Shown here: positions 1 to 64,000 of the stretch, piece after piece
Position numbering within the stretch: the stretch's first letter is position 1
Layout: every line of letters begins with the position of its first letter
DNA from: Yersinia hibernica
GTDB taxonomy: Bacteria > Pseudomonadota > Gammaproteobacteria > Enterobacterales > Enterobacteriaceae
NCBI RefSeq assembly: GCF_004124235.1
Contig: NZ_CP032487.1
Coordinates: 2,542,001 to 2,606,000, forward strand
Length of the DNA stretch: 64,000 nucleotides
Reading direction: 5' to 3'
Made by a program: the position numbers and the translations under genes
The notes under the pieces: model-generated
Databases searched by the model: none
What the model saw: only the letters and a program-made list of their open reading frames with translations
What the model was told of the DNA's origin: nothing

Positions 1-85
1 CAGCATCAAAATCTTCATCCTTTTTGAACCACAACTCCGGTTCTATCTCGCTAAACCAGAATTTAAGAATTTTTTGATAGTCCAT
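1..85 (-). CDS. DUF924 family protein, N-terminal fragment
   Basis: Only the first 28 codons lie in the window. The protein begins MDYQKILKFWFSEIEPELWF, and the 'ILKFWF..E..PE.WF.KD..FD' pattern is the usual start of the DUF924 family, small helical proteins of unknown biochemical function. The ATG complement is at 83-85 and is preceded on the minus strand by a strong ribosome binding site (AGGAGG-like, about 88-95). The rest of the gene lies beyond the left edge. The family call rests on this short stretch. Confidence 0.65.
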   Translation of the reverse strand, partial: MDYQKILKFWFSEIEPELWFKKDEDFDA

Positions 86-192
86 GTTCCCCTCCTGTTT
101 TGCTTGGTAAAAGCAAATACCGATAAAAAAGAGCGCTAGAACTCAAGACACTATCAGACTGCGACCTCTTTGCCTCCCATCAATTCACCCGC

Positions 193-209
193 ATGGCAAT
201 CTCTGCCAT
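193..209. promoter_or_regulatory. Short inverted repeat upstream of moeA
   Basis: ATGGCA, a 5-base spacer and TGCCAT form a perfect 6-bp inverted repeat about 80 bases before the moeA start, in the gap between the divergent DUF924 gene and moeA. It could be an operator or a small leader hairpin. No regulator can be assigned from the sequence. Confidence 0.3.
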
Positions 210-286
210 AATGGCGCTCTTATTTGATTATTGCCCTGCACCCGTTATCACTTCTGGCGACGGTGCTTCAGACCACGGAGTTCAGC

Positions 287-1522
287 ATGGATAACTGTAA
301 TACCTCGGATTTACTCTCTCTGGAACAAGCACTGGCTAAAATGCTGTCACAGGTCACACCATTACAATCTACGGAAACCATCGCTCTCACAGATGCTGCG
401 GGGCGTATCACAGCCCATGCAATTACCTCACCGATTGCCGTACCACCTTTCGCTAATTCGGCCATGGATGGTTATGCTGTGCGCTGTAATGAGCTTAGCA
501 GCACAATGCCTTTACCGGTGGCGGGTAAAGCTTTTGCAGGTGCGCCATTTAAAGATGAATGGCCCGCCAATAGCTGTATTCGTATCATGACAGGTGCCCC
601 TATTCCGGCAGGGGCCGATGCTGTCGTCATGCAAGAACAAGCAGTTGTGAGTGAGCAAGGTGTCACTTTTAATGGCCGTATCCATGCAGGGCAAAATATC
701 CGGCTGGCTGGTGAAGATATCCAGCAAGGAGCGGCGGTTTTTCCCGCGGGTATCAAACTGGGCGTAGCTGAGCTGCCACTGTTAGCATCATTAGGTATTG
801 CCGAGGTTACTGTTTTTCGTGCATTGAAAGTCGCCATTTTCTCGACTGGCGATGAACTAAAACCGGTCGGACAGCCCTTGGGTGAAGGGGAGATTTACGA
901 TACTAATCGTTTTGCGGTTCGTTTGATGTTGCAACAGTTAGGTTGTGAAATTATTGATTTGGGTGTCATTCGTGATGATCAACAAGCATTGCGCCAGGCA
1001 TTTGAACAAGCTGATACTGCTGCTGATTTGGTCATCAGCAGCGGCGGAGTTTCAGTTGGCGAGGCGGATTACACCAAGCAGATGCTGGAAGAACTGGGTG
1101 ATATTGGTTTCTGGAAGTTAGCGATAAAACCCGGTAAACCTTTTGCTTTTGGCAAATTAAATCATGCCTGGTTCTGTGGCCTACCGGGTAACCCAGTCTC
1201 CGCGACACTGACATTTTATCAATTAGTACAACCTCTTATTGCTAAGCTTTCCGGCCACTTGGCATGGCATCCGCCATTACGGTTGAAAGCAAAAGCGATA
1301 ACAACGTTGAAAAAAACGCCGGGCCGTTTGGATTTCCAACGCGGGGTTTTCTCAACCAATGCTCATGGCGAACTGGAAGTCAGCACTACGGGTCATCAAG
1401 GTTCACACGTCTTCAGCTCATTTAGCCAAGCCAACTGTTTCATCGTCCTCGAGCGGGAGCGGGGTTCAGTAGATATCGGTGAAACAGTTGAAATAGAGTT
1501 ATTTAATGGCCTACTTAATTAA
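287..1522 (+). CDS. moeA: Molybdopterin molybdenumtransferase MoeA
   Basis: MoeA inserts molybdenum into adenylylated molybdopterin, the last step of molybdenum cofactor synthesis in the cytoplasm. The 411-residue protein matches the usual family length of about 410. Visible landmarks are MDGYAV near residue 60, the [14 protein letters not shown] segment near 101-114, STGDEL near 187 in the molybdopterin-binding domain, and [13 protein letters not shown] near 251-263 with the conserved acidic residue. A C-terminal beta-barrel domain IV follows. The start at 287 is chosen over an upstream ATG at 224 because it is preceded by ACGGAG and gives the family-typical N-terminus. moeB follows 36 bases downstream, so the two probably share a transcript. 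Confidence 0.96.
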
Positions 1523-1558
1523 TGAATTGTTGGAACAATAAATTACTGGGAGGCCAAT

Positions 1559-2347
1559 ATGTTGCCCGAACTTTCTGATGCACAAACCCTGCGTTATAAC
1601 CGGCAAATCGTCTTACGCGGGTTTGACTTTGACGGGCAGGAAAAACTCAACGCAGCCAAAGTCTTCATTGTTGGCTTAGGTGGCCTCGGGTGTGCGGCGG
1701 CACAATATCTGGCAGTAGCAGGTGTAGGCCATCTTACACTGCTGGATTTTGACACGGTTTCGCTATCCAATTTGCAACGGCAAGTTCTGCATCGCGATGC
1801 TCGTATTGGCATGTCAAAAGTGGCCTCTGCGGCCATGACTTTGGCAGAGATGAATCCCAATCTGGCACTAAAAACTATTGATACTCAATTAGATGATGAG
1901 CAGTTGGCTAGTGCTATAGCGGAGCATCAATTGGTGTTGGACTGTACTGATAATGTCGTCAGCCGTGAGCAACTTAACCGCCTGTGTCATGCCCAACGTA
2001 AGCCACTAATTTCGGGTGCAGCAATTCGCATGGAGGGGCAAGTTAGCGTCTTTACATATCAGGAAGGTCAACCCTGTTACCGCTGCTTAAGCCGATTGTT
2101 TGGCGATAATATGTTGACCTGTGTTGAGGCGGGAGTTATGGCTCCATTGGTGGGTATTATTGGCAATTTACAGGCCATGGAAGCGATAAAATTACTGACT
2201 GATTATGGCCAATTAATATCTGGCCGCATACTTATGTACGATGCGATGACAGCAGAATTTCGTAGCTTGAAGTTGACAAAAGACCCTCAGTGCGAAATTT
2301 GTAGTAATAGTGTATTGGCTGAGGTTGCTGGCAAGCCTATTTTATAG
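1559..2347 (+). CDS. moeB: Molybdopterin-synthase adenylyltransferase MoeB
   Basis: MoeB uses ATP to adenylate the C-terminal Gly-Gly of MoaD so that molybdopterin synthase can be sulfurated. The 262-residue protein carries the ThiF/E1-type nucleotide-binding motif GLGGLG (39-44), the DFD.V..SNLQRQ segment (about 63-75), and two zinc-binding pairs, CYRC (173-176) and CEIC (245-248). It is about a dozen residues longer than E. coli MoeB, mainly at the C-terminus. The start has a GGGAGG ribosome site eight bases upstream. It lies directly behind moeA in the conserved moeAB order. Confidence 0.96.
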   Translation: MLPELSDAQTLRYNRQIVLRGFDFDGQEKLNAAKVFIVGLGGLGCAAAQYLAVAGVGHLTLLDFDTVSLSNLQRQVLHRDARIGMSKVASAAMTLAEMNPNLALKTIDTQLDDEQLASAIAEHQLVLDCTDNVVSREQLNRLCHAQRKPLISGAAIRMEGQVSVFTYQEGQPCYRCLSRLFGDNMLTCVEAGVMAPLVGIIGNLQAMEAIKLLTDYGQLISGRILMYDAMTAEFRSLKLTKDPQCEICSNSVLAEVAGKPIL

Positions 2348-2498
2348 CACCGATGCATAGTGTATTTCGCTGATTGCGCCCTCGATTATTTGACTCCTTC
2401 CCCTGCTTATCAATTTTATTAAATTATTGCGGGGTTAATACCTCTTATTTTTTGAATTGGATATTTTTAAGGGTTGTACATTGTTTCTTATTCTTGAT

Positions 2499-2524
2499 AA
2501 ATAAGGGGGCTTGCGGCCTTATTT
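2499..2524 (+). terminator. Possible terminator after moeB
   Basis: AAATAAGG (2499-2506) pairs perfectly with CCTTATTT (2517-2524) around a 10-base GC-rich loop that can pair further. The U-tail is short, so termination efficiency is uncertain. The rest of the 340-base gap between moeB and the next gene is AT-rich, and no coding signal is seen in it. Confidence 0.4.
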
Positions 2525-2689
2525 GTCATTAATATCTATGACCTTTTTCGACTTGTTTGAATTCCGCATTAGCCCCATAGCTGCGTTAAGATTTGATGTA
2601 ATAGAATATTTACTCGCGAATTCATTCTTAACTTAATTCAATCTTCATCTGCGTCTTATTGAAGTTGAATGCTATCCGGAGATAGCTTT

Positions 2690-5113
2690 ATGTTGCATCC
2701 TGTTTTACGCACTACACCTATTGCCCTCAGTCTATTATTGTCTCTGGGCTTCTCAACTACCTTATCTGCCACTGTTTCAGATATCCCCACTAATATGTCA
2801 GTTCAGCGAGCAAAAGTGGCAAACAGCCATCATGTTGCTGAAGCATCGCGGCAAATTCACTTGCTTCAGCATGGCTCGCCAGTGTATTGGAGTGAGCAAC
2901 AAAAGCGTCACTTTTTTACTCATCCAACCCAATCTAGCGGCTTTTGGGCCAATAAAGGTGACAATCTGCGCATTGAGTACCAACATCAGGGGGAGGATAT
3001 TGATGCATTGCCAGAGCTGTGGATTGTGCCTGTCAAAATAGGCGATGAAGAAAGTTTTAAACGCCAGGTCGTAAAGCTACAACAGGGCATTAACGAGATT
3101 CAGGTTGAGCATGCTGGCCCTATTTATTTTGTGGCAGCTAACCAACAAGGTAGCAGTGAGATCACCATTAATCTGCTAGAGGGTGGCATGCCTATGCCTC
3201 GCTTTATTCTGGGTGAAAATACCGCTGAGGACTGGCAGGCGCAGTTAACCCATTTTGGCAACTCTCCTTTCGCCGAGTTAGTCGGTAAGCGCATGATCCT
3301 CACTATGCCGATTGAACACATGCGTAAAAGTGCGACTGACCCTGAGGCTGTTTTAGTCTTGTGGGACAGCATTGTTGACCTTGCCGAAGAGCAGTACGGA
3401 CTCAGCTCTGACAAAGCTTTCCCTCATCGCGCGACACCTTTCCAATATCAGTTTGTCAGCAAACCAGATAAGACAAATGGCTATATGTCAGCATCTGATT
3501 ACTGGTTGGGTGCTAACGCTTCGGGTATTCCGGAAGTGATTAATGCCAACATGTTACAAAATGGGGGCTGGGGGCCATGGCATGAGCTGGGTCATCATTA
3601 CCAAATGCCGGCATGGACTTTTGATGGTGATGTTGAAACCACAGTAAACCTGACCTCTTTATATGTTCAGCGCGCTTTAGGCGGCACTTCGCGTATGGAA
3701 ACAGATTCACGCTGGGATGATATTGCTACCTTTTTGAAGAACAAAGGTAAAAAATATGAAGATGGTGATGTATTTGTGCGTTTAGGCATGTTTTGGCAGT
3801 TGGATTTGGCATTTGGTAAAGATTTCTACCAGCGCCTTGGCGATCGTTACCGCACTCTTACTACAGCGGAACAGCCAAAAACTAATGATGAGAAAAAACA
3901 ACGTTTTTTGCTAGAAACAAGCCGAGTATCAGGCATTAATCTAATGCCGTTTTTCCAGCAATGGGGAATAAAGCCAACTAAAGAAACCAGCGCTCAATTA
4001 ACAACAATGAATCTGCCTTACTTAGATCAGGCCATTTGGCAAAATAGAGACAGTAATATTGCCCACCGTTACCCGCTAACTCAACAAAATATTACCGGCG
4101 ATGTGCATGTACCTGATACCGTCAATGCAGGAGACATATTTACCGTCTCCGTAGAAGTAAAAAACCGCAATATATCAACGTTAAATTACCAATGGGATAT
4201 TCCAAAAGGTGTTGATGTTATTGCAGAGAATGGTAGGGAAATAACCCTACGAGCGCCGAGCAATATATTACAAAATGCCATGTTATCAATTCCAGTGACT
4301 ATAACAGATAGTAACAATATGGCCATCAGACTGGCCAGTTCGACTCAATTGAAAACCACAGGTGAAAATATATCCGTACGTGAAGCTTATAACGAATTAG
4401 TCAAGCAGCGCTACCAAGCAGAGGGGGATATTAATTACTGGGATGGTGAGTCACCTGAAGGTGTTCCTGGCACGCTCTATCTGTACGATAATCAGTCCAC
4501 TAACTCCCGTGATTATTTCCGCTTAAAAATCAGCTCATATTGGTATTTCCCAAGTAATCAAACCAGTAACAAATATTGGGAATACTTGGAGAGTTACGAT
4601 GGTAGTCAATATCTCAATGGCGATATTATTGAAAAAATCACAGAAACTAAACCAGTAGAACAAGCAGAACAAATAGTGCAGTGCAAAATGCCATCTTGGC
4701 AGGCAAAAGTCTATGACAGCCCGACTACCATCAGTAAAGATGGACGTGTTTACATTAACAAGTGGTGGGTATCTGCCGCCACTGTCCCTGGTGATGCTGC
4801 GGTAACCGATACTACCGGTAACGGCACTGGCTGGGGTAAGGCTTGGGAAGATAAAGGTCTATGTGACACTACGGCTAAAGACGAACTGCAAACAGTGACC
4901 ACATCAAAACCGGCCGCAGTACAGCAGTGCAGTGCGCCATCCTGGCAGCAACAAATCTACAGTAACCCGACCACCGTCAGTAAAGATGGGCGTGTTTATA
5001 CTAACAAATGGTGGGTTTCTGCTGAAACCGTGCCAGGTGATAGCACAGTCACCGACACCAGCGGTAATGGCACCGGCTGGAGTCAAGTTTGGGAAGATAA
5101 AGGGGCCTGTTAA
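2690..5113 (+). CDS. Secreted M60/enhancin-like zinc metalloprotease with tandem chitin-binding-like repeats
   Basis: This is an 807-residue exported protein. An N-terminal signal peptide with a long Leu/Ser-rich core (about residues 8-27) is followed by a jelly-roll-like region. The M60-like (PF13402) catalytic domain contains GGWGPWHELGHHYQ, with zinc motif HELGHH near residue 298 (bases from 3581) and a downstream acidic residue in 'DGDVETTVN'. M60 proteases such as enhancins and SslE/AcfD relatives cleave mucins. The C-terminus holds two tandem copies, 82 residues apart, of a W..K.Y..PT..SKDGRVY.NKWWVSA motif like carbohydrate-binding modules 5/12. The start at 2690 is preferred over 2669 because GGAGA lies seven bases upstream and the signal peptide then begins correctly. 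Mucin or chitin targeting is inferred. Confidence 0.85.
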   Translation: MLHPVLRTTPIALSLLLSLGFSTTLSATVSDIPTNMSVQRAKVANSHHVAEASRQIHLLQHGSPVYWSEQQKRHFFTHPTQSSGFWANKGDNLRIEYQHQGEDIDALPELWIVPVKIGDEESFKRQVVKLQQGINEIQVEHAGPIYFVAANQQGSSEITINLLEGGMPMPRFILGENTAEDWQAQLTHFGNSPFAELVGKRMILTMPIEHMRKSATDPEAVLVLWDSIVDLAEEQYGLSSDKAFPHRATPFQYQFVSKPDKTNGYMSASDYWLGANASGIPEVINANMLQNGGWGPWHELGHHYQMPAWTFDGDVETTVNLTSLYVQRALGGTSRMETDSRWDDIATFLKNKGKKYEDGDVFVRLGMFWQLDLAFGKDFYQRLGDRYRTLTTAEQPKTNDEKKQRFLLETSRVSGINLMPFFQQWGIKPTKETSAQLTTMNLPYLDQAIWQNRDSNIAHRYPLTQQNITGDVHVPDTVNAGDIFTVSVEVKNRNISTLNYQWDIPKGVDVIAENGREITLRAPSNILQNAMLSIPVTITDSNNMAIRLASSTQLKTTGENISVREAYNELVKQRYQAEGDINYWDGESPEGVPGTLYLYDNQSTNSRDYFRLKISSYWYFPSNQTSNKYWEYLESYDGSQYLNGDIIEKITETKPVEQAEQIVQCKMPSWQAKVYDSPTTISKDGRVYINKWWVSAATVPGDAAVTDTTGNGTGWGKAWEDKGLCDTTAKDELQTVTTSKPAAVQQCSAPSWQQQIYSNPTTVSKDGRVYTNKWWVSAETVPGDSTVTDTSGNGTGWSQVWEDKGAC
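4684..5110 (+). repeat. Tandem chitin-binding-like coding repeats
   Basis: Two copies of about 60 codons occupy roughly 4684-4863 and 4924-5110, with equivalent CCATC[CT]TGGCAG cores at 4691 and 4937, exactly 246 bases (82 codons) apart. Both encode W..Y..PTT.SKDGRVY.NKWWVSA..VPGD..VTDT.GNGTGW...WEDKG.C. The first ends with Cys and a Thr-rich linker joins them. Two terminal Cys per copy could form a disulfide. Confidence 0.85.
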
Positions 5114-5171
5114 GCGCCACTGATAGCACATAGTAGACTAAAGGCAGGGGGAAACCCTGCCGGTGAACAGC

Positions 5172-5204
5172 AAAGCTGATGTCATCAATACATCAGCTTT
5201 TTTA
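5172..5204. terminator. Bidirectional terminator between M60 gene and ybiT
   Basis: AAAGCTGATG (5172-5181) pairs perfectly with CATCAGCTTT (5191-5200) around a 9-base loop and runs into a T-run on the plus strand. The flanking A-rich side serves the converging ybiT transcript. Confidence 0.8.
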
Positions 5205-5223
5205 TTAGCATATCATCCGAAAA

Positions 5224-6819
5224 TTAGGACTGAATGCCCTGACTGCGCAGGTAATCTTCATAGTTACCGGTAAAGTCGATCAGTTTCTTCGGTGTCATTT
5301 CAATCACTCGGGTCGCCAATGAACTGACGAACTCACGGTCATGGGATACGAAAATGAGTGTGCCTTCATACATTTCCAATGCCATATTGAGGGATTCGAT
5401 CGACTCCATATCTAAGTGGTTCGTTGGCTCATCCATTACCAGAATGTTCGGGCGCTGCATCATCAGCTTACCAAACAACATCCGCCCCTTCTCACCGCCC
5501 GACAGCACTTTAACTTTCTTCTTGATATCATCTTGGCTAAACAGTAAACGGCCTAACACACTGCGCACCGCTTGCTCGTCGTCTTTTTCTTGTTTCCACT
5601 GGCTCATCCAGTCAAATACGGTCAAGTCGATGTCAAAGTCGCTGGCATGATCCTGTGCATAGTAACCTATCTTACTGTTTTCAGACCATTTTACTGTGCC
5701 AGTATCGGGCTCATAGTCTCCGACCAATGTCTTCAGTAAAGTCGATTTACCAATACCATTTGGCCCAAGAATAGCCACTTTCTCGCCGACTTCCAGGCGA
5801 AGATTCAGGTTCTTAAACAGCGGGCCGTTATCAAAACCTTTAGTCAACATTTCTACTTCAAGCGCATTACGGAACAACTTTTTATCCTGGTCAAAGCGGA
5901 TAAACGGGTTCTGACGGCTAGAAGCTTTAACTTCATCGAGCTGAATTTTATCAATCTGACGCGCCCGTGAAGTAGCCTGTTTAGACTTAGAAGCATTGGC
6001 GCTAAAGCGGCTAACGAAAGATTGAAGTTCAGATATCTGAGCTTTTTTCTTCGCGTTATCAGATAACAGGCGCTCACGTGCTTGAGTCGCCGCAGTCATA
6101 TATTCGTCATAGTTACCCGGATAAACACGCAATTCACCATAATCCAAGTCCGCCATGTGGGTACACACCATATTAAGAAAATGGCGGTCATGGGAAATAA
6201 TTATCATGGTACTGCTACGTTCATTCAGAACCTGCTCTAGCCAACGGATAGTATCGATATCCAAGTTGTTGGTGGGTTCGTCAAGTAACAGAATTTCTGG
6301 GTCAGAGAACAGAGCCTGAGCCAACAATACGCGCAGCTTCCAGCCAGGAGCGATTTCGCTCATCAAACCATAGTGCTGCTCGACAGGGATACCAACACCA
6401 AGCAACAATTCACCAGCACGGGCTTCTGCGCTATAGCCATCCATTTCACCATAGGCAACTTCTAAATCAGCCACTTTATAGCCGTCTTCTTCACTCATTT
6501 CAGCCATGGCATAAATGCGGTCACGCTCTTCTTTTACTTCCCACAGTTCGCCGTGCCCCATGATGACGGTGTCCAGCACTGTGTTGTTTTCAAAGGCGAA
6601 TTGATCCTGACGCAATTTACCCAAGCGCTCATTTGGGTCAAGGAATACGTTACCGCCACTTGGCACTAAATCGCCGCCAAGAATTTTCATGAATGTGGAT
6701 TTACCACAACCATTAGCGCCGATCAGACCATAGCGATTACCGCCACCGAATTTTACTGAAATGTTTTCAAACAGCGGCTTGCTGCCGAATTGCATGGTGA
6801 TATTGTTAGTACTTAGCAC
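5224..6819 (-). CDS. ybiT: ABC-F family ATPase YbiT
   Basis: This 531-residue protein has two ABC ATPase domains and no membrane segment, as in the ABC-F translation factors that act at the ribosomal E site. The first domain has Walker [10 protein letters not shown] (about 34-42) and [14 protein letters not shown]. The second has GPNGIGKST, the LSGGEKGRM signature and [10 protein letters not shown]. The linker rich in Lys, Arg and Ala between them is the P-site tRNA interaction motif. The first domain lacks a canonical LSGGE and instead has [14 protein letters not shown], as I recall for YbiT. Length and sequence match E. coli YbiT (530) closely. The precise role of YbiT in translation is only partly known. 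Confidence 0.95.
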
Positions 6820-6991
6820 AGAGCTCGCTCTCGATTGGATGACTGAATAGGGATATTCAGAATACTAGAAAATGTGATTCGGCGCGCATTATGCCACAAG
6901 ATGACAAGAGTATCGCCTCCAGTTTGCATGAAATATCAGCAAGGGGACAAATCGGGTAATAGGCTGATAGCATAACTGGGTTCATTACACG

Positions 6992-7014
6992 ATAAAGGGG
7001 CTAAATCGCCCCCC
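6992..7014 (-). terminator. Terminator after the M24-like gene
   Basis: On the minus strand GGGGC, a 6-base loop and GCCCC (7008-7012 pairing with 6997-7001) are followed by TTTATC. It lies 30 bases beyond the stop of the M24-like gene. Confidence 0.6.
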
Positions 7015-7043
7015 AATTAAACAAAATACCATCAGAAGAAATG

Positions 7044-8462
7044 TTAATGCGATGCTTCATTCAAACATTGTAATGCACTGTATTTATCTAATAGAAAAGG
7101 CCGTAGATAGCCCACAGTATTAGACATCGGTAACACTTCTTCACTGAGGTGAATATTCAATATATTGCGGAGATAATCACGCCGTTTTTGTATTCTTTGC
7201 CAAACATCAGGATAATCAGCGGCCAGAGATTCACGTAACGGCTGATCGGCTAATGCAATGCAATCCTCGGCACTCACTCCCGCATAACCTTTGACTGAGG
7301 GGATAATATCGATTTGGAATAACATTCCACTACGGATTTTCTCTTCCGACCCCTGATAAATGGGCGAACATAACCATTCTTCATCCGCAACTAAGTGCCC
7401 AGGATTTAAAGACCAATGGTATTGTGCCTTAGGGAAAACAGCTTCAACTAGCGCATACATCTCTTTACCTGACATGCCAATACGAATATTTTCTAACCAA
7501 GTAATAACCGTGGCGTAATAAGGAATAGCAACCTTGTCGAGATAATCTCTTTCCGCCACAGGCAGTTCATCAGCTTGAGAGACTGCATAACCTGTTCTAC
7601 TGCTTAAGCCACCTTTAAACCCAGTGGTCAATGATACTTTATCGCCAAGTTGCACGGTTTTATCACTCGGATATAAATTCGCTTTTTCAAAACGCTCACC
7701 TGTTGCAGCAATCATCACAACAGTATTCGGCTGCCCTTCATCTGCCAGACAAGCACCTAGTTGTTTTTCAGTTACACCTATATCTACCGCAGTTAATGCA
7801 CTAAGAATACAATTAGAGGCCAGATTAGCGCCATATTCATAATGCGCTAATTCATTTGCATTATTGGTCACTCTAGCCGCAGTATCACTACCAATAAATA
7901 GGCTGGTGGCATTAACTACCAAAGTTGATGATACAACAGACTCCTTTATCGCCGTTAGAATAAAACTAGGAATATCAAACAATTGACTATTATCATCTAA
8001 TTTACTGGTAAAGAGCTTCCATCCAACAACACCAATTTTTTTGGCCTGTCGGATTTTTGTTTCTGCCAATAATTCAACTAGCGTTTTACTATTATCCATC
8101 GGTTGATTTGGCAGCGAAAAATAGGGGACATGAATTGCTGTATTACTCACTCGCGCATATTGAGACAATTTTAAACTCTCATTACCCAACAATAAATAGA
8201 CCTCCCCAGTGACATGTAACACCAGAGCGGCCTCTTCAAATCGAGGGATAAATCCACTGAGATACTCAAAGTTACCTCCATGCTCCTTATCAGCATAAAC
8301 CAGTAAATAATCAATGTTAGCCTTAATCATATTGGCGATAATTTTAGCTTTACGCGCCGCAATGGTGCTGTCATTTATCGCAACTTTAGTGGCAGCATTC
8401 AGTCTTGGAGGAATATCAACAAGGCTAAGTTTTATCTGGCGTTGAGCAATCATCTTTTTCAT
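7044..8462 (-). CDS. Creatinase/M24 (pita-bread) family protein, metal ligands apparently missing
   Basis: This 472-residue protein has a creatinase-like N-terminal domain and a C-terminal pita-bread domain of the M24 type, the fold of Xaa-Pro peptidases and creatinase. The His-containing motif (NPGHLVADEEWL) and a late acidic motif (GVSAEDCIAL) are recognisable. However, the stretch that normally supplies two Asp ligands reads TTGFKGGLSSRTGY, with neither Asp. It is therefore probably not a standard metal-dependent aminopeptidase and may act without metal, as creatinase does, or be non-catalytic. An in-frame ATG nine bases downstream (8453) is an alternative start, and the ribosome site (AAAGG) is weak. 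The cation-efflux gene lies 49 bases upstream and may share its transcript. Substrate unknown. Confidence 0.75.
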   Translation of the reverse strand: MKKMIAQRQIKLSLVDIPPRLNAATKVAINDSTIAARKAKIIANMIKANIDYLLVYADKEHGGNFEYLSGFIPRFEEAALVLHVTGEVYLLLGNESLKLSQYARVSNTAIHVPYFSLPNQPMDNSKTLVELLAETKIRQAKKIGVVGWKLFTSKLDDNSQLFDIPSFILTAIKESVVSSTLVVNATSLFIGSDTAARVTNNANELAHYEYGANLASNCILSALTAVDIGVTEKQLGACLADEGQPNTVVMIAATGERFEKANLYPSDKTVQLGDKVSLTTGFKGGLSSRTGYAVSQADELPVAERDYLDKVAIPYYATVITWLENIRIGMSGKEMYALVEAVFPKAQYHWSLNPGHLVADEEWLCSPIYQGSEEKIRSGMLFQIDIIPSVKGYAGVSAEDCIALADQPLRESLAADYPDVWQRIQKRRDYLRNILNIHLSEEVLPMSNTVGYLRPFLLDKYSALQCLNEASH

Positions 8463-8511
8463 TACCTTTGGTTAGTGCATATAAAGTCACCCGCCCCATT
8501 ACTTTCCTGCC

Positions 8512-9450
8512 TCACAGCCATTTCGGATTACGGGTAAACGAGATTGTTAGCCAGCGGTGTGGGCCTGACTCACCAATCGCCTGTGATATTTCATCACGTA
8601 TTTTGTCAAAATAGGAGACACCATGACTTTCCATTTCTGGTGGAATAACCACATGAATTTCAACAAACAACCCCCGACCAATACGCGTGGCATAATGTGA
8701 ATAATCAATAAATTGATATTTCGCCATTAACTTATCCATTAAATTCTCCATGGAGGCATCCAATGTATCTGGAGTCATTTGTAATACTTCGCGGACGGCG
8801 GCAATCACGGTTTTTATTGGAACGGGGATCAATATCAGTGTTAACAGAGCCAGCACACTAGGGTCGGTATAAACAATCAAGTGTTCATAGCGAGTCCCTT
8901 CCATGCTCCATGAAAGTAAAAACGCCACTAATAAAGCTGAACTGATACAAGCTGACATCAACCAGCTTTTGGTATCCAGCGCAATTAACTCGGATTTAAC
9001 ACGTTTATTTAGGCGACGTTGTTTTAGGAAAATAGTAAAACAGAAAATACTGACCACCAGCGCATAAACAATTGCCCACCCTAACTCCAGTTCGCGGCCA
9101 CCATCAATAATGCCTTTAATGGCATTAACAAAAGCATACAGACAGAGGAAGGCCAGTAAGCTGCCATTGAAAGCTAAGACCAACGGTTCTACATGCCAGA
9201 ATCCATACTGAAAACGTCGACTATTTGGCTGACCAAGTAGCCGGGAAACCAATAAAGATAAACTGCACATCCCGGCATCTAAAGCAGAGAACATGCCATC
9301 AAAAATTATCGACATCGATCCACATATAATGCCGAAAATAATGCCCATGATGGCGATAAATAAAGTAAAAAAAATCGAACGTCGTAAAATTTGCTGCTCA
9401 AGTTGAGTGTCATGTAGCATAGGTGCTGCTTGTTCACTAAGTGTTGTCAT
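8512..9450 (-). CDS. Cation diffusion facilitator family transporter
   Basis: A 312-residue inner-membrane protein with about six hydrophobic segments and a C-terminal cytoplasmic domain with the VREVLQMTPDTLDASM region typical of the cation diffusion facilitator family. These proteins export divalent metals such as Zn, Fe, Mn or Co in exchange for protons. The GSMSIIFDGMFSALDAG segment aligns with transmembrane helix 2 of E. coli YiiP, and the FQYGFWHVEPL loop is also family-like. Two of the usual four metal-site residues are replaced: Phe stands for the first Asp, and helix 5 has Asp and Trp in place of His and Asp. The substrate cannot be inferred. The M24-like gene follows 49 bases downstream. 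Confidence 0.82.
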   Translation of the reverse strand: MTTLSEQAAPMLHDTQLEQQILRRSIFFTLFIAIMGIIFGIICGSMSIIFDGMFSALDAGMCSLSLLVSRLLGQPNSRRFQYGFWHVEPLVLAFNGSLLAFLCLYAFVNAIKGIIDGGRELELGWAIVYALVVSIFCFTIFLKQRRLNKRVKSELIALDTKSWLMSACISSALLVAFLLSWSMEGTRYEHLIVYTDPSVLALLTLILIPVPIKTVIAAVREVLQMTPDTLDASMENLMDKLMAKYQFIDYSHYATRIGRGLFVEIHVVIPPEMESHGVSYFDKIRDEISQAIGESGPHRWLTISFTRNPKWL

Positions 9451-9948
9451 GATTACAGCCTATTTTTAGGAGAACTACTTTAGAGTAACCAACTGTTTTA
9501 TAACAATCTATTGTTATTTATTCTGTTTGATGTGTAAATCACGATAACAGCAATGATAGTAAATCAGAGCTAATAACAGTGTGTCATATTATTCTATTTT
9601 TACCAGTAAAGTACGTTATAACGGTTGAAAAAAGAAACTCATTAATACCTTGTTTTTACTTATTTTAAATAAGGTGTTTTTTATTTTAACAAATTTAATA
9701 TTGTTTATCGCCATTCAAATAGATAAATATAGCGGTTCATTTTCGTCTTTATCTTAAGGTCACCCATCTCCATCGCCTTATACTTTATAATGTAATAACA
9801 GATTAGATTAATTTAAATAACATATAGCGATTAAATAATTTTTAAATTAACAACGGCCACAACAAGTGAGTATAAGTTGTTATTCATCAAGAATAGACTT
9901 TCTGCATAACGATATTATGCACCACTTGATACCCGTTCTGGGGGGAAT
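9451..9948. other. AT-rich intergenic region without recognised genes
   Basis: About 500 bases separate the divergent cation-efflux gene and the hydrolase gene. The stretch is strongly AT-rich with many short poly-T and poly-A tracts. I see no coding signal, clear hairpin or known RNA in it. It presumably holds the two divergent promoters. Confidence 0.6.
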
Positions 9949-10641
9949 ATGCCGACTAAACTTAATATTTTATTAGTACATGGCGCATGGGCTGATGGTT
10001 CCCAATGGCGGCATATTATTCCTGCCCTGCATGCAATGGGGCATCGGGTTATTGCCATGCAAAACCCATTAACGTCATTGGCGGATGATGTTGAGCGCAC
10101 GATCAAACTCACAGCCGCCTTATATGGACCAACCTTATTAGTCGGCCACTGTTACGGTGGGATGGTCATTACCCAGGCTGGGCATCTACACAATGTCGTG
10201 GGCATGGTTTATCTTGCTGCTTTTGCGCCTGATGCCGGAGAAAGTGTTTCCAGCACATATGCATGGCGCAAGCCACCTGTTGGTGCTGCCTACATCCGCC
10301 CAGATGATAATGGTTTTTTATGGATAGACACTGATAAATACCATGAAAGCCTGTGCCAAGATATTGATGAAACTGAAGCGCTGGTGATGGCTTTGGCGCA
10401 GAAACCTTTAGCGGCTCGTGTTTTTACCGATAAGTCGGCCCAACCCGCTTGGCGGGTCAAACCTTGCTGGTATCAGGTTTCAACACAAGACAGGATGCTG
10501 CCGGTAGAAACGCAACGCGAATTCGCCGAGCGAATTCAGGCAAATAAAGTGATTGAACTGCCCGCAAGCCACGCCGCACATCTCTCACATCCGCAACATA
10601 TTATTGATTTGATTACTGATGCCGTGAATACGGTCAGATAA
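9949..10641 (+). CDS. Alpha/beta hydrolase with Cys at the nucleophile position
   Basis: A 230-residue cytoplasmic alpha/beta hydrolase. The oxyanion-hole segment LLVHGAWADGSQW is near residues 8-20 and the nucleophile elbow is GHCYGG (66-71), with Cys68 where relatives usually have Ser (GHSYGG). A candidate acid is in STQDRMLP and the catalytic His is in SHAAHLSHP near the C-terminus. The closest relatives I recall are the short salicylate-esterase/EstC-like hydrolases. Cys nucleophiles occur in dienelactone hydrolases, so activity is possible but substrate and chemistry are unknown. The start has a GGGGGAA site just upstream. It converges with ompX across a shared terminator. Confidence 0.85.
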   Translation: MPTKLNILLVHGAWADGSQWRHIIPALHAMGHRVIAMQNPLTSLADDVERTIKLTAALYGPTLLVGHCYGGMVITQAGHLHNVVGMVYLAAFAPDAGESVSSTYAWRKPPVGAAYIRPDDNGFLWIDTDKYHESLCQDIDETEALVMALAQKPLAARVFTDKSAQPAWRVKPCWYQVSTQDRMLPVETQREFAERIQANKVIELPASHAAHLSHPQHIIDLITDAVNTVR

Positions 10642-10729
10642 TCTTTCATTTCTGTTCAGCAAGATATGAGCAATATCATTGATATAAATCCCCTGCACCA
10701 TTAATGACATCAGGGTTATTACCGACGAA

Positions 10730-10755
10730 AAAAATCCGCCCGAAAGCGGATTTTT
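10730..10755. terminator. Bidirectional terminator between hydrolase gene and ompX
   Basis: AAAAATCCGC (10730-10739) pairs perfectly with GCGGATTTTT (10746-10755) around a 6-base loop. A-run and T-run flanks make it work for both converging genes. Confidence 0.9.
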
Positions 10756-10809
10756 ATTAGATATAGTATTCACCCTAAAAGATGAATGCTAACTATTCTA
10801 AGCAGTCAC

Positions 10810-11337
10810 TTAGAAAGTGTAACCTACGCCAGCAACCCAAGTACCGACGTCAACGCTACGAATGCGGCTTTGCTCATAAGAAACGTCAAAAGCAACATTT
10901 TGCATTGGGTTGAACTGCAGGCCTGCACCATAAGTGAAGCCATAATCGCTGGTGCTGTTTTTATCACTAGGTGAAGTTGGGTAGTTCTGGCTGAAACGGC
11001 CATAACCCACACCTACCAGACCATAAACGCTCGCCCAATCATTGATACGGTAAGCAGGGCCACCGGTGATTGCGTTGTATTGTGCTTTGTTATAAACAGA
11101 CGCGCTGTCACCGAAGCTGCTTTTTTCAGTGTGAGTGAAAGAGGTGATGTAACCCAGTTGAGAATCACTCCACTCGTAGCGGTACTTCAGGTTAAAACCT
11201 GAAGATTTGTTAGCAACACCTTGATAATCGCTCTGGGCATAACCACCAGAAACGGTGCTTTGACCGGCAAAGGCTGACCCTGCGGTCACTGCTAATACGC
11301 AAGCTGCTACAGCTGAAAGACATGCAATTTTATTCAT
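10810..11337 (-). CDS. ompX: Outer membrane protein OmpX (Ail/Lom family)
   Basis: A 175-residue eight-stranded outer-membrane beta-barrel. A signal peptide ending AGSAFA (about residue 25) precedes the mature start, and the C-terminus ends in the aromatic pattern VAGVGYTF required for barrel assembly. GGPAYRINDWASVYGLVGVGYG and SDYGFTYGAGLQFNPM are hallmark Ail/OmpX strands. Family members contribute to adhesion, serum resistance and envelope stress adaptation. The start at 11337 is used rather than an upstream ATG at 11376 because a GAGGTGG site precedes it and the signal peptide begins MNKIACLSA as in OmpX. It is divergent from rhtA, as in E. coli. Confidence 0.94.
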   Translation of the reverse strand: MNKIACLSAVAACVLAVTAGSAFAGQSTVSGGYAQSDYQGVANKSSGFNLKYRYEWSDSQLGYITSFTHTEKSSFGDSASVYNKAQYNAITGGPAYRINDWASVYGLVGVGYGRFSQNYPTSPSDKNSTSDYGFTYGAGLQFNPMQNVAFDVSYEQSRIRSVDVGTWVAGVGYTF

Positions 11338-11741
11338 AACCACCTCGAAAAACGCAAAATTTTTAAATGAAACCAAAACACCATGAAATTATAACAATAA
11401 ATAGCGTGAAACTCTGCTCATTAATGATTGTCTAATCATTTATTTGGTGTAACAAAGAGTTTCAAGAATCTTTCATCTCATTAATACGCTTACGAATTTT
11501 GGCTATAGTACGCCACTTTGTGACACTCATCACTAAAACTTATTACAGACTATTCTTAATTTACAAGCTCAATAAAACAGCAAAAATAGTGTTTAAAAAC
11601 AGCAATTACAGAAAAAAATTATTTATTTCACCTTTTCCTTAGTGGTAATTATCGCCATCGGTAATTTTTAAACACTCCAGCGACATTTCATTTACACTGG
11701 CAAGGATTGATACCTATTATTTTTCTTTGAGGCGCAAAAGG
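11338..11741. other. Divergent ompX-rhtA promoter region
   Basis: About 400 AT-rich bases separate the ompX and rhtA starts. No reading frame or structured RNA stands out. The region must hold the ompX promoter (with a leader of unknown length) and the rhtA promoter, but I could not pick convincing -35/-10 pairs. Confidence 0.5.
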
Positions 11742-12629
11742 ATGTCTTTGTCTCCTTCATCCAAACATTCACTGCCATTACTGCCCATTTTCTTGCTCGT
11801 GATCGCCATGATATCAATTCAAAGTGGCGCGTCGTTGGCGAAAAGCTTATTTCCACTGGTTGGCGCGCAGGGCATCACGTCATTGCGACTCGGCATTGGA
11901 ACACTGATTCTGTTTATTATCTTTAAACCCTGGCGCATGCGGTTTGAAGCCGGTAACCGGTTACCTTTGCTGATTTATGGCGTGACCTTGGGGGGAATGA
12001 ATTTCCTTTTTTATCTGTCATTAAAAACCGTGCCATTAGGTATTGCCGTGGCATTGGAGTTTACCGGCCCGCTGGCCGTCGCCATGCTATCTTCCCGCCG
12101 TGCGGTCGATTTTATCTGGGTCGGGTTGGCAATTTTGGGTTTATGGTTCTTGCTGCCGCTGGGAAGCAACATCAACTCCATTGATTTATTTGGTGCAGCC
12201 TGTGCGCTGGGGGCCGGTGTCTGCTGGGCGCTTTATATTATTTCAGGGCAAAGAGCCGGTGGGGATCATGGCCCTGGTACTGTGGCAATTGGCTCTCTGA
12301 TTGCGGCGCTGGTTTTTTGCCCCATCGGGGTGGCTTACAATGGCCTAGCGCTGTTCGCCCCGGCAATTCTGCCCGTCGCCTTAGCGGTTGCCATTCTGTC
12401 CACGGCGCTGCCCTACTCACTGGAAATGGTCGCGCTGACCCGTTTACCCACTCGTACATTCGGCACATTGATGAGTTTAGAACCTGCATTAGCGGCGATT
12501 TCCGGGCTGATATTCTTAAATGAACACTTAACATTGATTCAATGGCTGGCACTGGCATCCATTATCAGCGCGTCTATCGGCGCAACTCTGACCATCAAAC
12601 CCAAACCGCAGATTGACCAAATTGCTTGA
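11742..12629 (+). CDS. rhtA: Threonine/homoserine exporter RhtA
   Basis: A 295-residue inner-membrane protein with ten hydrophobic segments and two EamA repeats, matching E. coli RhtA along its length. Examples are IQSGASLAKSLFPLVGA, LEFTGPLAVA, and the late segment LPYSLEMVALTRLPTRTFGT. RhtA exports threonine, homoserine and some other amino acids. The ATG at 11742 follows TTTGAGG nine bases upstream; an in-frame TTG at 11727 is the alternative start. An acetyltransferase gene begins 13 bases after the stop, which suggests co-transcription. The neighbourhood ompX-rhtA is conserved in enterobacteria. Confidence 0.94.
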   Translation: MSLSPSSKHSLPLLPIFLLVIAMISIQSGASLAKSLFPLVGAQGITSLRLGIGTLILFIIFKPWRMRFEAGNRLPLLIYGVTLGGMNFLFYLSLKTVPLGIAVALEFTGPLAVAMLSSRRAVDFIWVGLAILGLWFLLPLGSNINSIDLFGAACALGAGVCWALYIISGQRAGGDHGPGTVAIGSLIAALVFCPIGVAYNGLALFAPAILPVALAVAILSTALPYSLEMVALTRLPTRTFGTLMSLEPALAAISGLIFLNEHLTLIQWLALASIISASIGATLTIKPKPQIDQIA

Positions 12630-12642
12630 ACAGGAGCCGTAA

Positions 12643-13140
12643 ATGGAGATTAGAACTGCAAAACCTGCTGATTTTGCTGAGATTTGGCCCCTCTTTCAGG
12701 CGGTAATTAGTCGTGGTGATACCTACGTCTTTACTCCAGACACCCCTGAACAAGATGCTTATAATTACTGGTTTGCTCCCGGTGTTCGCTGTTTTATCGC
12801 GCTGCATGAACAACATATTGTTGGCATGTATAAATTAATCGATAACCAACGCGGCCTCGGCTCCCACGTCGCCAATGCTTCATTTATGGTTGATGAGCAA
12901 GCTCGCGGATTAGGGGTGGGTAAAGCGCTGGGGCTCCATTGCATTGCACAAGCAACCGCACTGGGCTACCGCGCCATGCAGTTTAATTTTGTCGTCAGCA
13001 CCAACACTTTGGCCATTGCACTGTGGCAAAAATTAGGTTTTGAGATAATCGCCACCCTGCCGGGCGCATTTAACCATCGCGAATTAGGTTATGTTGATGC
13101 CTATGTTATGCATCGAACGCTAGCTCCTCAGCAGGGCTAA
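12643..13140 (+). CDS. GNAT family N-acetyltransferase
   Basis: A 165-residue GCN5-related acetyltransferase. The acetyl-CoA pyrophosphate-binding motif ARGLGVGKALG is near residues 87-97, preceded by the strand SFMVDEQ and followed by the LGY.A.QFN and LWQKLGFEIIATLPGAF pattern common to the phosphinothricin/spermidine-type branch. It would transfer an acetyl group to a small-molecule amine, but the acceptor is unknown. It starts 13 bases after rhtA with an AGGAG site, so it is probably the second gene of that operon. A clear terminator follows. Confidence 0.88.
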   Translation: MEIRTAKPADFAEIWPLFQAVISRGDTYVFTPDTPEQDAYNYWFAPGVRCFIALHEQHIVGMYKLIDNQRGLGSHVANASFMVDEQARGLGVGKALGLHCIAQATALGYRAMQFNFVVSTNTLAIALWQKLGFEIIATLPGAFNHRELGYVDAYVMHRTLAPQQG

Positions 13141-13181
13141 TTACCTTATTCCCCCCTGAAAAAGCGTTATTCGACTACACG

Positions 13182-13215
13182 CCAGCCCGGTTATTTCGCG
13201 GGTTGGTATTTTTTA
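13182..13215 (+). terminator. Terminator after rhtA-GNAT
   Basis: CCAGCCCG (13182-13189) pairs with CGGGTTGG (13199-13206, one G-U pair) around a 9-base loop and is followed by TATTTTTTATTT. It separates the rhtA operon from the FAS1/sigma module. Confidence 0.85.
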
Positions 13216-13237
13216 TTTATTATTTTTCATTTTTTTT

Positions 13238-13266
13238 GCATCCAAAACACTCGGCTGATTCGTATA
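13238..13266 (+). promoter_or_regulatory. Candidate ECF-sigma promoter of the FAS1 gene
   Basis: GCATCC (13238-13243) and CGTATA (13261-13266) are separated by 17 bases, and the second box lies 51 bases before the FAS1 start. The -35 resembles the CCATCC element reported for mycobacterial SigK. The linked ECF sigma factor is also SigK-like, so autoregulation is plausible. Box assignment is by eye. Confidence 0.5.
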
Positions 13267-13316
13267 GGTAGATGTGAGGCAAAACTTCACCTCAACTATC
13301 CTAAAAGGAATACATT

Positions 13317-13877
13317 ATGAAAACGCTGATTCGTACCGCCCTTTGTGCTTCCTTGGTGTTTAGCAGTATTTCTATGGCCGCCATGATGTCCGACACGGTC
13401 ATGGTGGGGGGCGCATCAATGCTGCCAAGCAAAAATATTATTGAGAATGCGGTGAACTCAAAAGACCACACCACCTTGGTGGCCGCAGTGAAAGCCGCCG
13501 GGCTAGTGGATACCCTACAAAGCTCCGGGCCCTTTACCGTGTTCGCGCCCACCAATGCCGCGTTCGCAAAATTGCCCGCCGGTACGGTTGAAAATTTGGT
13601 CAAGCCAGAAAATAAAGCCCTGCTCACTCAAATCCTGACCTATCACGTGGTCGCGGGGAAATACGATATGAAACAACTGGAAAGTAAAATTAAGGCGGGC
13701 GGAGGGACTGCGGAGCTAAAAACTGTTAACGGCCAGCCATTATGGATTATGAATAATGGGCCACATAATATTCAGATTAAAGATGGTCAAGGTAACATCG
13801 CTAATATCAGTACCTATGATGTACAACAGAAAAATGGTGTGATTGATGTGATTGATACGGTTCTGATGCCTAAATAA
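13317..13877 (+). CDS. Secreted fasciclin (FAS1) domain protein
   Basis: A 186-residue protein with a signal peptide (cleavage probably after SMA, near residue 22) and one FAS1 domain spanning about 37-185. The H1-like segment reads GPFTVFAPTNAAFAKLP (near 68-84), followed by LLTQILTYHVVAGKY and the late YDVQQKNGVIDVIDTVLMP, a textbook FAS1 pattern. FAS1 domains usually mediate adhesion or cell-surface interactions; this one should be periplasmic or secreted. The ECF sigma and RskA-like anti-sigma genes follow immediately. In Mycobacterium tuberculosis SigK/RskA control the FAS1 proteins MPT70 and MPT83, so a regulator-target link is likely. An intrinsic terminator lies between this gene and the sigma gene. 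Confidence 0.9.
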   Translation: MKTLIRTALCASLVFSSISMAAMMSDTVMVGGASMLPSKNIIENAVNSKDHTTLVAAVKAAGLVDTLQSSGPFTVFAPTNAAFAKLPAGTVENLVKPENKALLTQILTYHVVAGKYDMKQLESKIKAGGGTAELKTVNGQPLWIMNNGPHNIQIKDGQGNIANISTYDVQQKNGVIDVIDTVLMPK

Positions 13878-13893
13878 AACCCGTCTATACTGG

Positions 13894-13921
13894 GTGCAGT
13901 ATCCCACTGCACGGTTTTTTT
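13894..13921 (+). terminator. Terminator between FAS1 and ECF sigma genes
   Basis: GTGCAGT (13894-13900), loop ATCCC, ACTGCAC (13906-13912) and GG are followed by seven T. The U-tract ends right at the AGGA ribosome site of the sigma gene (start 13934). Partial read-through would give much more FAS1 mRNA than sigma-factor mRNA from the shared promoter. Confidence 0.85.
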
Positions 13922-13933
13922 AGGATTGGCGTA

Positions 13934-14488
13934 ATGAATGAATGTTCTTTGGAACAACAGATTGGACTGATCGAGGCTATTGCTCAGGGCGATCAGTCCG
14001 CTTTTGAAAAACTTTACCGGCTGACATCCCCGCGATTATTTGCAGTCGCCCTGCGCATGTTACGTAACCGAGCACGGGCGGAAGAAGTGTTGCACGACAG
14101 TTTTCTCACAGTCTGGAACCGGGCTGGCAATTACAATGCGCAACTTAGCGCACCACTCACTTGGCTAACCCATATAGTTCGCAATCGCGCTATCGACCTG
14201 ATGCGAGGTTGTGATAATCGCCTACAGACATTGGATGATACCCAAGCCGATGATCTAACTGACGATACCCTGACGCCACTGACACAGTTGCAGCAAGACT
14301 GTGAAGCTAAACAATTAGCAGACTGCCTAATACATCTGCCTGTTGAACAGCGCCAAAGTATTATGTTGGCTTACTATCAAGGGCTGTCTCATGGGGAGAT
14401 ATCGGTTCATTTACAGCAACCTCTGGGGACGATAAAAAGCTGGATACGTCGGGCGCTAGGCCATCTAAAGGACTGTGTAGGCTTATGA
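13934..14488 (+). CDS. ECF RNA polymerase sigma factor, SigK-like
   Basis: A 184-residue sigma-70 family factor of the extracytoplasmic-function type. Region 2 covers about 14-90 and includes DQSAFEKLYRLTSPRLFAVALRM and the AEEVLHDSFLTVWNRA core-binding helix. Region 4 covers about 125-182, with LPVEQRQSIMLAYYQGLSHGEI and the helix-turn-helix LGTIKSWIRRALGHLK. It directs RNA polymerase to a small regulon when released from its anti-sigma factor. Its stop overlaps the anti-sigma start (ATGA), so the two are translationally coupled. The upstream FAS1 gene is the likely target. The resemblance to the SigK group is judged from context and the RskA-like partner. Confidence 0.9.
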   Translation: MNECSLEQQIGLIEAIAQGDQSAFEKLYRLTSPRLFAVALRMLRNRARAEEVLHDSFLTVWNRAGNYNAQLSAPLTWLTHIVRNRAIDLMRGCDNRLQTLDDTQADDLTDDTLTPLTQLQQDCEAKQLADCLIHLPVEQRQSIMLAYYQGLSHGEISVHLQQPLGTIKSWIRRALGHLKDCVGL

Positions 14489-15150
14489 AAAACAGAAGCG
14501 AATATCACTCAGCATTGGCCGCAGAATATGCACTGGGTACCCTGCGCGGGCTAGCTCGCATGCGCTTTGAGCGCAAAGCCCGCCGCGACCCACTGCTGGC
14601 GGCTGATGTGGCCAATTGGCAGCGCCTATTGACCCAACTTGATAATCAACTCACCCCGTTAACGCCCCCTGAACAGGTCTGGAAACGGCTGCAATTACAG
14701 TTACCGCCGCCCAATGTTCGCCACCTTAAACACAACCCCTGGTCTTATGTCGGGTGGGCGGTTGCCGCATGCCTGGCGGCCATATTGCTTATTCCGCGCT
14801 TATTGGTTGAGCCTCCGGCCGCCATTCCCGTCGCGGTGTTGTCAAATAGCCAGCAGAGCACCCAGTGGGTTGTGAGTCTGGAAAAATCAACTCGCAGTTT
14901 AACCTTAACACCACTGAACCCTGTCGCGGTCAGTGACACTCATAGCCTTGAATTATGGAGTATTCCTGCCGGCGAAAAACCCCATTCGCTGGGGTTGTTA
15001 AATACCCAAGGCCCAACACAACTGACGCTGGCTGAAAACCAATTAACCGCCCATTCACTACTGGCGATAAGCTTGGAGCCTCATGGTGGCTCGCCTACCG
15101 GGCAACCGACCGGAGCTGTATTATTCAGCGGGCCATTACAAAATCTGTAA
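14485..15150 (+). CDS. RskA-like membrane anti-sigma factor
   Basis: A 221-residue single-pass membrane protein. The cytoplasmic N-terminal domain (about 1-85) has the AAEYALGTLRGLARMRFERK.RRDPLLAADV pattern of the anti-sigma-K factor family, without the zinc-binding His-Cys-Cys motif of ZAS anti-sigma factors. A transmembrane helix is near 90-108. The periplasmic part (about 110-221) has the LELWSIP..EKPHSLGLL..QGPTQLTL pattern of RskA C-terminal domains. It should hold the sigma factor at the membrane until regulated proteolysis releases it. It overlaps the sigma gene by four bases and is followed 24 bases later by tam. Confidence 0.9.
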   Translation: MKNRSEYHSALAAEYALGTLRGLARMRFERKARRDPLLAADVANWQRLLTQLDNQLTPLTPPEQVWKRLQLQLPPPNVRHLKHNPWSYVGWAVAACLAAILLIPRLLVEPPAAIPVAVLSNSQQSTQWVVSLEKSTRSLTLTPLNPVAVSDTHSLELWSIPAGEKPHSLGLLNTQGPTQLTLAENQLTAHSLLAISLEPHGGSPTGQPTGAVLFSGPLQNL

Positions 15151-15174
15151 ATTATTTTTCTGCGGAGGCCATAG

Positions 15175-15951
15175 ATGCAAGACTGGAACCCTGATTTATA
15201 CCGCCAATTTGAAGCAGAGCGCACCCGCCCCGCTCACGACCTGTTAGCGCGCATTGATGCTATAACACCAAAGCGAATCAGTGATTTAGGATGTGGGCCG
15301 GGCAACTCGACCCAATTGTTGCACCAGCGTTTTCCCCATGCCCATCTTGTCGGCATTGATAATTCGCGCGCCATGTTGCTCAGCGCACAACAGCGCTTAC
15401 CGGATTGTGCTTTCCTCGCGGCGGATATCCGCCAGTGGCAGCCATCAGAGCCACAAGACCTGATTTATGCCAATGCATCATTGCAGTGGCTCACTGACCA
15501 TCAGCAACTTTTCCCTTATCTATTCTCTCAATTGGCTGCCAGCGGGATACTTGCCGTCCAGATGCCGGATAATCTGGATGAACCCAGTCATCGAGCCATG
15601 CGAGAGGTCGCAGAAAATGGCCCATGGCAACAGACGATACAAGAGGCCGGGGCTATACGAGCCAAAGTGCTCAGCGCCAATCAATATTATGATTTACTGG
15701 CCCCTCATGCTGAGCAAGTTGATATCTGGCGAACCACATATTACCACCCGATGCCATCAGCGCAGGCGATTGTTGACTGGCTACGGGCAACCGGTTTACG
15801 GCCTTTTCTTGAAAAATTGACTGAAGCTATGCGATTGGATTTTCTGCAAGATTATCTGGCCATTATTGATGCGGCTTATCCACCGCAAGCTGATGGCCGG
15901 CGCTTACTCGCCTTTCCGCGCTTATTTATTGTTGCTCGCGCCACACAATAA
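15175..15951 (+). CDS. tam: Trans-aconitate 2-methyltransferase
   Basis: A 258-residue class I SAM-dependent methyltransferase. The SAM motif [10 protein letters not shown] is near residues 38-47, followed by GIDNS at the acidic loop and [11 protein letters not shown]. The N-terminus [20 protein letters not shown] and the overall length match Tam, which methylates trans-aconitate, a spontaneous inhibitor derived from cis-aconitate. GCGGAGG stands just before the start. The 24-base gap after the anti-sigma gene permits read-through, but a functional link to that module is not evident. Confidence 0.9.
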
Positions 15952-15962
15952 CCTATTGAGTA

Positions 15963-15985
15963 TGCCGGTGAAATTAATTTACCGG
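15963..15985. repeat. Inverted repeat after tam
   Basis: GCCGGT and ACCGGC flank the nearly self-complementary GAAATTAATTT. A long hairpin can form just after the tam stop, but there is no T-run, so it may be a transcript-stabilising hairpin rather than a terminator. Between here and dps the sequence is AT-rich with no gene. Confidence 0.5.
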
Positions 15986-16189
15986 CGTACCATACTGATA
16001 TCCCACAATAAAATAACCAATAGAAAAATTTACTTATATTTTTAAATATAAAAATACATATAAATCATAGTAATAGTTATTACCAATTAGACATAATAAT
16101 AAGAATGATAATATTCTAGTATTGAAACACTAAATGACACTTTAAAACACATTCGTCAGTAAGCTATTTAATTGATAGGCATTATCTGC

Positions 16190-16222
16190 CCTACAAAATT
16201 AAATATCTTTGTTATACTTATC
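16190..16222 (+). promoter_or_regulatory. Putative dps promoter
   Basis: TATACTTA (16213-16220) is a good -10 element about 47 bases before the dps start. No strong -35 lies 17 bases upstream. That pattern suits sigma-S-type promoters and matches the growth-phase control of dps in E. coli. Confidence 0.45.
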
Positions 16223-16266
16223 GCGGTGAAGAAATTGGTAATCAACTCAATAAAGGGATACCTATT

Positions 16267-16770
16267 ATGAGTACAGCAAAACTGGTCAAAGCAAAATCTT
16301 CCGAACTCATCTATACACGTAATGACGTTGATGAACATACTAAGACACTGACGATTAAGCTATTAAACGAGCTAGTTATTCAGTTTATCGATTTATCGCT
16401 TATCACCAAACAAGCACACTGGAATATGCGCGGTGCTAACTTTATCGCGGTTCATGAAATGCTGGATGGTTTTCGCACCGCCATTAATGATCACCTCGAT
16501 ACCTTTGCAGAACGCGCCGTTCAATTAGGCGGGATTGCACTCGGTACTGCACAACTCGTGACGGATAAAACTCCATTGAAGAGCTATCCGACTCATATTC
16601 ATACGGTGCAAGAACACTTAAAAGAGTTAGCAAACAGATATGGCGTCGTCGCGAACTTCGTGCGCAAGGCCATATCAGAAGTCAAAGATGAAGATAGTGC
16701 AGATATGTTTACTGCCGCATCGCGCGACCTTGATAAATTCCTGTGGTTCCTTGAAGCCAATATTGAGTAA
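16267..16770 (+). CDS. dps: DNA-binding ferritin-like protein Dps
   Basis: A 167-residue ferritin-like protein that forms dodecamers, oxidises and stores iron using peroxide, and coats DNA in starvation. The interface ferroxidase residues are visible in KQAHWNMRG and [21 protein letters not shown] (His, His, Asp, Asp, Glu). The Lys-rich N-terminal tail ([18 protein letters not shown]) fits the DNA-binding role. Length and sequence match E. coli Dps (167). An AAAGGGA ribosome site precedes the ATG. Confidence 0.97.
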
Positions 16771-16778
16771 TCACCCGT

Positions 16779-16852
16779 ATTACAGCCAATAGATTTCAAG
16801 ATGCAGCCAGGCAGGAACTCAACGCCGCCAATAGACCTGTAATTTGAAAGAT
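16779..16852. repeat. Possible short ERIC-like repeat
   Basis: CAATAGATTTCAAGATGCAG at the left and, on the other strand, TTATCTTTCAAATTACAGGT at the right give similar inverted ends about 70 bases apart. The TTTCAAGATGCAG ends resemble the outer arms of enterobacterial ERIC elements. The core is not convincing, so this may be a diverged or deleted copy. Confidence 0.35.
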
Positions 16853-16895
16853 AATCAGACAGGGCCGGTCTTCCGGCTCTGTTGCCGGAGGTTAT

Positions 16896-17162
16896 ATGGC
16901 AAGCGGATGGGCCGCGGACGGCGCAGTGCAAGATCAGATTGATTCAACCCTGGAAGAGGCTGTTGAACGGGTACGTCTTGCGCTTGGTAAAGGTGAGAGC
17001 GAAAAATATTGTCTGGAATGTGGCCAAGCTATTCCTGACGCGCGGCGAAAAGCGCTGGCTGGTGTTAAATATTGTCTGGCCTGCCAACATGAGTTAGATA
17101 AACAGCAAACCAACCAAGCGGGATATAACCGCCGTGGCAGTAAAGACAGCCAACTGAGATAG
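16896..17162 (+). CDS. ybiI: DksA/TraR-type zinc-finger protein YbiI
   Basis: An 88-residue protein with a four-cysteine zinc finger, CLECG and CLACQ (near 39-43 and 60-64), of the DksA/TraR family. It lacks the long coiled coil of DksA. The sequence MASGWAADGAVQDQID at the start and IPDARRKALAGVKYC match E. coli YbiI, whose function is uncertain. GGAGG lies five bases before the ATG. It sits between dps and glnH, a neighbourhood shared with E. coli. Confidence 0.92.
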   Translation: MASGWAADGAVQDQIDSTLEEAVERVRLALGKGESEKYCLECGQAIPDARRKALAGVKYCLACQHELDKQQTNQAGYNRRGSKDSQLR

Positions 17163-17293
17163 TTCCTCCCTTTTGCCTTCCAGCCCCTTTTCAAACAAAA
17201 ACTCGATACAGTTAACAATATTGTTACATAAACATTGATTATCGATTATTTATTATTGACTCGCGAGTTAATAATAAGTAAATAATTAGATAG

Positions 17294-17344
17294 TTGCACC
17301 ATAATGATATTGCCGCACCATTTTAGGGCCTCATCTTGGTGCAA
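17294..17344 (+). promoter_or_regulatory. Cluster of NtrC-like binding sites upstream of glnH
   Basis: Three phased sequences resemble the NtrC consensus TGCACC-N5-GGTGCA. They are TTGCACCA at 17294-17301 with a poor right arm, CGCACCATTTTAGGGCC at 17314-17330, and CATCTTGGTGCAA at 17332-17344. They lie about 75-120 bases before the sigma-54 element, the usual enhancer spacing. In E. coli glnHPQ is NtrC-activated. Confidence 0.6.
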
Positions 17345-17415
17345 TCAAAGCCAACTAAGTAATGTGCTGCTAATTACTTTGAGAAAAATCTTTATTTTTA
17401 AATAACTTGCATTTC

Positions 17416-17431
17416 TGGCACGATCTTTTCA
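17416..17431 (+). promoter_or_regulatory. Sigma-54 promoter of glnHPQ
   Basis: TGGCACGATCTTTTCA matches the -24/-12 consensus TGGCACG-N4-TTGCA except that the -12 element reads TTTCA. It is 118 bases before the glnH start and resembles the E. coli glnHp2 promoter as I remember it. Confidence 0.65.
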
Positions 17432-17548
17432 TATTGCACCCTGAAATATAAAAATGGATCTCCATGCCCCGCGCGGTTGGCGTTGTAGTTTGGCTGCAAT
17501 ATCAACAACAACGGGTATATCCACAAAAGCACAAAGGAACTCCCACTT

Positions 17549-18292
17549 ATGAAGTCACTTGTCAAAGTTTCATTGGCCGCTCTTGCGCTGGCCTTTGCCG
17601 TTAGCTCCCACGCCGCAGAAAAAGAACTGATTGTTGCCACAGACACCGCATTTGTCCCTTTTGAGTTCAAACAAGGAGATAAATATGTTGGGTTCGATAT
17701 CGACTTATGGGATGCCATCGCGAAAAAACTGGATCTGAAATACACCCTGAAACCAATGGATTTCAGTGGCATCATTCCTGCGTTGCAAACCAAAAACGTC
17801 GATCTGGCACTGGCTGGGATCACGATTACTGATGAACGTAAAAAAGCGGTCGACTTCTCTGACGGCTATTACAACAGCGGCCTGTTAGTGATGGTCAAAG
17901 CGAATAATAACGACATCAAAGGCGAAGCAGACCTGAAAGGCAAAGTGCTGGCAGTGAAAAGCGGCACCGGCTCGGTCGATTATGCAAAAGCCAACATCAA
18001 AACCAAAGACCTGCGCCAGTTCCCGAATATCGATAATGCTTATTTGGAGTTAGGGACAGGTAATGCTGATGCCGTATTGCATGACACCCCCAACATCCTT
18101 TACTTCATCAAAACTGCCGGTAATGGCCAGTTCAAAGCCGTGGGCGACTCCATTAAAGCTCAGCAATACGGCGTAGCATTCCCACAAGGCAGTGACCTGC
18201 GTGAAAAAGTTAATGCCGCACTAAAATCTCTGAAAGAAGACGGCACTTACGCTGCAATCTATAAAAAATGGTTCGGCGTAGAACCTAAGTAA
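17549..18292 (+). CDS. glnH: Glutamine ABC transporter periplasmic binding protein GlnH
   Basis: A 247-residue periplasmic solute-binding protein with a signal peptide (cleavage after SSHA, near residue 22). The mature part starts [18 protein letters not shown], and [14 protein letters not shown] and [19 protein letters not shown] are the ligand-binding signature of family 3 amino-acid receptors. It delivers glutamine to the GlnPQ permease. The order glnH-glnP-glnQ is intact, with glnP 36 bases downstream. NtrC and sigma-54 sites upstream indicate induction under nitrogen limitation. Confidence 0.96.
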
Positions 18293-18328
18293 TTCATTTT
18301 TTGCCGTTTTTAGACCAGGAGAATATCC

Positions 18329-18985
18329 ATGCAGTTTGAATGGAGCGCTATTTGGCCCGCCATCCCAATCCTGCTTGAAGGCGCCAAGTTAACCCTATGG
18401 ATTTCGGTCCTGGGGTTGCTTGGCGGCCTGATTATTGGGGTTATAGCAGGTTTTGCCCGCGCCTATGGCGGTTGGCTGAGCAGAAATATCGCATTAGTGT
18501 TTATTGAACTTATCCGGGGTACGCCCATTGTGGTACAGGTGATGTTCATCTACTTTGCGTTGCCGATGATGATGCCAGTGCGCATCGATCCCTTCACCGC
18601 TGCGGTAGTCACTATCATGATTAACTCAGGGGCGTATATCGCGGAAATCACCCGTGGTGCGGTTCTGTCAATCCATAACGGCTTTCGTGAAGCGGGTCTG
18701 GCGTTGGGATTATCCAAACGCGATACCTTGCGCTACGTGATTGCGCCTTTGGCCCTGCGCCGGATGCTGCCACCATTAGGTAACCAATGGATTGTCAGCA
18801 TCAAAGACACCTCACTGTTTATCGTGATTGGGGTGGCCGAACTGACTCGTCAGGGGCAGGAAATTATTGCGGGTAACTTCCGCGCCATGGAGATATGGAG
18901 TGCAGTTGCGGTTATCTACCTGATAATCACCTTGGCTCTGAGCTTCGTTCTGCGCCGGTTAGAAAGAAAACTGAAAATAATATGA
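18329..18985 (+). CDS. glnP: Glutamine ABC transporter permease GlnP
   Basis: A 218-residue inner-membrane permease with about five transmembrane helices. [20 protein letters not shown] and the EAA motif [29 protein letters not shown] (near 129-157), which contacts the ATPase, are typical of the HisMQ/GlnP family. It forms the glutamine channel with GlnQ. Its stop overlaps the glnQ start (ATGA), indicating translational coupling. Confidence 0.96.
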
Positions 18986-19704
18986 TTGAATTCAAAAACG
19001 TCTCCAAACACTTTGGTAAAACCCAGGTGCTCCACGACATCAATCTGAATATCACCAAGGGAGAAGTGGTGGTTATTATTGGTCCTTCCGGCTCGGGTAA
19101 ATCCACCCTGCTGCGTTGCATCAATAAGTTGGAAGTCATTACCAGTGGCCAGCTGATTGTTGATGGCCTGGATGTCAATGATCCCAAAGTGGATGAACGC
19201 CTGATTCGCCAGGAAGCGGGCATGGTGTTCCAACAGTTTTATCTGTTCCCGCATTTAACAGCGCTGGAAAACGTGGCCTTTGGCCCCATCCGTGTACGAG
19301 GAGCGTCGAAGGAAGCGGCCAATAAACTCGCGATGGAATTATTGACTAAAGTCGGCTTGGAAGAGCGCGCTCATCATTATCCGGCAGAGTTGTCCGGTGG
19401 CCAACAGCAGCGTGTGGCAATCGCCCGGGCTCTGGCGGTAAAACCGAAACTGATGCTATTTGATGAGCCGACATCAGCCCTAGATCCCGAATTGCGCCAT
19501 GAAGTCTTGACCGTAATGAAAGATTTGGCCGAAGAGGGCATGACCATGGTCATCGTCACCCACGAAGTGGGCTTTGCGCAAAAAGTGGCATCGCGCTTGA
19601 TCTTTATAGATAAAGGCCGGGTGGCACAGGATGGGGATCCGGATAGTTTGATCTCCAATCCGCCCAGTGAACGTTTACAGGAATTCCTGCAACACGTTTC
19701 CTGA
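18982..19704 (+). CDS. glnQ: Glutamine ABC transporter ATP-binding protein GlnQ
   Basis: A 240-residue ABC ATPase powering glutamine import. Walker [10 protein letters not shown] (about 34-42), Q-loop [12 protein letters not shown], signature [15 protein letters not shown], Walker [13 protein letters not shown] and the H-loop TH are all present. The start at 18982 overlaps the glnP stop and gives [12 protein letters not shown], matching E. coli GlnQ (240). A strong terminator follows. Confidence 0.97.
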
Positions 19705-19733
19705 CGTGCAATTGATAGCGTACTAAAATAAAT

Positions 19734-19768
19734 ATGGCGGGTATCTTGACTGATACCTGCCATTTTTA
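19734..19768 (+). terminator. Terminator of glnHPQ
   Basis: ATGGCGGGTATC (19734-19745) pairs with GATACCTGCCAT (19752-19763, one G-U) around a 6-base loop, followed by TTTTAT. Confidence 0.9.
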
Positions 19769-19781
19769 TATGGATATTGGG

Positions 19782-21086
19782 TCATAGCGGCGGCTGTTGA
19801 TTCTTAACCTGAGAAAATGCCGTCATCAACTTCACCACGTCCTGCATACCAACATTGACCTGATTAATAACTTCACCAGCATCCTGGGTCAGTGTCACCC
19901 CGCCCCCCGCCTGCTCAACACACACCCCCATACCTTTGATGGCCGCCATAACACCATCTTGAATCGTCTTGGTCATATGCTCGATTTCAGTCGCCGCCTT
20001 ACGTGAGCTTTCTGCTAATATGCGCACCTCACTGGCTACCACAGAAAAACCCTTACCATGTTCACCCGCGTGGGCGGCCTCAATTGAGGCATTGATCGCT
20101 AATAAATTAGTTTGCGAAGAAATTTTACGGATAGCCTCCACAATCGTGCCAATCTCTTGCGAGCAGCGCCCTAATTCGCTGATAACAGAAGAAGTTTCTC
20201 GAGCGACAGACTCCACTTTCTGCATACCACGTACCGCCTGCTGGACAATTTCAGCCCCTTGTGATGCCGACCGGTCGGTGGTTAATGACAAATGGTGCAC
20301 ATCGCGGATCAGGTTTTCTTCCTGCTCCTGTTGCAACATCAAGGGTGTAATATCTTGTGCAATTTTCACGACTTTTAGCACCTGCCCCTCTTTGTCCATA
20401 ATCGGGTTGTAGCTCGCCTCCAGCCAAATCCGCTCGCCACGGCTGTTCACACGTTCAAAGCGCCCGACAATAAATTCACCACGGGCTAAACGCTGCCAAT
20501 GCTGATGATATTCCTCGGAGTGGGCAAATTCTGGGGTACACAAAATCTGATGGGGCTGATGTCGAATATCAGCCAGTGAATAACCAATAAAATGCAGTAA
20601 ATTCGCATTGGCATCCAAAATAATGCCAAGCGGTGTGAACGTAATCATTCCCATCGAGCGATTAAGTGCAGCCAATAAACTCTGGTGCTCTTGCGATTGT
20701 AAAATCCGCTCAGTCACATCACTCGCAATCTTGATAATTTCCACGACATGCCCTTGACTATTAAGGACTGGCGTATACGTCCCTTGCAACCAAATAATAC
20801 TGCCATCTTTACGGACACGTTTAATATTGTCAGTAATTGGCCGCCCTTCATTAAGTAATTGCCAGTGACGCCGATATGCATCACTTTGTACATAATGTGG
20901 GTCGCAAAACAGTTGATGATGCTTCCCGAGGACTTCTTCTCGCTGGTATCCCATTGCTTGTAAAAATAGTGTATTAGCATGCTTTACCGTGCCATCCGGC
21001 TTGAAAATAATCATCGGGACAGCCCCGTCAATTGAGGTCAATTCGGCGCGTGCAGAGGCATGAGATGAGCTGAAGTTGAACAACAT
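19782..21086 (-). CDS. Soluble PAS-PAS methyl-accepting chemotaxis-type sensor (BdlA-like)
   Basis: A 434-residue cytoplasmic protein without transmembrane or HAMP segments. Two PAS domains occupy about 20-130 and 140-255, each with N...F...GY....GK/H..Q..C signatures and PAC motifs ending WLQGTYTPV and WLEASYNPI. An MCP signalling domain follows (about 270-430), with the conserved hairpin tip SSQTNLLAINASIEAAHAGEHGKGFSVVA split over adjacent segments. The layout and length match Pseudomonas BdlA (PAS-PAS-MCP, 417 residues), which mediates biofilm dispersion. PAS domains may bind haem or flavin to sense redox or oxygen. It could equally be an aerotaxis-type receptor; no che genes are nearby. 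Confidence 0.85.
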   Translation of the reverse strand: MLFNFSSSHASARAELTSIDGAVPMIIFKPDGTVKHANTLFLQAMGYQREEVLGKHHQLFCDPHYVQSDAYRRHWQLLNEGRPITDNIKRVRKDGSIIWLQGTYTPVLNSQGHVVEIIKIASDVTERILQSQEHQSLLAALNRSMGMITFTPLGIILDANANLLHFIGYSLADIRHQPHQILCTPEFAHSEEYHQHWQRLARGEFIVGRFERVNSRGERIWLEASYNPIMDKEGQVLKVVKIAQDITPLMLQQEQEENLIRDVHHLSLTTDRSASQGAEIVQQAVRGMQKVESVARETSSVISELGRCSQEIGTIVEAIRKISSQTNLLAINASIEAAHAGEHGKGFSVVASEVRILAESSRKAATEIEHMTKTIQDGVMAAIKGMGVCVEQAGGGVTLTQDAGEVINQVNVGMQDVVKLMTAFSQVKNQQPPL

Positions 21087-21315
21087 AAGTCGAGTCCTTA
21101 TGGTGAAAGATAGAGCTGCAAATAGGTCATGTGACTAGCAACGTGTTTGCACAACAAAACCCAGAAAAACCTAATAGGATTTTCTTTAAGTTTTATTCTT
21201 CACCCTGGACGATGAGGTTAGTGGTTAATAAAAATAAATACAGAAAAAATCAAAATAAAACTTACACTTGTCAGCTATAGTGCCAGACTAAGAATTATCT
21301 TAATTAGCATAGACG

Positions 21316-21545
21316 AAAGTATTGAGGTTTGCTGCAAGCGCAGTACAAGGAAAATAAGGGAGTGGGGGCTTGCAATGCCCAAAGTCGCGAGAGTTGCAGG
21401 TTAGCGACCAGTCGCCGACACATTGGCCGTAGACTGGTTTGCACAGCACTTATGCAAGCCTGTAGGCTGCGCCCTCTTGGCCGATTAACCGCCATGAGCT
21501 TACATCAGTAAATAGCCAGCCCTGCAACTTTCAATACCTACGGGA
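21316..21545. repeat. ERIC-like palindromic intergenic element
   Basis: The right end (about 21494-21545) contains GAGCTTACATCAGTAA and CCTGCAACTTTCAATACC, close to the ERIC consensus GAGCTTACATAAGTAA and CCTGCAACTTGAAGTA. The left end (21319-21339) reads GTATTGAGGTTTGCTGCAAG, an imperfect inverse of the right end. Inside, GGCTTGCA (21367-21374) and TGCAAGCC (21453-21460) are also inverted. The GC content is higher than the flanks. At about 230 bases it is longer than the standard 127-bp ERIC, so it is probably an ERIC with an insertion or a related miniature element. It abuts the rlmF stop. Confidence 0.6.
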
Positions 21546-22508
21546 TTACCAGCGCTCTGCTTTCCAGGCAGCTTGCTGCTCTGGTGTTAGGAACGTCCAG
21601 GCGACAAACCGGCTCACTTTCTGCCCCTGGGCCATATCAATAGTACGAACCTCAACAGCATTGGCGTAACGCAGCGCATGATAAATAGCCGGTAATGTTG
21701 TCTTTTTAGAAATCAGCGAGGTAAACCAGAAACAGTTTTGTGCTTTTGTTGCACTCTCTGCCACCATGCGGCTAACAAATCCTTCTTCCCCGCCTTCACA
21801 CCAAAGCTCGCTATTTTTGCCACCAAAATTTTGCACCGGCTGAGCGGCGACGTCACCTTTACCCAGCTTGTGCAATTTGCGCCGCGTGGTTGCTGCCGCC
21901 TCTTCTGCTGAGCCATGGAATGGCGGATTACACAGAGTGGCATCATAGCGCTCATTCACGGCCAGAATACCGTCGAATATCGCCTGTGGATTCTTTTGCA
22001 GTTTAAGCCGAAGACTATTTTTTAGCGCTGGGTTCATGGCGACCACCATCTTCGCCGCACTGAGTGCAGGCGAGTCAATGTCAGTTCCAGTGAAACGCCA
22101 GCCGTATTCTCGTTGACCAATAATGGGATAAATACAGTTCGCACCCACACCAATATCCAACAAAGCAATATTTTTACCCTGCGGGATAACACCATCATTG
22201 CAGCTGGCCAATAAATCAGCCAAGTGGTGGATATAATCTGCACGCCCGGGGATGGGGGGGCATAAACAGTCAGCTGGAATATCCCAATATTCAATGCCAT
22301 AAAAATGTTTCAGCAATGCTTTATTGAGCATTTTCACCGCCAGTGGAGAGGCAAAGTCGATAGAAATATCACCATAAGCAGTTGGCGCCAAAAATGGAAT
22401 TAGCTCAGGGCAACTCGCTGAAAGCGCGGCAAAATCGTAACGTGAGCGATGACGGTTGCGCGGGTGCAAGCCACTTTTTTCTTTCGGGAATATTTTTTTG
22501 TTTTCCAT
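21546..22508 (-). CDS. rlmF: 23S rRNA (adenine1618-N6)-methyltransferase RlmF
   Basis: A 320-residue SAM-dependent methyltransferase that modifies A1618 of 23S rRNA. The opening GLHPRNRHRSRYDF, the central WDIP..CLCPPIPGRADYIHHLADLLA, the SAM-binding LDIGVGANCIYP and the catalytic NPPF (in ATLCNPPFHGSAEEA) match E. coli RlmF (YbiN). The late QGQKVSRFVAWTFL is also conserved. I place the start at 22508 (MENKKIFPKEK) because the first 15 codons of the longer frame from 22553 have no family counterpart, though the ribosome site is weak in either case. Confidence 0.93.
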   Translation of the reverse strand: MENKKIFPKEKSGLHPRNRHRSRYDFAALSASCPELIPFLAPTAYGDISIDFASPLAVKMLNKALLKHFYGIEYWDIPADCLCPPIPGRADYIHHLADLLASCNDGVIPQGKNIALLDIGVGANCIYPIIGQREYGWRFTGTDIDSPALSAAKMVVAMNPALKNSLRLKLQKNPQAIFDGILAVNERYDATLCNPPFHGSAEEAAATTRRKLHKLGKGDVAAQPVQNFGGKNSELWCEGGEEGFVSRMVAESATKAQNCFWFTSLISKKTTLPAIYHALRYANAVEVRTIDMAQGQKVSRFVAWTFLTPEQQAAWKAERW

Positions 22509-22678
22509 CGTACCGACTCTCTGATAGGCATTTTCTGGCGCGTAAGATAGCATAAATTCGGGTTAAACGAGTTAGCAGCACAAGAAGCCGCTTGCTGTTA
22601 GTCAATGTATCACAAGCCAGAATATCTGATGGATGACACTATTCAGGCCCGGTGAACCACTGTGCAATATAGGAATGT

Positions 22679-23347
22679 ATGAGTACTGAAAACGACTATT
22701 ACTACGAACCGGCTGCTGGCCATGGTCTGGCACATGACCCGCTGAAGTCTATTATTAGCCCGCGCCCCATCGGTTGGATATCGTCAGTCAGTAGCAGCGG
22801 GCAACGTAATCTTGCGCCTTACAGCTTCTTTAACTGCTTTAGTGACCGCCCCCCTATTATTGGTTTTTCCAGTAGTGGCTGGAAAGACAGCGTGGCGAAT
22901 ATCACACAAACCGGTGAATTTGTCTGGAACTTGGCCACCCGCCCACTGGCTGAGGCGATGAATAACAGCTCCGCTTCTCTAGCGCGTGATCAAGACGAGT
23001 TTCTATTTGCTGGATTAACACCGAGACATGGCCGCCGCGTCAAGGTTGATTGTGTCGCCGAAAGCCCGGTAAATTTTGAATGTAAACTGACCCAATGTAT
23101 TCAGCTAAAAAATGCTGAAGGGGCGGCAATTGATAACTGGCTAGTCTTAGGTGAAGTTATCGCGGTACATATTCATCGTGAACTCATCAATGCCGAGGGG
23201 ATTTACCAGACAACCGCCGCTCAACCCATTTTACGTGGCGGTGGCGCCAGCGCTTATTACCAGATTGCCGATGACTTGCGCTTTGACTTATTACGACCTG
23301 AGGGCACGGAACTCCGGCAATTTAATTCAAAAAAACTGAACAAATAG
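22679..23347 (+). CDS. Flavin reductase-like domain protein
   Basis: A 222-residue protein with the FMN-binding split-barrel fold of the flavin reductase-like family (PF01613). Hallmarks are the early SIISPRPIGWISSVSSSGQRNLAPYSFFN segment (about 24-52, FMN phosphate loop), the middle RPPIIGFSS, and the DTxxNI-like SVANITQTGEFVWNLA. Family members bind FMN and reduce flavins or act with oxygenases; the partner here is unknown. AGGA precedes the ATG. It is divergent from rlmF and upstream of a BhsA-like gene with its own ribosome site. Confidence 0.85.
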   Translation: MSTENDYYYEPAAGHGLAHDPLKSIISPRPIGWISSVSSSGQRNLAPYSFFNCFSDRPPIIGFSSSGWKDSVANITQTGEFVWNLATRPLAEAMNNSSASLARDQDEFLFAGLTPRHGRRVKVDCVAESPVNFECKLTQCIQLKNAEGAAIDNWLVLGEVIAVHIHRELINAEGIYQTTAAQPILRGGGASAYYQIADDLRFDLLRPEGTELRQFNSKKLNK

Positions 23348-23445
23348 CTCAATTCTATCCGGTTTTAAAATTTCAACAAGGGCGTAACATAGCTTCTATC
23401 GAAAGGGAACGCCCTTTCAAACTAAAAACCGAATAGGAATACATC

Positions 23446-23706
23446 ATGAAAAACATCAAAAATTTCGTTGCAGTTATCGCCCTGTCTACTTTATCTTTCG
23501 GTAGCTTCGCCGCTGAATACGTCAATAGCCAGGAAGCGGCTAAATTAGAACAAGTTGGCGTTATCTCCGTCAGTGGTGTCACTGACCTGAGCAGCTTGAA
23601 AGCACAACTGGCAGAAAAAGCCGATGCCGCTGGCGCTAAAGCTTTCACTATCACCTCAGCAACCGGCAATAACTTGATGCATGGTACTGCGGTTATTTAT
23701 AACTAA
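23446..23706 (+). CDS. BhsA/McbA family (DUF1471) periplasmic stress protein
   Basis: An 86-residue exported protein. A signal peptide (cleavage after FGSFA, near residue 22) leads to one DUF1471 domain with EKADAAGAKAFTITSATGNN.MHGTAVIYN at the C-terminus, the family signature. BhsA and McbA of E. coli influence biofilm formation, stress tolerance and outer-membrane permeability. In E. coli mcbA lies beside rlmF, so this is probably the positional counterpart of mcbA, but paralogues are numerous and I leave the symbol open. Confidence 0.9.
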   Translation: MKNIKNFVAVIALSTLSFGSFAAEYVNSQEAAKLEQVGVISVSGVTDLSSLKAQLAEKADAAGAKAFTITSATGNNLMHGTAVIYN

Positions 23707-23737
23707 TTAACCTTTAGTTATCAAAGCGTTGTAACAG

Positions 23738-23772
23738 AAAAAGCCCATCAGCAAACCTGATGGGCTTTTTTC
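23738..23772. terminator. Bidirectional terminator after the BhsA-like gene
   Basis: AAAAAGCCCATCAG (23738-23751) pairs with CTGATGGGCTTTTT (23757-23770) around a 5-base loop. Long A and T runs let it serve both this gene and the converging M3 peptidase gene. Confidence 0.95.
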
Positions 23773-23799
23773 TGTATGCAACACAAAGCGTTATATTTT

Positions 23800-25656
23800 T
23801 TATTGCAGCCGCGCGTTTATAGCCTGGGCGAATGTACGGCACATCACCTCATCACCCTGCTGGTTGTCAGCCAGAAGTTCATCGCCATCAACCACCCGCA
23901 GCGCCACATTTAAATCAAAGTCTGCCGCCGACTGTGGCCGTATTTCGGCCAATTCAATGGTTTTTTTGGCCTCATGCCAAGCCTCTGCAACGGTTTGATT
24001 ACAAACGTTGGCCAGATAATCCGGATTAAACCCCTCGCCTGTTAGGCTGCGCAATGTCTCATCGTGGCTGACACTGTTGCCGGGCCGCCAATAATGCTCA
24101 GCGAGATCAGGCCCAATCGCGGGGTTATCCGTCAAATAGCCGTCGCGTTTGAGGAAGAATGCTCGGGTCTGCTCGACCGCCATCAATGCCAATAAATAAC
24201 CTTGATAAGAGCAAGCTGACTCCATTGATAGCAAATGTGGAATCGCTAAGGTGGGGCGCGGGCTGCCACTGACACCCAGAATTTTTAACTCAATATCCCG
24301 TGCCAATTGGGTCATCGCCTCTGGCGTACATTGTGCGTCATCCCACTGATAAAGCTGCCATTCAAAATAGGGCACTAATAAGATATGGCGCTCATTAAAA
24401 GCTCTCATCGGTTGCCGCGCCTGAATACTTTCCTGAATCAATGCATCGGGAACCGCTGCACCCTCACTATTTTTAGCATAACGTTTTATCCAATCGGCAT
24501 CATCAAGCAGGCTATCACAGAACATCGATTGCGTTTCGGCATAAGCCATTGAAGTTGGAGGAAATTCCTGTGAGAAACACGGCGCATTTTGCACAATATT
24601 GGAAAAATGTGCGGCATGCCCCCCTTCATGGAACAAGGTATTTAGCCCCGCCGCCCCACTTCCAACCAGATCTGGCTTGGCCAAACTGGTAAAATTGATC
24701 CGCGCAGGTATCCATTTGCCTTGATCGACAAAAGGCGGTACCGGCCCATGCATAAAACCATTTTCATATTTACCTTTGCGCACCAACAGATCTAAAGTCA
24801 TCTGTGCACCACGAAAACCAATATGCAGCCGTTTAAAGCTGTTGACCCAGCGATCAAGTGACTCAGCAAAGGGAAAATAAGGGTCTAATTGACGAGTAAC
24901 ATCGCCCCCACTGGCAAAGCGAATATTCCAGGGTTGCAGGGTTTCAGGGCCTTTATCTTCAACTAATTGCTGTAAACTTCGCAGGTTAGCCTCACGGGTT
25001 TGGGCTTCGAAACGATCCAAAATGGTAAATAACTGCTCTGGCGTCATCTGCTCAGTTTTATTCACTTTGTAATCAAAGTAATTGCGATAGCCCATTTTCC
25101 GGGCGAAACGATTACGTAAACTAATGAGTTCTGGTAAACCATGGTGCAATAACCATTGCTCCAGCCCACGTAATGCCAGATGTGAACTATGGCGATACTC
25201 CGTATTCTCATTGGTGCCTTGATTGGTCAATAACTCCCCCAAGGAAGCAGCCACTCGCTCACCAGCAGCATTTAAATGTGTCAGAATAAAGGTCTTGCGG
25301 CGCTGGAAGAGGGCTGACTCAGCTGCAATAATTTCATCGAGTAGCGTTTGCGTAGCGGGATCTTCAATAGCATTACAATCAAAAAAACGATACCACCCTT
25401 GCAACCCATGCAGCAGTTCATCCCGTTCCGCCGTAGCGGGTTCATTTTTCAGCTGGGCAATAAGGTCACGCAACTCTTTTAGCCGCTGGCTTTGTGCAAT
25501 AAAACGCTTATAAATTGTCTCAGCGGCTGAGAATTGCTGTGCAATATCCTCGCCGCCAAGCCCCATGTAGTTCTGCCAGAACAGGTCCTCTTTGGCCTGA
25601 TGGACTGCCAGATAATCCTTATTTAAAGCAGTAAAATAGTTCAAAGCCTGTTGCAT
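23800..25656 (-). CDS. M3 family zinc metallopeptidase (oligoendopeptidase type)
   Basis: A 618-residue cytoplasmic peptidase. The zinc motif HEGGH is at 343-347 in TLFHEGGHAAHFS, with the third ligand Glu about 30 residues later in AYAETQSMF. The C-terminal PHLLSMESACSYQGYLLALMAVEQ stretch is also family-like. M3 enzymes degrade oligopeptides of roughly 5-20 residues. It is not closely similar to Dcp or OpdA as I recall them and fits better in the PepF-like branch. ybiB lies 78 bases upstream on the same strand. Confidence 0.87.
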   Translation of the reverse strand: MQQALNYFTALNKDYLAVHQAKEDLFWQNYMGLGGEDIAQQFSAAETIYKRFIAQSQRLKELRDLIAQLKNEPATAERDELLHGLQGWYRFFDCNAIEDPATQTLLDEIIAAESALFQRRKTFILTHLNAAGERVAASLGELLTNQGTNENTEYRHSSHLALRGLEQWLLHHGLPELISLRNRFARKMGYRNYFDYKVNKTEQMTPEQLFTILDRFEAQTREANLRSLQQLVEDKGPETLQPWNIRFASGGDVTRQLDPYFPFAESLDRWVNSFKRLHIGFRGAQMTLDLLVRKGKYENGFMHGPVPPFVDQGKWIPARINFTSLAKPDLVGSGAAGLNTLFHEGGHAAHFSNIVQNAPCFSQEFPPTSMAYAETQSMFCDSLLDDADWIKRYAKNSEGAAVPDALIQESIQARQPMRAFNERHILLVPYFEWQLYQWDDAQCTPEAMTQLARDIELKILGVSGSPRPTLAIPHLLSMESACSYQGYLLALMAVEQTRAFFLKRDGYLTDNPAIGPDLAEHYWRPGNSVSHDETLRSLTGEGFNPDYLANVCNQTVAEAWHEAKKTIELAEIRPQSAADFDLNVALRVVDGDELLADNQQGDEVMCRTFAQAINARLQ

Positions 25657-25734
25657 AACGTTCCTTTTCAGCAGCTTGGGAAAGCAAAAAAGTGACTCAC
25701 TCTGATGTAGTCAAGGTGGCTAAATGACCCAATG

Positions 25735-26700
25735 TTAGAGTGGTTTGGTTGTTATCTGGTGCAGTGCCTGTTCGAGTGTATCCGCCTGCCCGACTGCGAC
25801 CAAACAGCAGGCTAGCTGCTTTTGGATAGAATCAGGGACAGGTAAAACCCCCGCTAAACAATCTTCAATCCAAGCGGCGGTGGTAGCGGTATCTTTTGCC
25901 AAAGGTAATGTCTGTTCAGTTGGCTCTGGTTGACGATCTAACAAAATCTGCTGCTCGCCTTCATTGATGTAATGAATCGGTGGACAACGTAATGGGTTAG
26001 CATAAACCTCCCCCTCAGTCCCTTGCTGTAACAGTGCCGGCGCACTGATCGCCTGGAAGAATCTCCCGACTTTTTGCATGTATTCCGGATGAGAAACACT
26101 CGCAAGGCGCAGCGCCTTATCGTGGATAAATGGTGTGGCCAGTTTTGCCAAGGTATGGCTACTGTTTCTCACTCCCATACGCCAGCGTTGCTGTAATTGC
26201 GCGTCTAACTGAGCGGACAGTGCTGAAACAGGAATAAACACCGGCAGCCCATTATCCAGGCGCGATTGAGCCTCGGCCACACTGTGTGACCAGGGAATGT
26301 TCAGGTGCTGAAAAATCTCGCCACTGGTCACCCGGCTACTGTCTTCTGTCACGCCGTGCACCACCACTGGCAGCCCAAGTCGGGCCAATAATAGTGCCAG
26401 TAATGGGGTGAGATTAGCTTGTTTGCGGGCACCATTGTAGCTTGGGATAACAATCGGTAATGGGCGGCCCTGCGGCGTGCGCAGTGACATCACCTGCTCT
26501 TGCATCGCCTGATAAAACCCCAGGATTTCCTGTTCGGATTCACCTTTAATGCGCAATGCAATCAGAATGCCCCCCAACTCCAGCGCCGGGACTTGCCCCG
26601 CCAGCATCGCCTTATACAGTTCATAGGCAGTCGGTTGATCCAAATCACGGGCATGATTTTTACCGCGCCCAATCTCTTTGATAATTTTGCTGTAATCCAT
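25735..26700 (-). CDS. ybiB: YbiB, TrpD2-like phosphoribosyltransferase-fold protein
   Basis: A 321-residue protein with the anthranilate phosphoribosyltransferase (TrpD) fold. MDYSKIIKEIGRGKNHARDL at the start, VIPSYNGARKQANLTPLLALLL and RWRMGVRNSSHTLAKLATPF match E. coli YbiB (320). YbiB-type TrpD2 proteins are reported as nucleic-acid-binding dimers rather than tryptophan enzymes, and in E. coli the gene follows dinG under SOS control. Here aqpZ separates it from dinG, so that linkage may be broken. Confidence 0.92.
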   Translation of the reverse strand: MDYSKIIKEIGRGKNHARDLDQPTAYELYKAMLAGQVPALELGGILIALRIKGESEQEILGFYQAMQEQVMSLRTPQGRPLPIVIPSYNGARKQANLTPLLALLLARLGLPVVVHGVTEDSSRVTSGEIFQHLNIPWSHSVAEAQSRLDNGLPVFIPVSALSAQLDAQLQQRWRMGVRNSSHTLAKLATPFIHDKALRLASVSHPEYMQKVGRFFQAISAPALLQQGTEGEVYANPLRCPPIHYINEGEQQILLDRQPEPTEQTLPLAKDTATTAAWIEDCLAGVLPVPDSIQKQLACCLVAVGQADTLEQALHQITTKPL

Positions 26701-26851
26701 GGTGCGGTATTTCTCCTATCAATGCTTCGGAATATCAATCAGGTTGAATATGGCTGAAACTTTATCACTGATATGGATATGTCCGAAACAATTGATAGCT
26801 AACTCCGGCCCGACCACCGCGAGAAGTAAAACCACCGTGACCGGGCTACTT

Positions 26852-27556
26852 TTATGGATTGTTCGCCTCTTCCGGTGGGCTAAACAACACCCGGTAGATA
26901 GCGCCGCCCAGAGCCCCGCCAACCAAAGGCGCGAGCCAAAATACCCATAATTGTTGCAAGGCGATTCCACCTGCAAAAATAGCCACCCCGGTGCTACGGG
27001 CTGGATTTACCGAGGTATTATCCACAGGAATGCTGACTAAATGAATCAGTGTAAGACACAGGCCAATTGCCAGAGGGGCGGCAACTGCGGGAGAGCGTTT
27101 ATCGGTCGCGCCCATAATCACCATCACAAACCCCATAGTTAAAACCACTTCTGCGACCAATACTGAGGGTAAGTTATAGCCCCCCGGTGAGCGCACCCCA
27201 AAACCGTTAGTGGCGAAGCCGGCACTGACGTCAAAACCGGCCTTGCCACTGGCGATTAGATACAAAACTGCGGCGGCCGCTAATCCCCCGCAAACTTGCG
27301 CACCAATATAAGGAATCAACTGCGCGCCAGAAAACCGGCCACCGACCCATAATCCGAGTGATACCGCAGGATTAAAATGCGCACCAGAGACATGCCCTAG
27401 TGCATAGGCCATCGTGACCACCGTTAGCCCGAATGCCAATGCTACACCGAGGAATCCAATACCGGCCACTGGGAACATTGCCGCCAAGACTGCGCTACCA
27501 CACCCGCCTAACACCAGCCAGAAAGTGCCAATAAACTCTGCCATTAGCTGTTTCAT
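26852..27556 (-). CDS. aqpZ: Aquaporin Z
   Basis: A 234-residue inner-membrane water channel with six transmembrane helices and the two NPA loops, HFNPAVSLG and SVNPARSTG. The selectivity-filter residues of water-only channels (Phe, His, Thr, Arg) are consistent with FGTFWLV-type and [16 protein letters not shown] segments. Length and sequence match E. coli AqpZ (231). It lies between dinG and ybiB on the same strand. A 7-bp inverted repeat 37 bases upstream may be an operator. Confidence 0.96.
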
Positions 27557-27593
27557 TCTGCTCTACCCCTGTCCGCTAAACATATCGATAGTC

Positions 27594-27611
27594 GTTAGCG
27601 CGACCGCTAAC
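27594..27611. promoter_or_regulatory. Inverted repeat upstream of aqpZ
   Basis: GTTAGCG, CGAC, CGCTAAC form a perfect 7-bp inverted repeat in the aqpZ promoter region. A further CGCTAA lies at 27574-27579. It has the size and symmetry of an operator. Beyond it the 325-base gap to the dinG stop shows no gene. Confidence 0.4.
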
Positions 27612-27881
27612 CAACCATCAGCAATTTACACCGGAGGTACTGCTAAGCTTGGCATGTTAGTGCCTGCTCACCAGCGGCTAATATAAGCTTAGTCATTGGA
27701 TTAATACGTATCAGGAAAGATTTCAGCTCAAATGATGCTTGTGTGAAATTAACCATGACAGGAAAACGATGTTGCGGTGAGATTTAGGCCAGATTGGGGC
27801 GAAACCCACATCCAGCGGGCAGTATCACGCAAAGCTCTTATTCAAGCTGCGCTGATAACTGCCTCCGCTCGCCAAAGCACT

Positions 27882-30065
27882 TTATAAAGCGGCCCGCTTT
27901 CTCCGAACACGTTTTCCTGCCGCTTTAGCTGCCCCTTTCACCTGCGGTGCCGCCACACTCTTGCCTTCCGGCATAGCTGGCTGCTCAATGGGGAAGACCG
28001 GCAACGCCGCCAGCAATCGCGAACCATAGCCCTTGGTTAATAAACGCCGGTCATAAATAACAATTTCGCCGTGGCATTGGTTGCTTCGAATCAAACGCCC
28101 GACTTGCTGAATCAAATTGAATGAGGCACTTGGCAAGCTTTGCACTTCAAACGGGTAGCGATTCAATGACTTAAGCCACTCTCCTTCCGTCAAAATCACC
28201 GGGCTGTCGATAGGAGGAAATGCAATTTTGTGAATATGAACCTGAGTCAATAATTCGCCCTTCAAATCCAACCCTTCGGCAAAGGATTGCAAACCAATCA
28301 ATACACTGGCAACCCCCTTACTCACCCGCTTACGGTGCTCCTCTACCAACCGATAGCGGGGTTGATCCCCCTGAACGAGCAGCATTAAACGCAAATCAGT
28401 GACATGGCTCAGGAAAGTTTGCATCGCCCGGTGACTGCTAAATAAAATCAACATGCCCTTATGCCGCCCACTGGCTTGTTGTGCGCGGAAAAAGTGCGCC
28501 ATTTCGGCCAAATGTTCCGCTTCATGGGCCATGGTTGGCTCAAAGCGCATTTTGGGAATGATAAGCTTGCCTTGCTCAATATGATTAAATGGCGATGACA
28601 ACGTCTCAAACCTGTCGCCGGCCCGCTCACTGAGCCCACTGAGCTCCTGTAAACGGGAAAAACTATTTAATGAACGCAAAGTTGCCGAAGTAACAATCAC
28701 ATGGGGCACTTTGCGCCACAACATTTTGTCGAGCTGATCACTGACACGAATGCCCACACAGTGGAAATAAAGATGAGTTTGATTCTCGCGATAATCCCGG
28801 GTAACCCACTTGGAAATCGGCGCATTTGATGCTTTTTCCATGGCCGCTAAGCGCCAAAGCTTGCTCATGGCCTCGAGATAACCCAATGTCCGGCTCATTT
28901 GCAAAATGGCGCGATGCAACCGAACAATATCGTGCTGACCGGTTTGTTCACTCAAATCATTGAGAACAAACTCAGCTACACCACGCAAAGCATCCGTCAA
29001 TTTAAATAATTTGGCGCAATCCTCTGTTAAACTGCCCGGTAGTGCCCCCATTTCAAAGCGATATACTGCCGGGCTACCATCGGCAGGAAGAAGCTGGCTA
29101 ACTTGCTGTTCCACACTCAGCATCAATTCACGCAATTGTTCGCAATGATCTTTCAAGCGCTCCGGGTTAGCCAGGCCCGGCGGGCTTTTCGGTCGATATT
29201 GCACCATGCATTGGTCCACCAGCCGAACAATCATGTCCAACTGCATATTGGCAAAAACGGCGGTGATCTCGCCCTCAATCTCTAATGCATCCCGGGCGAC
29301 ATCTGGCAGATGGTGGCCTTCATCCAGCACCAGCAGCAGCTCTTTGGGGTTGGGCAACACCGAGTCAGTTTCCAATGCCGCCATCACTAATGCATGATTG
29401 GCGACCACCACATCTGCACTTTCAATTTCTTTGCGGGCCATAAAAAATGGGCATTCACGAAAATAATGACAATTGCGCCCAAGACAGTTGGCTTTATCAG
29501 TGCTTAATTTGGCCCACAGACTGTCACTGAGTGATAGCTGATGATGATCACGTAGCCCGTCCCAAACATGGCTGTTGAGCGATTTGGACAACGCCAGACA
29601 TGTTGCCTGTTCCTCACCATTGGCGGGTGCCAATTCGTCACCCAGAAAAAGCGATAAATCCCCTTGCCCGGACACATCAGTGCACATTGCCGCCAAATTA
29701 CGCGGGCAGACATACCGCCCACGCCCAAAGGCACCGGTGAACTTGAGATCAGGAATAATTTTCTTCAGCAGCGGCAAATCTTTACTGTAAATCTGATCCT
29801 GTAGTGCCACGTTTGCCGTGCTAACCACCAGAGGTTTACTCTCTGCCCGACTGACCGCAATGCCAGGGATCAGGTAAGACAGAGTTTTACCAACTCCGGT
29901 CGGCGCTTCAATCGCCAAATGACGGCCAGCATCACCGGCCAGCGTTTTGGCCACTTCGGCTATCATCTGGCGCTGCGGAGCACGCGAAATAAAGTCTGGG
30001 ATCTGCTGTGAAAGAGCCTTATACCACTGACTAATTTGTTCTTTTACTGCTGGGGACAACGCCAT
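27882..30065 (-). CDS. dinG: ATP-dependent DNA helicase DinG
   Basis: A 727-residue superfamily 2 XPD-like 5'-3' helicase that unwinds D-loops, R-loops and forked DNA. Walker A (EAPTGVGKT), the iron-sulfur cysteines (RYVCPRN, then CLGRNCHYFRECPFF), the DEGH box (VLDEGHHLPD) and the late motif VGRLIRS are all present. A basic tail (RVRRKRAAL) ends the protein. The start at 30065 gives MALSPAVKEQISQWYKAL, matching E. coli DinG; an upstream ATG at 30119 adds unconserved residues. In E. coli it is SOS-induced; the only LexA-like site seen here lies about 200 bases upstream. Confidence 0.95.
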   Translation of the reverse strand: MALSPAVKEQISQWYKALSQQIPDFISRAPQRQMIAEVAKTLAGDAGRHLAIEAPTGVGKTLSYLIPGIAVSRAESKPLVVSTANVALQDQIYSKDLPLLKKIIPDLKFTGAFGRGRYVCPRNLAAMCTDVSGQGDLSLFLGDELAPANGEEQATCLALSKSLNSHVWDGLRDHHQLSLSDSLWAKLSTDKANCLGRNCHYFRECPFFMARKEIESADVVVANHALVMAALETDSVLPNPKELLLVLDEGHHLPDVARDALEIEGEITAVFANMQLDMIVRLVDQCMVQYRPKSPPGLANPERLKDHCEQLRELMLSVEQQVSQLLPADGSPAVYRFEMGALPGSLTEDCAKLFKLTDALRGVAEFVLNDLSEQTGQHDIVRLHRAILQMSRTLGYLEAMSKLWRLAAMEKASNAPISKWVTRDYRENQTHLYFHCVGIRVSDQLDKMLWRKVPHVIVTSATLRSLNSFSRLQELSGLSERAGDRFETLSSPFNHIEQGKLIIPKMRFEPTMAHEAEHLAEMAHFFRAQQASGRHKGMLILFSSHRAMQTFLSHVTDLRLMLLVQGDQPRYRLVEEHRKRVSKGVASVLIGLQSFAEGLDLKGELLTQVHIHKIAFPPIDSPVILTEGEWLKSLNRYPFEVQSLPSASFNLIQQVGRLIRSNQCHGEIVIYDRRLLTKGYGSRLLAALPVFPIEQPAMPEGKSVAAPQVKGAAKAAGKRVRRKRAAL

Positions 30066-30204
30066 GCATATCTTATCTAAACTGAATGTTGCCCTATTGT
30101 CCCACACCAAAGCGCTCACGTCAGCCCGAAAGCAGTGCTGCCAATAGCCGAAGTGCCAGTTTGTCGCAAATGAAAGTGAACAATATTTACCTAAAGTCGC
30201 AGTT

Positions 30205-30224
30205 ATTTATGTTTTGTCATAAAT
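30205..30224. promoter_or_regulatory. Inverted repeat in the dinG-porin intergenic region
   Basis: ATTTATG, TTTTGT, CATAAAT is a perfect 7-bp inverted repeat about 115 bases before the porin start and 140 before dinG. It may be a regulator site for either divergent gene. No match to a specific regulator is claimed. Confidence 0.35.
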
Positions 30225-30267
30225 ATATCACACAGATGCGGTAAAAAATCTGCGCTGGATGAATTCA

Positions 30268-30287
30268 GACTGATATTGAATACAGCA
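30268..30287. promoter_or_regulatory. Possible LexA (SOS) box
   Basis: GACTGATATTGAATACAGCA contains the essential CTG-N10-CAG of LexA boxes with an AT-rich spacer. The outer bases depart from the TACTG...CAGTA ideal. It lies about 50 bases before the porin start and 205 bases before dinG, so its target is uncertain. Confidence 0.4.
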
Positions 30288-30338
30288 AAAAATTTCACCA
30301 CTCGCGTCTTTTTAAATAAGAGAAACAGGGCAAAAAAT

Positions 30339-31454
30339 ATGAAACGTAATATTCTGGCAATCATGGTACCGGCTATATTAATTGCCACTACGTCACACGC
30401 AGCAGAAATCTATAATAAAGATGGTAATAAACTCGATTTATACGGAAAAGTAAAAGCACTGCATTACTTCTCCGATAATAACAAAAGTGATGGCGATAAA
30501 TCTTACGTCCGCTTTGGTTTTAAAGGTGCAACTCAAATCACTGACCAATTGACCGGTTACGGCCAATGGGAATATAACATTGCAGCTAACTATGCTGAAA
30601 GCCAAGAAACAAAAGACAATAAAACACGTTTAGCATTTGCGGGTTTACGTTACGGGAAATTAGGCTCAATCGATTATGGCCGTAACTACGGCGTATTATA
30701 TGACATCGCCGCCTGGACCGATATGTTGCCGGAATTCGGTAATGACAGCTACACCAGAACCGATAACTTTATGACTGGCCGGACAACCGGTGTTGCGACT
30801 TACCGCAATACAGATTTCTTCGGTTTGGTCGATGGCCTGAAATTCTCTTTGCAATACCAAGGTAAAAATGGCAGTGAAGCCGATAGCAATAATGGCCGTG
30901 CCGATGCGGCCAAACAGAATGGCGACGGCTTCGGCTTGTCTTCCAGCTATGCCATTGGCGCGGGTGTCAGTGTAGGTGCAGCTTATGCTTCATCTAACCG
31001 CACGACAGCACAGAAAGAGGGGCGATTTGGTAAAGGCGATAAAGCGGATGCCTGGACAACCGGTCTGAAATATGATGACAACGGCGTTTACTTAGCTGCG
31101 ACTTATGCTGAAACCCGTAATATGACCCCTATTTCTGGCACTGCGGTTATTAATAATGTCTCCACCAGCGTAAGTGGCTTTGCTAATAAAACTCAAAACG
31201 TTGAGTTAGTCGCGCAATATCAATTTGATTTTGGTTTAAAACCGTCCTTGGCTTACATTCAATCTAAAGGGAAAGATATTGAAGGTATTGGTGATGCGGA
31301 TCTGGTTAAATATATTGATATCGGCACTTACTACTACTTCAATAAAAATATGTCCACCTATGTTGATTATAAAATAAACCGTCTAAATGATGATAATAAA
31401 CTGAAATTAAATACAGACAACGTGTTGGCTGTCGGTCTAGTTTATCAGTTCTAA
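30339..31454 (+). CDS. General porin (OmpC/OmpF/PhoE family)
   Basis: A 371-residue trimeric outer-membrane porin. The signal peptide ends SHA before [20 protein letters not shown], the canonical mature start. [23 protein letters not shown] and [10 protein letters not shown] form the constriction-loop 3 region, and the C-terminus ends LAVGLVYQF with terminal Phe. It passes small hydrophilic solutes. The start at 30339 is chosen for its signal peptide; the upstream in-frame ATG at 30276 adds a non-porin stretch. It is similar to OmpC/OmpF-type porins but I cannot say which paralogue. A terminator follows, then a converging alginate-lyase-family gene. Confidence 0.93.
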
Positions 31455-31609
31455 TGGTTATTTATACTTGCTATACGTCAAGCTGCATATGTGTTAATCG
31501 CCTTTATACAATTTGAATTATTGAGTGTATTTTAGCATTACCCTCATTGCTTTATTTTGTATGTTTCATCATATTTTATGAATTAACTTTATTTTCAGTC
31601 ATCATTTTT

Positions 31610-31634
31610 GCCGGGAGACTCTTCCCGGCTTTTT
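31610..31634 (+). terminator. Porin gene terminator
   Basis: GCCGGGA (31610-31616) pairs perfectly with TCCCGGC (31623-31629) around a 6-base loop and is followed by TTTTTA. It lies about 155 bases after the porin stop, so the mRNA has a long 3' end. Confidence 0.88.
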
Positions 31635-31635
31635 A

Positions 31636-32937
31636 TTATTTGTTAATAGGAATGGAGAATAACCCGATATCGCGCAATGCTTCAGCGACAGCACCTCTGC
31701 GTTTTTTCTCAACCTTAGCCCCCGCATCGGAAAAGTTGGCTTGCTGAATCCATTGTTGATAACGATTTTCACCCAGCGCCTTATCAGCCTGAGCCATGAG
31801 AGGCACCAGCCGTATACCAAATTTATCAAGACTAGGAGAGGGCCATTGGTTGTTTTCACTAGAGAAAGGGGCCATAAAATCAAGGGCTTTAATCAAACCA
31901 CTGCCATCTGGCGTTTGATAATGCCACAGGTCAATTTTAACCTTATCAGCCAATTGGGCCATCAATATGGCGGCCTGCAAACTGAAATAACTGTAATGAA
32001 AAGAGCGCGTTCTCGCCAATTCCAGTGGTTGGGAACCATCCGCTGCTAATTGAGTATCCAATTTAGTTTTAAGTAATTCCGCCATCTCCACCACCACTTG
32101 TGGCTGCTGTAGATACCAAGCAATTCCAGCTACTTGTACCGTATACCAATTACCGTGGTTATTCTTTGCTGCGGCTTCTTTTTGACCTGCCGGACTGTGC
32201 CGTAACCATTGTAGATATGCCGTCATCCACTGCCGAATCTGCTTTTCATCTTGTGCCGTCCAGCGCTCATTTTGGCGTAGCATAATCAGTGAATCGACAA
32301 TTCGGGTGGCAAAATAGCGCCCGTCCAAGACCCCAGTTCCGCGCCCGGCGGCAATTCCCGGCACACCCTGAGCAAAATTGAGATTAGGGTTCATACGAGT
32401 ATCGGGGTCAATAAACCAGGTTTTAATCAAGCTGATGGCTTTATCAGCATATTTCTGTTCACCGGAAAAATACCAAGCTAACGTCAGAGTCTGTACCTGA
32501 TCGGTAAAATCAGCCAAACGCACACCATCACTCTCTTCGTTTTTACTGGCGGGATTAATCTGCCCGTCTTGACGTATCCAAGGCAAACCATCACTTTTTT
32601 GACTATCTGGCCACCAATATGCACTCAGACTCAGATAATCATGCTTAGAGCCACTGGGCGGTATACTACTTTTATCCATGACACTGGGGTTTGGCCGCTT
32701 GAGTGCTTTATCCGCTTGCTGCAAGAGCTGACGATAAGCCTGCTGGGTTTCCAGCGGAATTGGCCCCGCGCCCCTGAGTTTTTCTTGCGCGATAACACGT
32801 TGATTATGCTGTAATACCTCGGCCGATAAAAAGGCATACTCACTTAATACTGCCGCTGAGGCGGGCATGATAAGCAAGGCTAACAATGCAGCCAGGCCGG
32901 AGTAAAAACGTGCCAGATGAATAATACGCGCCGCCAT
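31636..32937 (-). CDS. Exported alginate lyase family protein
   Basis: A 433-residue protein with an N-terminal signal or anchor segment (about 10-28, ending PASA) and an all-helical alginate-lyase superfamily domain (PF05426, PL5-like). KHDYLSLSAYWWPD, DGVRLADFTDQVQTLTLAWYFSG and the KNNHGNWYTVQVAGIAWY stretch (catalytic Asn-His region of PL5-like enzymes) are characteristic. The active site should lie in the periplasm. The real substrate may be another uronate polymer, since no alginate genes are nearby. It converges with a porin gene, and a bulged hairpin sits just upstream of its start. Confidence 0.85.
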   Translation of the reverse strand: MAARIIHLARFYSGLAALLALLIMPASAAVLSEYAFLSAEVLQHNQRVIAQEKLRGAGPIPLETQQAYRQLLQQADKALKRPNPSVMDKSSIPPSGSKHDYLSLSAYWWPDSQKSDGLPWIRQDGQINPASKNEESDGVRLADFTDQVQTLTLAWYFSGEQKYADKAISLIKTWFIDPDTRMNPNLNFAQGVPGIAAGRGTGVLDGRYFATRIVDSLIMLRQNERWTAQDEKQIRQWMTAYLQWLRHSPAGQKEAAAKNNHGNWYTVQVAGIAWYLQQPQVVVEMAELLKTKLDTQLAADGSQPLELARTRSFHYSYFSLQAAILMAQLADKVKIDLWHYQTPDGSGLIKALDFMAPFSSENNQWPSPSLDKFGIRLVPLMAQADKALGENRYQQWIQQANFSDAGAKVEKKRRGAVAEALRDIGLFSIPINK

Positions 32938-32962
32938 AACTCACTTACCTCATCGGATAACC

Positions 32963-32991
32963 ATCAGATAAGCTGCATGAAGCTATCTGGT
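32963..32991. repeat. Hairpin upstream of the alginate-lyase-family gene
   Basis: CAGATAAGCT and AGCTATCTG pair with one bulged base around GCATGA, about 30 bases upstream of the start on the template side. It could be a leader hairpin or operator. The remaining gap to yedA is AT-rich with nothing recognisable. Confidence 0.4.
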
Positions 32992-33217
32992 TTTATGCAT
33001 CATGCCTGAAGTTATTTTTGCTTTCTTGCAAAGAGCAAATTTTGCTACTGCCTATTAAACAAACTATTGTTATCGACCAGAATAACTCACTGTTTTAGCG
33101 AAAATTTTAGAGGAAAAATTAAAACGTAAAAAAATAATAAAAACCTTTGCTAACGATCACTATTCTCATGTTTACTGATACACCTCTGTTGGGCCATTCC
33201 TTTTCTATTGAATCATT

Positions 33218-34108
33218 ATGCTGAAGCAAAATAGCCGTAATCTGTGGTTGCTGGTCGGTTCACTATTTACTTTGTACTTCGTCTGGGGTTCCACTTATCT
33301 GGTCATTCGTATCGGGGTCGAAAGCTGGCCACCTTTAATGATGGCGGGATTGCGCTACCTGATTGCCGGGGTATTACTGTTCAGTTTCTTGGCTATTCGT
33401 GGCCATGCCTTGCCCACGTTGCGTCAATGGCTGGGGGCCAGTGCCATTGGCATCTTATTATTGGCTATCGGTAATGGGTTAGTCACTATTGCAGAACATC
33501 AGCATGTTCCCTCAGGAATTGCGGCCGTTATGGTCGCAACCGTACCATTATTCACTTTATGTTTCAGTATGTTGTGGGGTATGCGCAACACAAAGCTAGA
33601 ATGGTCAGGTATTGCACTTGGCTTAGTCGGAATCATATTACTCAACACCGGCAGTAACTTATTAGGCAACCCGCTGGGCGCAATGTTGATATTACTGGCC
33701 TCTGCCAGTTGGGCATTTGGCTCGGTCTGGAGTTCACGGCTGGCATTACCTAGTGGCGCGATGTCTGGTGCCGCACAAATGTTAGTGGCAGGTGTCGTGT
33801 TGTTGCTTGCCAGTACGTTAAGCGGTGAAGAACTCAAGCAAACGCCCTCACTAGGGGGGATCTTTTCACTACTTTACTTGATTGTTTTTGGTTCAATGCT
33901 GGCTATCAGCGCTTATATGTTCCTGCTGAAAAATGTCCGCCCAGCAGTCGCTACCAGTTATGCCTATGTCAACCCGGTAGTTGCGGTATTGTTAGGAATT
34001 GGTTTTGCCGGTGAGAGCCTATCCACCACAGAATGGTGCGCATTAGCCGTGATTGTTTCGGCAGTAATATTAGTGACTCTGGGAAAATTCCTGTTTAAGC
34101 CCCGTTAA
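33218..34108 (+). CDS. yedA: EamA-family inner-membrane transporter YedA
   Basis: A 296-residue drug/metabolite transporter with ten predicted helices and two EamA repeats. YFVWGSTYLVIRIGVESWPPLMMAGLRY, AEHQHVPSGIAAVMVATVPLFTLCFS and ATSYAYVNPVVAVLLG match E. coli YedA over the whole length. The exported substrate is not established. It starts about 280 bases from the divergent alginate-lyase-family gene and is followed by a small membrane-protein frame on the same strand. Confidence 0.92.
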   Translation: MLKQNSRNLWLLVGSLFTLYFVWGSTYLVIRIGVESWPPLMMAGLRYLIAGVLLFSFLAIRGHALPTLRQWLGASAIGILLLAIGNGLVTIAEHQHVPSGIAAVMVATVPLFTLCFSMLWGMRNTKLEWSGIALGLVGIILLNTGSNLLGNPLGAMLILLASASWAFGSVWSSRLALPSGAMSGAAQMLVAGVVLLLASTLSGEELKQTPSLGGIFSLLYLIVFGSMLAISAYMFLLKNVRPAVATSYAYVNPVVAVLLGIGFAGESLSTTEWCALAVIVSAVILVTLGKFLFKPR

Positions 34109-34220
34109 TATGCTAGCGGTTTGAAACATGGCGAACCTGCATAGTAAGAATGCAACATGGTTGTTTCATTTAGCCAACAGGCTATAATTCATGCTGTTTA
34201 GATAAAAAGTGAAAATAATT

Positions 34221-34409
34221 ATGCTGAGAAAAGCACTCATTATCCTGATTGCGGTAATGGCTTTGAGTTCATTAGGTGGCGTTTTCCTGGCAGGGCTGAA
34301 CATTTATACTCGTTCAACAACGCCGCATGAAACTGAAACGACGGAATCCAGCCCATTGTCTGATATTGGCCCTGCGGGCTTGTCTAACAATGGTCAGGAA
34401 TCACCGTAA
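34221..34409 (+). CDS. Small membrane protein, uncharacterised
   Basis: A 62-residue predicted protein beginning MLRKALIILIAVMALSSLGGVF. One hydrophobic helix occupies about 4-26, followed by a polar tail rich in Thr, Glu and Ser. A GTG at 34209 gives four more residues. The ribosome site is weak (AAGTGA). It could be a real single-pass membrane protein or the tail of the yedA transcript. I recognise no family. Confidence 0.5.
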   Translation: MLRKALIILIAVMALSSLGGVFLAGLNIYTRSTTPHETETTESSPLSDIGPAGLSNNGQESP

Positions 34410-34520
34410 ACGCCCATCCAATCGCGGCATCGCTGCTGCAAAAACTGACAAGCCCCTAACCCTTTCAGGCACCGGTGAGCGGTGGGGCTACAATAGGTTT
34501 AAGGGTGAAAACTTTCCCTG

Positions 34521-34718
34521 CTAATCAGATAACACCTGAATTAAGCGCCTTGCTCGAATAGCCGCTATCACATCAATAGCTGCTTTATCGACGATCCCTA
34601 ACCCCGCCAGTGTCCTGCGCACTGCTATAACATAGCTCAATGACTCAGCAATTGCGCTGGAGATTGCGGCATATGAGGGCGCATATTTTGCAAAAGTTGG
34701 TGCTTCACTACACTTGCT
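34521..34718 (-). pseudogene. Open reading frame remnant after the PhnD-like gene
   Basis: The minus strand stays open for 66 codons directly after the TAA of the PhnD-like gene and in the same frame, ending at the TAG at 34521-34523. It has protein-like composition (for example APTFAKYAPSYAAISSAIAE and VRRTLAGLGIVDKAAIDVIA) but no credible start codon. It may be the eroded end of another gene or a former extension of its neighbour. No family recognised. The 310-base gap here is otherwise empty. Confidence 0.35.
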
Positions 34719-35522
34719 TTAAAGCGTTATGACTCCTGACGAGAAAGCCATCTCTTGCATCTGCTTAATAATGCCATAGTCCGACCATGGCAATATGCTA
34801 AATCCGGTAATCAATAGTTTATCCTTAGCAGAAGTTGCTTCTGAAGAATTTATTGTGGCCTCAATGGCCTGGCGTATTCGGATAAGTTGCTCTGCAGATG
34901 TCGCCAAAGAAGTGATCAGTGGCAATCCCGGTGTTGCATCGGTTTGCGCTATGATTTTTAATCCGGCAACTGCTGACGGATTAGCACGCTGTAATAATGC
35001 AAAACTAACGCAATCTATTGCAGCAATATCAGCTTGACGCTGTTGAATCATTGCGATTGAACGATAATGCCCACCGGAGGCGACTGCATGGGAAAAGAAG
35101 CGCCCATTAACGGCCAATGGAACAATTAGCGCTCGTAGCGCATTGTACCCTGATTGAGAGTCTGTACTGTTATAAGCAACGACCCGATGACGAAAATCTG
35201 ACAGTTGTTCGCCTTCCTCATCGTCACGAACCACCACTAAACTGCGGTAATACGCACCAGAACAATAAGGTGATTGATAGCTGAATGTACCGACCAATTG
35301 CACCTGTTGATGCAATTGTGTTACCAAGGGAAAACCGCAGGTTTGGCTCAAAAGCAGCGCAGAATCACGCCAATGTGGCAGTAAATCTGACGGCCAAAAT
35401 AACTGCTCATTTATTCCAGTAATGCCATAGAGGTGCAAGTGTCGCGACAATATTTGCCAAAAGGGCTGTACATCTTGTTGTGGCCTAACCCCATACATCG
35501 GCAGTGATATCAGCATAGGCAC
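34719..35522 (-). CDS. PhnD-like periplasmic-binding-protein-fold protein without signal peptide
   Basis: A 267-residue protein of the phosphate/phosphonate-binding PhnD-like family (PF12974). The segments SPYCSGAYYRSLVVVRDDE, RVVAYNSTDSQSGYNALRALI and GGHYRSIAMIQQRQADIAAIDCVSFALLQR follow the family's S/T-G-Y and ASGGH pattern. The N-terminus (MPMLISLPMYGVRPQQDVQPFW) is not a signal peptide, so the protein is probably cytoplasmic. It is alone, next to but separate from the yehW end of the osmoprotectant operon. Sensor or orphan binding function is possible; the ligand is unknown. Confidence 0.8.
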   Translation of the reverse strand: MPMLISLPMYGVRPQQDVQPFWQILSRHLHLYGITGINEQLFWPSDLLPHWRDSALLLSQTCGFPLVTQLHQQVQLVGTFSYQSPYCSGAYYRSLVVVRDDEEGEQLSDFRHRVVAYNSTDSQSGYNALRALIVPLAVNGRFFSHAVASGGHYRSIAMIQQRQADIAAIDCVSFALLQRANPSAVAGLKIIAQTDATPGLPLITSLATSAEQLIRIRQAIEATINSSEATSAKDKLLITGFSILPWSDYGIIKQMQEMAFSSGVITL

Positions 35523-35582
35523 CTACTTAACAACAGCCTTAAAAACGCAGCCGTCAGTTGTGTTTTACAACAAGAGTAACTG

Positions 35583-36383
35583 TCATCCCCGCCAACGAGA
35601 TAACCGCCGGTTCCAACGAGTAAAAATCATATCCGTAATAATCGCCAATAATGCGACCACCACCGCCCCCTGAATAACATAAGCCGTATTAAAACCGCTC
35701 AGCCCAATAATAATCGGCGAACCTAGGGTTTTTGTCCCGACCGTTGAAGCAATAGCAGCAGTACCAATATTGATAATAACTGATGTCCTAATGCCTGCGA
35801 CAATAACCGGTGCCGCCAAAGGTATTTCGACACGCCATAAAATTTGTCTAGCACTCATGCCAACCCCCTCAGCCACCTCACGGATATCTCTGGAAACAGA
35901 CTCAATACCCGTGATAGTCCCTTGTAAAATAGGCAATAAGCCATAGAGCACCAAAGCAATAATTGCCGGTTTTTCGCTAAACCCCATCACCGGCACTGCA
36001 ATAGCAAGTACCGCAACTGGTGGAAACGTCTGCCCCATTGCGACGATAGTTTCTACCACTGAACGAAACTCTCTTCCTGCCGGACGAGTCACGGCAATAC
36101 CGGTGCTAACCCCAATAAAAATGGCGATAATACTGGAAATCAGTACCAATAAAACATGGGCAACAACCAGTGACCAAAATGTCTCCTGCAGATAAATAGG
36201 TCTGTCAAGATCAGGAAATATCGACGCGAAAAAACCACCTAGCGACGTCATACCAAAAACCAAACCCAACAATACGAGTAATGCCCAGCCAAGAGGGTCT
36301 GTTAAGCGGTTAACTATCCTTGATTTGGGCCTCCCAAGCAGATGCTTTTTCACTTTATCGGGTTTGATAGCCGCTGGTTTCAT
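35583..36383 (-). CDS. yehW: Osmoprotectant ABC transporter permease YehW
   Basis: A 266-residue inner-membrane permease with about six helices. [25 protein letters not shown] and the EAA-type loop [32 protein letters not shown] are typical of OpuC/YehW-type permeases. It pairs with YehY, YehX and OsmF (YehZ) to form the OsmU-type importer for glycine betaine-like solutes. It is about 20 residues longer than E. coli YehW (243) at the N-terminus. Its ATG overlaps the yehX stop by four bases. Confidence 0.92.
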
Positions 36384-37324
36384 ACGCCCCCCTGATCCGC
36401 ATCCGCTACCAAATCAGCAAAATAAAGCACACCCAGTGGATGCCCCTGTTGGTCAGTAACCAGTAACTTATCCGTTTGCCGGGATACAAACAGAGAAAGG
36501 GCCTCACGTAAACTCGTCGTACCGAGTATTGGTTGCCCTGTCGTCATTTCACCGCGCCTAACACGTTGTTCAGCGCGCCCAAGTGACAACAATTTAATAC
36601 CAAGATCACTGCGGCCAAAGAAATCACGGACAAAGTCATTAGCAGGCTGAATTAACATTTCAAGAGGCGTTCCTTGCTGGATAATTCTCCCAGCATCCAT
36701 CAATACGATACGGTCAGCTAAACTCAACGCTTCATCAATATCATGGGTCACCAATACAATAGTTCGGCCAGATAATTGGTGAATACGAGCAATTTCAAAC
36801 TGCAAAGCCGAACGTGTTACTGGGTCTAATGCTCCAAATGGCTCATCCATCAGCAATACTTCTGGGTCTGCGGCTAAGGCTCGAGCAACGCCTACCCGTT
36901 GTTGCTGCCCACCAGACAGTTGATGAGGGTAACGATGAAGAAATTGTCCTGGATCCAGATGTAACAGCTCAAGCAGTTCAATAACTCGTTGCCGAATATG
37001 TTCTTGGGGCCATTTCAGTAATTGTGGGACAGTGCCAATATTGCGCTCCACAGTCCAGTGGGGAAATAGCCCTATTGATTGGATGGCATAGCCCATTCGT
37101 CGCCGTATATCTTCAGGTTTATAATGGCGTATTTCTTCCCCAGCAAAATGGATTTCACCCTCATCATGTTCAATAAGCCGATTAATCATTTTTAGTGTGG
37201 TCGACTTACCGGAACCAGAAGTCCCTATTAATACAGTAAATTCTCCTTTAGCAATCTGTAACGTTAGGTTATCTACTGCCAGTTTACCGGCAAAATATTT
37301 ACTTACCTGATGGAAATGAATCAT
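36380..37324 (-). CDS. yehX: Osmoprotectant ABC transporter ATP-binding protein YehX
   Basis: A 314-residue ABC ATPase. Walker [10 protein letters not shown] (about 33-41), [15 protein letters not shown], Walker [13 protein letters not shown] and a switch His are visible. The C-terminal part (about 240-314) has CBS-like strands ([23 protein letters not shown]), the usual osmosensing-type extension of glycine betaine transporters. It overlaps the yehY stop and the yehW start by four bases each, so translation is coupled throughout the operon. Confidence 0.94.
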
Positions 37325-38496
37325 CGATGCGAAGTATCCATAAAAATAACGATGAATTTAAACAGCGAATCAACTACTACCGCCATCACAATCACGGGTA
37401 TTACGCCCAATAACACCAAATCCAATGCACTGCTAAGTAAACCTTGAAATACAATCGCCCCCAGTCCTCCGGCACCAATCAACGCCGCGATCACGGCCAA
37501 CCCAACAGTTTGTACAGCAACAATACGAATTCCGGATAAAATCAGTGGCATGGCAATCGGTATCTGCACCCGAAAAAACAGCTGGAGGCGAGTCATACCC
37601 ATACCTTGTGCTGATTCAACCACACTGTCGGGCACCGCCTCTAACCCGGCGACAACACTGCGAACTAGCGGTAATAGAGCATAAAGCACGAGTGCAACAA
37701 TAGCCGGAGCTAGCCCAATACCACTGACACCATGCTCTGCCAACCAGGGGACAGCCGCCGCCAATCCCGCCAACGGCGCAATCAGCAAACCAAACAAAGC
37801 AATGGATGGAATAGTTTGAATAATATTTAGCGTGGAAAAGACAGTGCCTTGAAAGCGAGGAGAGCGAAAACACAATAAACCAAGAGGAATGCCCAGAACC
37901 ACAGCAGGTACCAGTGTTGCCAACAAAATTTGAAGGTGTTGCCATAATGCATCGTTAAACACGTCTTGACGATTAACATACTCTTTCATCAATGACAGCT
38001 GATCAAATTGTCCGGTTGCCAACAATATTACGACAGGCAAAATCAGCGAAATGTTCGCCAAGCTACGCCAGATAGGATTCACAACTGCACGAGATAAGCT
38101 ATCAGTAGCAATCAATATACTCATTCCACTCATCAGCCAGAACCCACCGCCAAGTGATGTGCGAGCAAGGCTTTCTTCACCTCCAGCAAGTTGTGCCGCG
38201 GTTGTCCCTGCCAAAAACAGCAGACCGAACAACAGCACTTCGGCTATCAAAACAGTTGACCAGTACAGGACAATATTTTGTTTGGCGAAAGCGAAGGCGG
38301 ATAACATCAACAAGGGAACTAACAACCACCAAACAGGCCCCTTTATCAATGATATTAATGAAATACCCTGCCCTGAGATCAACCGATTAGGTGCATGACT
38401 GACAAAAGAAAGCCCTATCCCAGATAAAATCATCAAAATAACCAATGCCAACAGGACTCTGTTTTTTACAGCCATAAAACTCCATCTCCATGGCAA
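37321..38496 (-). CDS. yehY: Osmoprotectant ABC transporter permease YehY
   Basis: A 391-residue permease, longer than YehW because of an extra N-terminal group of helices (about 10-160). The C-terminal permease domain has the conserved HLQILLATLVPAVVLGIPLGLL and the EAA-like ESAQGMGMTRLQLFFRVQIPIAMPLILSGIR. This two-part layout and the length match E. coli YehY (385). It overlaps yehX (ATGA-type) and follows the osmF gene by about 80 bases. Confidence 0.93.
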   Translation of the reverse strand: MPWRWSFMAVKNRVLLALVILMILSGIGLSFVSHAPNRLISGQGISLISLIKGPVWWLLVPLLMLSAFAFAKQNIVLYWSTVLIAEVLLFGLLFLAGTTAAQLAGGEESLARTSLGGGFWLMSGMSILIATDSLSRAVVNPIWRSLANISLILPVVILLATGQFDQLSLMKEYVNRQDVFNDALWQHLQILLATLVPAVVLGIPLGLLCFRSPRFQGTVFSTLNIIQTIPSIALFGLLIAPLAGLAAAVPWLAEHGVSGIGLAPAIVALVLYALLPLVRSVVAGLEAVPDSVVESAQGMGMTRLQLFFRVQIPIAMPLILSGIRIVAVQTVGLAVIAALIGAGGLGAIVFQGLLSSALDLVLLGVIPVIVMAVVVDSLFKFIVIFMDTSHR

Positions 38497-38575
38497 ATAA
38501 TCTTTCTTATAACAACGGGTTATCTATTTTTTGGATAGTGCTACAGATATTGACAGCTATATCTGATATACACCA

Positions 38576-39508
38576 CTACCCTTTAACAAACCCTTTTTCT
38601 TTCAGATAATTAGCGGCAACTTTCTTTGCATCCTGACCTTCAACCGCAATACGAGCATTCAGTTTTTGTAAGGTTGCGCTATCAAGTGTGGCAAACACGG
38701 GATCAAGCAAAGCAGGGATATTGGGATGCGCTTTCAGCGTAGCTTCGCGGATTATTGGCGCTGGCGCATAAATAGGTTGCACACCTTTGGTATCTTGTAA
38801 CGTTTGCAGCCCTAAAGCTGCCACCGGGCCATCAGTCCCATATGCCATGGCCGCATTAACACCCGAGATTTGTTCAGCAGCCGCTTTAATCGTCACGGCG
38901 GTGTCGCCACCAGCCAATGATAACAACTGATCTTGATTCAATGTAAAGCCATATGCTTGCTGGAAAGCCGGAAGAGCATCAGGTCTTTCAATAAACTCAG
39001 CAGAAGCTGCTAATTTGATTTTCCCCCCCGCATTAATCCATTTACCTAAATCATCTAATGTTTTCAAATTATTCGTTTTGGCTAGATCCTGACGAACAGC
39101 AATAGTCCAGGTATTGTTTGCTGGCGCAGGTGAAAGCCACACCAGTTTATTTTTTGCATAATCCAGTGCTTTTACTTTTTCATAGCCCGCTTTAGCATCT
39201 TTCCAGGCAGAATCTTTTTCATCAGCGAAGAAAAAAGCACCGTTTCCTGTGTATTCCGGATAGATATCAATCTCACCGGCCGTGATAGCCCCACGAACAA
39301 CTTTGGTGGTGCCCAACTGAGATTTATTGGTCGTTTTAATCCCGTTAGCATCAAGAACCTGCACAATAATATTGCCCAACAATGAGCCTTCAGTATCAAT
39401 TTTTGAGCCAACACGTACAGTGTCAGCGGCCTGTGATGTGCCAATTGATACCGCCAACATTGCTGTAGCTAGCGCAAAAAACCAGCTACGGGTTAAGATC
39501 TCCGCCAT
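38576..39508 (-). CDS. osmF: Osmoprotectant ABC transporter binding protein OsmF (YehZ)
   Basis: A 310-residue periplasmic binding protein of the OpuAC-like family. A signal peptide (cleavage after TSQA, near residue 27) precedes ADTVRVGSKIDTEGSLLGNI. The segments VRGAITAGEIDIYPEYTGNGAFFF, APANNTWTIAVRQDLA and AMAYGTDGPVAALGL match E. coli OsmF (YehZ) very closely. It is the first gene of osmF-yehY-yehX-yehW; AGAGGTAG precedes the ATG. In E. coli the operon is osmotically and RpoS-induced. Confidence 0.95.
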   Translation of the reverse strand: MAEILTRSWFFALATAMLAVSIGTSQAADTVRVGSKIDTEGSLLGNIIVQVLDANGIKTTNKSQLGTTKVVRGAITAGEIDIYPEYTGNGAFFFADEKDSAWKDAKAGYEKVKALDYAKNKLVWLSPAPANNTWTIAVRQDLAKTNNLKTLDDLGKWINAGGKIKLAASAEFIERPDALPAFQQAYGFTLNQDQLLSLAGGDTAVTIKAAAEQISGVNAAMAYGTDGPVAALGLQTLQDTKGVQPIYAPAPIIREATLKAHPNIPALLDPVFATLDSATLQKLNARIAVEGQDAKKVAANYLKEKGFVKG

Positions 39509-39793
39509 ATTCTACCTCTATGTGCTCAAAGGTTAATAAAAATACACATCGTTAATGTATGTAAAATGACCATATCAGCAAGGAAAAGCCCACCATCATT
39601 AACAAATAAGTAACCACATTAGCTTTATAGATAACAGTATGATAGCTAAGTAAAAAGAGCTTCGCTGACAAGATTGACTGTTAAGATTACACAAAACACT
39701 GTACATAACAACAGTAAATCACAGATAAATGGCAGCAACATCTGAGCTTTTACGGACAGACCAGTGCCTTCATTTCGGCGTAGGCAGGCAATT

Positions 39794-40852
39794 TTAGACT
39801 GACTCGGAGTGCCTATCTGCACCGTCAATCACGTCATGACGAGCTTGCTCGCTTAGGGTTTTCTTTTCACTGTCATAAAAGGGATGAATTTCTATTTCCA
39901 AGGCAGTAAAAGCAAATGCTTCGAACCATTGAGTATAGCCGCTCACCACAAATTGCTCGCTGCGTTGCTGATATTGAACTCGATTTTCCAGATAAATCTG
40001 TCGTAATCCATACCAAGGCAAAGCCGGTAAGTCATGATGAACCAGATGATAATTGAGGTTTAAAAATAGCAGACGCCATGGCCATGCAGCTTCATTCAAA
40101 GTAGAACGTGCGGCACTGTTTTCAGCTGCGCGGTGCTCAAAGAAAGATCTTACTTTGGTCAAACTCAGCGCCGGAAAGCTAATCACCAAAATATAGAGAA
40201 TAGCCGAAATACCGTAACCAGCCATCCAGTGAAACAATAAACCCAGTAGTCCAAAATGAGTCAGCCACATTATGATAGCCGGGCGATTGCCAGCAATGAA
40301 GGCGCGAATGGCACAACGAATGGTATCGATGATATCTAGCACAACGCCCAGAGTTACTCGACCAATAAAAGTATTGCTAACCCGCACAATAATTTTGAAC
40401 AATGGCGTGAAATATAGCCATTGTTCAGCAGTGTAATAATAGCACTCTGGATCTTTTTCCGGGTGAGTTAAATTTTCATCTCTGTGGTGCTGAATATGTG
40501 AATCACGATAAAAAATATAGGGATACCATACTGCTAGTGGCAAAGTCCCTAATAGTTGATTCACCCATCGCCAACGAGTTGGATGACCGTGAATTAACTC
40601 ATGTTGTAGCGACATATACCACGCACTCAGCAATATTAGCAGTACGCTACCCATCACCGCACCTAATTGCTGCCAATAGATGACACAGGTAAACCAGCCA
40701 GTATAGATAACACCAATCAATGCCCAAGTAGGCAACTCAAGCCGCCAGACCCAAGAGCGGGACAATTGTTTTATCCGCGCCCGCTGCTGCTCACTAAGAT
40801 AATAAGCATTCCCTGTCTCACGGTAATTAAATTTAACATCGGCAGTAGGCAT
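39794..40852 (-). CDS. Membrane fatty acid desaturase
   Basis: A 352-residue integral membrane di-iron desaturase/hydroxylase (PF00487). The three His boxes are complete: HELIHGH (84-90), HIQHH (119-123) and HLVHH (269-273), with FFEHRAAEN before the last. About four transmembrane helices flank them. Such enzymes introduce double bonds or hydroxyls into acyl chains and need an electron donor, none of which is encoded nearby. Most enterobacteria make unsaturated fatty acids anaerobically through FabA, so this is an accessory activity whose substrate cannot be told from sequence. Confidence 0.88.
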   Translation of the reverse strand: MPTADVKFNYRETGNAYYLSEQQRARIKQLSRSWVWRLELPTWALIGVIYTGWFTCVIYWQQLGAVMGSVLLILLSAWYMSLQHELIHGHPTRWRWVNQLLGTLPLAVWYPYIFYRDSHIQHHRDENLTHPEKDPECYYYTAEQWLYFTPLFKIIVRVSNTFIGRVTLGVVLDIIDTIRCAIRAFIAGNRPAIIMWLTHFGLLGLLFHWMAGYGISAILYILVISFPALSLTKVRSFFEHRAAENSAARSTLNEAAWPWRLLFLNLNYHLVHHDLPALPWYGLRQIYLENRVQYQQRSEQFVVSGYTQWFEAFAFTALEIEIHPFYDSEKKTLSEQARHDVIDGADRHSESV

Positions 40853-41008
40853 ATTTAGGCCTCATACATGGCATTATTCCGGCCAGTATCAACTTAATAA
40901 TACCTCCTGCTAACTAACTTAAAATGCTATATAAATCTGACAATGAGATAATCACTCTTTGTGTTGATATAATTAGAAGCGAAAACCGATGAGTTATGGC
41001 CGGGTAAA

Positions 41009-42139
41009 TCAATCTTCGGCTACATTAACCCAGCACAATTTCTCTGCTGAAAGAGCAATTGCATCCAGCACTCTGGATACTTTCCAACCTTCTTCAAAAT
41101 CTGGCCACATATTATCTCCTGCGGCGATGCCATTAATTAAATCACGAATCTCTACGGTTTTTTGATCATTAAACCCGATACCATGCCCAGCACTAACACA
41201 AAATGCTGCATAATCTGGATGTTGTGGTCCAGTAAGTAATGTCTTAAACCCCTGTCTGGATTGCGGATCATCATGCCGATAGAGCTGTAATTCCGCCATC
41301 CGCTCCTGAGAATAGCTGATGGCACCTTTAGTTCCTGTGACGACATACGTCAGGCCCATTTTGCGGCCACAAGCAATCCTTGAAGTTTCTATTGTTCCCA
41401 TGGCTCCATTGGCAAAACGCACGAGTGCACTGGCTTGGTCCTCATTTTCTACCGCACATAGTAATGAAGGATTTTTCGGGTCTGGTCGCTGTTTAATAAC
41501 GGTCTGCATATCGCCACATACATTGGTTATATCACCGACTAGGTAATGGGCCATATTGACAATATGCGCGGCTAAATCCCCCAACGCACCTAATCCTGCC
41601 TGAGCCTTAGTACAGTGCCAATCCAACGGTGTTTGTGGGTCAGCCAAATAATCTTCATTATGAGTACCGTAAAAATGCACCACATCACCAATTTCACCAT
41701 TGGCAATAATCTCGCGCGCTAACTGGCTGGTCGGGTTCTTCATATAATTGAATCCCACCAGCGTTTTGACACCTTTTGCCCGTGCCGCCTCGGCCATTTC
41801 TTTGGCATCTGCAGCGCTAAGAGCCAGCGGTTTTTCAGAATAAACATGCTTACCATGACTTATAGCCGCGAGGGCCATTTCTTTGTGCAAGAAATTAGGT
41901 GCACAAATATCTACGACATCAATAGCTGGATCAGCAACCAGTTCTTGCCAATGAGCGGTAGCCCGGGAAAAACCGAACTCGGTGGCACGTTGCTGGGCCA
42001 ATTCAGGTGTGACTTCTGCCAGCATTTCTAAAACCGGTAATCCCTTCAAAGGAAAAACAGTCGCAACTTGCGCATAAGCAATAGCATGACAGCGACCAAT
42101 ATAACCGGTACCAATCAGGCCAATTCGAACTTTTTTCAT
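41009..42139 (-). CDS. Gfo/Idh/MocA family oxidoreductase
   Basis: A 376-residue NAD(P)-dependent dehydrogenase. The N-terminal Rossmann fold begins RIGLIGTGYIGRCHAIAYA, and VDIC.PNFLHKEMALAAISHGKHVYSEKPL carries the conserved EKP motif near residue 104. The C-terminal domain has GALGDLAAHIVNMAHYLVGDI with the catalytic-type Asp-His pair. Family members oxidise sugars, inositols or amino sugars. No sugar transporter or regulator is adjacent, so the substrate is unknown. The next gene downstream is the desaturase, 156 bases away. Confidence 0.88.
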   Translation of the reverse strand: MKKVRIGLIGTGYIGRCHAIAYAQVATVFPLKGLPVLEMLAEVTPELAQQRATEFGFSRATAHWQELVADPAIDVVDICAPNFLHKEMALAAISHGKHVYSEKPLALSAADAKEMAEAARAKGVKTLVGFNYMKNPTSQLAREIIANGEIGDVVHFYGTHNEDYLADPQTPLDWHCTKAQAGLGALGDLAAHIVNMAHYLVGDITNVCGDMQTVIKQRPDPKNPSLLCAVENEDQASALVRFANGAMGTIETSRIACGRKMGLTYVVTGTKGAISYSQERMAELQLYRHDDPQSRQGFKTLLTGPQHPDYAAFCVSAGHGIGFNDQKTVEIRDLINGIAAGDNMWPDFEEGWKVSRVLDAIALSAEKLCWVNVAED

Positions 42140-42363
42140 TCTGCTCCCCTTATCTTGTCAAGATTAATGCCCCACTAAGAGACTTAATTTGTTAACGGTT
42201 ATACGAAATTAAAATTTCAAATTCAATGAGGAAGTGGAATAAAAACCTTTTTTGCGAAGTAGTACGATTAATTGGAATGACTCATGAAAACTTGCATTAT
42301 CCGCCCTTAAATCTCGTTACTTAGCTCACAGAATGAAATCACAACCCAATTAAAAGAATGATT

Positions 42364-42398
42364 AATTCCTTTAATTGTAATTAAAGAATTTTTATTTC
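42364..42398. repeat. Long AT-rich inverted repeat in the oxidoreductase-sseA gap
   Basis: AATTCCTTTAATT (42364-42376) pairs with AATTAAAGAATT (42379-42390) with one bulged C and a 2-base loop, followed by TTTTATTTC. It could terminate a plus-strand transcript or be an AT-rich regulator site. The 388-base gap has no other clear feature. Confidence 0.4.
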
Positions 42399-42527
42399 AT
42401 AAATTTGCGAAGTGCTGCGCATCAATGATAACTCAAGGTTTCAATGCTGTAATTTCGTTATATAGTGAGCACCACGATGAAGCATTTGGCTAAGCGGCTT
42501 CTTTATAATGACGACAGGTAACTTGTT

Positions 42528-43382
42528 ATGAACTTATCTTTTCTGGTAACACCACAATGGCTGGCAGACCATATTAATGATGCCAACATCGTTATTCTGG
42601 ATGCCAGAATGTCCCCACCGGGATTAACGCCTAAAAGAGATATTCAGGCCGAGTTTGAGCAAGGGCATATTCCCGGCGCTGTTTACTTTAATATTGATGC
42701 CATAGCTGACAACAGTACCGATTTGCCACATATGTTGCCATCACCACAGGTGTTCAGTGAAATGGTTGGCCAATTAGGGGTTAATGAGCAAGATACCTTA
42801 GTCATTTATGATGATGGTAACCTGTTCTCCGCACCTCGGGTTTGGTGGACATTTCGTCTATTTGGCGCACAAAAAGTACGTATACTCGCAGGGGGACTTA
42901 GCGGGTGGCAGCAGTCAGGGTTAGCATTAGAAAGTGGCCCGGCCAACCCAACATCTCAAACCTTCAATGCAACTTTCGATAGTACCGCAGTCAAAAATGC
43001 TAATGAGGTATTAGCGGCGATTAAAAGCAATGAAATACAAATTTTAGATGCGCGTCCGGCGGGCAGATTTAAAGCATTGGAGCCAGAACCCCGTCCCGGT
43101 TTACGCCTTGGCCGTATCCCCGGCAGTATTAATGTGCCCTGGGGGAGTATGGTTGAAAATGGGTATTTGAAATCACCTCAAGAGTTGGCAAATATTTTTG
43201 CCGCTCAAGGTGTAGATTTGACTAAACCTATTATCACCAGCTGTGGTTCTGGTGTTACAGCTGCGGTAGTAGCGCTGGGATTAACAGCAGTAAATGCGTC
43301 GTCAGTATCGCTGTATGATGGCTCTTGGGCTGAATGGGGCGCATCCGATTCACTCCCCATTGATGATACTCGGCTGCCATAA
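42528..43382 (+). CDS. sseA: 3-mercaptopyruvate sulfurtransferase SseA
   Basis: A 284-residue protein of two rhodanese domains (about 5-130 and 160-280). The active-site loop is SCGSGVTAA with catalytic Cys239; CGSGVT is diagnostic of mercaptopyruvate rather than thiosulfate specificity. The linker YDDGNLFSAPRVWWTFRLFG matches E. coli SseA. It transfers sulfur from 3-mercaptopyruvate to acceptors such as cyanide or thiols. Its stop is only one base from the stop of the converging urtE gene. Confidence 0.94.
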   Translation: MNLSFLVTPQWLADHINDANIVILDARMSPPGLTPKRDIQAEFEQGHIPGAVYFNIDAIADNSTDLPHMLPSPQVFSEMVGQLGVNEQDTLVIYDDGNLFSAPRVWWTFRLFGAQKVRILAGGLSGWQQSGLALESGPANPTSQTFNATFDSTAVKNANEVLAAIKSNEIQILDARPAGRFKALEPEPRPGLRLGRIPGSINVPWGSMVENGYLKSPQELANIFAAQGVDLTKPIITSCGSGVTAAVVALGLTAVNASSVSLYDGSWAEWGASDSLPIDDTRLP

Positions 43383-43383
43383 C

Positions 43384-44082
43384 TTAAATAGCGACTAGGT
43401 TACGGACACCATCAAGCTCCATATCAATTCCGTTCCCTCGTTGGATAATTTTGCCGCGGGACATAACTAAATAGCTATCCGCCAATTCCGCGGCAAAATC
43501 ATAGAATTGCTCGACTAATAAAATGGCCATATCCCCTTGAGCTGCTAGTTTTTTGATAACTAATCCGATCTCCTTAATCACTGAAGGCTGAATTCCTTCG
43601 GTTGGTTCATCAAGAATTAACAAGCGAGGTTGACAAGCAAGCGCTCGCCCAATGGCCAATTGTTGCTGTTGTCCACCCGATAAATCTCCTCCACGGCGGT
43701 GTTTCATTTCCTCTAGAATCGGGAAAAGTTGATAAATATGTTCTGGAACAGAGCGACTTTGTGAACTGGGAAAACGCGAAAGCCCCAAGAGAATGTTTTC
43801 TTCTACTGTTAATCGGGGGAATATTTCCCGGCCTTGTGGCACATAGGCAATGCCCTCCTTTACGCGCTGATGTGGCGAATGGTGGCCAATATCTTTCCCC
43901 TGCCAGATAATACTGCCGTGCTTAGCTGGTACTAACCCCATCAAACACTTGAGCAGCGTAGTTTTCCCCACACCATTACGGCCTAATAAACAGGTTACCT
44001 CTCCTATGGCGGCCTCAAATGACAAGCCGCGCAAGATATGGCTGCCACCATAATATTGATCAAGTTCATTTACTTGCAGCAT
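43384..44082 (-). CDS. urtE: Urea ABC transporter ATP-binding protein UrtE
   Basis: A 232-residue ABC ATPase of the branched-chain amino acid/urea LivF type. Walker A GRNGVGKTT (about 34-42), LSGGQQQQLAIGRALAC and Walker B LLILDEPTEGIQPSVI are present; EGIQP is typical of this group. It is the last gene of urtABCDE. A 99-base gap precedes it, so it may have separate translation initiation. It ends one base from sseA with no room for a terminator between them. Confidence 0.94.
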   Translation of the reverse strand: MLQVNELDQYYGGSHILRGLSFEAAIGEVTCLLGRNGVGKTTLLKCLMGLVPAKHGSIIWQGKDIGHHSPHQRVKEGIAYVPQGREIFPRLTVEENILLGLSRFPSSQSRSVPEHIYQLFPILEEMKHRRGGDLSGGQQQQLAIGRALACQPRLLILDEPTEGIQPSVIKEIGLVIKKLAAQGDMAILLVEQFYDFAAELADSYLVMSRGKIIQRGNGIDMELDGVRNLVAI

Positions 44083-44181
44083 GTATTACCCTCGAATATC
44101 CAAACAGTCACCAGCCACGCCATACTAAAATATAAGCGCCAACGCCTTTGATTAAGAAATTGAGATCAATCGCCGGGCCAC

Positions 44182-45018
44182 TCAGCGCCCTAAATACACC
44201 TCAATCACTTGCTCATTAGCCTGCACCTGGGCTAATGAGCCCTCGGCTAACACTTGCCCTTGATGTAATACAGTGACATGGTCAGCAATCGTCTCGACAA
44301 ACCCCATATCATGCTCGACCACCATCAATGAATGCTTCCCGGCTAATTGGTTAAATAGCTCTGCGGTATAAGCCGTTTCGGCATCTGTCATTCCGGCGGC
44401 TGGCTCATCTAACAGCAATAAGTGCGGGTCTTGCACTAATAACATGCCGATCTCAAGAAATTGTTTCTGTCCATGTGATAACAAACCTGCTGGTCTTTGG
44501 CGCATATCATTCAGGCGCAACAATATTAGCGTTTCATCAATTTGATCCCGCTGTTCACCTGTCAACTTGGCGCGTAAACTTGCCCAAACCGTTTTAGTGC
44601 TTTTTTGTGCTAATTCAAGGTTTTCAAACACACTTAATGCTTCAAAGACTGTCGGTTTTTGAAACTTTCGCCCAATCCCAGCTTGGGCGATTTCAACGGT
44701 ACTCATCGTCGCAAGGTCATGATGTTGGTCATACATCATCTTGCCACTTTGTGGTCGAGTTTTGCCGGTAATAACATCCATCAAAGTCGTTTTGCCCGCA
44801 CCATTCGGGCCAATAATACAACGCAGCTCACCGATACCAATTTGCAGCGAAAGATTTCGCAATGCATGAAAGCCATCAAAACTGACATTAATATCCTCCA
44901 GAGTCAGTACTGGATCCCGCTGATGGCGATATTTATCCGCGGTGTGCTGAATAAAACCGGGCTCTTGAGCAATGATTTCCGGATAAATCAGTTGCTCCGT
45001 AATTTGAAATCGGCTCAT
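44182..45018 (-). CDS. urtD: Urea ABC transporter ATP-binding protein UrtD
   Basis: A 278-residue ABC ATPase of the LivG type. Walker A GPNGAGKTT, the Q-loop RKFQKPTVFEALSVFENLEL, LSHGQKQFLEIGMLL and LLLLDEPAAGMTDAET match UrtD; the LSHGQKQ signature is characteristic. The N-terminal 35 residues precede the ABC core, as in many UrtD proteins. The start at 45018 is chosen because it overlaps the urtC stop (ATGA); a longer frame from 45135 would run through urtC. Confidence 0.94.
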   Translation of the reverse strand: MSRFQITEQLIYPEIIAQEPGFIQHTADKYRHQRDPVLTLEDINVSFDGFHALRNLSLQIGIGELRCIIGPNGAGKTTLMDVITGKTRPQSGKMMYDQHHDLATMSTVEIAQAGIGRKFQKPTVFEALSVFENLELAQKSTKTVWASLRAKLTGEQRDQIDETLILLRLNDMRQRPAGLLSHGQKQFLEIGMLLVQDPHLLLLDEPAAGMTDAETAYTAELFNQLAGKHSLMVVEHDMGFVETIADHVTVLHQGQVLAEGSLAQVQANEQVIEVYLGR

Positions 45019-46091
45019 TTGTCTTTCTCCCGTTTCAGCAAACCAATAACACCTTTCGGCAAGAATAAGGTCACCAAAATAAAGATTAAACCGAGGAAGA
45101 ATTGCCAATATTCCGGCATCGCCATGGTAAACCAACTTTTGGCACCATTAACAATTCCAGCCCCCAGAACAGGACCAATCAAAGTACCGCGCCCCCCAAG
45201 TGCCACCCAAATTGCAGCTTCAATAGAGTTGGTTGGTGACATTTCACTGGGATTGATGATGCCAACCTGTGGGACATATAACGCACCGGCCAGCGCACAG
45301 AGCACTGCGGACAGTGTCCAGATAAATAACTTGAAACCTTTAGGGTCATAGCCACAGAATGTCAGGCGGTTTTCAGCATCACGGACCGCCGTCAATACCC
45401 GGCCAAATTTAGTGCGCGCGATGGCAAAACCCAATGCCAAACTGGCGATTAACAGTGCCAGTGTTGCCAGGAATAAGGCAATACGCGTCGTGGTTGCTGA
45501 TACCGAAAAGCCCAGCATGGTGGTGAAACCGGTGAAACCATTATTACCACCAAAGCCGGTTTCATTACGAAAGAACAGTAGCATTCCGGCATAGGTTAAT
45601 GCTTGAGTCATGATAGAAAAATAAACGCCTTTTATTTTGGAACGAAAGGCAAAGTAGCCAAAAATAAAAGCTAATGAGCCGGGAACCAATACAATTAAGC
45701 ACAGCGCCCAAACAAAATATTGACTGCCCTCCCAAAACCACGGCAACTCAGACCATGAGAGAAATGACATAAATGCCGGTAAACCATCACCAGCGGCTTG
45801 CCGCATCAGGTACATCCCCATGGCATAACCGCCCAATGCAAAAAACAAACCATGGCCGAGAGACAGTAACCCGGCATATCCCCACACCAGATCCAGTGCA
45901 ATGGCCACCACTGCATAGCACAGAATCTTCCCCATCAAGGTCAAGGTATATGTCGAGATAGCCAGTGGACTATCCGCAGGCAACAGCGCCAGAAAGGGAA
46001 GAATAATCAATGAAATAATGACTATGCCTGCTAATGACAGACTCAGGGTTGGTGCTTTCTGCGCCAAGGTCACCGCCAAAGGTTGATTCAT
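45015..46091 (-). CDS. urtC: Urea ABC transporter permease UrtC
   Basis: A 358-residue inner-membrane permease of the LivM type with about nine helices. LVWGYAGLLSLGHGLFFALGGYAMGMYL and FGRVLTAVRDAENRLTFCGYDPKGFKLFIWTLSAVLCALAGALY, read in parts, are UrtC hallmarks. EMSPTNSIEAAIWVALGGRGTL near 290 is conserved for urea permeases. It shares a TGATG junction with urtB and an ATGA junction with urtD, so the three are coupled. Confidence 0.94.
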   Translation of the reverse strand: MNQPLAVTLAQKAPTLSLSLAGIVIISLIILPFLALLPADSPLAISTYTLTLMGKILCYAVVAIALDLVWGYAGLLSLGHGLFFALGGYAMGMYLMRQAAGDGLPAFMSFLSWSELPWFWEGSQYFVWALCLIVLVPGSLAFIFGYFAFRSKIKGVYFSIMTQALTYAGMLLFFRNETGFGGNNGFTGFTTMLGFSVSATTTRIALFLATLALLIASLALGFAIARTKFGRVLTAVRDAENRLTFCGYDPKGFKLFIWTLSAVLCALAGALYVPQVGIINPSEMSPTNSIEAAIWVALGGRGTLIGPVLGAGIVNGAKSWFTMAMPEYWQFFLGLIFILVTLFLPKGVIGLLKREKDK

Positions 46092-47743
46092 CAGTCACTC
46101 ACCCTGCCCTTAAGGGCAAATAAACCTTGCGGTCTTTTTTGAATAAACAAAATGATCAGCACTAAAATCAATATCTTGCCTAACACTGCGCCAATCTGCG
46201 GTTCCAGAATTTTATTCAACATACCCAGCCCCAAAGCGGCAACCACACTGCCTGCTAATTGGCCGACACCACCGAGCACCACCACCAGGAAAGAATCAAT
46301 AATGTAGCCCTGCCCTAATTCCGGGCCGACATTCCCCAACTGTGAGAGTGCCACCCCCCCTAACCCGGCGATACCCGAACCCAGCCCAAAAGCCAGCATA
46401 TCGACCCGACCTGTCGCCACCCCACAACACGCAGCCATGGCACGGTTTTGCGTCACAGCACGAACCTGTAATCCAAGGCGTGTTTTATTCAGCAGCAACC
46501 ATGTGAGCAGCAAAACAATCAACACGAAAGCAATAACAGCAATGCGATTCCAGGGTAAGACTAAATTGGGTAAAACCTGTATCCCGCCGGATAACCAGCT
46601 AGGATTGGCAACTTCCAAATTCTGCGCGCCAAAAATCATCCGCACCCCCTGGATAAGCATCAAACTGATCCCCCAGGTTGCCAGTAGTGTTTCCAGTGGA
46701 CGGCCATACAGATGTCTAATCACTGTTCGCTCCAAAGCCATGCCAATTCCAGCAGTAATAAAGAAAGCCACGGGCAGCGCAGCCAAGGGGTAGAGTGCCA
46801 GCCAATGTGGGGCAAATTGTTGAAATAAGGATTGCACTAAATAGGCGGAATAGGCTCCTAGCATCAGCATTTCACCATGGGCCATATTGATGACGCCCAA
46901 TAACCCATAAGTGATAGCTAATCCCAGCGCAGCCAACAATAAGATAGACCCCAGAGATAGCCCGCTGAAAACTTGCCCGATGATATCCCCCACCATCAAT
47001 CGGTTTTGCACCTGTTTTAAGCTATTGGCCGCCGCTGCGCGTACTGTGGCATCGGGTTCCATTTTTGCATCGGTTAAGCTTTGTAACCGCGATTGAGTCT
47101 GTGGCAAACCCGATTGCCCCAGCAGTTGTACCGCGGACAAACGTATCTGCGGGTTATTGTCGGTAAGTTGTAAATTAGCCAGCGCAATACTCAAAGCCTC
47201 TTTGACTTTGCTGCTGGTTTCTAATTTCAAGCGCTGATTAAGAAGCGGTAATTGAAAACTTTGCGCCTGCTGCTGTAACTCTTGTGCCGCCTGTAAACGC
47301 ACAGCTTCATCGTCACTGACAAGACGTTGAGCCGCCAATGCATTCGCAATCAGAATACGTAAACGATTATTGAGCCAAATTTTCTTCGGGGTGCCCATCG
47401 GCTGTAGCTGCCCCTCTAGCGGGGTAAGCGATTGATTATTCTGGACGAAAGCCTGCCCGGCACTGTCTATCACCAGCGTTTCTTGTTTCAATGCTTGCAA
47501 TAAGGGTAACCGGCTTGCATCTGGCGCTGTCGCCCATTGCTGCAACAAAATAGCTTGTTGTGAGCGATTAGCCGCAGCAAAATCATGAGCTGGCCCTGCT
47601 GTCGCCAAGGTTGATACGCCCAGTAACAAGCCCATCATCACTTTAAGCAAGTCGTTAGCCGCTCTACTCCAACCAAGAATTAACGATTTCATAGGCCACT
47701 CATCACTGATATGTGGAGAAAAGAGCCGGAGGCAACCAAACAT
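46091..47743 (-). CDS. urtB: Urea ABC transporter permease UrtB
   Basis: A 550-residue protein. A signal-like segment (near 34-50, ending TATAGPA) is followed by an extracytoplasmic helical-repeat domain (about 55-250) rich in Ala, Gln and Leu. The C-terminal LivH-type permease (about 255-550) includes AITYGLLGVINMAHGEMLMLGAY and CCGVATGRVDMLAFGLGSGIAGLGG. The extended N-terminus is a known feature of UrtB. A GGAG site supports the start at 47743; an internal ATG at 47692 would give a shorter n-region and remains possible. It is the second gene of the operon, 23 bases after urtA. Confidence 0.92.
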   Translation of the reverse strand: MFGCLRLFSPHISDEWPMKSLILGWSRAANDLLKVMMGLLLGVSTLATAGPAHDFAAANRSQQAILLQQWATAPDASRLPLLQALKQETLVIDSAGQAFVQNNQSLTPLEGQLQPMGTPKKIWLNNRLRILIANALAAQRLVSDDEAVRLQAAQELQQQAQSFQLPLLNQRLKLETSSKVKEALSIALANLQLTDNNPQIRLSAVQLLGQSGLPQTQSRLQSLTDAKMEPDATVRAAAANSLKQVQNRLMVGDIIGQVFSGLSLGSILLLAALGLAITYGLLGVINMAHGEMLMLGAYSAYLVQSLFQQFAPHWLALYPLAALPVAFFITAGIGMALERTVIRHLYGRPLETLLATWGISLMLIQGVRMIFGAQNLEVANPSWLSGGIQVLPNLVLPWNRIAVIAFVLIVLLLTWLLLNKTRLGLQVRAVTQNRAMAACCGVATGRVDMLAFGLGSGIAGLGGVALSQLGNVGPELGQGYIIDSFLVVVLGGVGQLAGSVVAALGLGMLNKILEPQIGAVLGKILILVLIILFIQKRPQGLFALKGRVSD

Positions 47744-47765
47744 GACTGGCTCCAGGGAGTCAGCG

Positions 47766-49034
47766 CTACTGAGTGCTTTTCACGGGGTGGTCCGGTTTTT
47801 TATCATTTCCGGCGATAAATGGGCTCCATGGTTGCGCACGGATAGGCGCATCAGTCTGCCACACCACATTGAACTGCCCATCAGCCTCAATTTCGCCAAT
47901 CATCACGGGTTTATGTAAATGATGGTTGGTTTCATCCATGGTCAAGGTGAAGCCTGACGGTGCTTGATAAGTCTGCCCAGCCATCGCCGCGCGCACTTTA
48001 TCCACATATGTTGATTGAGCTTTTTCTACCGCTTGAGCCCACATATGCATGCCAACCCAAGTCGCTTCCATCGGGTCGTTGGTAACGGCGGTATCCGCAT
48101 TCGGCAACTTGTGTGCTTTGGCATAAGCTTTCCATTGCTCAACAAACTTCTGGTTCGTTGGGTTATCCACCGACTGGAAATAGTTCCACGCCGCGAGATT
48201 ACCGACCAGTGGTTTGGTATCAATACCGCGAAGTTCTTCCTCTCCCACAGAGAAAGCAATGACGGGGACATCCGTCGCTTTAATGCCCTGATTAGCTAAC
48301 TCTTTGTAGAAAGGAACATTCGAATCGCCATTGATGGTGGAAATTACTGCCGTTTTCCCATCGGCAGAGAATTTCTTAATATTGCTCACGATAGTTTGGT
48401 AATCGCTATAGCCAAACGGGGTATAAATCTCCTCGATATCTTTATCCTGGACACCTTTACTGTGCAGGAAAGCACGTAAAATCTTGTTGGTGGTGCGCGG
48501 ATAAACATAATCAGTACCCAGTAAGATAAAACGTTTCGCGCCACCGCCATCTTCACTCAGTAAATATTCCACCGCAGGGATAGCCTGCTGATTGGGGGCT
48601 GCACCGGTATAGAAAACATTCGGTGACATCTCCTCTCCTTCGTATTGCACCGGATAGAACAATAAACCATTGAGTTCTTCAAATACCGGCAAAACTGATT
48701 TACGAGAGACTGAAGTCCAAGCACCAAAAACAACCGCGACTTTATCTTGTGTTAATAATTGCCGTGCTTTTTCGGCAAATAACGGCCAGTTAGATGCCGG
48801 GTCAACAATAACCGGCTCAAGCTGTTTACCCAATACACCACCATGAGCATTGATATCATCAATACTCATTAACGCCATATCTTTCAGGGGAGTTTCAGAA
48901 ATAGCCATCGTGCCGGACAATGAGTGCAAAATACCCACTTTAATAGTATCAGCGGCCAATGCACCAAAAGCCACTCCCATACCGATAACCGAAGCTGAAA
49001 GTGCAAAAACCTTAATTAAGTTACGATGTTGCAT
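47766..49034 (-). CDS. urtA: Urea ABC transporter substrate-binding protein UrtA
   Basis: A 422-residue periplasmic binding protein of the family that includes amide-binding FmdD/AmiC-like receptors. A signal peptide (cleavage after GALA) precedes ADTIKVGILHSLSGTMAISETPLKD. Conserved landmarks are VFGAWTSVSRKSVLPVFEELNGLLFYPVQYEGEE and TNDPMEATWVGMHMWAQAVEKA. It binds urea for the UrtBCDE permease. The start at 49034 follows AGAGG. A sigma-54 promoter and an NtrC-like site upstream point to nitrogen-starvation control. No urease genes lie in the window. Confidence 0.94.
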   Translation of the reverse strand: MQHRNLIKVFALSASVIGMGVAFGALAADTIKVGILHSLSGTMAISETPLKDMALMSIDDINAHGGVLGKQLEPVIVDPASNWPLFAEKARQLLTQDKVAVVFGAWTSVSRKSVLPVFEELNGLLFYPVQYEGEEMSPNVFYTGAAPNQQAIPAVEYLLSEDGGGAKRFILLGTDYVYPRTTNKILRAFLHSKGVQDKDIEEIYTPFGYSDYQTIVSNIKKFSADGKTAVISTINGDSNVPFYKELANQGIKATDVPVIAFSVGEEELRGIDTKPLVGNLAAWNYFQSVDNPTNQKFVEQWKAYAKAHKLPNADTAVTNDPMEATWVGMHMWAQAVEKAQSTYVDKVRAAMAGQTYQAPSGFTLTMDETNHHLHKPVMIGEIEADGQFNVVWQTDAPIRAQPWSPFIAGNDKKPDHPVKSTQ

Positions 49035-49084
49035 AGCGTTAACCTCTGGTCGTTGAGTAAGATACACAAAATTGAATTACCCAG

Positions 49085-49100
49085 CGCAATTGCCATGCCA
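49085..49100 (-). promoter_or_regulatory. Sigma-54 promoter of urtABCDE
   Basis: On the minus strand TGGCATGGCAATTGCG fits the -24/-12 consensus TGGCAYG-N4-TTGCW, differing only at the last base. The GC of the -12 element lies about 52 bases before the urtA start. Confidence 0.75.
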
Positions 49101-49174
49101 ACTTTACATCTTAATAATTTAATTGAAGATTATAAATATCCAAGGTAAATCAACTGATATACGACCTCATTATC

Positions 49175-49191
49175 TGCACCATTAACGCGCA
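49175..49191 (-). promoter_or_regulatory. NtrC-like enhancer site upstream of urtA
   Basis: TGCACCATTAACGCGCA (plus-strand reading) matches 15 of 17 positions of the palindromic NtrC consensus TGCACCA-N4-GGTGCA (N4 = A/T). It sits about 75-90 bases upstream of the sigma-54 element. A half-site, TAGTGCAA, follows at 49207-49214. Confidence 0.65.
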
Positions 49192-49297
49192 ACTGACGAA
49201 CACAAATAGTGCAATAAAAATAAGGGGGATAAGCCGATGGGAAAAGCGAAATGCGCTGATTTAAAATTAAGTAAAATGCTCTGGCCATTAAACGTAA

Positions 49298-49325
49298 AAC
49301 AGGAATAGCAATGCTATTCCTGTTT
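49298..49325 (-). terminator. Hairpin after yehS
   Basis: AAACAGGAATAGC (49298-49310 region) pairs perfectly with GCTATTCCTGTTT (49313-49325) around a 3-base loop. On the minus strand it follows the yehS stop and has a moderate T-rich tail (TTTTACGTTT). Confidence 0.7.
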
Positions 49326-49376
49326 GTTACTCGCCATCAGCTATCAGTATTCTCTTTTCTATCGATATAATGAGTT

Positions 49377-49847
49377 TCATTTTTTAGGGCCACGGATACG
49401 TAATGTCAAACCCTTCAAGAAATAGCGTAATACTTGATCACCACAAGGGCGGAAATTTTTGCTTCCCTCCTTACGGAACAAAGCATTTAACTCAGGTTTT
49501 GACACTGGGAATTCCACCGCGTTGAAAACATCGTGCATATCCGTGTCTTTCAATTCAAATGCAACACGCAGTTTTTTTAGCACGATATTGTTAGTAATGA
49601 CGGGTTCCACCGCTGGTGCGGGGAACTTGTCATCTTTACCACGCCTAAAGAAAATCAGGCCATTAAGGAAATGTGCCATCACCAGATCAGGACAATCCTG
49701 ATAACCAGCTTCGTCTTCTTTTTTAAGAAAATTAACGACATCCGCATTGTTCACTTCAAAATCAGCCAGCTTAATGATTTCTGTTATCTTGGTATCGTTT
49801 ACGTTAAGCATATAGCGAACACTACGGAGCACATCGTTGTTGATCAT
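49377..49847 (-). CDS. yehS: DUF1456 family protein YehS
   Basis: A 156-residue cytoplasmic protein made of two similar DUF1456 repeats. Repeat 1 starts MINNDVLRSVRYMLNVNDTKITEIIKLAD (about 1-29) and repeat 2 starts VITNNIVLKKLRVAFELKDTDM (about 83-104), each ending with a ...FLNGL/FLKGL motif. Length and order match E. coli YehS (156). Function is unknown. In E. coli it neighbours the yehZYXW/osm region, and that pairing is loosely retained here. Confidence 0.92.
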   Translation of the reverse strand: MINNDVLRSVRYMLNVNDTKITEIIKLADFEVNNADVVNFLKKEDEAGYQDCPDLVMAHFLNGLIFFRRGKDDKFPAPAVEPVITNNIVLKKLRVAFELKDTDMHDVFNAVEFPVSKPELNALFRKEGSKNFRPCGDQVLRYFLKGLTLRIRGPKK

Positions 49848-50115
49848 ATTACTGCCCTATTCCTATTATTTAGATTAGACGCATGCGAATATCGCAAGAA
49901 AAACAAAAAGCTTCTTTAACGTCTAGCGGGCAGTATTATATAGATCAACACAGATTTTCTCAATGTAAATCTGTATAATGATAAAAACATGTAACATACG
50001 AAAATATAAAATAATCATGAGCATTATAACTCATTAGATATTATTATTTTATTTCACATAGAAAGATTAATTAAAGGGGAAAATAAAATCTCACTTTAAT
50101 CCATAAACTCATATA

Positions 50116-51021
50116 TTAAGGCTTCACGTTAATAGTATTATCAGGTTGATAAAGTGCAATTTCCTCACCAATAATATATTTACCTCGCAGAGTTGCTGAG
50201 ATTTTGTCCATAATCATAACGATAACAACCATTATTAAAGTAATAAACATCACAACATCCCAATTCCATAACCGCATATTTTCGGCATAGACTAAACCAA
50301 TCCCCCCCGCCCCGACAAAACCTAATACCGCAGCCGAACGGGTGTTAGATTCAATTTGGTAAAGACTTAGCGCTAAAAAGGTGGGAAAAGACTGAGTAAA
50401 AACACCAAAACGCTGTTTTTGTAGGGCATTAGCCCCCATAGCAGTCAAACCACGATTGGGAGATTTATCGACGGCTTCATGCCCTTCGGCATAGAGTTTT
50501 CCCAATAATCCCATATCTTGCATAATAATAGCCAATACCCTAGCAAGAGGCCCCATACCGACTGCACGCACAAAAATCAGCCCCCAGATTGCCATATCAA
50601 TACCACGGAAGATATCCAGAAAATGGCGTACGCCAAATGAAATGATACGTAAACCGGGCGTCGACATTACATTGCGAGCAGCCAAGAATGACAAAGGTAA
50701 AGCGATCAACGTAGCAGTCAATGTCCCGGCAAAAACAATTGCTAAGGTAATAAAAATCTGGCCAAAGTAATATTTAAATGGCCAATGAATAAAATCATGC
50801 CAAACAAACATCCGCATAAAGTAACGGCTTATTTTCCGACTACCATTTAAAAATACCGGCCACGAGATACCAAAAGTTTTAAAGAAAAAAAGATAATACA
50901 AAAAAACACCTAAGGTAATTATCGCTACCCAGCGGATATATCGTTTTTGCTGTAAGAAAATCTGCGGATTTTGCTGCTTCAGTGTTAATAGTTGCCCAGA
51001 AGTAAGATGACTAGTCAGCAT
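50116..51021 (-). CDS. phnE: Phosphonate ABC transporter permease PhnE (second copy)
   Basis: A 301-residue permease with about six helices. GQIFITLAIVFAGTLTATLIALPLSFLAARNVMS and the C-terminal LYQIESNTRSAAVLGFVGAGGIGLVYAENMRLWNWD carry the PhnE signature. Two adjacent phnE genes are common in phosphonate operons; this is the second. It appears intact, but its partners phnC, phnD and the first phnE are damaged, so it is probably no longer part of a working transporter. Its ATG overlaps the stop of the phnE remnant by seven bases. Confidence 0.88.
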   Translation of the reverse strand: MLTSHLTSGQLLTLKQQNPQIFLQQKRYIRWVAIITLGVFLYYLFFFKTFGISWPVFLNGSRKISRYFMRMFVWHDFIHWPFKYYFGQIFITLAIVFAGTLTATLIALPLSFLAARNVMSTPGLRIISFGVRHFLDIFRGIDMAIWGLIFVRAVGMGPLARVLAIIMQDMGLLGKLYAEGHEAVDKSPNRGLTAMGANALQKQRFGVFTQSFPTFLALSLYQIESNTRSAAVLGFVGAGGIGLVYAENMRLWNWDVVMFITLIMVVIVMIMDKISATLRGKYIIGEEIALYQPDNTINVKP

Positions 51022-51245
51022 GATGAAACTCCTTCCACGACTCGCTTGCGTAATTTACCAGAGGTATAATCTAATACTGACACGACAATAATTATCAGCA
51101 GTAACGTCATGCTAACTTGATCATAGCGATCCAGTTTTATTGAGGTCATCAACTCCTGACCAATTCCCCCCGCCCCCACCAGCCCCAAAATAGTTGACTG
51201 CCGAAAATTAATTTCCAAGCGCATAAAGCTATAGGAAAGAAAGGT
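51015..51245 (-). pseudogene. phnE: C-terminal remnant of the first phnE
   Basis: Only the last 70-75 codons of a PhnE permease remain. The frame reads TFLSYSFMRLEINFRQSTI, then LGLVGAGGIGQELM and a final hydrophobic helix ending RKRVVEGVSSC. The N-terminal two thirds, several helices, are missing. Upstream it runs directly into the phnD frame, shifted by a frame, with no ribosome site or intact start. It is the 3' half of a deletion joint described in the findings. Confidence 0.85.
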
Positions 51246-51918
51246 CCATTCGGATCATTCGGGTAAATGCCCCGCTGGTATAACCGGTATTATAATCACC
51301 GATCATTGAAGCCCAAGTTACAGCTCCGTCAAATTGACCATTAATAACGCCCAGAATGTCTTGCTCGTGGCCCCCAGAAAATGTCACGCTAGAAAAGAAA
51401 TTGTTATATTTGTTATCTGAGTTGCCACCCAATTTCTGTTTGAAAATTTGGTTAGGAATCAAGAATCCGGAGGTTGAATCTGGATCAGCAAAGCCAAATG
51501 CTTTTCCCTTTAGGTCTTCAATTTTCTGATAAGGGCTATCTGCTTTAACGACAACAACAGAGTGGTAACCGCGCGACTTATCAGCATCATCAATCGCTAT
51601 ACCTACTATATCAACAGCTTTAGGGTCTTTGATATAAACAGAAGCAAAAGATGAGGGAGACATACTTAATACCAAATCAATTTTCCCACCTAACAAACCT
51701 TGAATAACACCTGAATAGTCAGAAGCATTATGTAAATTTGTTTTAACATTTAATTCCTTATCCAGGAAGTCTTTGACACACATATTATCGCCAATTTGCT
51801 GTGTCGCATTCTGCCCGCCAAGAATACCCAGGTTAATTTCTTTTGGTGCATCCGCTGCAGTGGCACTAAATACCATCGAGCTTGTCACTAATGAGGTAAG
51901 AAAAAGTACTTTTTTCAT
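51229..51918 (-). pseudogene. phnD: Truncated phosphonate-binding protein PhnD
   Basis: A signal peptide (ending SATA, near residue 21) and the first two thirds of PhnD remain. Landmarks are INLGILGGQNATQQIGDN, DLVLSMSPSSFASVY, ADPDSTSGFLIPNQIF and the FSGGHEQDILGVINGQFDGAVTW stretch. After GAFTRMIRMD about 100 residues of the C-terminal lobe are absent and the frame stops within a few codons. A normal PhnD has over 300 residues. The loss coincides with the start of the phnE remnant, so one deletion removed the end of phnD and most of phnE. Confidence 0.88.
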
Positions 51919-51954
51919 TAAAATAACCTATTCTGGTAAAGGGATAAGTGGGAA

Positions 51955-52772
51955 TTAATGCAAAAGCTCAGTTGATTCATCGCTATATATTTCCTGAATA
52001 ATAATGTCATTCAGTAAAGAGGGATGCCCATCAAAAATAATTCGCCCATCAGCAATACCAATAACTCTGGTACAATAATCCTTCACTAAATCGACAGAAT
52101 GTAAGTTAACGACCACCGTAATATCGTTCTCACTTATTTTCTGTAATGTATTCATAATACGAGTAGTGTTCTTTGGGTCTAAAGAAGCAACAGGTTCATC
52201 TGCCAATAATATTTGGGGGTTTTGCATCATAGCGCGACAAATAGCCACACGCTGCATTTGCCCCCCAGAAAGATTTTCTGCGCGCTGCAAAGCATGAGGC
52301 AACATATTAAGCCATTGCAACAACTCGATAGCCCTAGCGCGATCCTGCTCTGCAAATATTTTGAAGAAAGATTTTAATGTGGAGGTGTAACTCAGGCGAC
52401 CTAATAAAACATTCGTAATAACGTCAAGCCGTGGAACCAAACAGAAATCTTGAAAAATCATACCGCATTTGGCTCGCCATTTACGCATTTGCTTTGTTGT
52501 TAACGCAGCAATATTCTGTGTCTCGCCATTGTCATGGTAATTAATGATTTCCCCAGCACTACAGGGAATAGTGCCATTTAAAACATGTAATAGTGTAGAT
52601 TTACCGGCACCTGAGCGACCAATTATTGCGACAAATTCACCCGTATGAAGCTCAAAATTAATATCGTCAAGAACTCGATGCTGTGATTTGTATGCCTTAG
52701 TACCTTCTTACGTGATTCTGGCACCGCAGTCGGATAATCGGCTACAGTGAATTTACGCAATGCTTGGCCCAT
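51955..52772 (-). pseudogene. phnC: Phosphonate ABC transporter ATPase PhnC, frameshifted
   Basis: The gene should start at the ATG at 52772 (MGQALRKFTVADYPTAVPES, with GAGAG upstream) and run about 272 codons. Near 52699 the reading frame shifts by one base: GTA CTA AGG must become GTA CTT AAG to reach [16 protein letters not shown] and Walker [10 protein letters not shown]. Restoring one T gives a full PhnC with [15 protein letters not shown] and [13 protein letters not shown]. The downstream open part has no good start of its own. A sequencing error would also explain the shift, but neighbouring phn genes are damaged too. Confidence 0.85.
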
Positions 52773-52844
52773 GTTATGTCTCTCAGATTACCTGTAATCA
52801 TGAGCCATTAACGAATATTTCTATTGCATATTGATGATAGTTTT

Positions 52845-52862
52845 ATGAGAGAAAGGTGACAA
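52845..52862 (-). promoter_or_regulatory. Pho-box-like site upstream of phnC
   Basis: On the minus strand TTGTCACCTTTCTCTCAT agrees with about 13 of 18 positions of the Pho box (two CTGTCA-like repeats 11 bases apart). It lies 73-90 bases before the phnC start, where PhoB would activate a phosphonate operon. Confidence 0.45.
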
Positions 52863-52972
52863 AAATCAGCCACCTTTCTTATGTTTTTTATGAGTGAGTA
52901 TTTTCTTGATTAGTGATTATTTTATCGAAAAGTGGTCATTTGACATCACGGTGATAAACATCTAGCTGGCCT

Positions 52973-53221
52973 CTAACTCCTCAACTTACGGTAGACAAAT
53001 AGCACAACTAGCGAGCCAATGACCGCCACCACAAAGCTGCCAAGATTAAATCCATCAACCCTACCCATCCCAAAGAAAGTACTGATATAGCCACCAACCA
53101 GCGCACCCACCACGCCTAGGATTATAGTCATAATAAAACCACCGCCATCCTCTCCAGGCATAATCCATTTAGCCAAAATACCGGCGATAAGACCAAAAAT
53201 AATCCAAGATAGTATGCCCAT
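52973..53221 (-). CDS. yeaQ: GlsB/YeaQ/YmgE family small membrane protein
   Basis: An 82-residue inner-membrane protein of the transglycosylase-associated (GlsB/YeaQ/YmgE) family with three hydrophobic helices. MGILSWIIFGLIAGILAKW, MPG.DGGGF and VDGFNLGSFVVAVIGS are nearly identical to E. coli YeaQ (82), and the length is equal. Members respond to stress; function unknown. The start at 53221 follows GGAGG; an upstream in-frame ATG at 53257 adds 12 unconserved residues. Confidence 0.9.
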   Translation of the reverse strand: MGILSWIIFGLIAGILAKWIMPGEDGGGFIMTIILGVVGALVGGYISTFFGMGRVDGFNLGSFVVAVIGSLVVLFVYRKLRS

Positions 53222-53374
53222 AAGCACCTCCATAAATTTAATTTTCACTGATAGCAAATTTGACTATCTCACTCAATGTCCACTACACATTACGGCCCAA
53301 ATCGCTATCGTCATTGTTAAGTTAAGACCCGAATAACAAAATCTGCAAATCAGACCAGCAAGGTTCAGGTAACA

Positions 53375-54478
53375 CTAAATAACGGACTCGCGTGGTGAGA
53401 AAATATGATCAATTCCCTGCTGTTGCAGTTTGGCCAACAAATCATATCCACCGTTCGGCACACTATGGGCAGACGCCATTTCACTGGCAAAAATAGGGCT
53501 GGCCCAATATATATTGACCGGGTCCCCCTGTTGGGAAGGTAATATTAGGTGATTTGCCTTAGCATAAAGCGCTGATGATAAGATATAACCTTCATATCCT
53601 TGAGGGGCGACTTCTGATTGTAATGTATGACATTCTCCCAGCCAGGTTATTTTGCTCCAAGGTACATGAGCAAATCCGGCTAGCGCACTGGCCATATGGA
53701 TAGCGTTATCCTCATTAACATATTGACTATCAATCGCTATTGCCATTTCTAAACGCCGATATTTAGCCGCATCATCATTAAATAATATTTCAACCCATGG
53801 CTGGGGCCGAATACTGACTCCCACCGTCAGAAAATAATATATTCCGTCTTTTTCATGCTGTGAGATGGCCATGGGCGGCCACTTACCTTGATCAATGGCA
53901 TAATATTTAACCGATGGACCAAAGTGTTGTTCATAACACTGAATATATTCGGCCTGTAATGCTGGCCATGGATTCCCTTCTTCCCGCTGCCAGGCCCGCC
54001 AAAATTGGCGCGTACTCTGTGCTCGGGTATATTGGACATTCGTGGATGCAGAGCCCAGAGGGAAAGTAAGTGGGTTGTCTTTAATGCAACTGGCAGAATA
54101 GCAAACGGAGTGATCAATATATAAACTCCAACCGGGAATAATCGCCAGTAATTGGCCCTGATACCACAATGCGGCACCATCATCACTTTCGGACCAGATA
54201 ATTGAAATAAATTGAGCATCAAGTTCAGCCTCACCCGCGATGTTACGGCAAAACTCTGCAGCCAAGCGCGGAGCTAATCCTTGTTCAAGGGCAGTATTAT
54301 CTGTAGATACAGGGGCCGCAACCAAATTCCTCACCCAGCAGGCGCGAACAGGGAAACGTTCTTCAAACGATTCTTGCGGATAAATATAGAAATACACTAC
54401 TCGCTGGTCTTGTTGCACCACAGCAACTAATGTCTGGTTTTCATTACTGACTTCAGCCAGTACCTCAGATTCTTTCAT
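53375..54478 (-). CDS. Suppressor-of-fused (SUFU) domain protein
   Basis: A 367-residue cytoplasmic protein. The region about 195-340 matches the bacterial SUFU-like domain: QHEKDGIYYFLTVGVSIRPQPWVEI, YRRLEMAIAI, DNAIHMASALAGFAHVPW, and VNIYWASPIFASEMASA. The N-terminal 190 residues are not recognised. Bacterial SUFU domains are often immunity proteins of polymorphic toxin systems, but no toxin gene lies here, so this may be an orphan. No signal peptide. It is divergent from yajD across a 380-base gap. Confidence 0.78.
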   Translation of the reverse strand: MKESEVLAEVSNENQTLVAVVQQDQRVVYFYIYPQESFEERFPVRACWVRNLVAAPVSTDNTALEQGLAPRLAAEFCRNIAGEAELDAQFISIIWSESDDGAALWYQGQLLAIIPGWSLYIDHSVCYSASCIKDNPLTFPLGSASTNVQYTRAQSTRQFWRAWQREEGNPWPALQAEYIQCYEQHFGPSVKYYAIDQGKWPPMAISQHEKDGIYYFLTVGVSIRPQPWVEILFNDDAAKYRRLEMAIAIDSQYVNEDNAIHMASALAGFAHVPWSKITWLGECHTLQSEVAPQGYEGYILSSALYAKANHLILPSQQGDPVNIYWASPIFASEMASAHSVPNGGYDLLAKLQQQGIDHIFSPRESVI

Positions 54479-54740
54479 AGCGCCTCAACTGTATCGGCAA
54501 AGGATTTCAGGCTAAACACACTGGATTGCCTGCCGTAAAATAAGTCTATTAGCGGAATATGCATAATCTTATGCTAATAACTCGGCCCTAAATAATGTAA
54601 CAAAGTAACCATAAAAACAGACTGACTAATAGTGTAAAACGACTTATCCCTTTAAATCATCAGCAAAAGTCTCAAAAAATCCCGGATGCGCCGTGAGTGC
54701 CTTGACATGTTTTTTATAATCGATTCAATGCGTTCCCCTA

Positions 54741-54764
54741 ATACAGCGCCAAACGGGGCTGTAT
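54741..54764. repeat. Hairpin in the SUFU-yajD gap
   Basis: ATACAGC (54741-54747) and GCTGTAT (54758-54764) pair perfectly, with further pairing inside around AAAC. It has no T-run and may be a leader hairpin of yajD or an operator. The rest of the 377-base gap has no clear gene. Confidence 0.4.
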
Positions 54765-54855
54765 GGCCTTAATATTAATAACCAATAGTTGATAGTCTGC
54801 CGCCGGCTTTCACGCTAAAATAAGGATATTGTTGCTCGCAGAATTGAAGGGTCAT

Positions 54856-55197
54856 ATGGCATATATACCGAAGAACTACGCACGTCTGGAAAGTGGATAT
54901 AGAGAAAAAGCGCTGAAGATTTACCCATGGGTTTGTGGTAAATGTTCGCGAGAATTCGTTTATTCCAATTTGCGGGAGCTCACAGTTCACCATATTGACC
55001 ATGACCATAGTAATAACCCTGAAGATGGCAGCAATTGGGAGATGTTATGCCTTTTTTGCCATGATCATGAGCATTCCAAATATACCGAAGCAGACCTCTA
55101 TGGTTCGACTGTGATTGCTGGTGATGACGCACAAAATGATCAGGGTGTAGCCACCCACAATCCATTCGCCAACTTAAAATCTTTGATGAAAAAGTAA
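54856..55197 (+). CDS. yajD: HNH nuclease family protein YajD
   Basis: A 113-residue HNH-family protein matching E. coli YajD (115). The zinc pairs CGKCSREF (near 25-32) and CLFCHDHEH (near 67-75) flank the HNH core LTVHHIDHDHSNNPEDGSNWEMLC. It may be a DNA nuclease, but its function is unestablished. The start at 54856 follows AAGG and gives the family N-terminus MAYIPKNYARLESGYREKAL. It converges with cyaB. Confidence 0.93.
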   Translation: MAYIPKNYARLESGYREKALKIYPWVCGKCSREFVYSNLRELTVHHIDHDHSNNPEDGSNWEMLCLFCHDHEHSKYTEADLYGSTVIAGDDAQNDQGVATHNPFANLKSLMKK

Positions 55198-55256
55198 GCT
55201 TATCTGGCCGTCATTCATAAGCGGCCAATATTTCACAATCACGAGCCATATAATGG

Positions 55257-55796
55257 CTAGTAACCAAGTAGCTGCCGATATGAGCGAGTTTCTTGCTGTT
55301 CTGCTAATAGTCCTAATCGGTCAGCTAAATCTCGACACTCGACCTTTAGATTATCCAAGGCTGTAACATCATCAGTCATAATGGCTATTTCGGCAAAATC
55401 TCCTAGCCCGACCAAGCTATCAACCGTAACGTGAAACTTTCCGACAAAATAGATGCTGCGTTGCTTTTCCAGTGTAAATGCCGGTTGATACCCTAACGTT
55501 GATAACATACTTTGCACTTTGCCAATATCTTCAATATTGGTCGCTTCACAACGTTCCGAACCCGGCCCTTTAACTATCCATAAACGAATACCTGATGGAT
55601 TCATTTCCCGCAAAACCATACTAATCCTTTGCGCTGCCAAATCACCGCTATTGGCTTCTAGATAGATATCTTTTTCATGATTATCTGCGGTGAACGTTGT
55701 CGCTTTATGGATAACTAACTGTTTACGCAATTGAGTCATCTGCGGTACACGAAACTTCAACTCAACCTCATATTTACCAACAAAATGCTCACTCAT
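55257..55796 (-). CDS. cyaB: Class IV adenylate cyclase CyaB
   Basis: A 179-residue CYTH-fold enzyme that makes cAMP from ATP. The N-terminal signature [14 protein letters not shown] contains ExExK (11-15 region), and basic and acidic residues line the closed barrel, for example [14 protein letters not shown]. Length equals the class IV cyclase of Yersinia pestis as I recall (179). It is unusual for an enterobacterium to carry this besides the class I enzyme CyaA. The fold is shared with thiamine triphosphatases, so phosphatase activity is an alternative. Upstream, a perfect GATCTC-N6-GAGATC palindrome (55871-55888) may be a regulator site. Confidence 0.9.
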
Positions 55797-55870
55797 AAAA
55801 TACCTTATTAATCAGCGAAGTCCTTGTACACGATCTTATATCGCATTGTGTAACAAACAAAACTCTTATC

Positions 55871-55888
55871 GATCTCGCAAAAGAGATC
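55871..55888. promoter_or_regulatory. Palindrome upstream of cyaB
   Basis: GATCTC, GCAAAA, GAGATC is a perfect 6-bp inverted repeat 75 bases upstream of cyaB. It could be an operator. The remaining part of the 342-base cyaB-dld gap contains the CRP-like site and otherwise nothing recognised. Confidence 0.35.
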
Positions 55889-55987
55889 AATCACCGCATC
55901 TCTTATAGGCATTTTGATTAATCATTAGTATCAGTAATGTTTAAGGCCGAAAAATACCGCGCAAAAGTGTTCTTTAAACCATAATTG

Positions 55988-56003
55988 TGTGATGAGTTTC
56001 GCA
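55988..56003. promoter_or_regulatory. CRP-like site between cyaB and dld
   Basis: TGTGATGAGTTTCGCA fits the CRP consensus TGTGA-N6-TCACA with one mismatch (TCGCA). It lies 136 bases before dld and about 190 before cyaB, so it could act on either gene. Confidence 0.45.
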
Positions 56004-56138
56004 AAAATTGTGTTTTATTAACAAAGGCTGCCCTCACTCATGTTTACTTCATTACAGCAAAATAGCTATTTCATATAGGTCAAATTGCAAAAACCTCATG
56101 CTATAACCACGTAAATATCATTACAGGGGATAACAAGA

Positions 56139-57851
56139 ATGAATCAATCTTACGATGAAAAAATGCAAACCTTGTTAACCCAGTTGCAAAAAATTGTGGG
56201 TGTGCGCTACATGTTGACCGGCGAAAGGCAGACTGAACGCTATCGTACCGGTTTCCGCTCAGGCTCGGGCTCGGCAATTGCCGTCGTGTTTCCCTCTACG
56301 TTGTTGCAACAGTGGCAATTACTACAAATCTGTGTGGCAGCCGATACAATTGTAATCATGCAAGCCGCGAATACCGGGCTAACCGAGGGGTCAACCCCAA
56401 GTGGTGATGATTACGACCGCCCGATTGTTATATTAAATACATTGCGCCTTAATCAAATTCAGTTACTCAATGACGGTAAGCAAGTTATTGGGTTTCCTGG
56501 CAGTACACTGAATCAATTAGAGAAGCTCTTAAAACCCTATGACCGAGAACCCCATTCAGTCATTGGTTCATCCTGTATTGGTGCTTCAGTTATCGGTGGT
56601 ATTTGTAATAATTCAGGGGGTTCATTGGTTCAAAGAGGCCCCGCATATACCGAAATGGCGCTGTTTGCCCAAATTGACGATCAAGGCGAATTACAATTAA
56701 TCAATCATTTAGGAATTAATCTGGGCAATACACCAGAAGAGATCTTACAACGATTAGAAAGGGGCGAATATAGTGACAGCGATATTGCGCAAGGTACACA
56801 GCAAGCATCCGATCACGAATATGCTACGCGAGTGAGAAATATTGATGCACCAACACCTTCTCGTTTTAATGCCGACCCAAGACGTCTATTTGAAGCCGCT
56901 GGATGTGCGGGGAAATTGGCTGTATTTGCCGTTCGGTTAGATACTTTTCCCAGTGATAAACAACAGCAAGTTTTCTATATTGGCACCAATCAAACTCAGG
57001 TCTTAACAGCATTACGTCGAGCCATTTTACGTGACTTCAAGCATCTACCCGTTGCTGGCGAATATATGCATCGCGATATCTTTGATATTGCAGAAGTTTA
57101 TGGCAAAGATACATTTGTCATGATCAACCGCATGGGTACCAATAATATGCCACGCTTTTTTACCTTAAAAGGTAAAATTGATGCTCGTCTCAGCAAAGTT
57201 CCTTTTCTCATCGATCATTTAACCGATAGGGTTATGCAAGGCTTCAGCCAAATACTTCCCAGTCATTTACCCAAGCGCCTTAAGAGTTATCGTAATAAAT
57301 ATGAGCATCACTTGATGTTAAAAATGGCAGGTGAAGGGATTACTGAAGCACAGCTATTTCTAAAAGATTTTTTTGCCACGGCGGAAGGTAACTTTATTAC
57401 CTGCACCGCAGATGAAGGTAAAAAAGCTTTCTTACATCGTTTTGCTGCGGCGGGGGCCGCTATACGGTATCACGCAGTTCATGCAGATAAAGTTGAAGAT
57501 ATTCTGGCGCTAGATATTGCTCTACCGCGCAATGAAGAACAGTGGTTCGAAACCTTACCGCCAGAAATAGATAATTACCTGATTGCCAAACTCTATTATG
57601 GCCATTTTCTGTGCCATGTTTTTCATCAGGATTATATCGTGAAGAAAGGGGCCGATACATACGCCTTAAAACAAAGAATGTTGGAACTTCTGAATGACAA
57701 AGGAGCTGAATATCCGGCTGAACACAATGTTGGCCACCTCTATATAGCCAAACCTGCTCTGAAAGCGTTTTATCAACAGATAGACCCGACTAACAGCTTT
57801 AACCCAGGGATAGGAAAGACCTCTAAGCTCAAATATTGGCAGAAAAAGTAA
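56139..57851 (+). CDS. dld: Quinone-dependent D-lactate dehydrogenase Dld
   Basis: A 570-residue peripheral membrane FAD enzyme oxidising D-lactate to pyruvate and passing electrons to quinone. The FAD-binding PCMH domain has MQAANTGLTEGSTPSGDDYDRP and the IGASVIGGICNNSGGSLVQRGPAYTEM loop. The Dld membrane-binding and cap domains follow, with HLPVAGEYMHRDIFDIA and the C-terminal YPAEHNVGHLYIA and FNPGIGKTSK. Length and sequence match E. coli Dld (571). GGGGA precedes the ATG. In E. coli dld lies beside pbpG, as here. Confidence 0.96.
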   Translation: MNQSYDEKMQTLLTQLQKIVGVRYMLTGERQTERYRTGFRSGSGSAIAVVFPSTLLQQWQLLQICVAADTIVIMQAANTGLTEGSTPSGDDYDRPIVILNTLRLNQIQLLNDGKQVIGFPGSTLNQLEKLLKPYDREPHSVIGSSCIGASVIGGICNNSGGSLVQRGPAYTEMALFAQIDDQGELQLINHLGINLGNTPEEILQRLERGEYSDSDIAQGTQQASDHEYATRVRNIDAPTPSRFNADPRRLFEAAGCAGKLAVFAVRLDTFPSDKQQQVFYIGTNQTQVLTALRRAILRDFKHLPVAGEYMHRDIFDIAEVYGKDTFVMINRMGTNNMPRFFTLKGKIDARLSKVPFLIDHLTDRVMQGFSQILPSHLPKRLKSYRNKYEHHLMLKMAGEGITEAQLFLKDFFATAEGNFITCTADEGKKAFLHRFAAAGAAIRYHAVHADKVEDILALDIALPRNEEQWFETLPPEIDNYLIAKLYYGHFLCHVFHQDYIVKKGADTYALKQRMLELLNDKGAEYPAEHNVGHLYIAKPALKAFYQQIDPTNSFNPGIGKTSKLKYWQKK

Positions 57852-58019
57852 TCATGCTGAGGAGAAAGATTGTGCTAATCAAAATAAATTAAGCATTATC
57901 CGAATTCCGGCAAGATACCGCATGAATTCTGCCAGGCAAACTATAGTCATAGTCTGATACTGACGAAAGTTGGTATGACTGACAGAGGTTAATTTTCTAT
58001 ATTGAGTCTGGGAGAATGA

Positions 58020-58103
58020 ATGAAAATAATACTGTGGATTATTGCGATCATCTTTATTGTCGGCTTGCTGACCATTACTGGCGTACTTAAACTAATTTTC
58101 TAA
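58020..58103 (+). CDS. yohP: Small membrane protein YohP
   Basis: A 27-residue protein, MKIILWIIAIIFIVGLLTIT followed by GVLKLIF, a single transmembrane helix nearly identical to E. coli YohP (27 residues), a model for co- and post-translational insertion of small proteins. GGGAG lies five bases before the ATG. It sits between dld and pbpG, the same neighbourhood as in E. coli. A terminator hairpin follows at 58126-58158. Confidence 0.88.
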   Translation: MKIILWIIAIIFIVGLLTITGVLKLIF

Positions 58104-58125
58104 TTGTTATCAGTAAAATACTCTA

Positions 58126-58161
58126 GGCAGAGTTTACAGCTCGGTTGCAAACTCAGCCTTT
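58126..58161 (+). terminator. Terminator after yohP
   Basis: GGCAGAGTTT (58126-58135) pairs with AAACTCAGCC (58149-58158) with one A-A mismatch, followed by TTTC. It also lies in the 3' end of the converging pbpG transcript. Confidence 0.6.
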
Positions 58162-58171
58162 CATGTTGTTC

Positions 58172-59107
58172 CTATTCTGACACTTGAGCCAAGCGACCTT
58201 GAGCATCTTTTTGTTGACGATAACTTTTCGCAGCGCCAGGAATTGGCGCGGCCTTACCGGTCTCCATCCAACTCCGCAGGCGATTGGCATCAGCAAAATG
58301 GGTATATTTACCAAAAGCATCTAACACAACCAGTGCTACAGGGCGATGGCCAATAACAGTACGCATTGCTAAACAATGTCCCGCCTGATTGGTAAAACCC
58401 GTTTTAGTCAGCTGAATATTCCATTTATCGTTATAGACTAAATGATTAGTATTACGAAAAGGTAGCGTGTAATTAGGCTCACGGAAAGTTGCCATTTTCT
58501 CTGTAGTGGTACTTAACTGACCAATCAACGGATATTGCTTGGTCGCTATTAATAATTTAGTCAGGTCACGCGCCGTCGAAACATTATTAATCGATAGCCC
58601 CGTTGGCTCTACATAACGCGTTTTTGTCATTCCCAATGATTTCGCTTTGGTGTTCATCGCCTTAATAAAGGCACTATATCCACCAGGATAATGATGAGCC
58701 AGACTGGCAGCAGCACGATTTTCCGACGACATGAGTGCCAATAACAGCATGTCTTTGCGGCTGATTTCACTGTTCACTCGAACCCGTGAAAACACCCCTT
58801 TCATTTCTTTGGTTTGATGAGTATCGACTGAAATAATTTCATTCAGCGGCAACTTGGCATCTAATACCACCATTGCCGTCATCAATTTGGTTATTGATGC
58901 AATCGGGACAACCTCATCCGCATTATTAGCATAAATCACTTTATTCGTTTGTAAATCAACCACCATCGCACTTCCCGATGCCAATTCAAGCGCGGCTTTT
59001 CCTTTCACCTCACTGCCCGCCCCACTTGCCATAGCTGGCGGGACGGCACTGATACAGGTAGATAAAAGCAAGAAACTTAATAGTGCAAAACGGATTTTCA
59101 CATGCAT
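58172..59107 (-). CDS. pbpG: D-alanyl-D-alanine endopeptidase PbpG (PBP7)
   Basis: A 311-residue periplasmic penicillin-binding protein that cleaves peptidoglycan cross-links. A signal peptide (cleavage after AMA near residue 28) precedes the domain with SITK (SxxK, in [16 protein letters not shown]), SSEN (SxN motif, [21 protein letters not shown]) and KTG ([12 protein letters not shown]). These match E. coli PbpG throughout. The start at 59107 gives a proper signal peptide; an upstream in-frame ATG at 59158 would add a polar stretch first. Neither has a strong ribosome site. Confidence 0.94.
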
Positions 59108-59510
59108 GTTCGTCAGCTTAAATAGGTTGTCTGGGACATTGTGGTTGATCCGGCGCATTATAAATTACAGTAATGCACTGCGCACCACACATTCTTAAAA
59201 TGATTGTTACAAAGATTAAGCTGCCTAATCGCTGCTCAGCGGTAAACATTTTCAATCTAAAGAAAGTAAAACTAGAATAATAGTAACTATGCTAAAAGAT
59301 AGCGTTTGCTTATAAAATAAGCAACATGCTGTAACAGAGAGACTTTTATTGTAATAATAAAACTTTAAAGATTTAGTCTCCGCCATTTTAATTAGCCAAG
59401 ATAATCTTAACCAAACCTCAATAGTGAGAAAAAAAACACCTACTCGTTCAAATATTGCCCTATAATTGCCAGCATAAATTTGTAGATAAACCTAATTTAC
59501 AGGTGTTTAT
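59108..59510. other. AT-rich intergenic region upstream of pbpG
   Basis: About 400 bases between the divergent pbpG gene and a small membrane-protein gene. It is AT-rich with no reading frame or stable hairpin that I could support. Confidence 0.5.
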
Positions 59511-59687
59511 ATGGGAACGACAATTTTTGGTATTCTCTTCGGTGTATTTTTAATCGCGGCTGGTTTAGCTGACATTCATGATGAAAACTTGGCCTCTCTG
59601 ACATTCTGGGTTGATGCATTGCTGATTTTTGTTGGGGCCATCTTCCTATTGGGTCTGGCGAAATTTATCGGCCGCAAGAGAAAGTAA
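59511..59687 (+). CDS. Uncharacterised 58-residue membrane protein
   Basis: A 58-residue protein starting MGTTIFGILFGVFLIAAGLA, with a second hydrophobic helix in LTFWVDALLIFVGAIFLLGLA and a basic end FIGRKRK. Two helices joined by the acidic loop DIHDENLASLT suggest a hairpin with both ends in the cytoplasm. AGGTG precedes the ATG and a terminator follows at once, so it looks like a real single-gene unit. I do not recognise a family. Confidence 0.72.
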   Translation: MGTTIFGILFGVFLIAAGLADIHDENLASLTFWVDALLIFVGAIFLLGLAKFIGRKRK

Positions 59688-59704
59688 GTTTTGTGCTATC
59701 CATT

Positions 59705-59732
59705 AAAAAAGGCGCTTAGAGCGCCCTTTTAT
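59705..59732. terminator. Bidirectional terminator before mgtE
   Basis: GGCGCT (59711-59716), loop TAG, AGCGCC (59720-59725) with A-run upstream and CTTTTATTT downstream. It serves the small membrane-protein gene and the converging mgtE gene. Confidence 0.88.
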
Positions 59733-59742
59733 TTACACTCAC

Positions 59743-60774
59743 TTATGCCAGCTCGGTCATCACCAATTGAGCGATTTCAAAGTAAATAATCAGACCGGTA
59801 CCATCAATAAAGGTCGCGATAAAGGGGGCAGATACCACTGCAGGGTCGATAGATAAACGCTTTAATACCATCGGAATAATAGAAGAAACGATTGCGCTCC
59901 ATACTGTAATAGCGACAACAGTTAAGCTGACGACGATAGTGACTTCCATCCCAACCCCCAGGAACCAGGCGCGGATCCAGGCAGCTAGACCAATAGTTAT
60001 TGCCACCATGAGAGAAGTTGAAACCTCTTTACGCAATACAGCACCGACATTACGTAAGCTGACTTCTCCTAATGCCATCGCTCGCACCAAAGTGGAAGTA
60101 ATTTGTGTACCGCTATTCCCCCCTGTGCCGATTAATAGTGGTATAAAGAATGCCAGCGCAATAGCCGCCTCCAGTTGTTCCTCAAATGCTTTTAATACTG
60201 TACCGGTATAGGCTTCTGCAACAAATAACATTAATAACCAAACAACCCGTTTACGCCATAATGTTACTGGGCTGGTTTGTAAGTACGGTTCATCTAGAGG
60301 TAAGCTGGCTCCTTGTCGTTGGGCATCTTCAGTATTTTCATCTTCAATCAATTCAGCAATATCTTGAGCTTGTAGTACCCCAATTAATTTACCGTGGCTT
60401 AAGACCGGAACAATATCTAAACCACTTTTTGATAATAAGTTAATTACCTCATGACGATTTTGATCAGGGGAGACTGAAAAATAACTCTGATTGATAATTT
60501 GAAAAACTTTTATGTCCTGCTGCTCCTCAGTCAATAATTTTTTAACTGAAAGTAATCCGAGCAAATGCCGATTATCATTCGTTACCAATAATTGTGTCGG
60601 AATTTCATTATCAGAAATGTTTTGCAGAAAATAGGCTTTAGCCTCAGCGACTGACATATCAGCGGATACCGTAATATAGGCATCGCTCATATAGGCACCT
60701 AAGGTAGACTCTTTTTCTTCGCCTGAATTGAATGGGTTTTGCTTTTGTAATGCTAAATCAAAATGTGAACTCAT
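59743..60774 (-). CDS. mgtE: MgtE-family magnesium transporter
   Basis: A 343-residue protein with two CBS domains (about 27-135) and a five-helix MgtE/SLC41 channel domain (about 170-343). Landmarks are PLLIGTGGNSGTQITSTLVRAMALGEV, the pore signature, and TIVVSLTVVAITVWSAIVSSIIPMVLKRLSIDP with the FIATFIDGTGLIIYF ending. The usual N-terminal helical-repeat domain of MgtE is absent, making it about 110 residues shorter than the Thermus-type channel. It should import Mg2+ and be gated by cytosolic Mg2+. A long leader with an M-box riboswitch precedes it. Confidence 0.9.
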   Translation of the reverse strand: MSSHFDLALQKQNPFNSGEEKESTLGAYMSDAYITVSADMSVAEAKAYFLQNISDNEIPTQLLVTNDNRHLLGLLSVKKLLTEEQQDIKVFQIINQSYFSVSPDQNRHEVINLLSKSGLDIVPVLSHGKLIGVLQAQDIAELIEDENTEDAQRQGASLPLDEPYLQTSPVTLWRKRVVWLLMLFVAEAYTGTVLKAFEEQLEAAIALAFFIPLLIGTGGNSGTQITSTLVRAMALGEVSLRNVGAVLRKEVSTSLMVAITIGLAAWIRAWFLGVGMEVTIVVSLTVVAITVWSAIVSSIIPMVLKRLSIDPAVVSAPFIATFIDGTGLIIYFEIAQLVMTELA

Positions 60775-60785
60775 AAATGACCCTA

Positions 60786-60809
60786 TTACTGTTATTAATT
60801 AACTAAACA
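60786..60809 (-). promoter_or_regulatory. Hairpin next to the mgtE ribosome site
   Basis: On the minus strand ACTGTT and AACAGT pair around a 12-base AT-only loop, just upstream of AGGGTC and the mgtE start (60774). It could modulate ribosome access as part of the riboswitch output. Confidence 0.35.
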
Positions 60810-60859
60810 GTCCTCACATAGGGGCGTAACCAGATTAGAGAGTGCTCTATGGCTATCTC

Positions 60860-61017
60860 CGTGTCTAAGTTTTAGCACTATACAACGTATCTGATTTCTC
60901 AGAAGTTACTTTGGGCTATACCTTAATCCGATATAGCCTGTCCTAACCTTGGGCGTCTCTGGACGTCGTCAGATCAGTAACCTGTGTTTGTATAGGAGCC
61001 TCGCCTAACGAGATACT
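60860..61017 (-). ncRNA. M-box (ykoK) magnesium riboswitch
   Basis: Reading the minus strand from about 61013, TCTCGTTAGGCGAGGCTCCTATACAAACAC shares the conserved 5' core of the M-box (GTTAGG.GAGGCTCCTATA); the sequence continues GGTTACTG, and GTCCAGAGACGCC (about 60947-60964), the core of the Mg2+-binding junction. It ends with ATACGTTGTATAGTGCTAAAACTTAGACAC, near the AGTGCTAAA...ACG tail of the family. The M-box senses Mg2+ and usually switches off mgtE-type genes when Mg2+ is high. mgtE starts about 85 bases further on. An obvious terminator with a U-run is not visible in that stretch, so translational control is likely. Confidence 0.85.
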
Positions 61018-61373
61018 GCATTTAACATGCCGGCACACTATAGTCGTGATACGTAAAGCAAATCAGAAAAATAACCATTCCTGTTTAAGGTGTATTTAGA
61101 ATCTGAATATCAATTACTAAAAATAATCATGCCAATTATTATCATGTTAAAAATACATTTACCTAAAAATATTAAATAACACTCAATAGGAAATTATTAT
61201 TATTTCTAATGTTTTATTTCACTTCCCCCTTACAGACAACATCTAAAATATGTATTGCACTGCGCGTAGCAAAGATTATACTTTATCAAAATCTCATTAT
61301 TTATCAGCATAAATAGATTACCCTATAGAAATTCGCCTCTATAATATCACTAGCAATAAAAAGGAGTTTATTG

Positions 61374-62003
61374 ATGATGAAACCCATTAATACATCATTT
61401 TTATTTATGTGTTGTATAATAAATGCAGAGCCAGCATCGGCCAATGAAATAACGCTATGGCGCGAACCCGCCCCTATTGTAAAAGAAGGAAAATATTACA
61501 GTCTGATCGTCGATCACGGGCAACTGCAAAAAGCGGTCAAAAATACCCATAATGATTATCTTTTTTCTGAGCAAGGGAATGGAATTAAACCGTTAGTATT
61601 AATCGGCTCTGCACTTGAGATCTCAGAGTTTTTGATTAAAAACGAGACTCGCGGTATCGAAAACCATATCAAAGAACTGCCCGATATCTACATGGGTATC
61701 ACCAACTATGTACCGCAGAAGCGTTTTACCGGCTTGTTTCCATTACATGATTTATTAACCCAAACGGTCGAACAGGCGGCAAAATTCGTGCCAGTGGGTA
61801 CGATTATTACTGATGCAGCAGGGATTCCCTCAGATTTAAAGGCCCTGTACGATGTAATTAAGAGTTTGAGAAATAAAGAAAAAAGCGATGGTCAACTTCT
61901 TTACGTGAAATTCAGTTATCTCCCCGAAGATGGGATGAAAAAGGTGGGTAGGAAAACAGTCAGTTTCGGGAAAATCCTTCAACAAATGCAAGATGACAAA
62001 TAA
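61374..62003 (+). CDS. Uncharacterised exported protein
   Basis: A 209-residue protein with a probable signal peptide (hydrophobic SFLFMCCIINA, cleavage likely after ASA near residue 24). The mature part contains EITLWREPAPIVKEGKYYSLIVDHGQLQKAVKN, split into strands, and a late basic stretch. No family motif is recognised. GGAG lies seven bases before the ATG at 61374; a second ATG follows at once. It is preceded by a long AT-rich gap on the far side of the mgtE leader, which suggests an accessory gene with its own promoter. Confidence 0.62.
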   Translation: MMKPINTSFLFMCCIINAEPASANEITLWREPAPIVKEGKYYSLIVDHGQLQKAVKNTHNDYLFSEQGNGIKPLVLIGSALEISEFLIKNETRGIENHIKELPDIYMGITNYVPQKRFTGLFPLHDLLTQTVEQAAKFVPVGTIITDAAGIPSDLKALYDVIKSLRNKEKSDGQLLYVKFSYLPEDGMKKVGRKTVSFGKILQQMQDDK

Positions 62004-62090
62004 TAAGGCTACAACCAATAAAAGCAAAAATCGCACCGTTGCAAGTGCTGTCAAGTAACCCTAAGCAGCGGTGTTTGATAATGCCCAAAA

Positions 62091-63023
62091 CTAAATGCGC
62101 TGAATAGCGAGCGCAATATCTTTTGACGTTTTTAATGCACGGATTTCACTAAATAAATCGCTGGCTTCAGTATATTCTTTGCGCAGATATCCCAACCACT
62201 GTTTGATACGCGCCACATGATAGAGCCCGGTATCGCCCTGTTTTTCTAATTGCACATACTTTTGCAGCAACTTGATGACTTCTGGCCACGGCATACGGGG
62301 TTCATTGTATTTCACAACTCGACTCAGATTTGGCACATTCAGCGCCCCGCGCCCTAACATCACAGCATCACACCCAGTCACTTTCATACACTCTTGCGCG
62401 CTTTGATAATCCCAGATTTCACCATTGGCAATCACCGGTATTGTCAGACGCTGACGAATCTGGCCGATAGCTTGCCAATTGATCCGATCAGCTTGATAAC
62501 CCTCTTCTTTAGTGCGGCCATGCACCGCTAATTCTGTGGCCCCGGCTTGCTGTACTGCATCCGCGATTTCAAACTGGCGATCGCCAGAATCCCACCCTAA
62601 CCGAATTTTTACGGTGACAGGTAAATGAGCCGGAACAGCTTCACGCATAGCTTTAGCCCCCTGATAAATCAGCTCTGGGTCTTTGAGCAATGTTGCGCCA
62701 CCGCCGCTGCCATTCACCAATTTAGAGGGGCAGCCACAGTTCAAATCTACACCATATGACCCCAGCTCAACCGCACGAGCTGCATTTTCCGCCAACCATT
62801 GGGGATATTGGCCTAACAATTGAATACGAACTTGAGTGCCGCAAGGCGTTCGGCTCTGGTGATGAAGTTCAGGGCACAGGCGATAGAATGATTTGGCGGG
62901 CAATAGTTGGTCAACCACCCGTAAGAATTCGGTGATACAAAGATCGTAATCATTAACTTCACTGAGCAGTTCGCGCACCAGTGAGTCCAATACACCTTCC
63001 ATCGGTGCCAGTATTACCCGCAT
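62091..63023 (-). CDS. dusC: tRNA-dihydrouridine(16) synthase DusC
   Basis: A 310-residue FMN-dependent enzyme reducing uridine 16 in tRNA to dihydrouridine. Landmarks are [16 protein letters not shown] (5-20), the catalytic Cys98 in [48 protein letters not shown] and [10 protein letters not shown]. The early sequence and length match E. coli DusC (315). It is the last member of the dld-yohP-pbpG-dusC neighbourhood shared with E. coli. Confidence 0.95.
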
Positions 63024-63176
63024 GCTAATGCCCCTACGCTCTTGCCCACGCCATCATACAACCCGCACACTGTCTAATAAATTCCGCATCGTATCACGAT
63101 AAAATGACCGGCAATGATACGGGTGAAATAGGGTTTAAAACAAGGGATAACCCTGCCAAGTCATGGATTCAGGTGA

Positions 63177-63206
63177 AAAAAAACCGCCTTCGAGAAAGCG
63201 GTTTTA
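63177..63206. terminator. Terminator after rhlE
   Basis: AAAACCGC and GCGGTTTT pair around a 10-base loop (CTTCGAGAAA) with A-rich and T-rich flanks. It lies 20 bases beyond the rhlE stop. Confidence 0.75.
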
Positions 63207-63225
63207 TCAGCGAATATTTTCTAAC

Positions 63226-64000
63226 TTATTCGCCCGGTTTGCGGCTACGGCCACGTGAAGATGGCCCTGCTGGGCGACGTTGACCATCAGCCTGACTGCG
63301 TGGGCGGCTGGTGCGGCTATCACCGCGACCTGCTGCTGCGCCACCATTTTGTGAGCGACCAGCACTGCTGCCACGCCCCATACCTGGGCGTTGCGCACCA
63401 CGGCCCTGACGGCCATTTTGAATCGGATCCGCTTTAATGCTTGGGTCCGGCTCGTAACCCTCGAGGGCGATACGGGGAATTTCACGTTTCAGCAAACGCT
63501 CAATATCGCGCAGCAGTTTATGTTCATCAACACAAACCAATGAAATCGCTTCACCGGTACGTTCCGCACGGCCAGTACGGCCAATACGGTGCACGTAATC
63601 TTCTGGAACGTTTGGTAGCTCATAGTTAACCACATGGGGTAACTGGTCGATATCCAAACCACGAGCAGCAATGTCTGTGGCGACCAGCACACGGATTTTG
63701 CCGTCTTTAAAGTCAGCCAGTGCGCGGGTACGTGCCCCTTGGCTCTTATTACCGTGAATGGCTGCGGCAGTAATACCGTCTTTATTCAGTTGCTCAGCTA
63801 AATGGTTAGCGCCATGCTTGGTGCGGTTGAACACCAATACTTGCTGCCAATTACCCTCGCCAATCATCTGAGACAATAATTCGCGCTTACGATTTTTATC
63901 CACAAAATGAACACTTTGCGCAATTTGTTCAGAAGCGGTGTTACGGCGTGCCACTTCAACAGATGCCGGATTGTGCAGCAATTTGCTAGCCAACCCTTTA
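63226..64000 (-). CDS. rhlE: DEAD-box RNA helicase RhlE, C-terminal part
   Basis: The gene runs off the right edge; about 258 C-terminal codons are present. The second RecA-like domain includes [38 protein letters not shown] and the HRIGRTGRA motif VI. The basic tail, rich in Gly, Arg, Ser and Ala (about the last 60 residues, ending RSRKPGE), fits RhlE, an RNA helicase involved in ribosome assembly and RNA turnover. Sequence matches E. coli RhlE in the core, with a differing tail. Confidence 0.92.

Follow-up and report, generated by a model that had tools for sequence, protein, structure and literature searches.

The window analysed here, 64,000 nt of Yersinia hibernica DNA, raises the question of what a fasciclin-domain (FAS1) gene, an ECF sigma factor gene and an anti-sigma factor gene are doing side by side in an enterobacterium, a combination otherwise familiar from SigK, RskA and the FAS1 proteins MPT70 and MPT83 of Mycobacterium tuberculosis, and of which promoters feed the three genes. 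The adjacency and tight packing noted in the preliminary description are borne out by the open reading frames (ORFs) and their Pfam domains: the three genes lie on the same (+) strand, with a gap of 56 nt between FAS1 and the sigma gene and an overlap of 4 nt between the sigma and anti-sigma genes (Table 1). The span given earlier begins at 13238, which is indeed the start of a -35 box and not that of the first gene, at 13317. The surrounding genes encode an EamA-family transporter, which we take to be rhtA-like, a GNAT acetyltransferase, a trans-aconitate 2-methyltransferase and a ferritin-like protein, presumably Dps-like. The nearest relatives of the window sigma factor are found in Yersinia, and a comparison of positions 13000-16000 with a plasmid collection returned no match. 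The three-gene set is almost certainly the known mpt83-sigK-rskA cassette in its Yersinia form, in which RskA switches SigK and FAS1 is the main target.

Table 1. Features of the FAS1-sigK-rskA region (window coordinates)
Feature	Position	Strand	Evidence
SigK-type promoter of FAS1, GCATCC-N17-CGTATA	13238..13266	+	Genome-unique exact copy; conservation upstream of FAS1
FAS1 (fasciclin) protein, 186 aa	13317..13877	+	Pfam PF02469, E 2.3e-34
CTATACT, sigma-S/sigma-70-like -10, putative sigK-rskA promoter	13885..13891	+	Conservation across distinct gaps; published consensus
Hairpin GTGCAGT-ATCCC-ACTGCAC, then GG and seven T in a row	13894..13921	+	Terminator-like in the window copy
SigK-like ECF sigma factor, 184 aa, conserved Cys131 and Cys181	13934..14488	+	Pfam domains, NCBIfam, 4nqw match
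RskA-like anti-sigma factor, 221 aa	14485..15150	+	Pfam RskA_C, E 1.6e-19

The sigma factor carries the Pfam domains Sigma70_r2 (E 2.9e-13) and Sigma70_r4_2 (E 1.9e-13), and its best match among solved structures is SigK of M. tuberculosis (4nqw, E 1.1e-22), followed by RpoE/SigE (9.9e-17), in agreement with its earlier designation as SigK-like. The comparison with SigK and RskA profiles that had been proposed gave a divided result, as the RskA_C domain and the SigK structure match were recovered, whereas both proteins fell below the NCBIfam cut-offs. The sigma factor reached 137 bits with the NCBIfam SigK model (cut-off 226) and scored higher with three other NCBIfam ECF models (141-148 bits), none of which reached its own cut-off, and ‘SigK-like’ is therefore the accurate label. 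The RskA_C domain, which upholds the description of the anti-sigma factor as RskA-like, extends over residues 91-212. Judged by eye, this protein has a single hydrophobic stretch (about residues 91-108), and RskA_C lies behind a membrane segment that is preceded by an N-terminal, presumably cytoplasmic and sigma-binding part. It scored 81.2 bits with the NCBIfam anti-sigma model NF052375 (cut-off 100), and a search of solved structures gave no match to it. The sequence GGSPTGQPTG is present at the RskA C-terminus in all eight sequences aligned, these being chosen from the 62 loci with an RskA match. The FAS1 protein has an N-terminus that by eye resembles a signal peptide and shows no obvious lipobox. 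Among solved-structure chains it matches 1w7d (E 1.7e-31) better than MPT70 (1nyo, E 6e-16), and since other FAS1 chains thus match better, it is no orthologue of MPT70 in particular. A surface-adhesin role of FAS1 and an envelope signal sensed by the anti-sigma factor had also been suggested; a literature search found no test of either.

For comparative analyses, 63 loci were assembled from 31 loci of sigma relatives, 20 loci from Yersinia genomes and 12 further loci from an order-wide draw, with several Yersinia species represented twice. Cys131 is present in 64/64 and Cys181 in 63/64 aligned sigma sequences (a count that includes the window both directly and as L062), and the two residues are the equivalents of positions 133 and 183 of M. 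tuberculosis SigK, as derived from the 4nqw alignment and from the C181 numbering in the excerpts of Veyrier et al. 2020 (PMC7509140). The one exception, L116, has Phe at position 181 and is also the sole locus of the 63 in which no RskA match was found (about 1.5 kb after sigK searched). This coincidence agrees with the correlation reported in the same excerpts, in which loss of SigK cysteines goes with an altered RskA.

The closer similarity of FAS1 to chains other than MPT70, and the failure of the sigma factor to reach the NCBIfam SigK cut-off, would fit a convergent origin of the mycobacterial likeness, in which unrelated ECF and anti-sigma genes happened to come to adjoin a FAS1 gene. 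Such a coincidence is very improbable, given that the best solved-structure match of the sigma factor is SigK itself, that the anti-sigma factor contains an RskA_C domain, that both SigK cysteines are conserved, and that the phylogeny in PMC7509140, as excerpted, sets the SigK proteins of Y. enterocolitica and M. tuberculosis in neighbouring groups. The names of these groups differ between sources: in the PMC7509140 excerpts ECF18 contains the SigK of M. tuberculosis and ECF19 that of Y. enterocolitica, in conflict with the excerpts of PMC7406223, where M. tuberculosis SigK/RskA is AS19-1, that is, ECF19.

The proposal that SigK and RskA control a FAS1 gene outside the Actinobacteria proved correct, and such control in Yersinia is already known since at least 2020, or 2008 by citation, according to the excerpts of PMC7509140. 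These describe an ‘mpt83-sigK-rskA minimal cassette’ in Y. enterocolitica, and cite 2008 work of the same group as having shown a site for SigK binding ahead of the FAS1 gene. E. coli, according to the same excerpts, has neither SigK nor RskA. With firefly luciferase fused to the FAS1 (‘mpt83’) promoter in E. coli and Y. enterocolitica, SigK alone gave some activity, SigK with full-length RskA or with RskA 1-85 gave none, and RskA 1-179 gave full activity in both hosts, while replacement of Cys181 resulted, in E. coli, in minimal activity and no activation. The anti-sigma factor is accordingly a regulator, as first described, but RskA is an activator-inhibitor and thus more than the inhibitor implied by that description. 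The inducing signal is stated as unknown in the same excerpts. The window set shares with the Y. enterocolitica cassette the genus, the three partners, the SigK Cys181 numbering and the SigK site before FAS1, and its RskA is long enough to accommodate the 1-85 and 1-179 truncations; as far as the excerpts of PMC7509140 extend, no functional difference was found, and species and allele may differ.

The promoter-like pair GCATCC-N17-CGTATA recognised earlier ahead of FAS1 is present, with its first base 79 nt ahead of the FAS1 start codon (ATG), and is conserved in relatives. The genome-wide search suggested for it gave one exact copy, that of FAS1, in 4.80 Mb. When a spacer of 16 or 17 nt is allowed, the pair occurs in all 20 sigK-bearing Yersinia genomes and in none of the five without sigK. 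The total in these 25 genomes is 24 sites, 20 of them before FAS1, compared with seven for the reversed control pattern. The four extra sites, one each in four other Yersinia genomes, are all located within ORFs, three in one long ORF family and one in a 97-aa ORF that may be no gene. Among the 56 loci with FAS1 beside sigK, GCATCC-N16/17-CGTA[TG]N is found at most 330 nt upstream of FAS1 in every case, with a constant -35 GCATCC and a -10 reading CGTATA (42 loci), CGTAGA (six), CGTATG (six) or CGTATT (two). The site is further upstream than elsewhere in three of these loci (L032, L063 and L076), which carry extra DNA between the site and the FAS1 start. Its co-occurrence with sigK in Yersinia and its presence in 56/56 loci place the site beyond chance, and, judged by this conservation, the FAS1 promoter is real.

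The view of a regulon with one main target also gained support, as the exact site is unique and the window gene is the only Fasciclin match in the genome, so that FAS1 is apparently the principal target. For M. tuberculosis the excerpted literature reports eleven genes, and a similarly wide regulon here, with FAS1 just one of several SigK targets, is improbable. Degenerate sites do exceed the reversed control, by 10 to 4 with up to one mismatch and by 216 to 141 with up to two (206 of the former number carrying two mismatches, among which weaker additional targets may lie). However, besides the uniqueness of the exact site, eight of the nine one-mismatch sites fall within ORFs of 142 aa or more; the one-mismatch list is complete (nine sites and the exact one), and the analysis of locations covers these. 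The remaining one-mismatch site is situated 38 nt before a gene which, from its sequence, we take to be CstA-like, and offers some support to the wider regulon, but no counterpart with up to three mismatches occurs in any of the 24 other Yersinia genomes (0/24). The CstA-like gene was, on that account, treated as a chance hit and not as an extra SigK target.

The sigma gene is encoded in 20 of the 25 Yersinia genomes and was detected, at E 1e-40 or better, in 15 of 394 genomes drawn from the order and in 9 of 114 genera. FAS1 is directly upstream of it in 56 of the 63 loci, and these 56 represent Yersinia, Ewingella, Buttiauxella, Erwinia, Pantoea, Cedecea and further relatives. In the best aligned segments, the proteins encoded at the 56 triad loci, the window excepted, are 74-97% (FAS1), 46-92% (sigma factor) and 36-90% (RskA) identical to those of the window. 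FAS1 is the best-conserved member of the triad, which would suit a role as the working product, although its internal deletion in Y. thracica (L007, L078) counts against such a role. At the level of sequence, conservation is evident across the relatives for the parts of the cassette, its promoter and the two cysteines. Of the 26 triad loci among the sigma relatives, 12 share the rhtA-tam site (nine Yersinia, two Ewingella and one uncultured Enterobacterales), while in the other 14 none of eight tested neighbouring genes was found within the flanking DNA examined. The three genes thus stay together as a unit, while their chromosomal location differs between genera. Traces are left in two of the Yersinia genomes that lack sigK: G020 retains an 86-nt remnant matching positions 13827-13912, and G011 retains 17 residues of the RskA end. 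In G022, the GNAT and tam matches are 28 nt apart. Given these remnants, the cassette was probably lost in at least two Yersinia (G020 and G011).

A conserved element between FAS1 and sigK does not figure in the preliminary description. Upstream of the triad sigK genes, the pattern NCATCC-N15-18-CG[TA] was found in 0/44 distinct stretches, each made up of the last 150 nt of FAS1 and the gap, and the corresponding stretch of L116 contains one GCATCC without a partner. In these 44 distinct upstream stretches, triad sigK-rskA lacks a SigK-type promoter separate from that of FAS1. The gap itself is 40-126 nt long across the 56 loci, and in 35 of 41 distinct gaps the hexamer TATACT follows 5-9 nt after the FAS1 stop, compared with a mean of 0.95 and a maximum of 5/41 in 200 dinucleotide shuffles. 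The longer CTATACT is present in 33/41 (mean 0.285 and maximum 2 in shuffles). TATACT is missing from six gaps, namely four from Erwinia, which have TATAAT, TACAAT or TACACT at another distance, and those of L020 (TATACC) and L022 (TATACA). CTATACT is a reported -10 consensus of sigma-S, which acts without a clear -35 box according to the excerpts of PMC5650638 and PMC3923258, and by eye no clear -35 box was seen before CTATACT in the window copy.

In most copies a hairpin begins a few nt after TATACT, with a stem that varies in sequence. Its stability exceeds that of shuffles with z below -2 in 28/41 distinct gaps (median z -2.49), and most stem positions show several canonical pair kinds, in sequences folded singly, a procedure that leans towards finding pairs. 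Folding was done per sequence because MAFFT, applied to 16 gaps, aligned the 3' arms poorly. In the window copy, folding is no more stable than in shuffled sequence (z -0.50 over the gap and -0.72 downstream of TATACT), and a T-run directly after the stem is found in only some copies; for these two reasons the idea of a plain intergenic terminator was dropped. An Rfam search of the gap gave no fitting family and one chance hit (E 4.6). An outer helix that possibly covers the sigK ribosome-binding site was also noticed by eye.

Two readings of this element were considered. One, which is put forward tentatively and at distinctly less than an even chance, is that the enterobacterial cassette comprises two transcription units with a conserved element of 60 nt linking them: SigK would transcribe FAS1, sigK-rskA would be transcribed from a sigma-S-type promoter at CTATACT, and the hairpin adjoining this -10 box would end or trim the FAS1 mRNA. 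The other, whose probability falls somewhat short of even, is that transcription from the FAS1 promoter reads through into sigK-rskA, the three genes forming one autoregulated operon. The hairpin would then only tune the ratio of FAS1 to its regulators or stabilise the end of the FAS1 mRNA, and CTATACT would be part of an RNA element. Read-through is favoured by the placement of the three genes on one strand with a gap of that length in all 56 loci, and by the retention of the hairpin, with a changed stem, in most copies. Moreover, the whole hairpin forms only in RNA arriving from upstream: as the 5' arm starts a few nt from TATACT, a transcript begun about 7 nt after TATACT would miss part of it. 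Nevertheless, TATACT persists in a gap that has lost the hairpin (L076) and in two in which no stable one follows (L021, L113), the four Erwinia variants are themselves -10-like, and the inconstant T-run also speaks against read-through. The conserved element before sigK is apparently a new point beyond the published cassette, as no description of an intergenic CTATACT with a hairpin was found in the excerpts of PMC7509140.

Taken with the reporter work, the parts of the cassette suggest how it may act. RskA in the inner membrane would hold SigK through its cytoplasmic N-terminus until a signal alters its periplasmic C-terminus, probably with proteolysis, the signal and its transmission being assumed here. 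RskA so altered would turn from inhibitor to activator, and SigK-RNA polymerase would then transcribe FAS1 from GCATCC-N17-CGTATA. The FAS1 protein, with its signal-peptide-like N-terminus, would presumably be exported, and may be the main, perhaps the only, target in the cell. On the two-unit reading, sigK-rskA would be transcribed from a separate promoter of the sigma-S or sigma-70 type, the CTATACT just after FAS1.

Compared with the M. tuberculosis system, the window cassette has in common a SigK-type ECF sigma factor with two conserved cysteines, an anti-sigma factor with an RskA_C domain and a FAS1 target. It differs in that FAS1 adjoins sigK, in having one evident target as against the eleven reported genes, and in a FAS1 protein whose sequence is closer to chains other than MPT70 and, by eye, shows no obvious lipobox. 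SigK-RskA pairs without an adjacent FAS1 match make up 7/63 loci. These pairs, from Burkholderiales or Betaproteobacteria MAGs (L025, L027-L030) and from the same order (L117, L118), likewise show a SigK-like sigma gene followed by a gene for an RskA-like protein, and several have GCATCC-type sites nearby. Such sites precede sigK (by 55 nt) and a DUF4331 gene (by 69 nt) in L117 and L118, a globin gene in L027 (by 81 nt) and sigK in L029 (by 34 nt), so that the genes behind them differ from FAS1; L025 has a ferritin-like gene downstream. These sites are leads, since the pattern applied to the distant pairs is loose, had no shuffled control beside it and also picked out sites with no obvious target.

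The cassette offers a compact model, with one sigma factor, one anti-sigma factor and one target, of the activator-inhibitor behaviour of RskA outside the mycobacteria, and the comparison across relatives strengthens the single-target view. L116, with no recognisable RskA nearby and with its second cysteine missing, provides a natural variant of the same system. The sigma-S-like putative promoter of the switch genes represents a testable input and bears on what turns the system on. If the two-unit reading is true, the switch would be charged by the general stress/stationary-phase sigma factor and released by RskA, in a cascade from sigma-S to SigK to FAS1. This would also amount to a rewiring relative to the distant SigK-RskA pairs (L117, L118 and possibly L029), which carry a SigK-type site before sigK and have other targets.

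SigK-RskA pairs with candidate targets other than FAS1 occur among the homologous loci. In two of these (L117 and L118, genomes G114 and G305), GCATCC-N16-CGTTTG lies 55 nt upstream of sigK and again 69 nt upstream of a DUF4331 gene, and this placement ahead of both genes suggests that the pair is autoregulated, with a target other than FAS1. Of the Burkholderiales pairs, one adjoins a ferritin-like gene (Ferritin_2/DUF4439), while another lies opposite a globin gene preceded by GCATCC-N16-CGTATA. In the window's own genome, GCATCT-N17-CGTATA is found 38 nt upstream of a CstA-like gene; as it shows no conservation among 24 other Yersinia genomes, it is probably due to chance, and the gene was rejected as a SigK target.

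Coordinates of the features discussed
Feature	Locus	Genome position
FAS1-sigK gap	window 13878-13933	
Ferritin-like gene	L025:7262-7873	
Globin gene	L027:2805-3320	
CstA-like gene site	L038:1501-1567	C1:1909259
Y. thracica FAS1	L007:5601-5938	

Inspected by eye, the hairpin in the FAS1-sigK gap of the window and its homologues appears to be enclosed by a putative outer helix (pairing, for example, AAAACCCGUC with GACGGGUUUU in L009, and CUGUC with GACAG in L031), which in some genera may cover the sigK ribosome-binding site.

In L116 (genome G290) the sigma/anti-sigma pair occurs in a naturally altered form: SigK carries Phe in place of Cys181, its second conserved cysteine, and RskA is not recognisable within the 1.5 kb downstream of sigK. 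In Y. thracica (L007 and likewise L078), FAS1 has suffered an internal deletion that also changes its frame; the promoter site nevertheless persists, and sigK and rskA retain full-length matches. This retention indicates that in the Y. thracica cassette loss of the target precedes that of its regulators.
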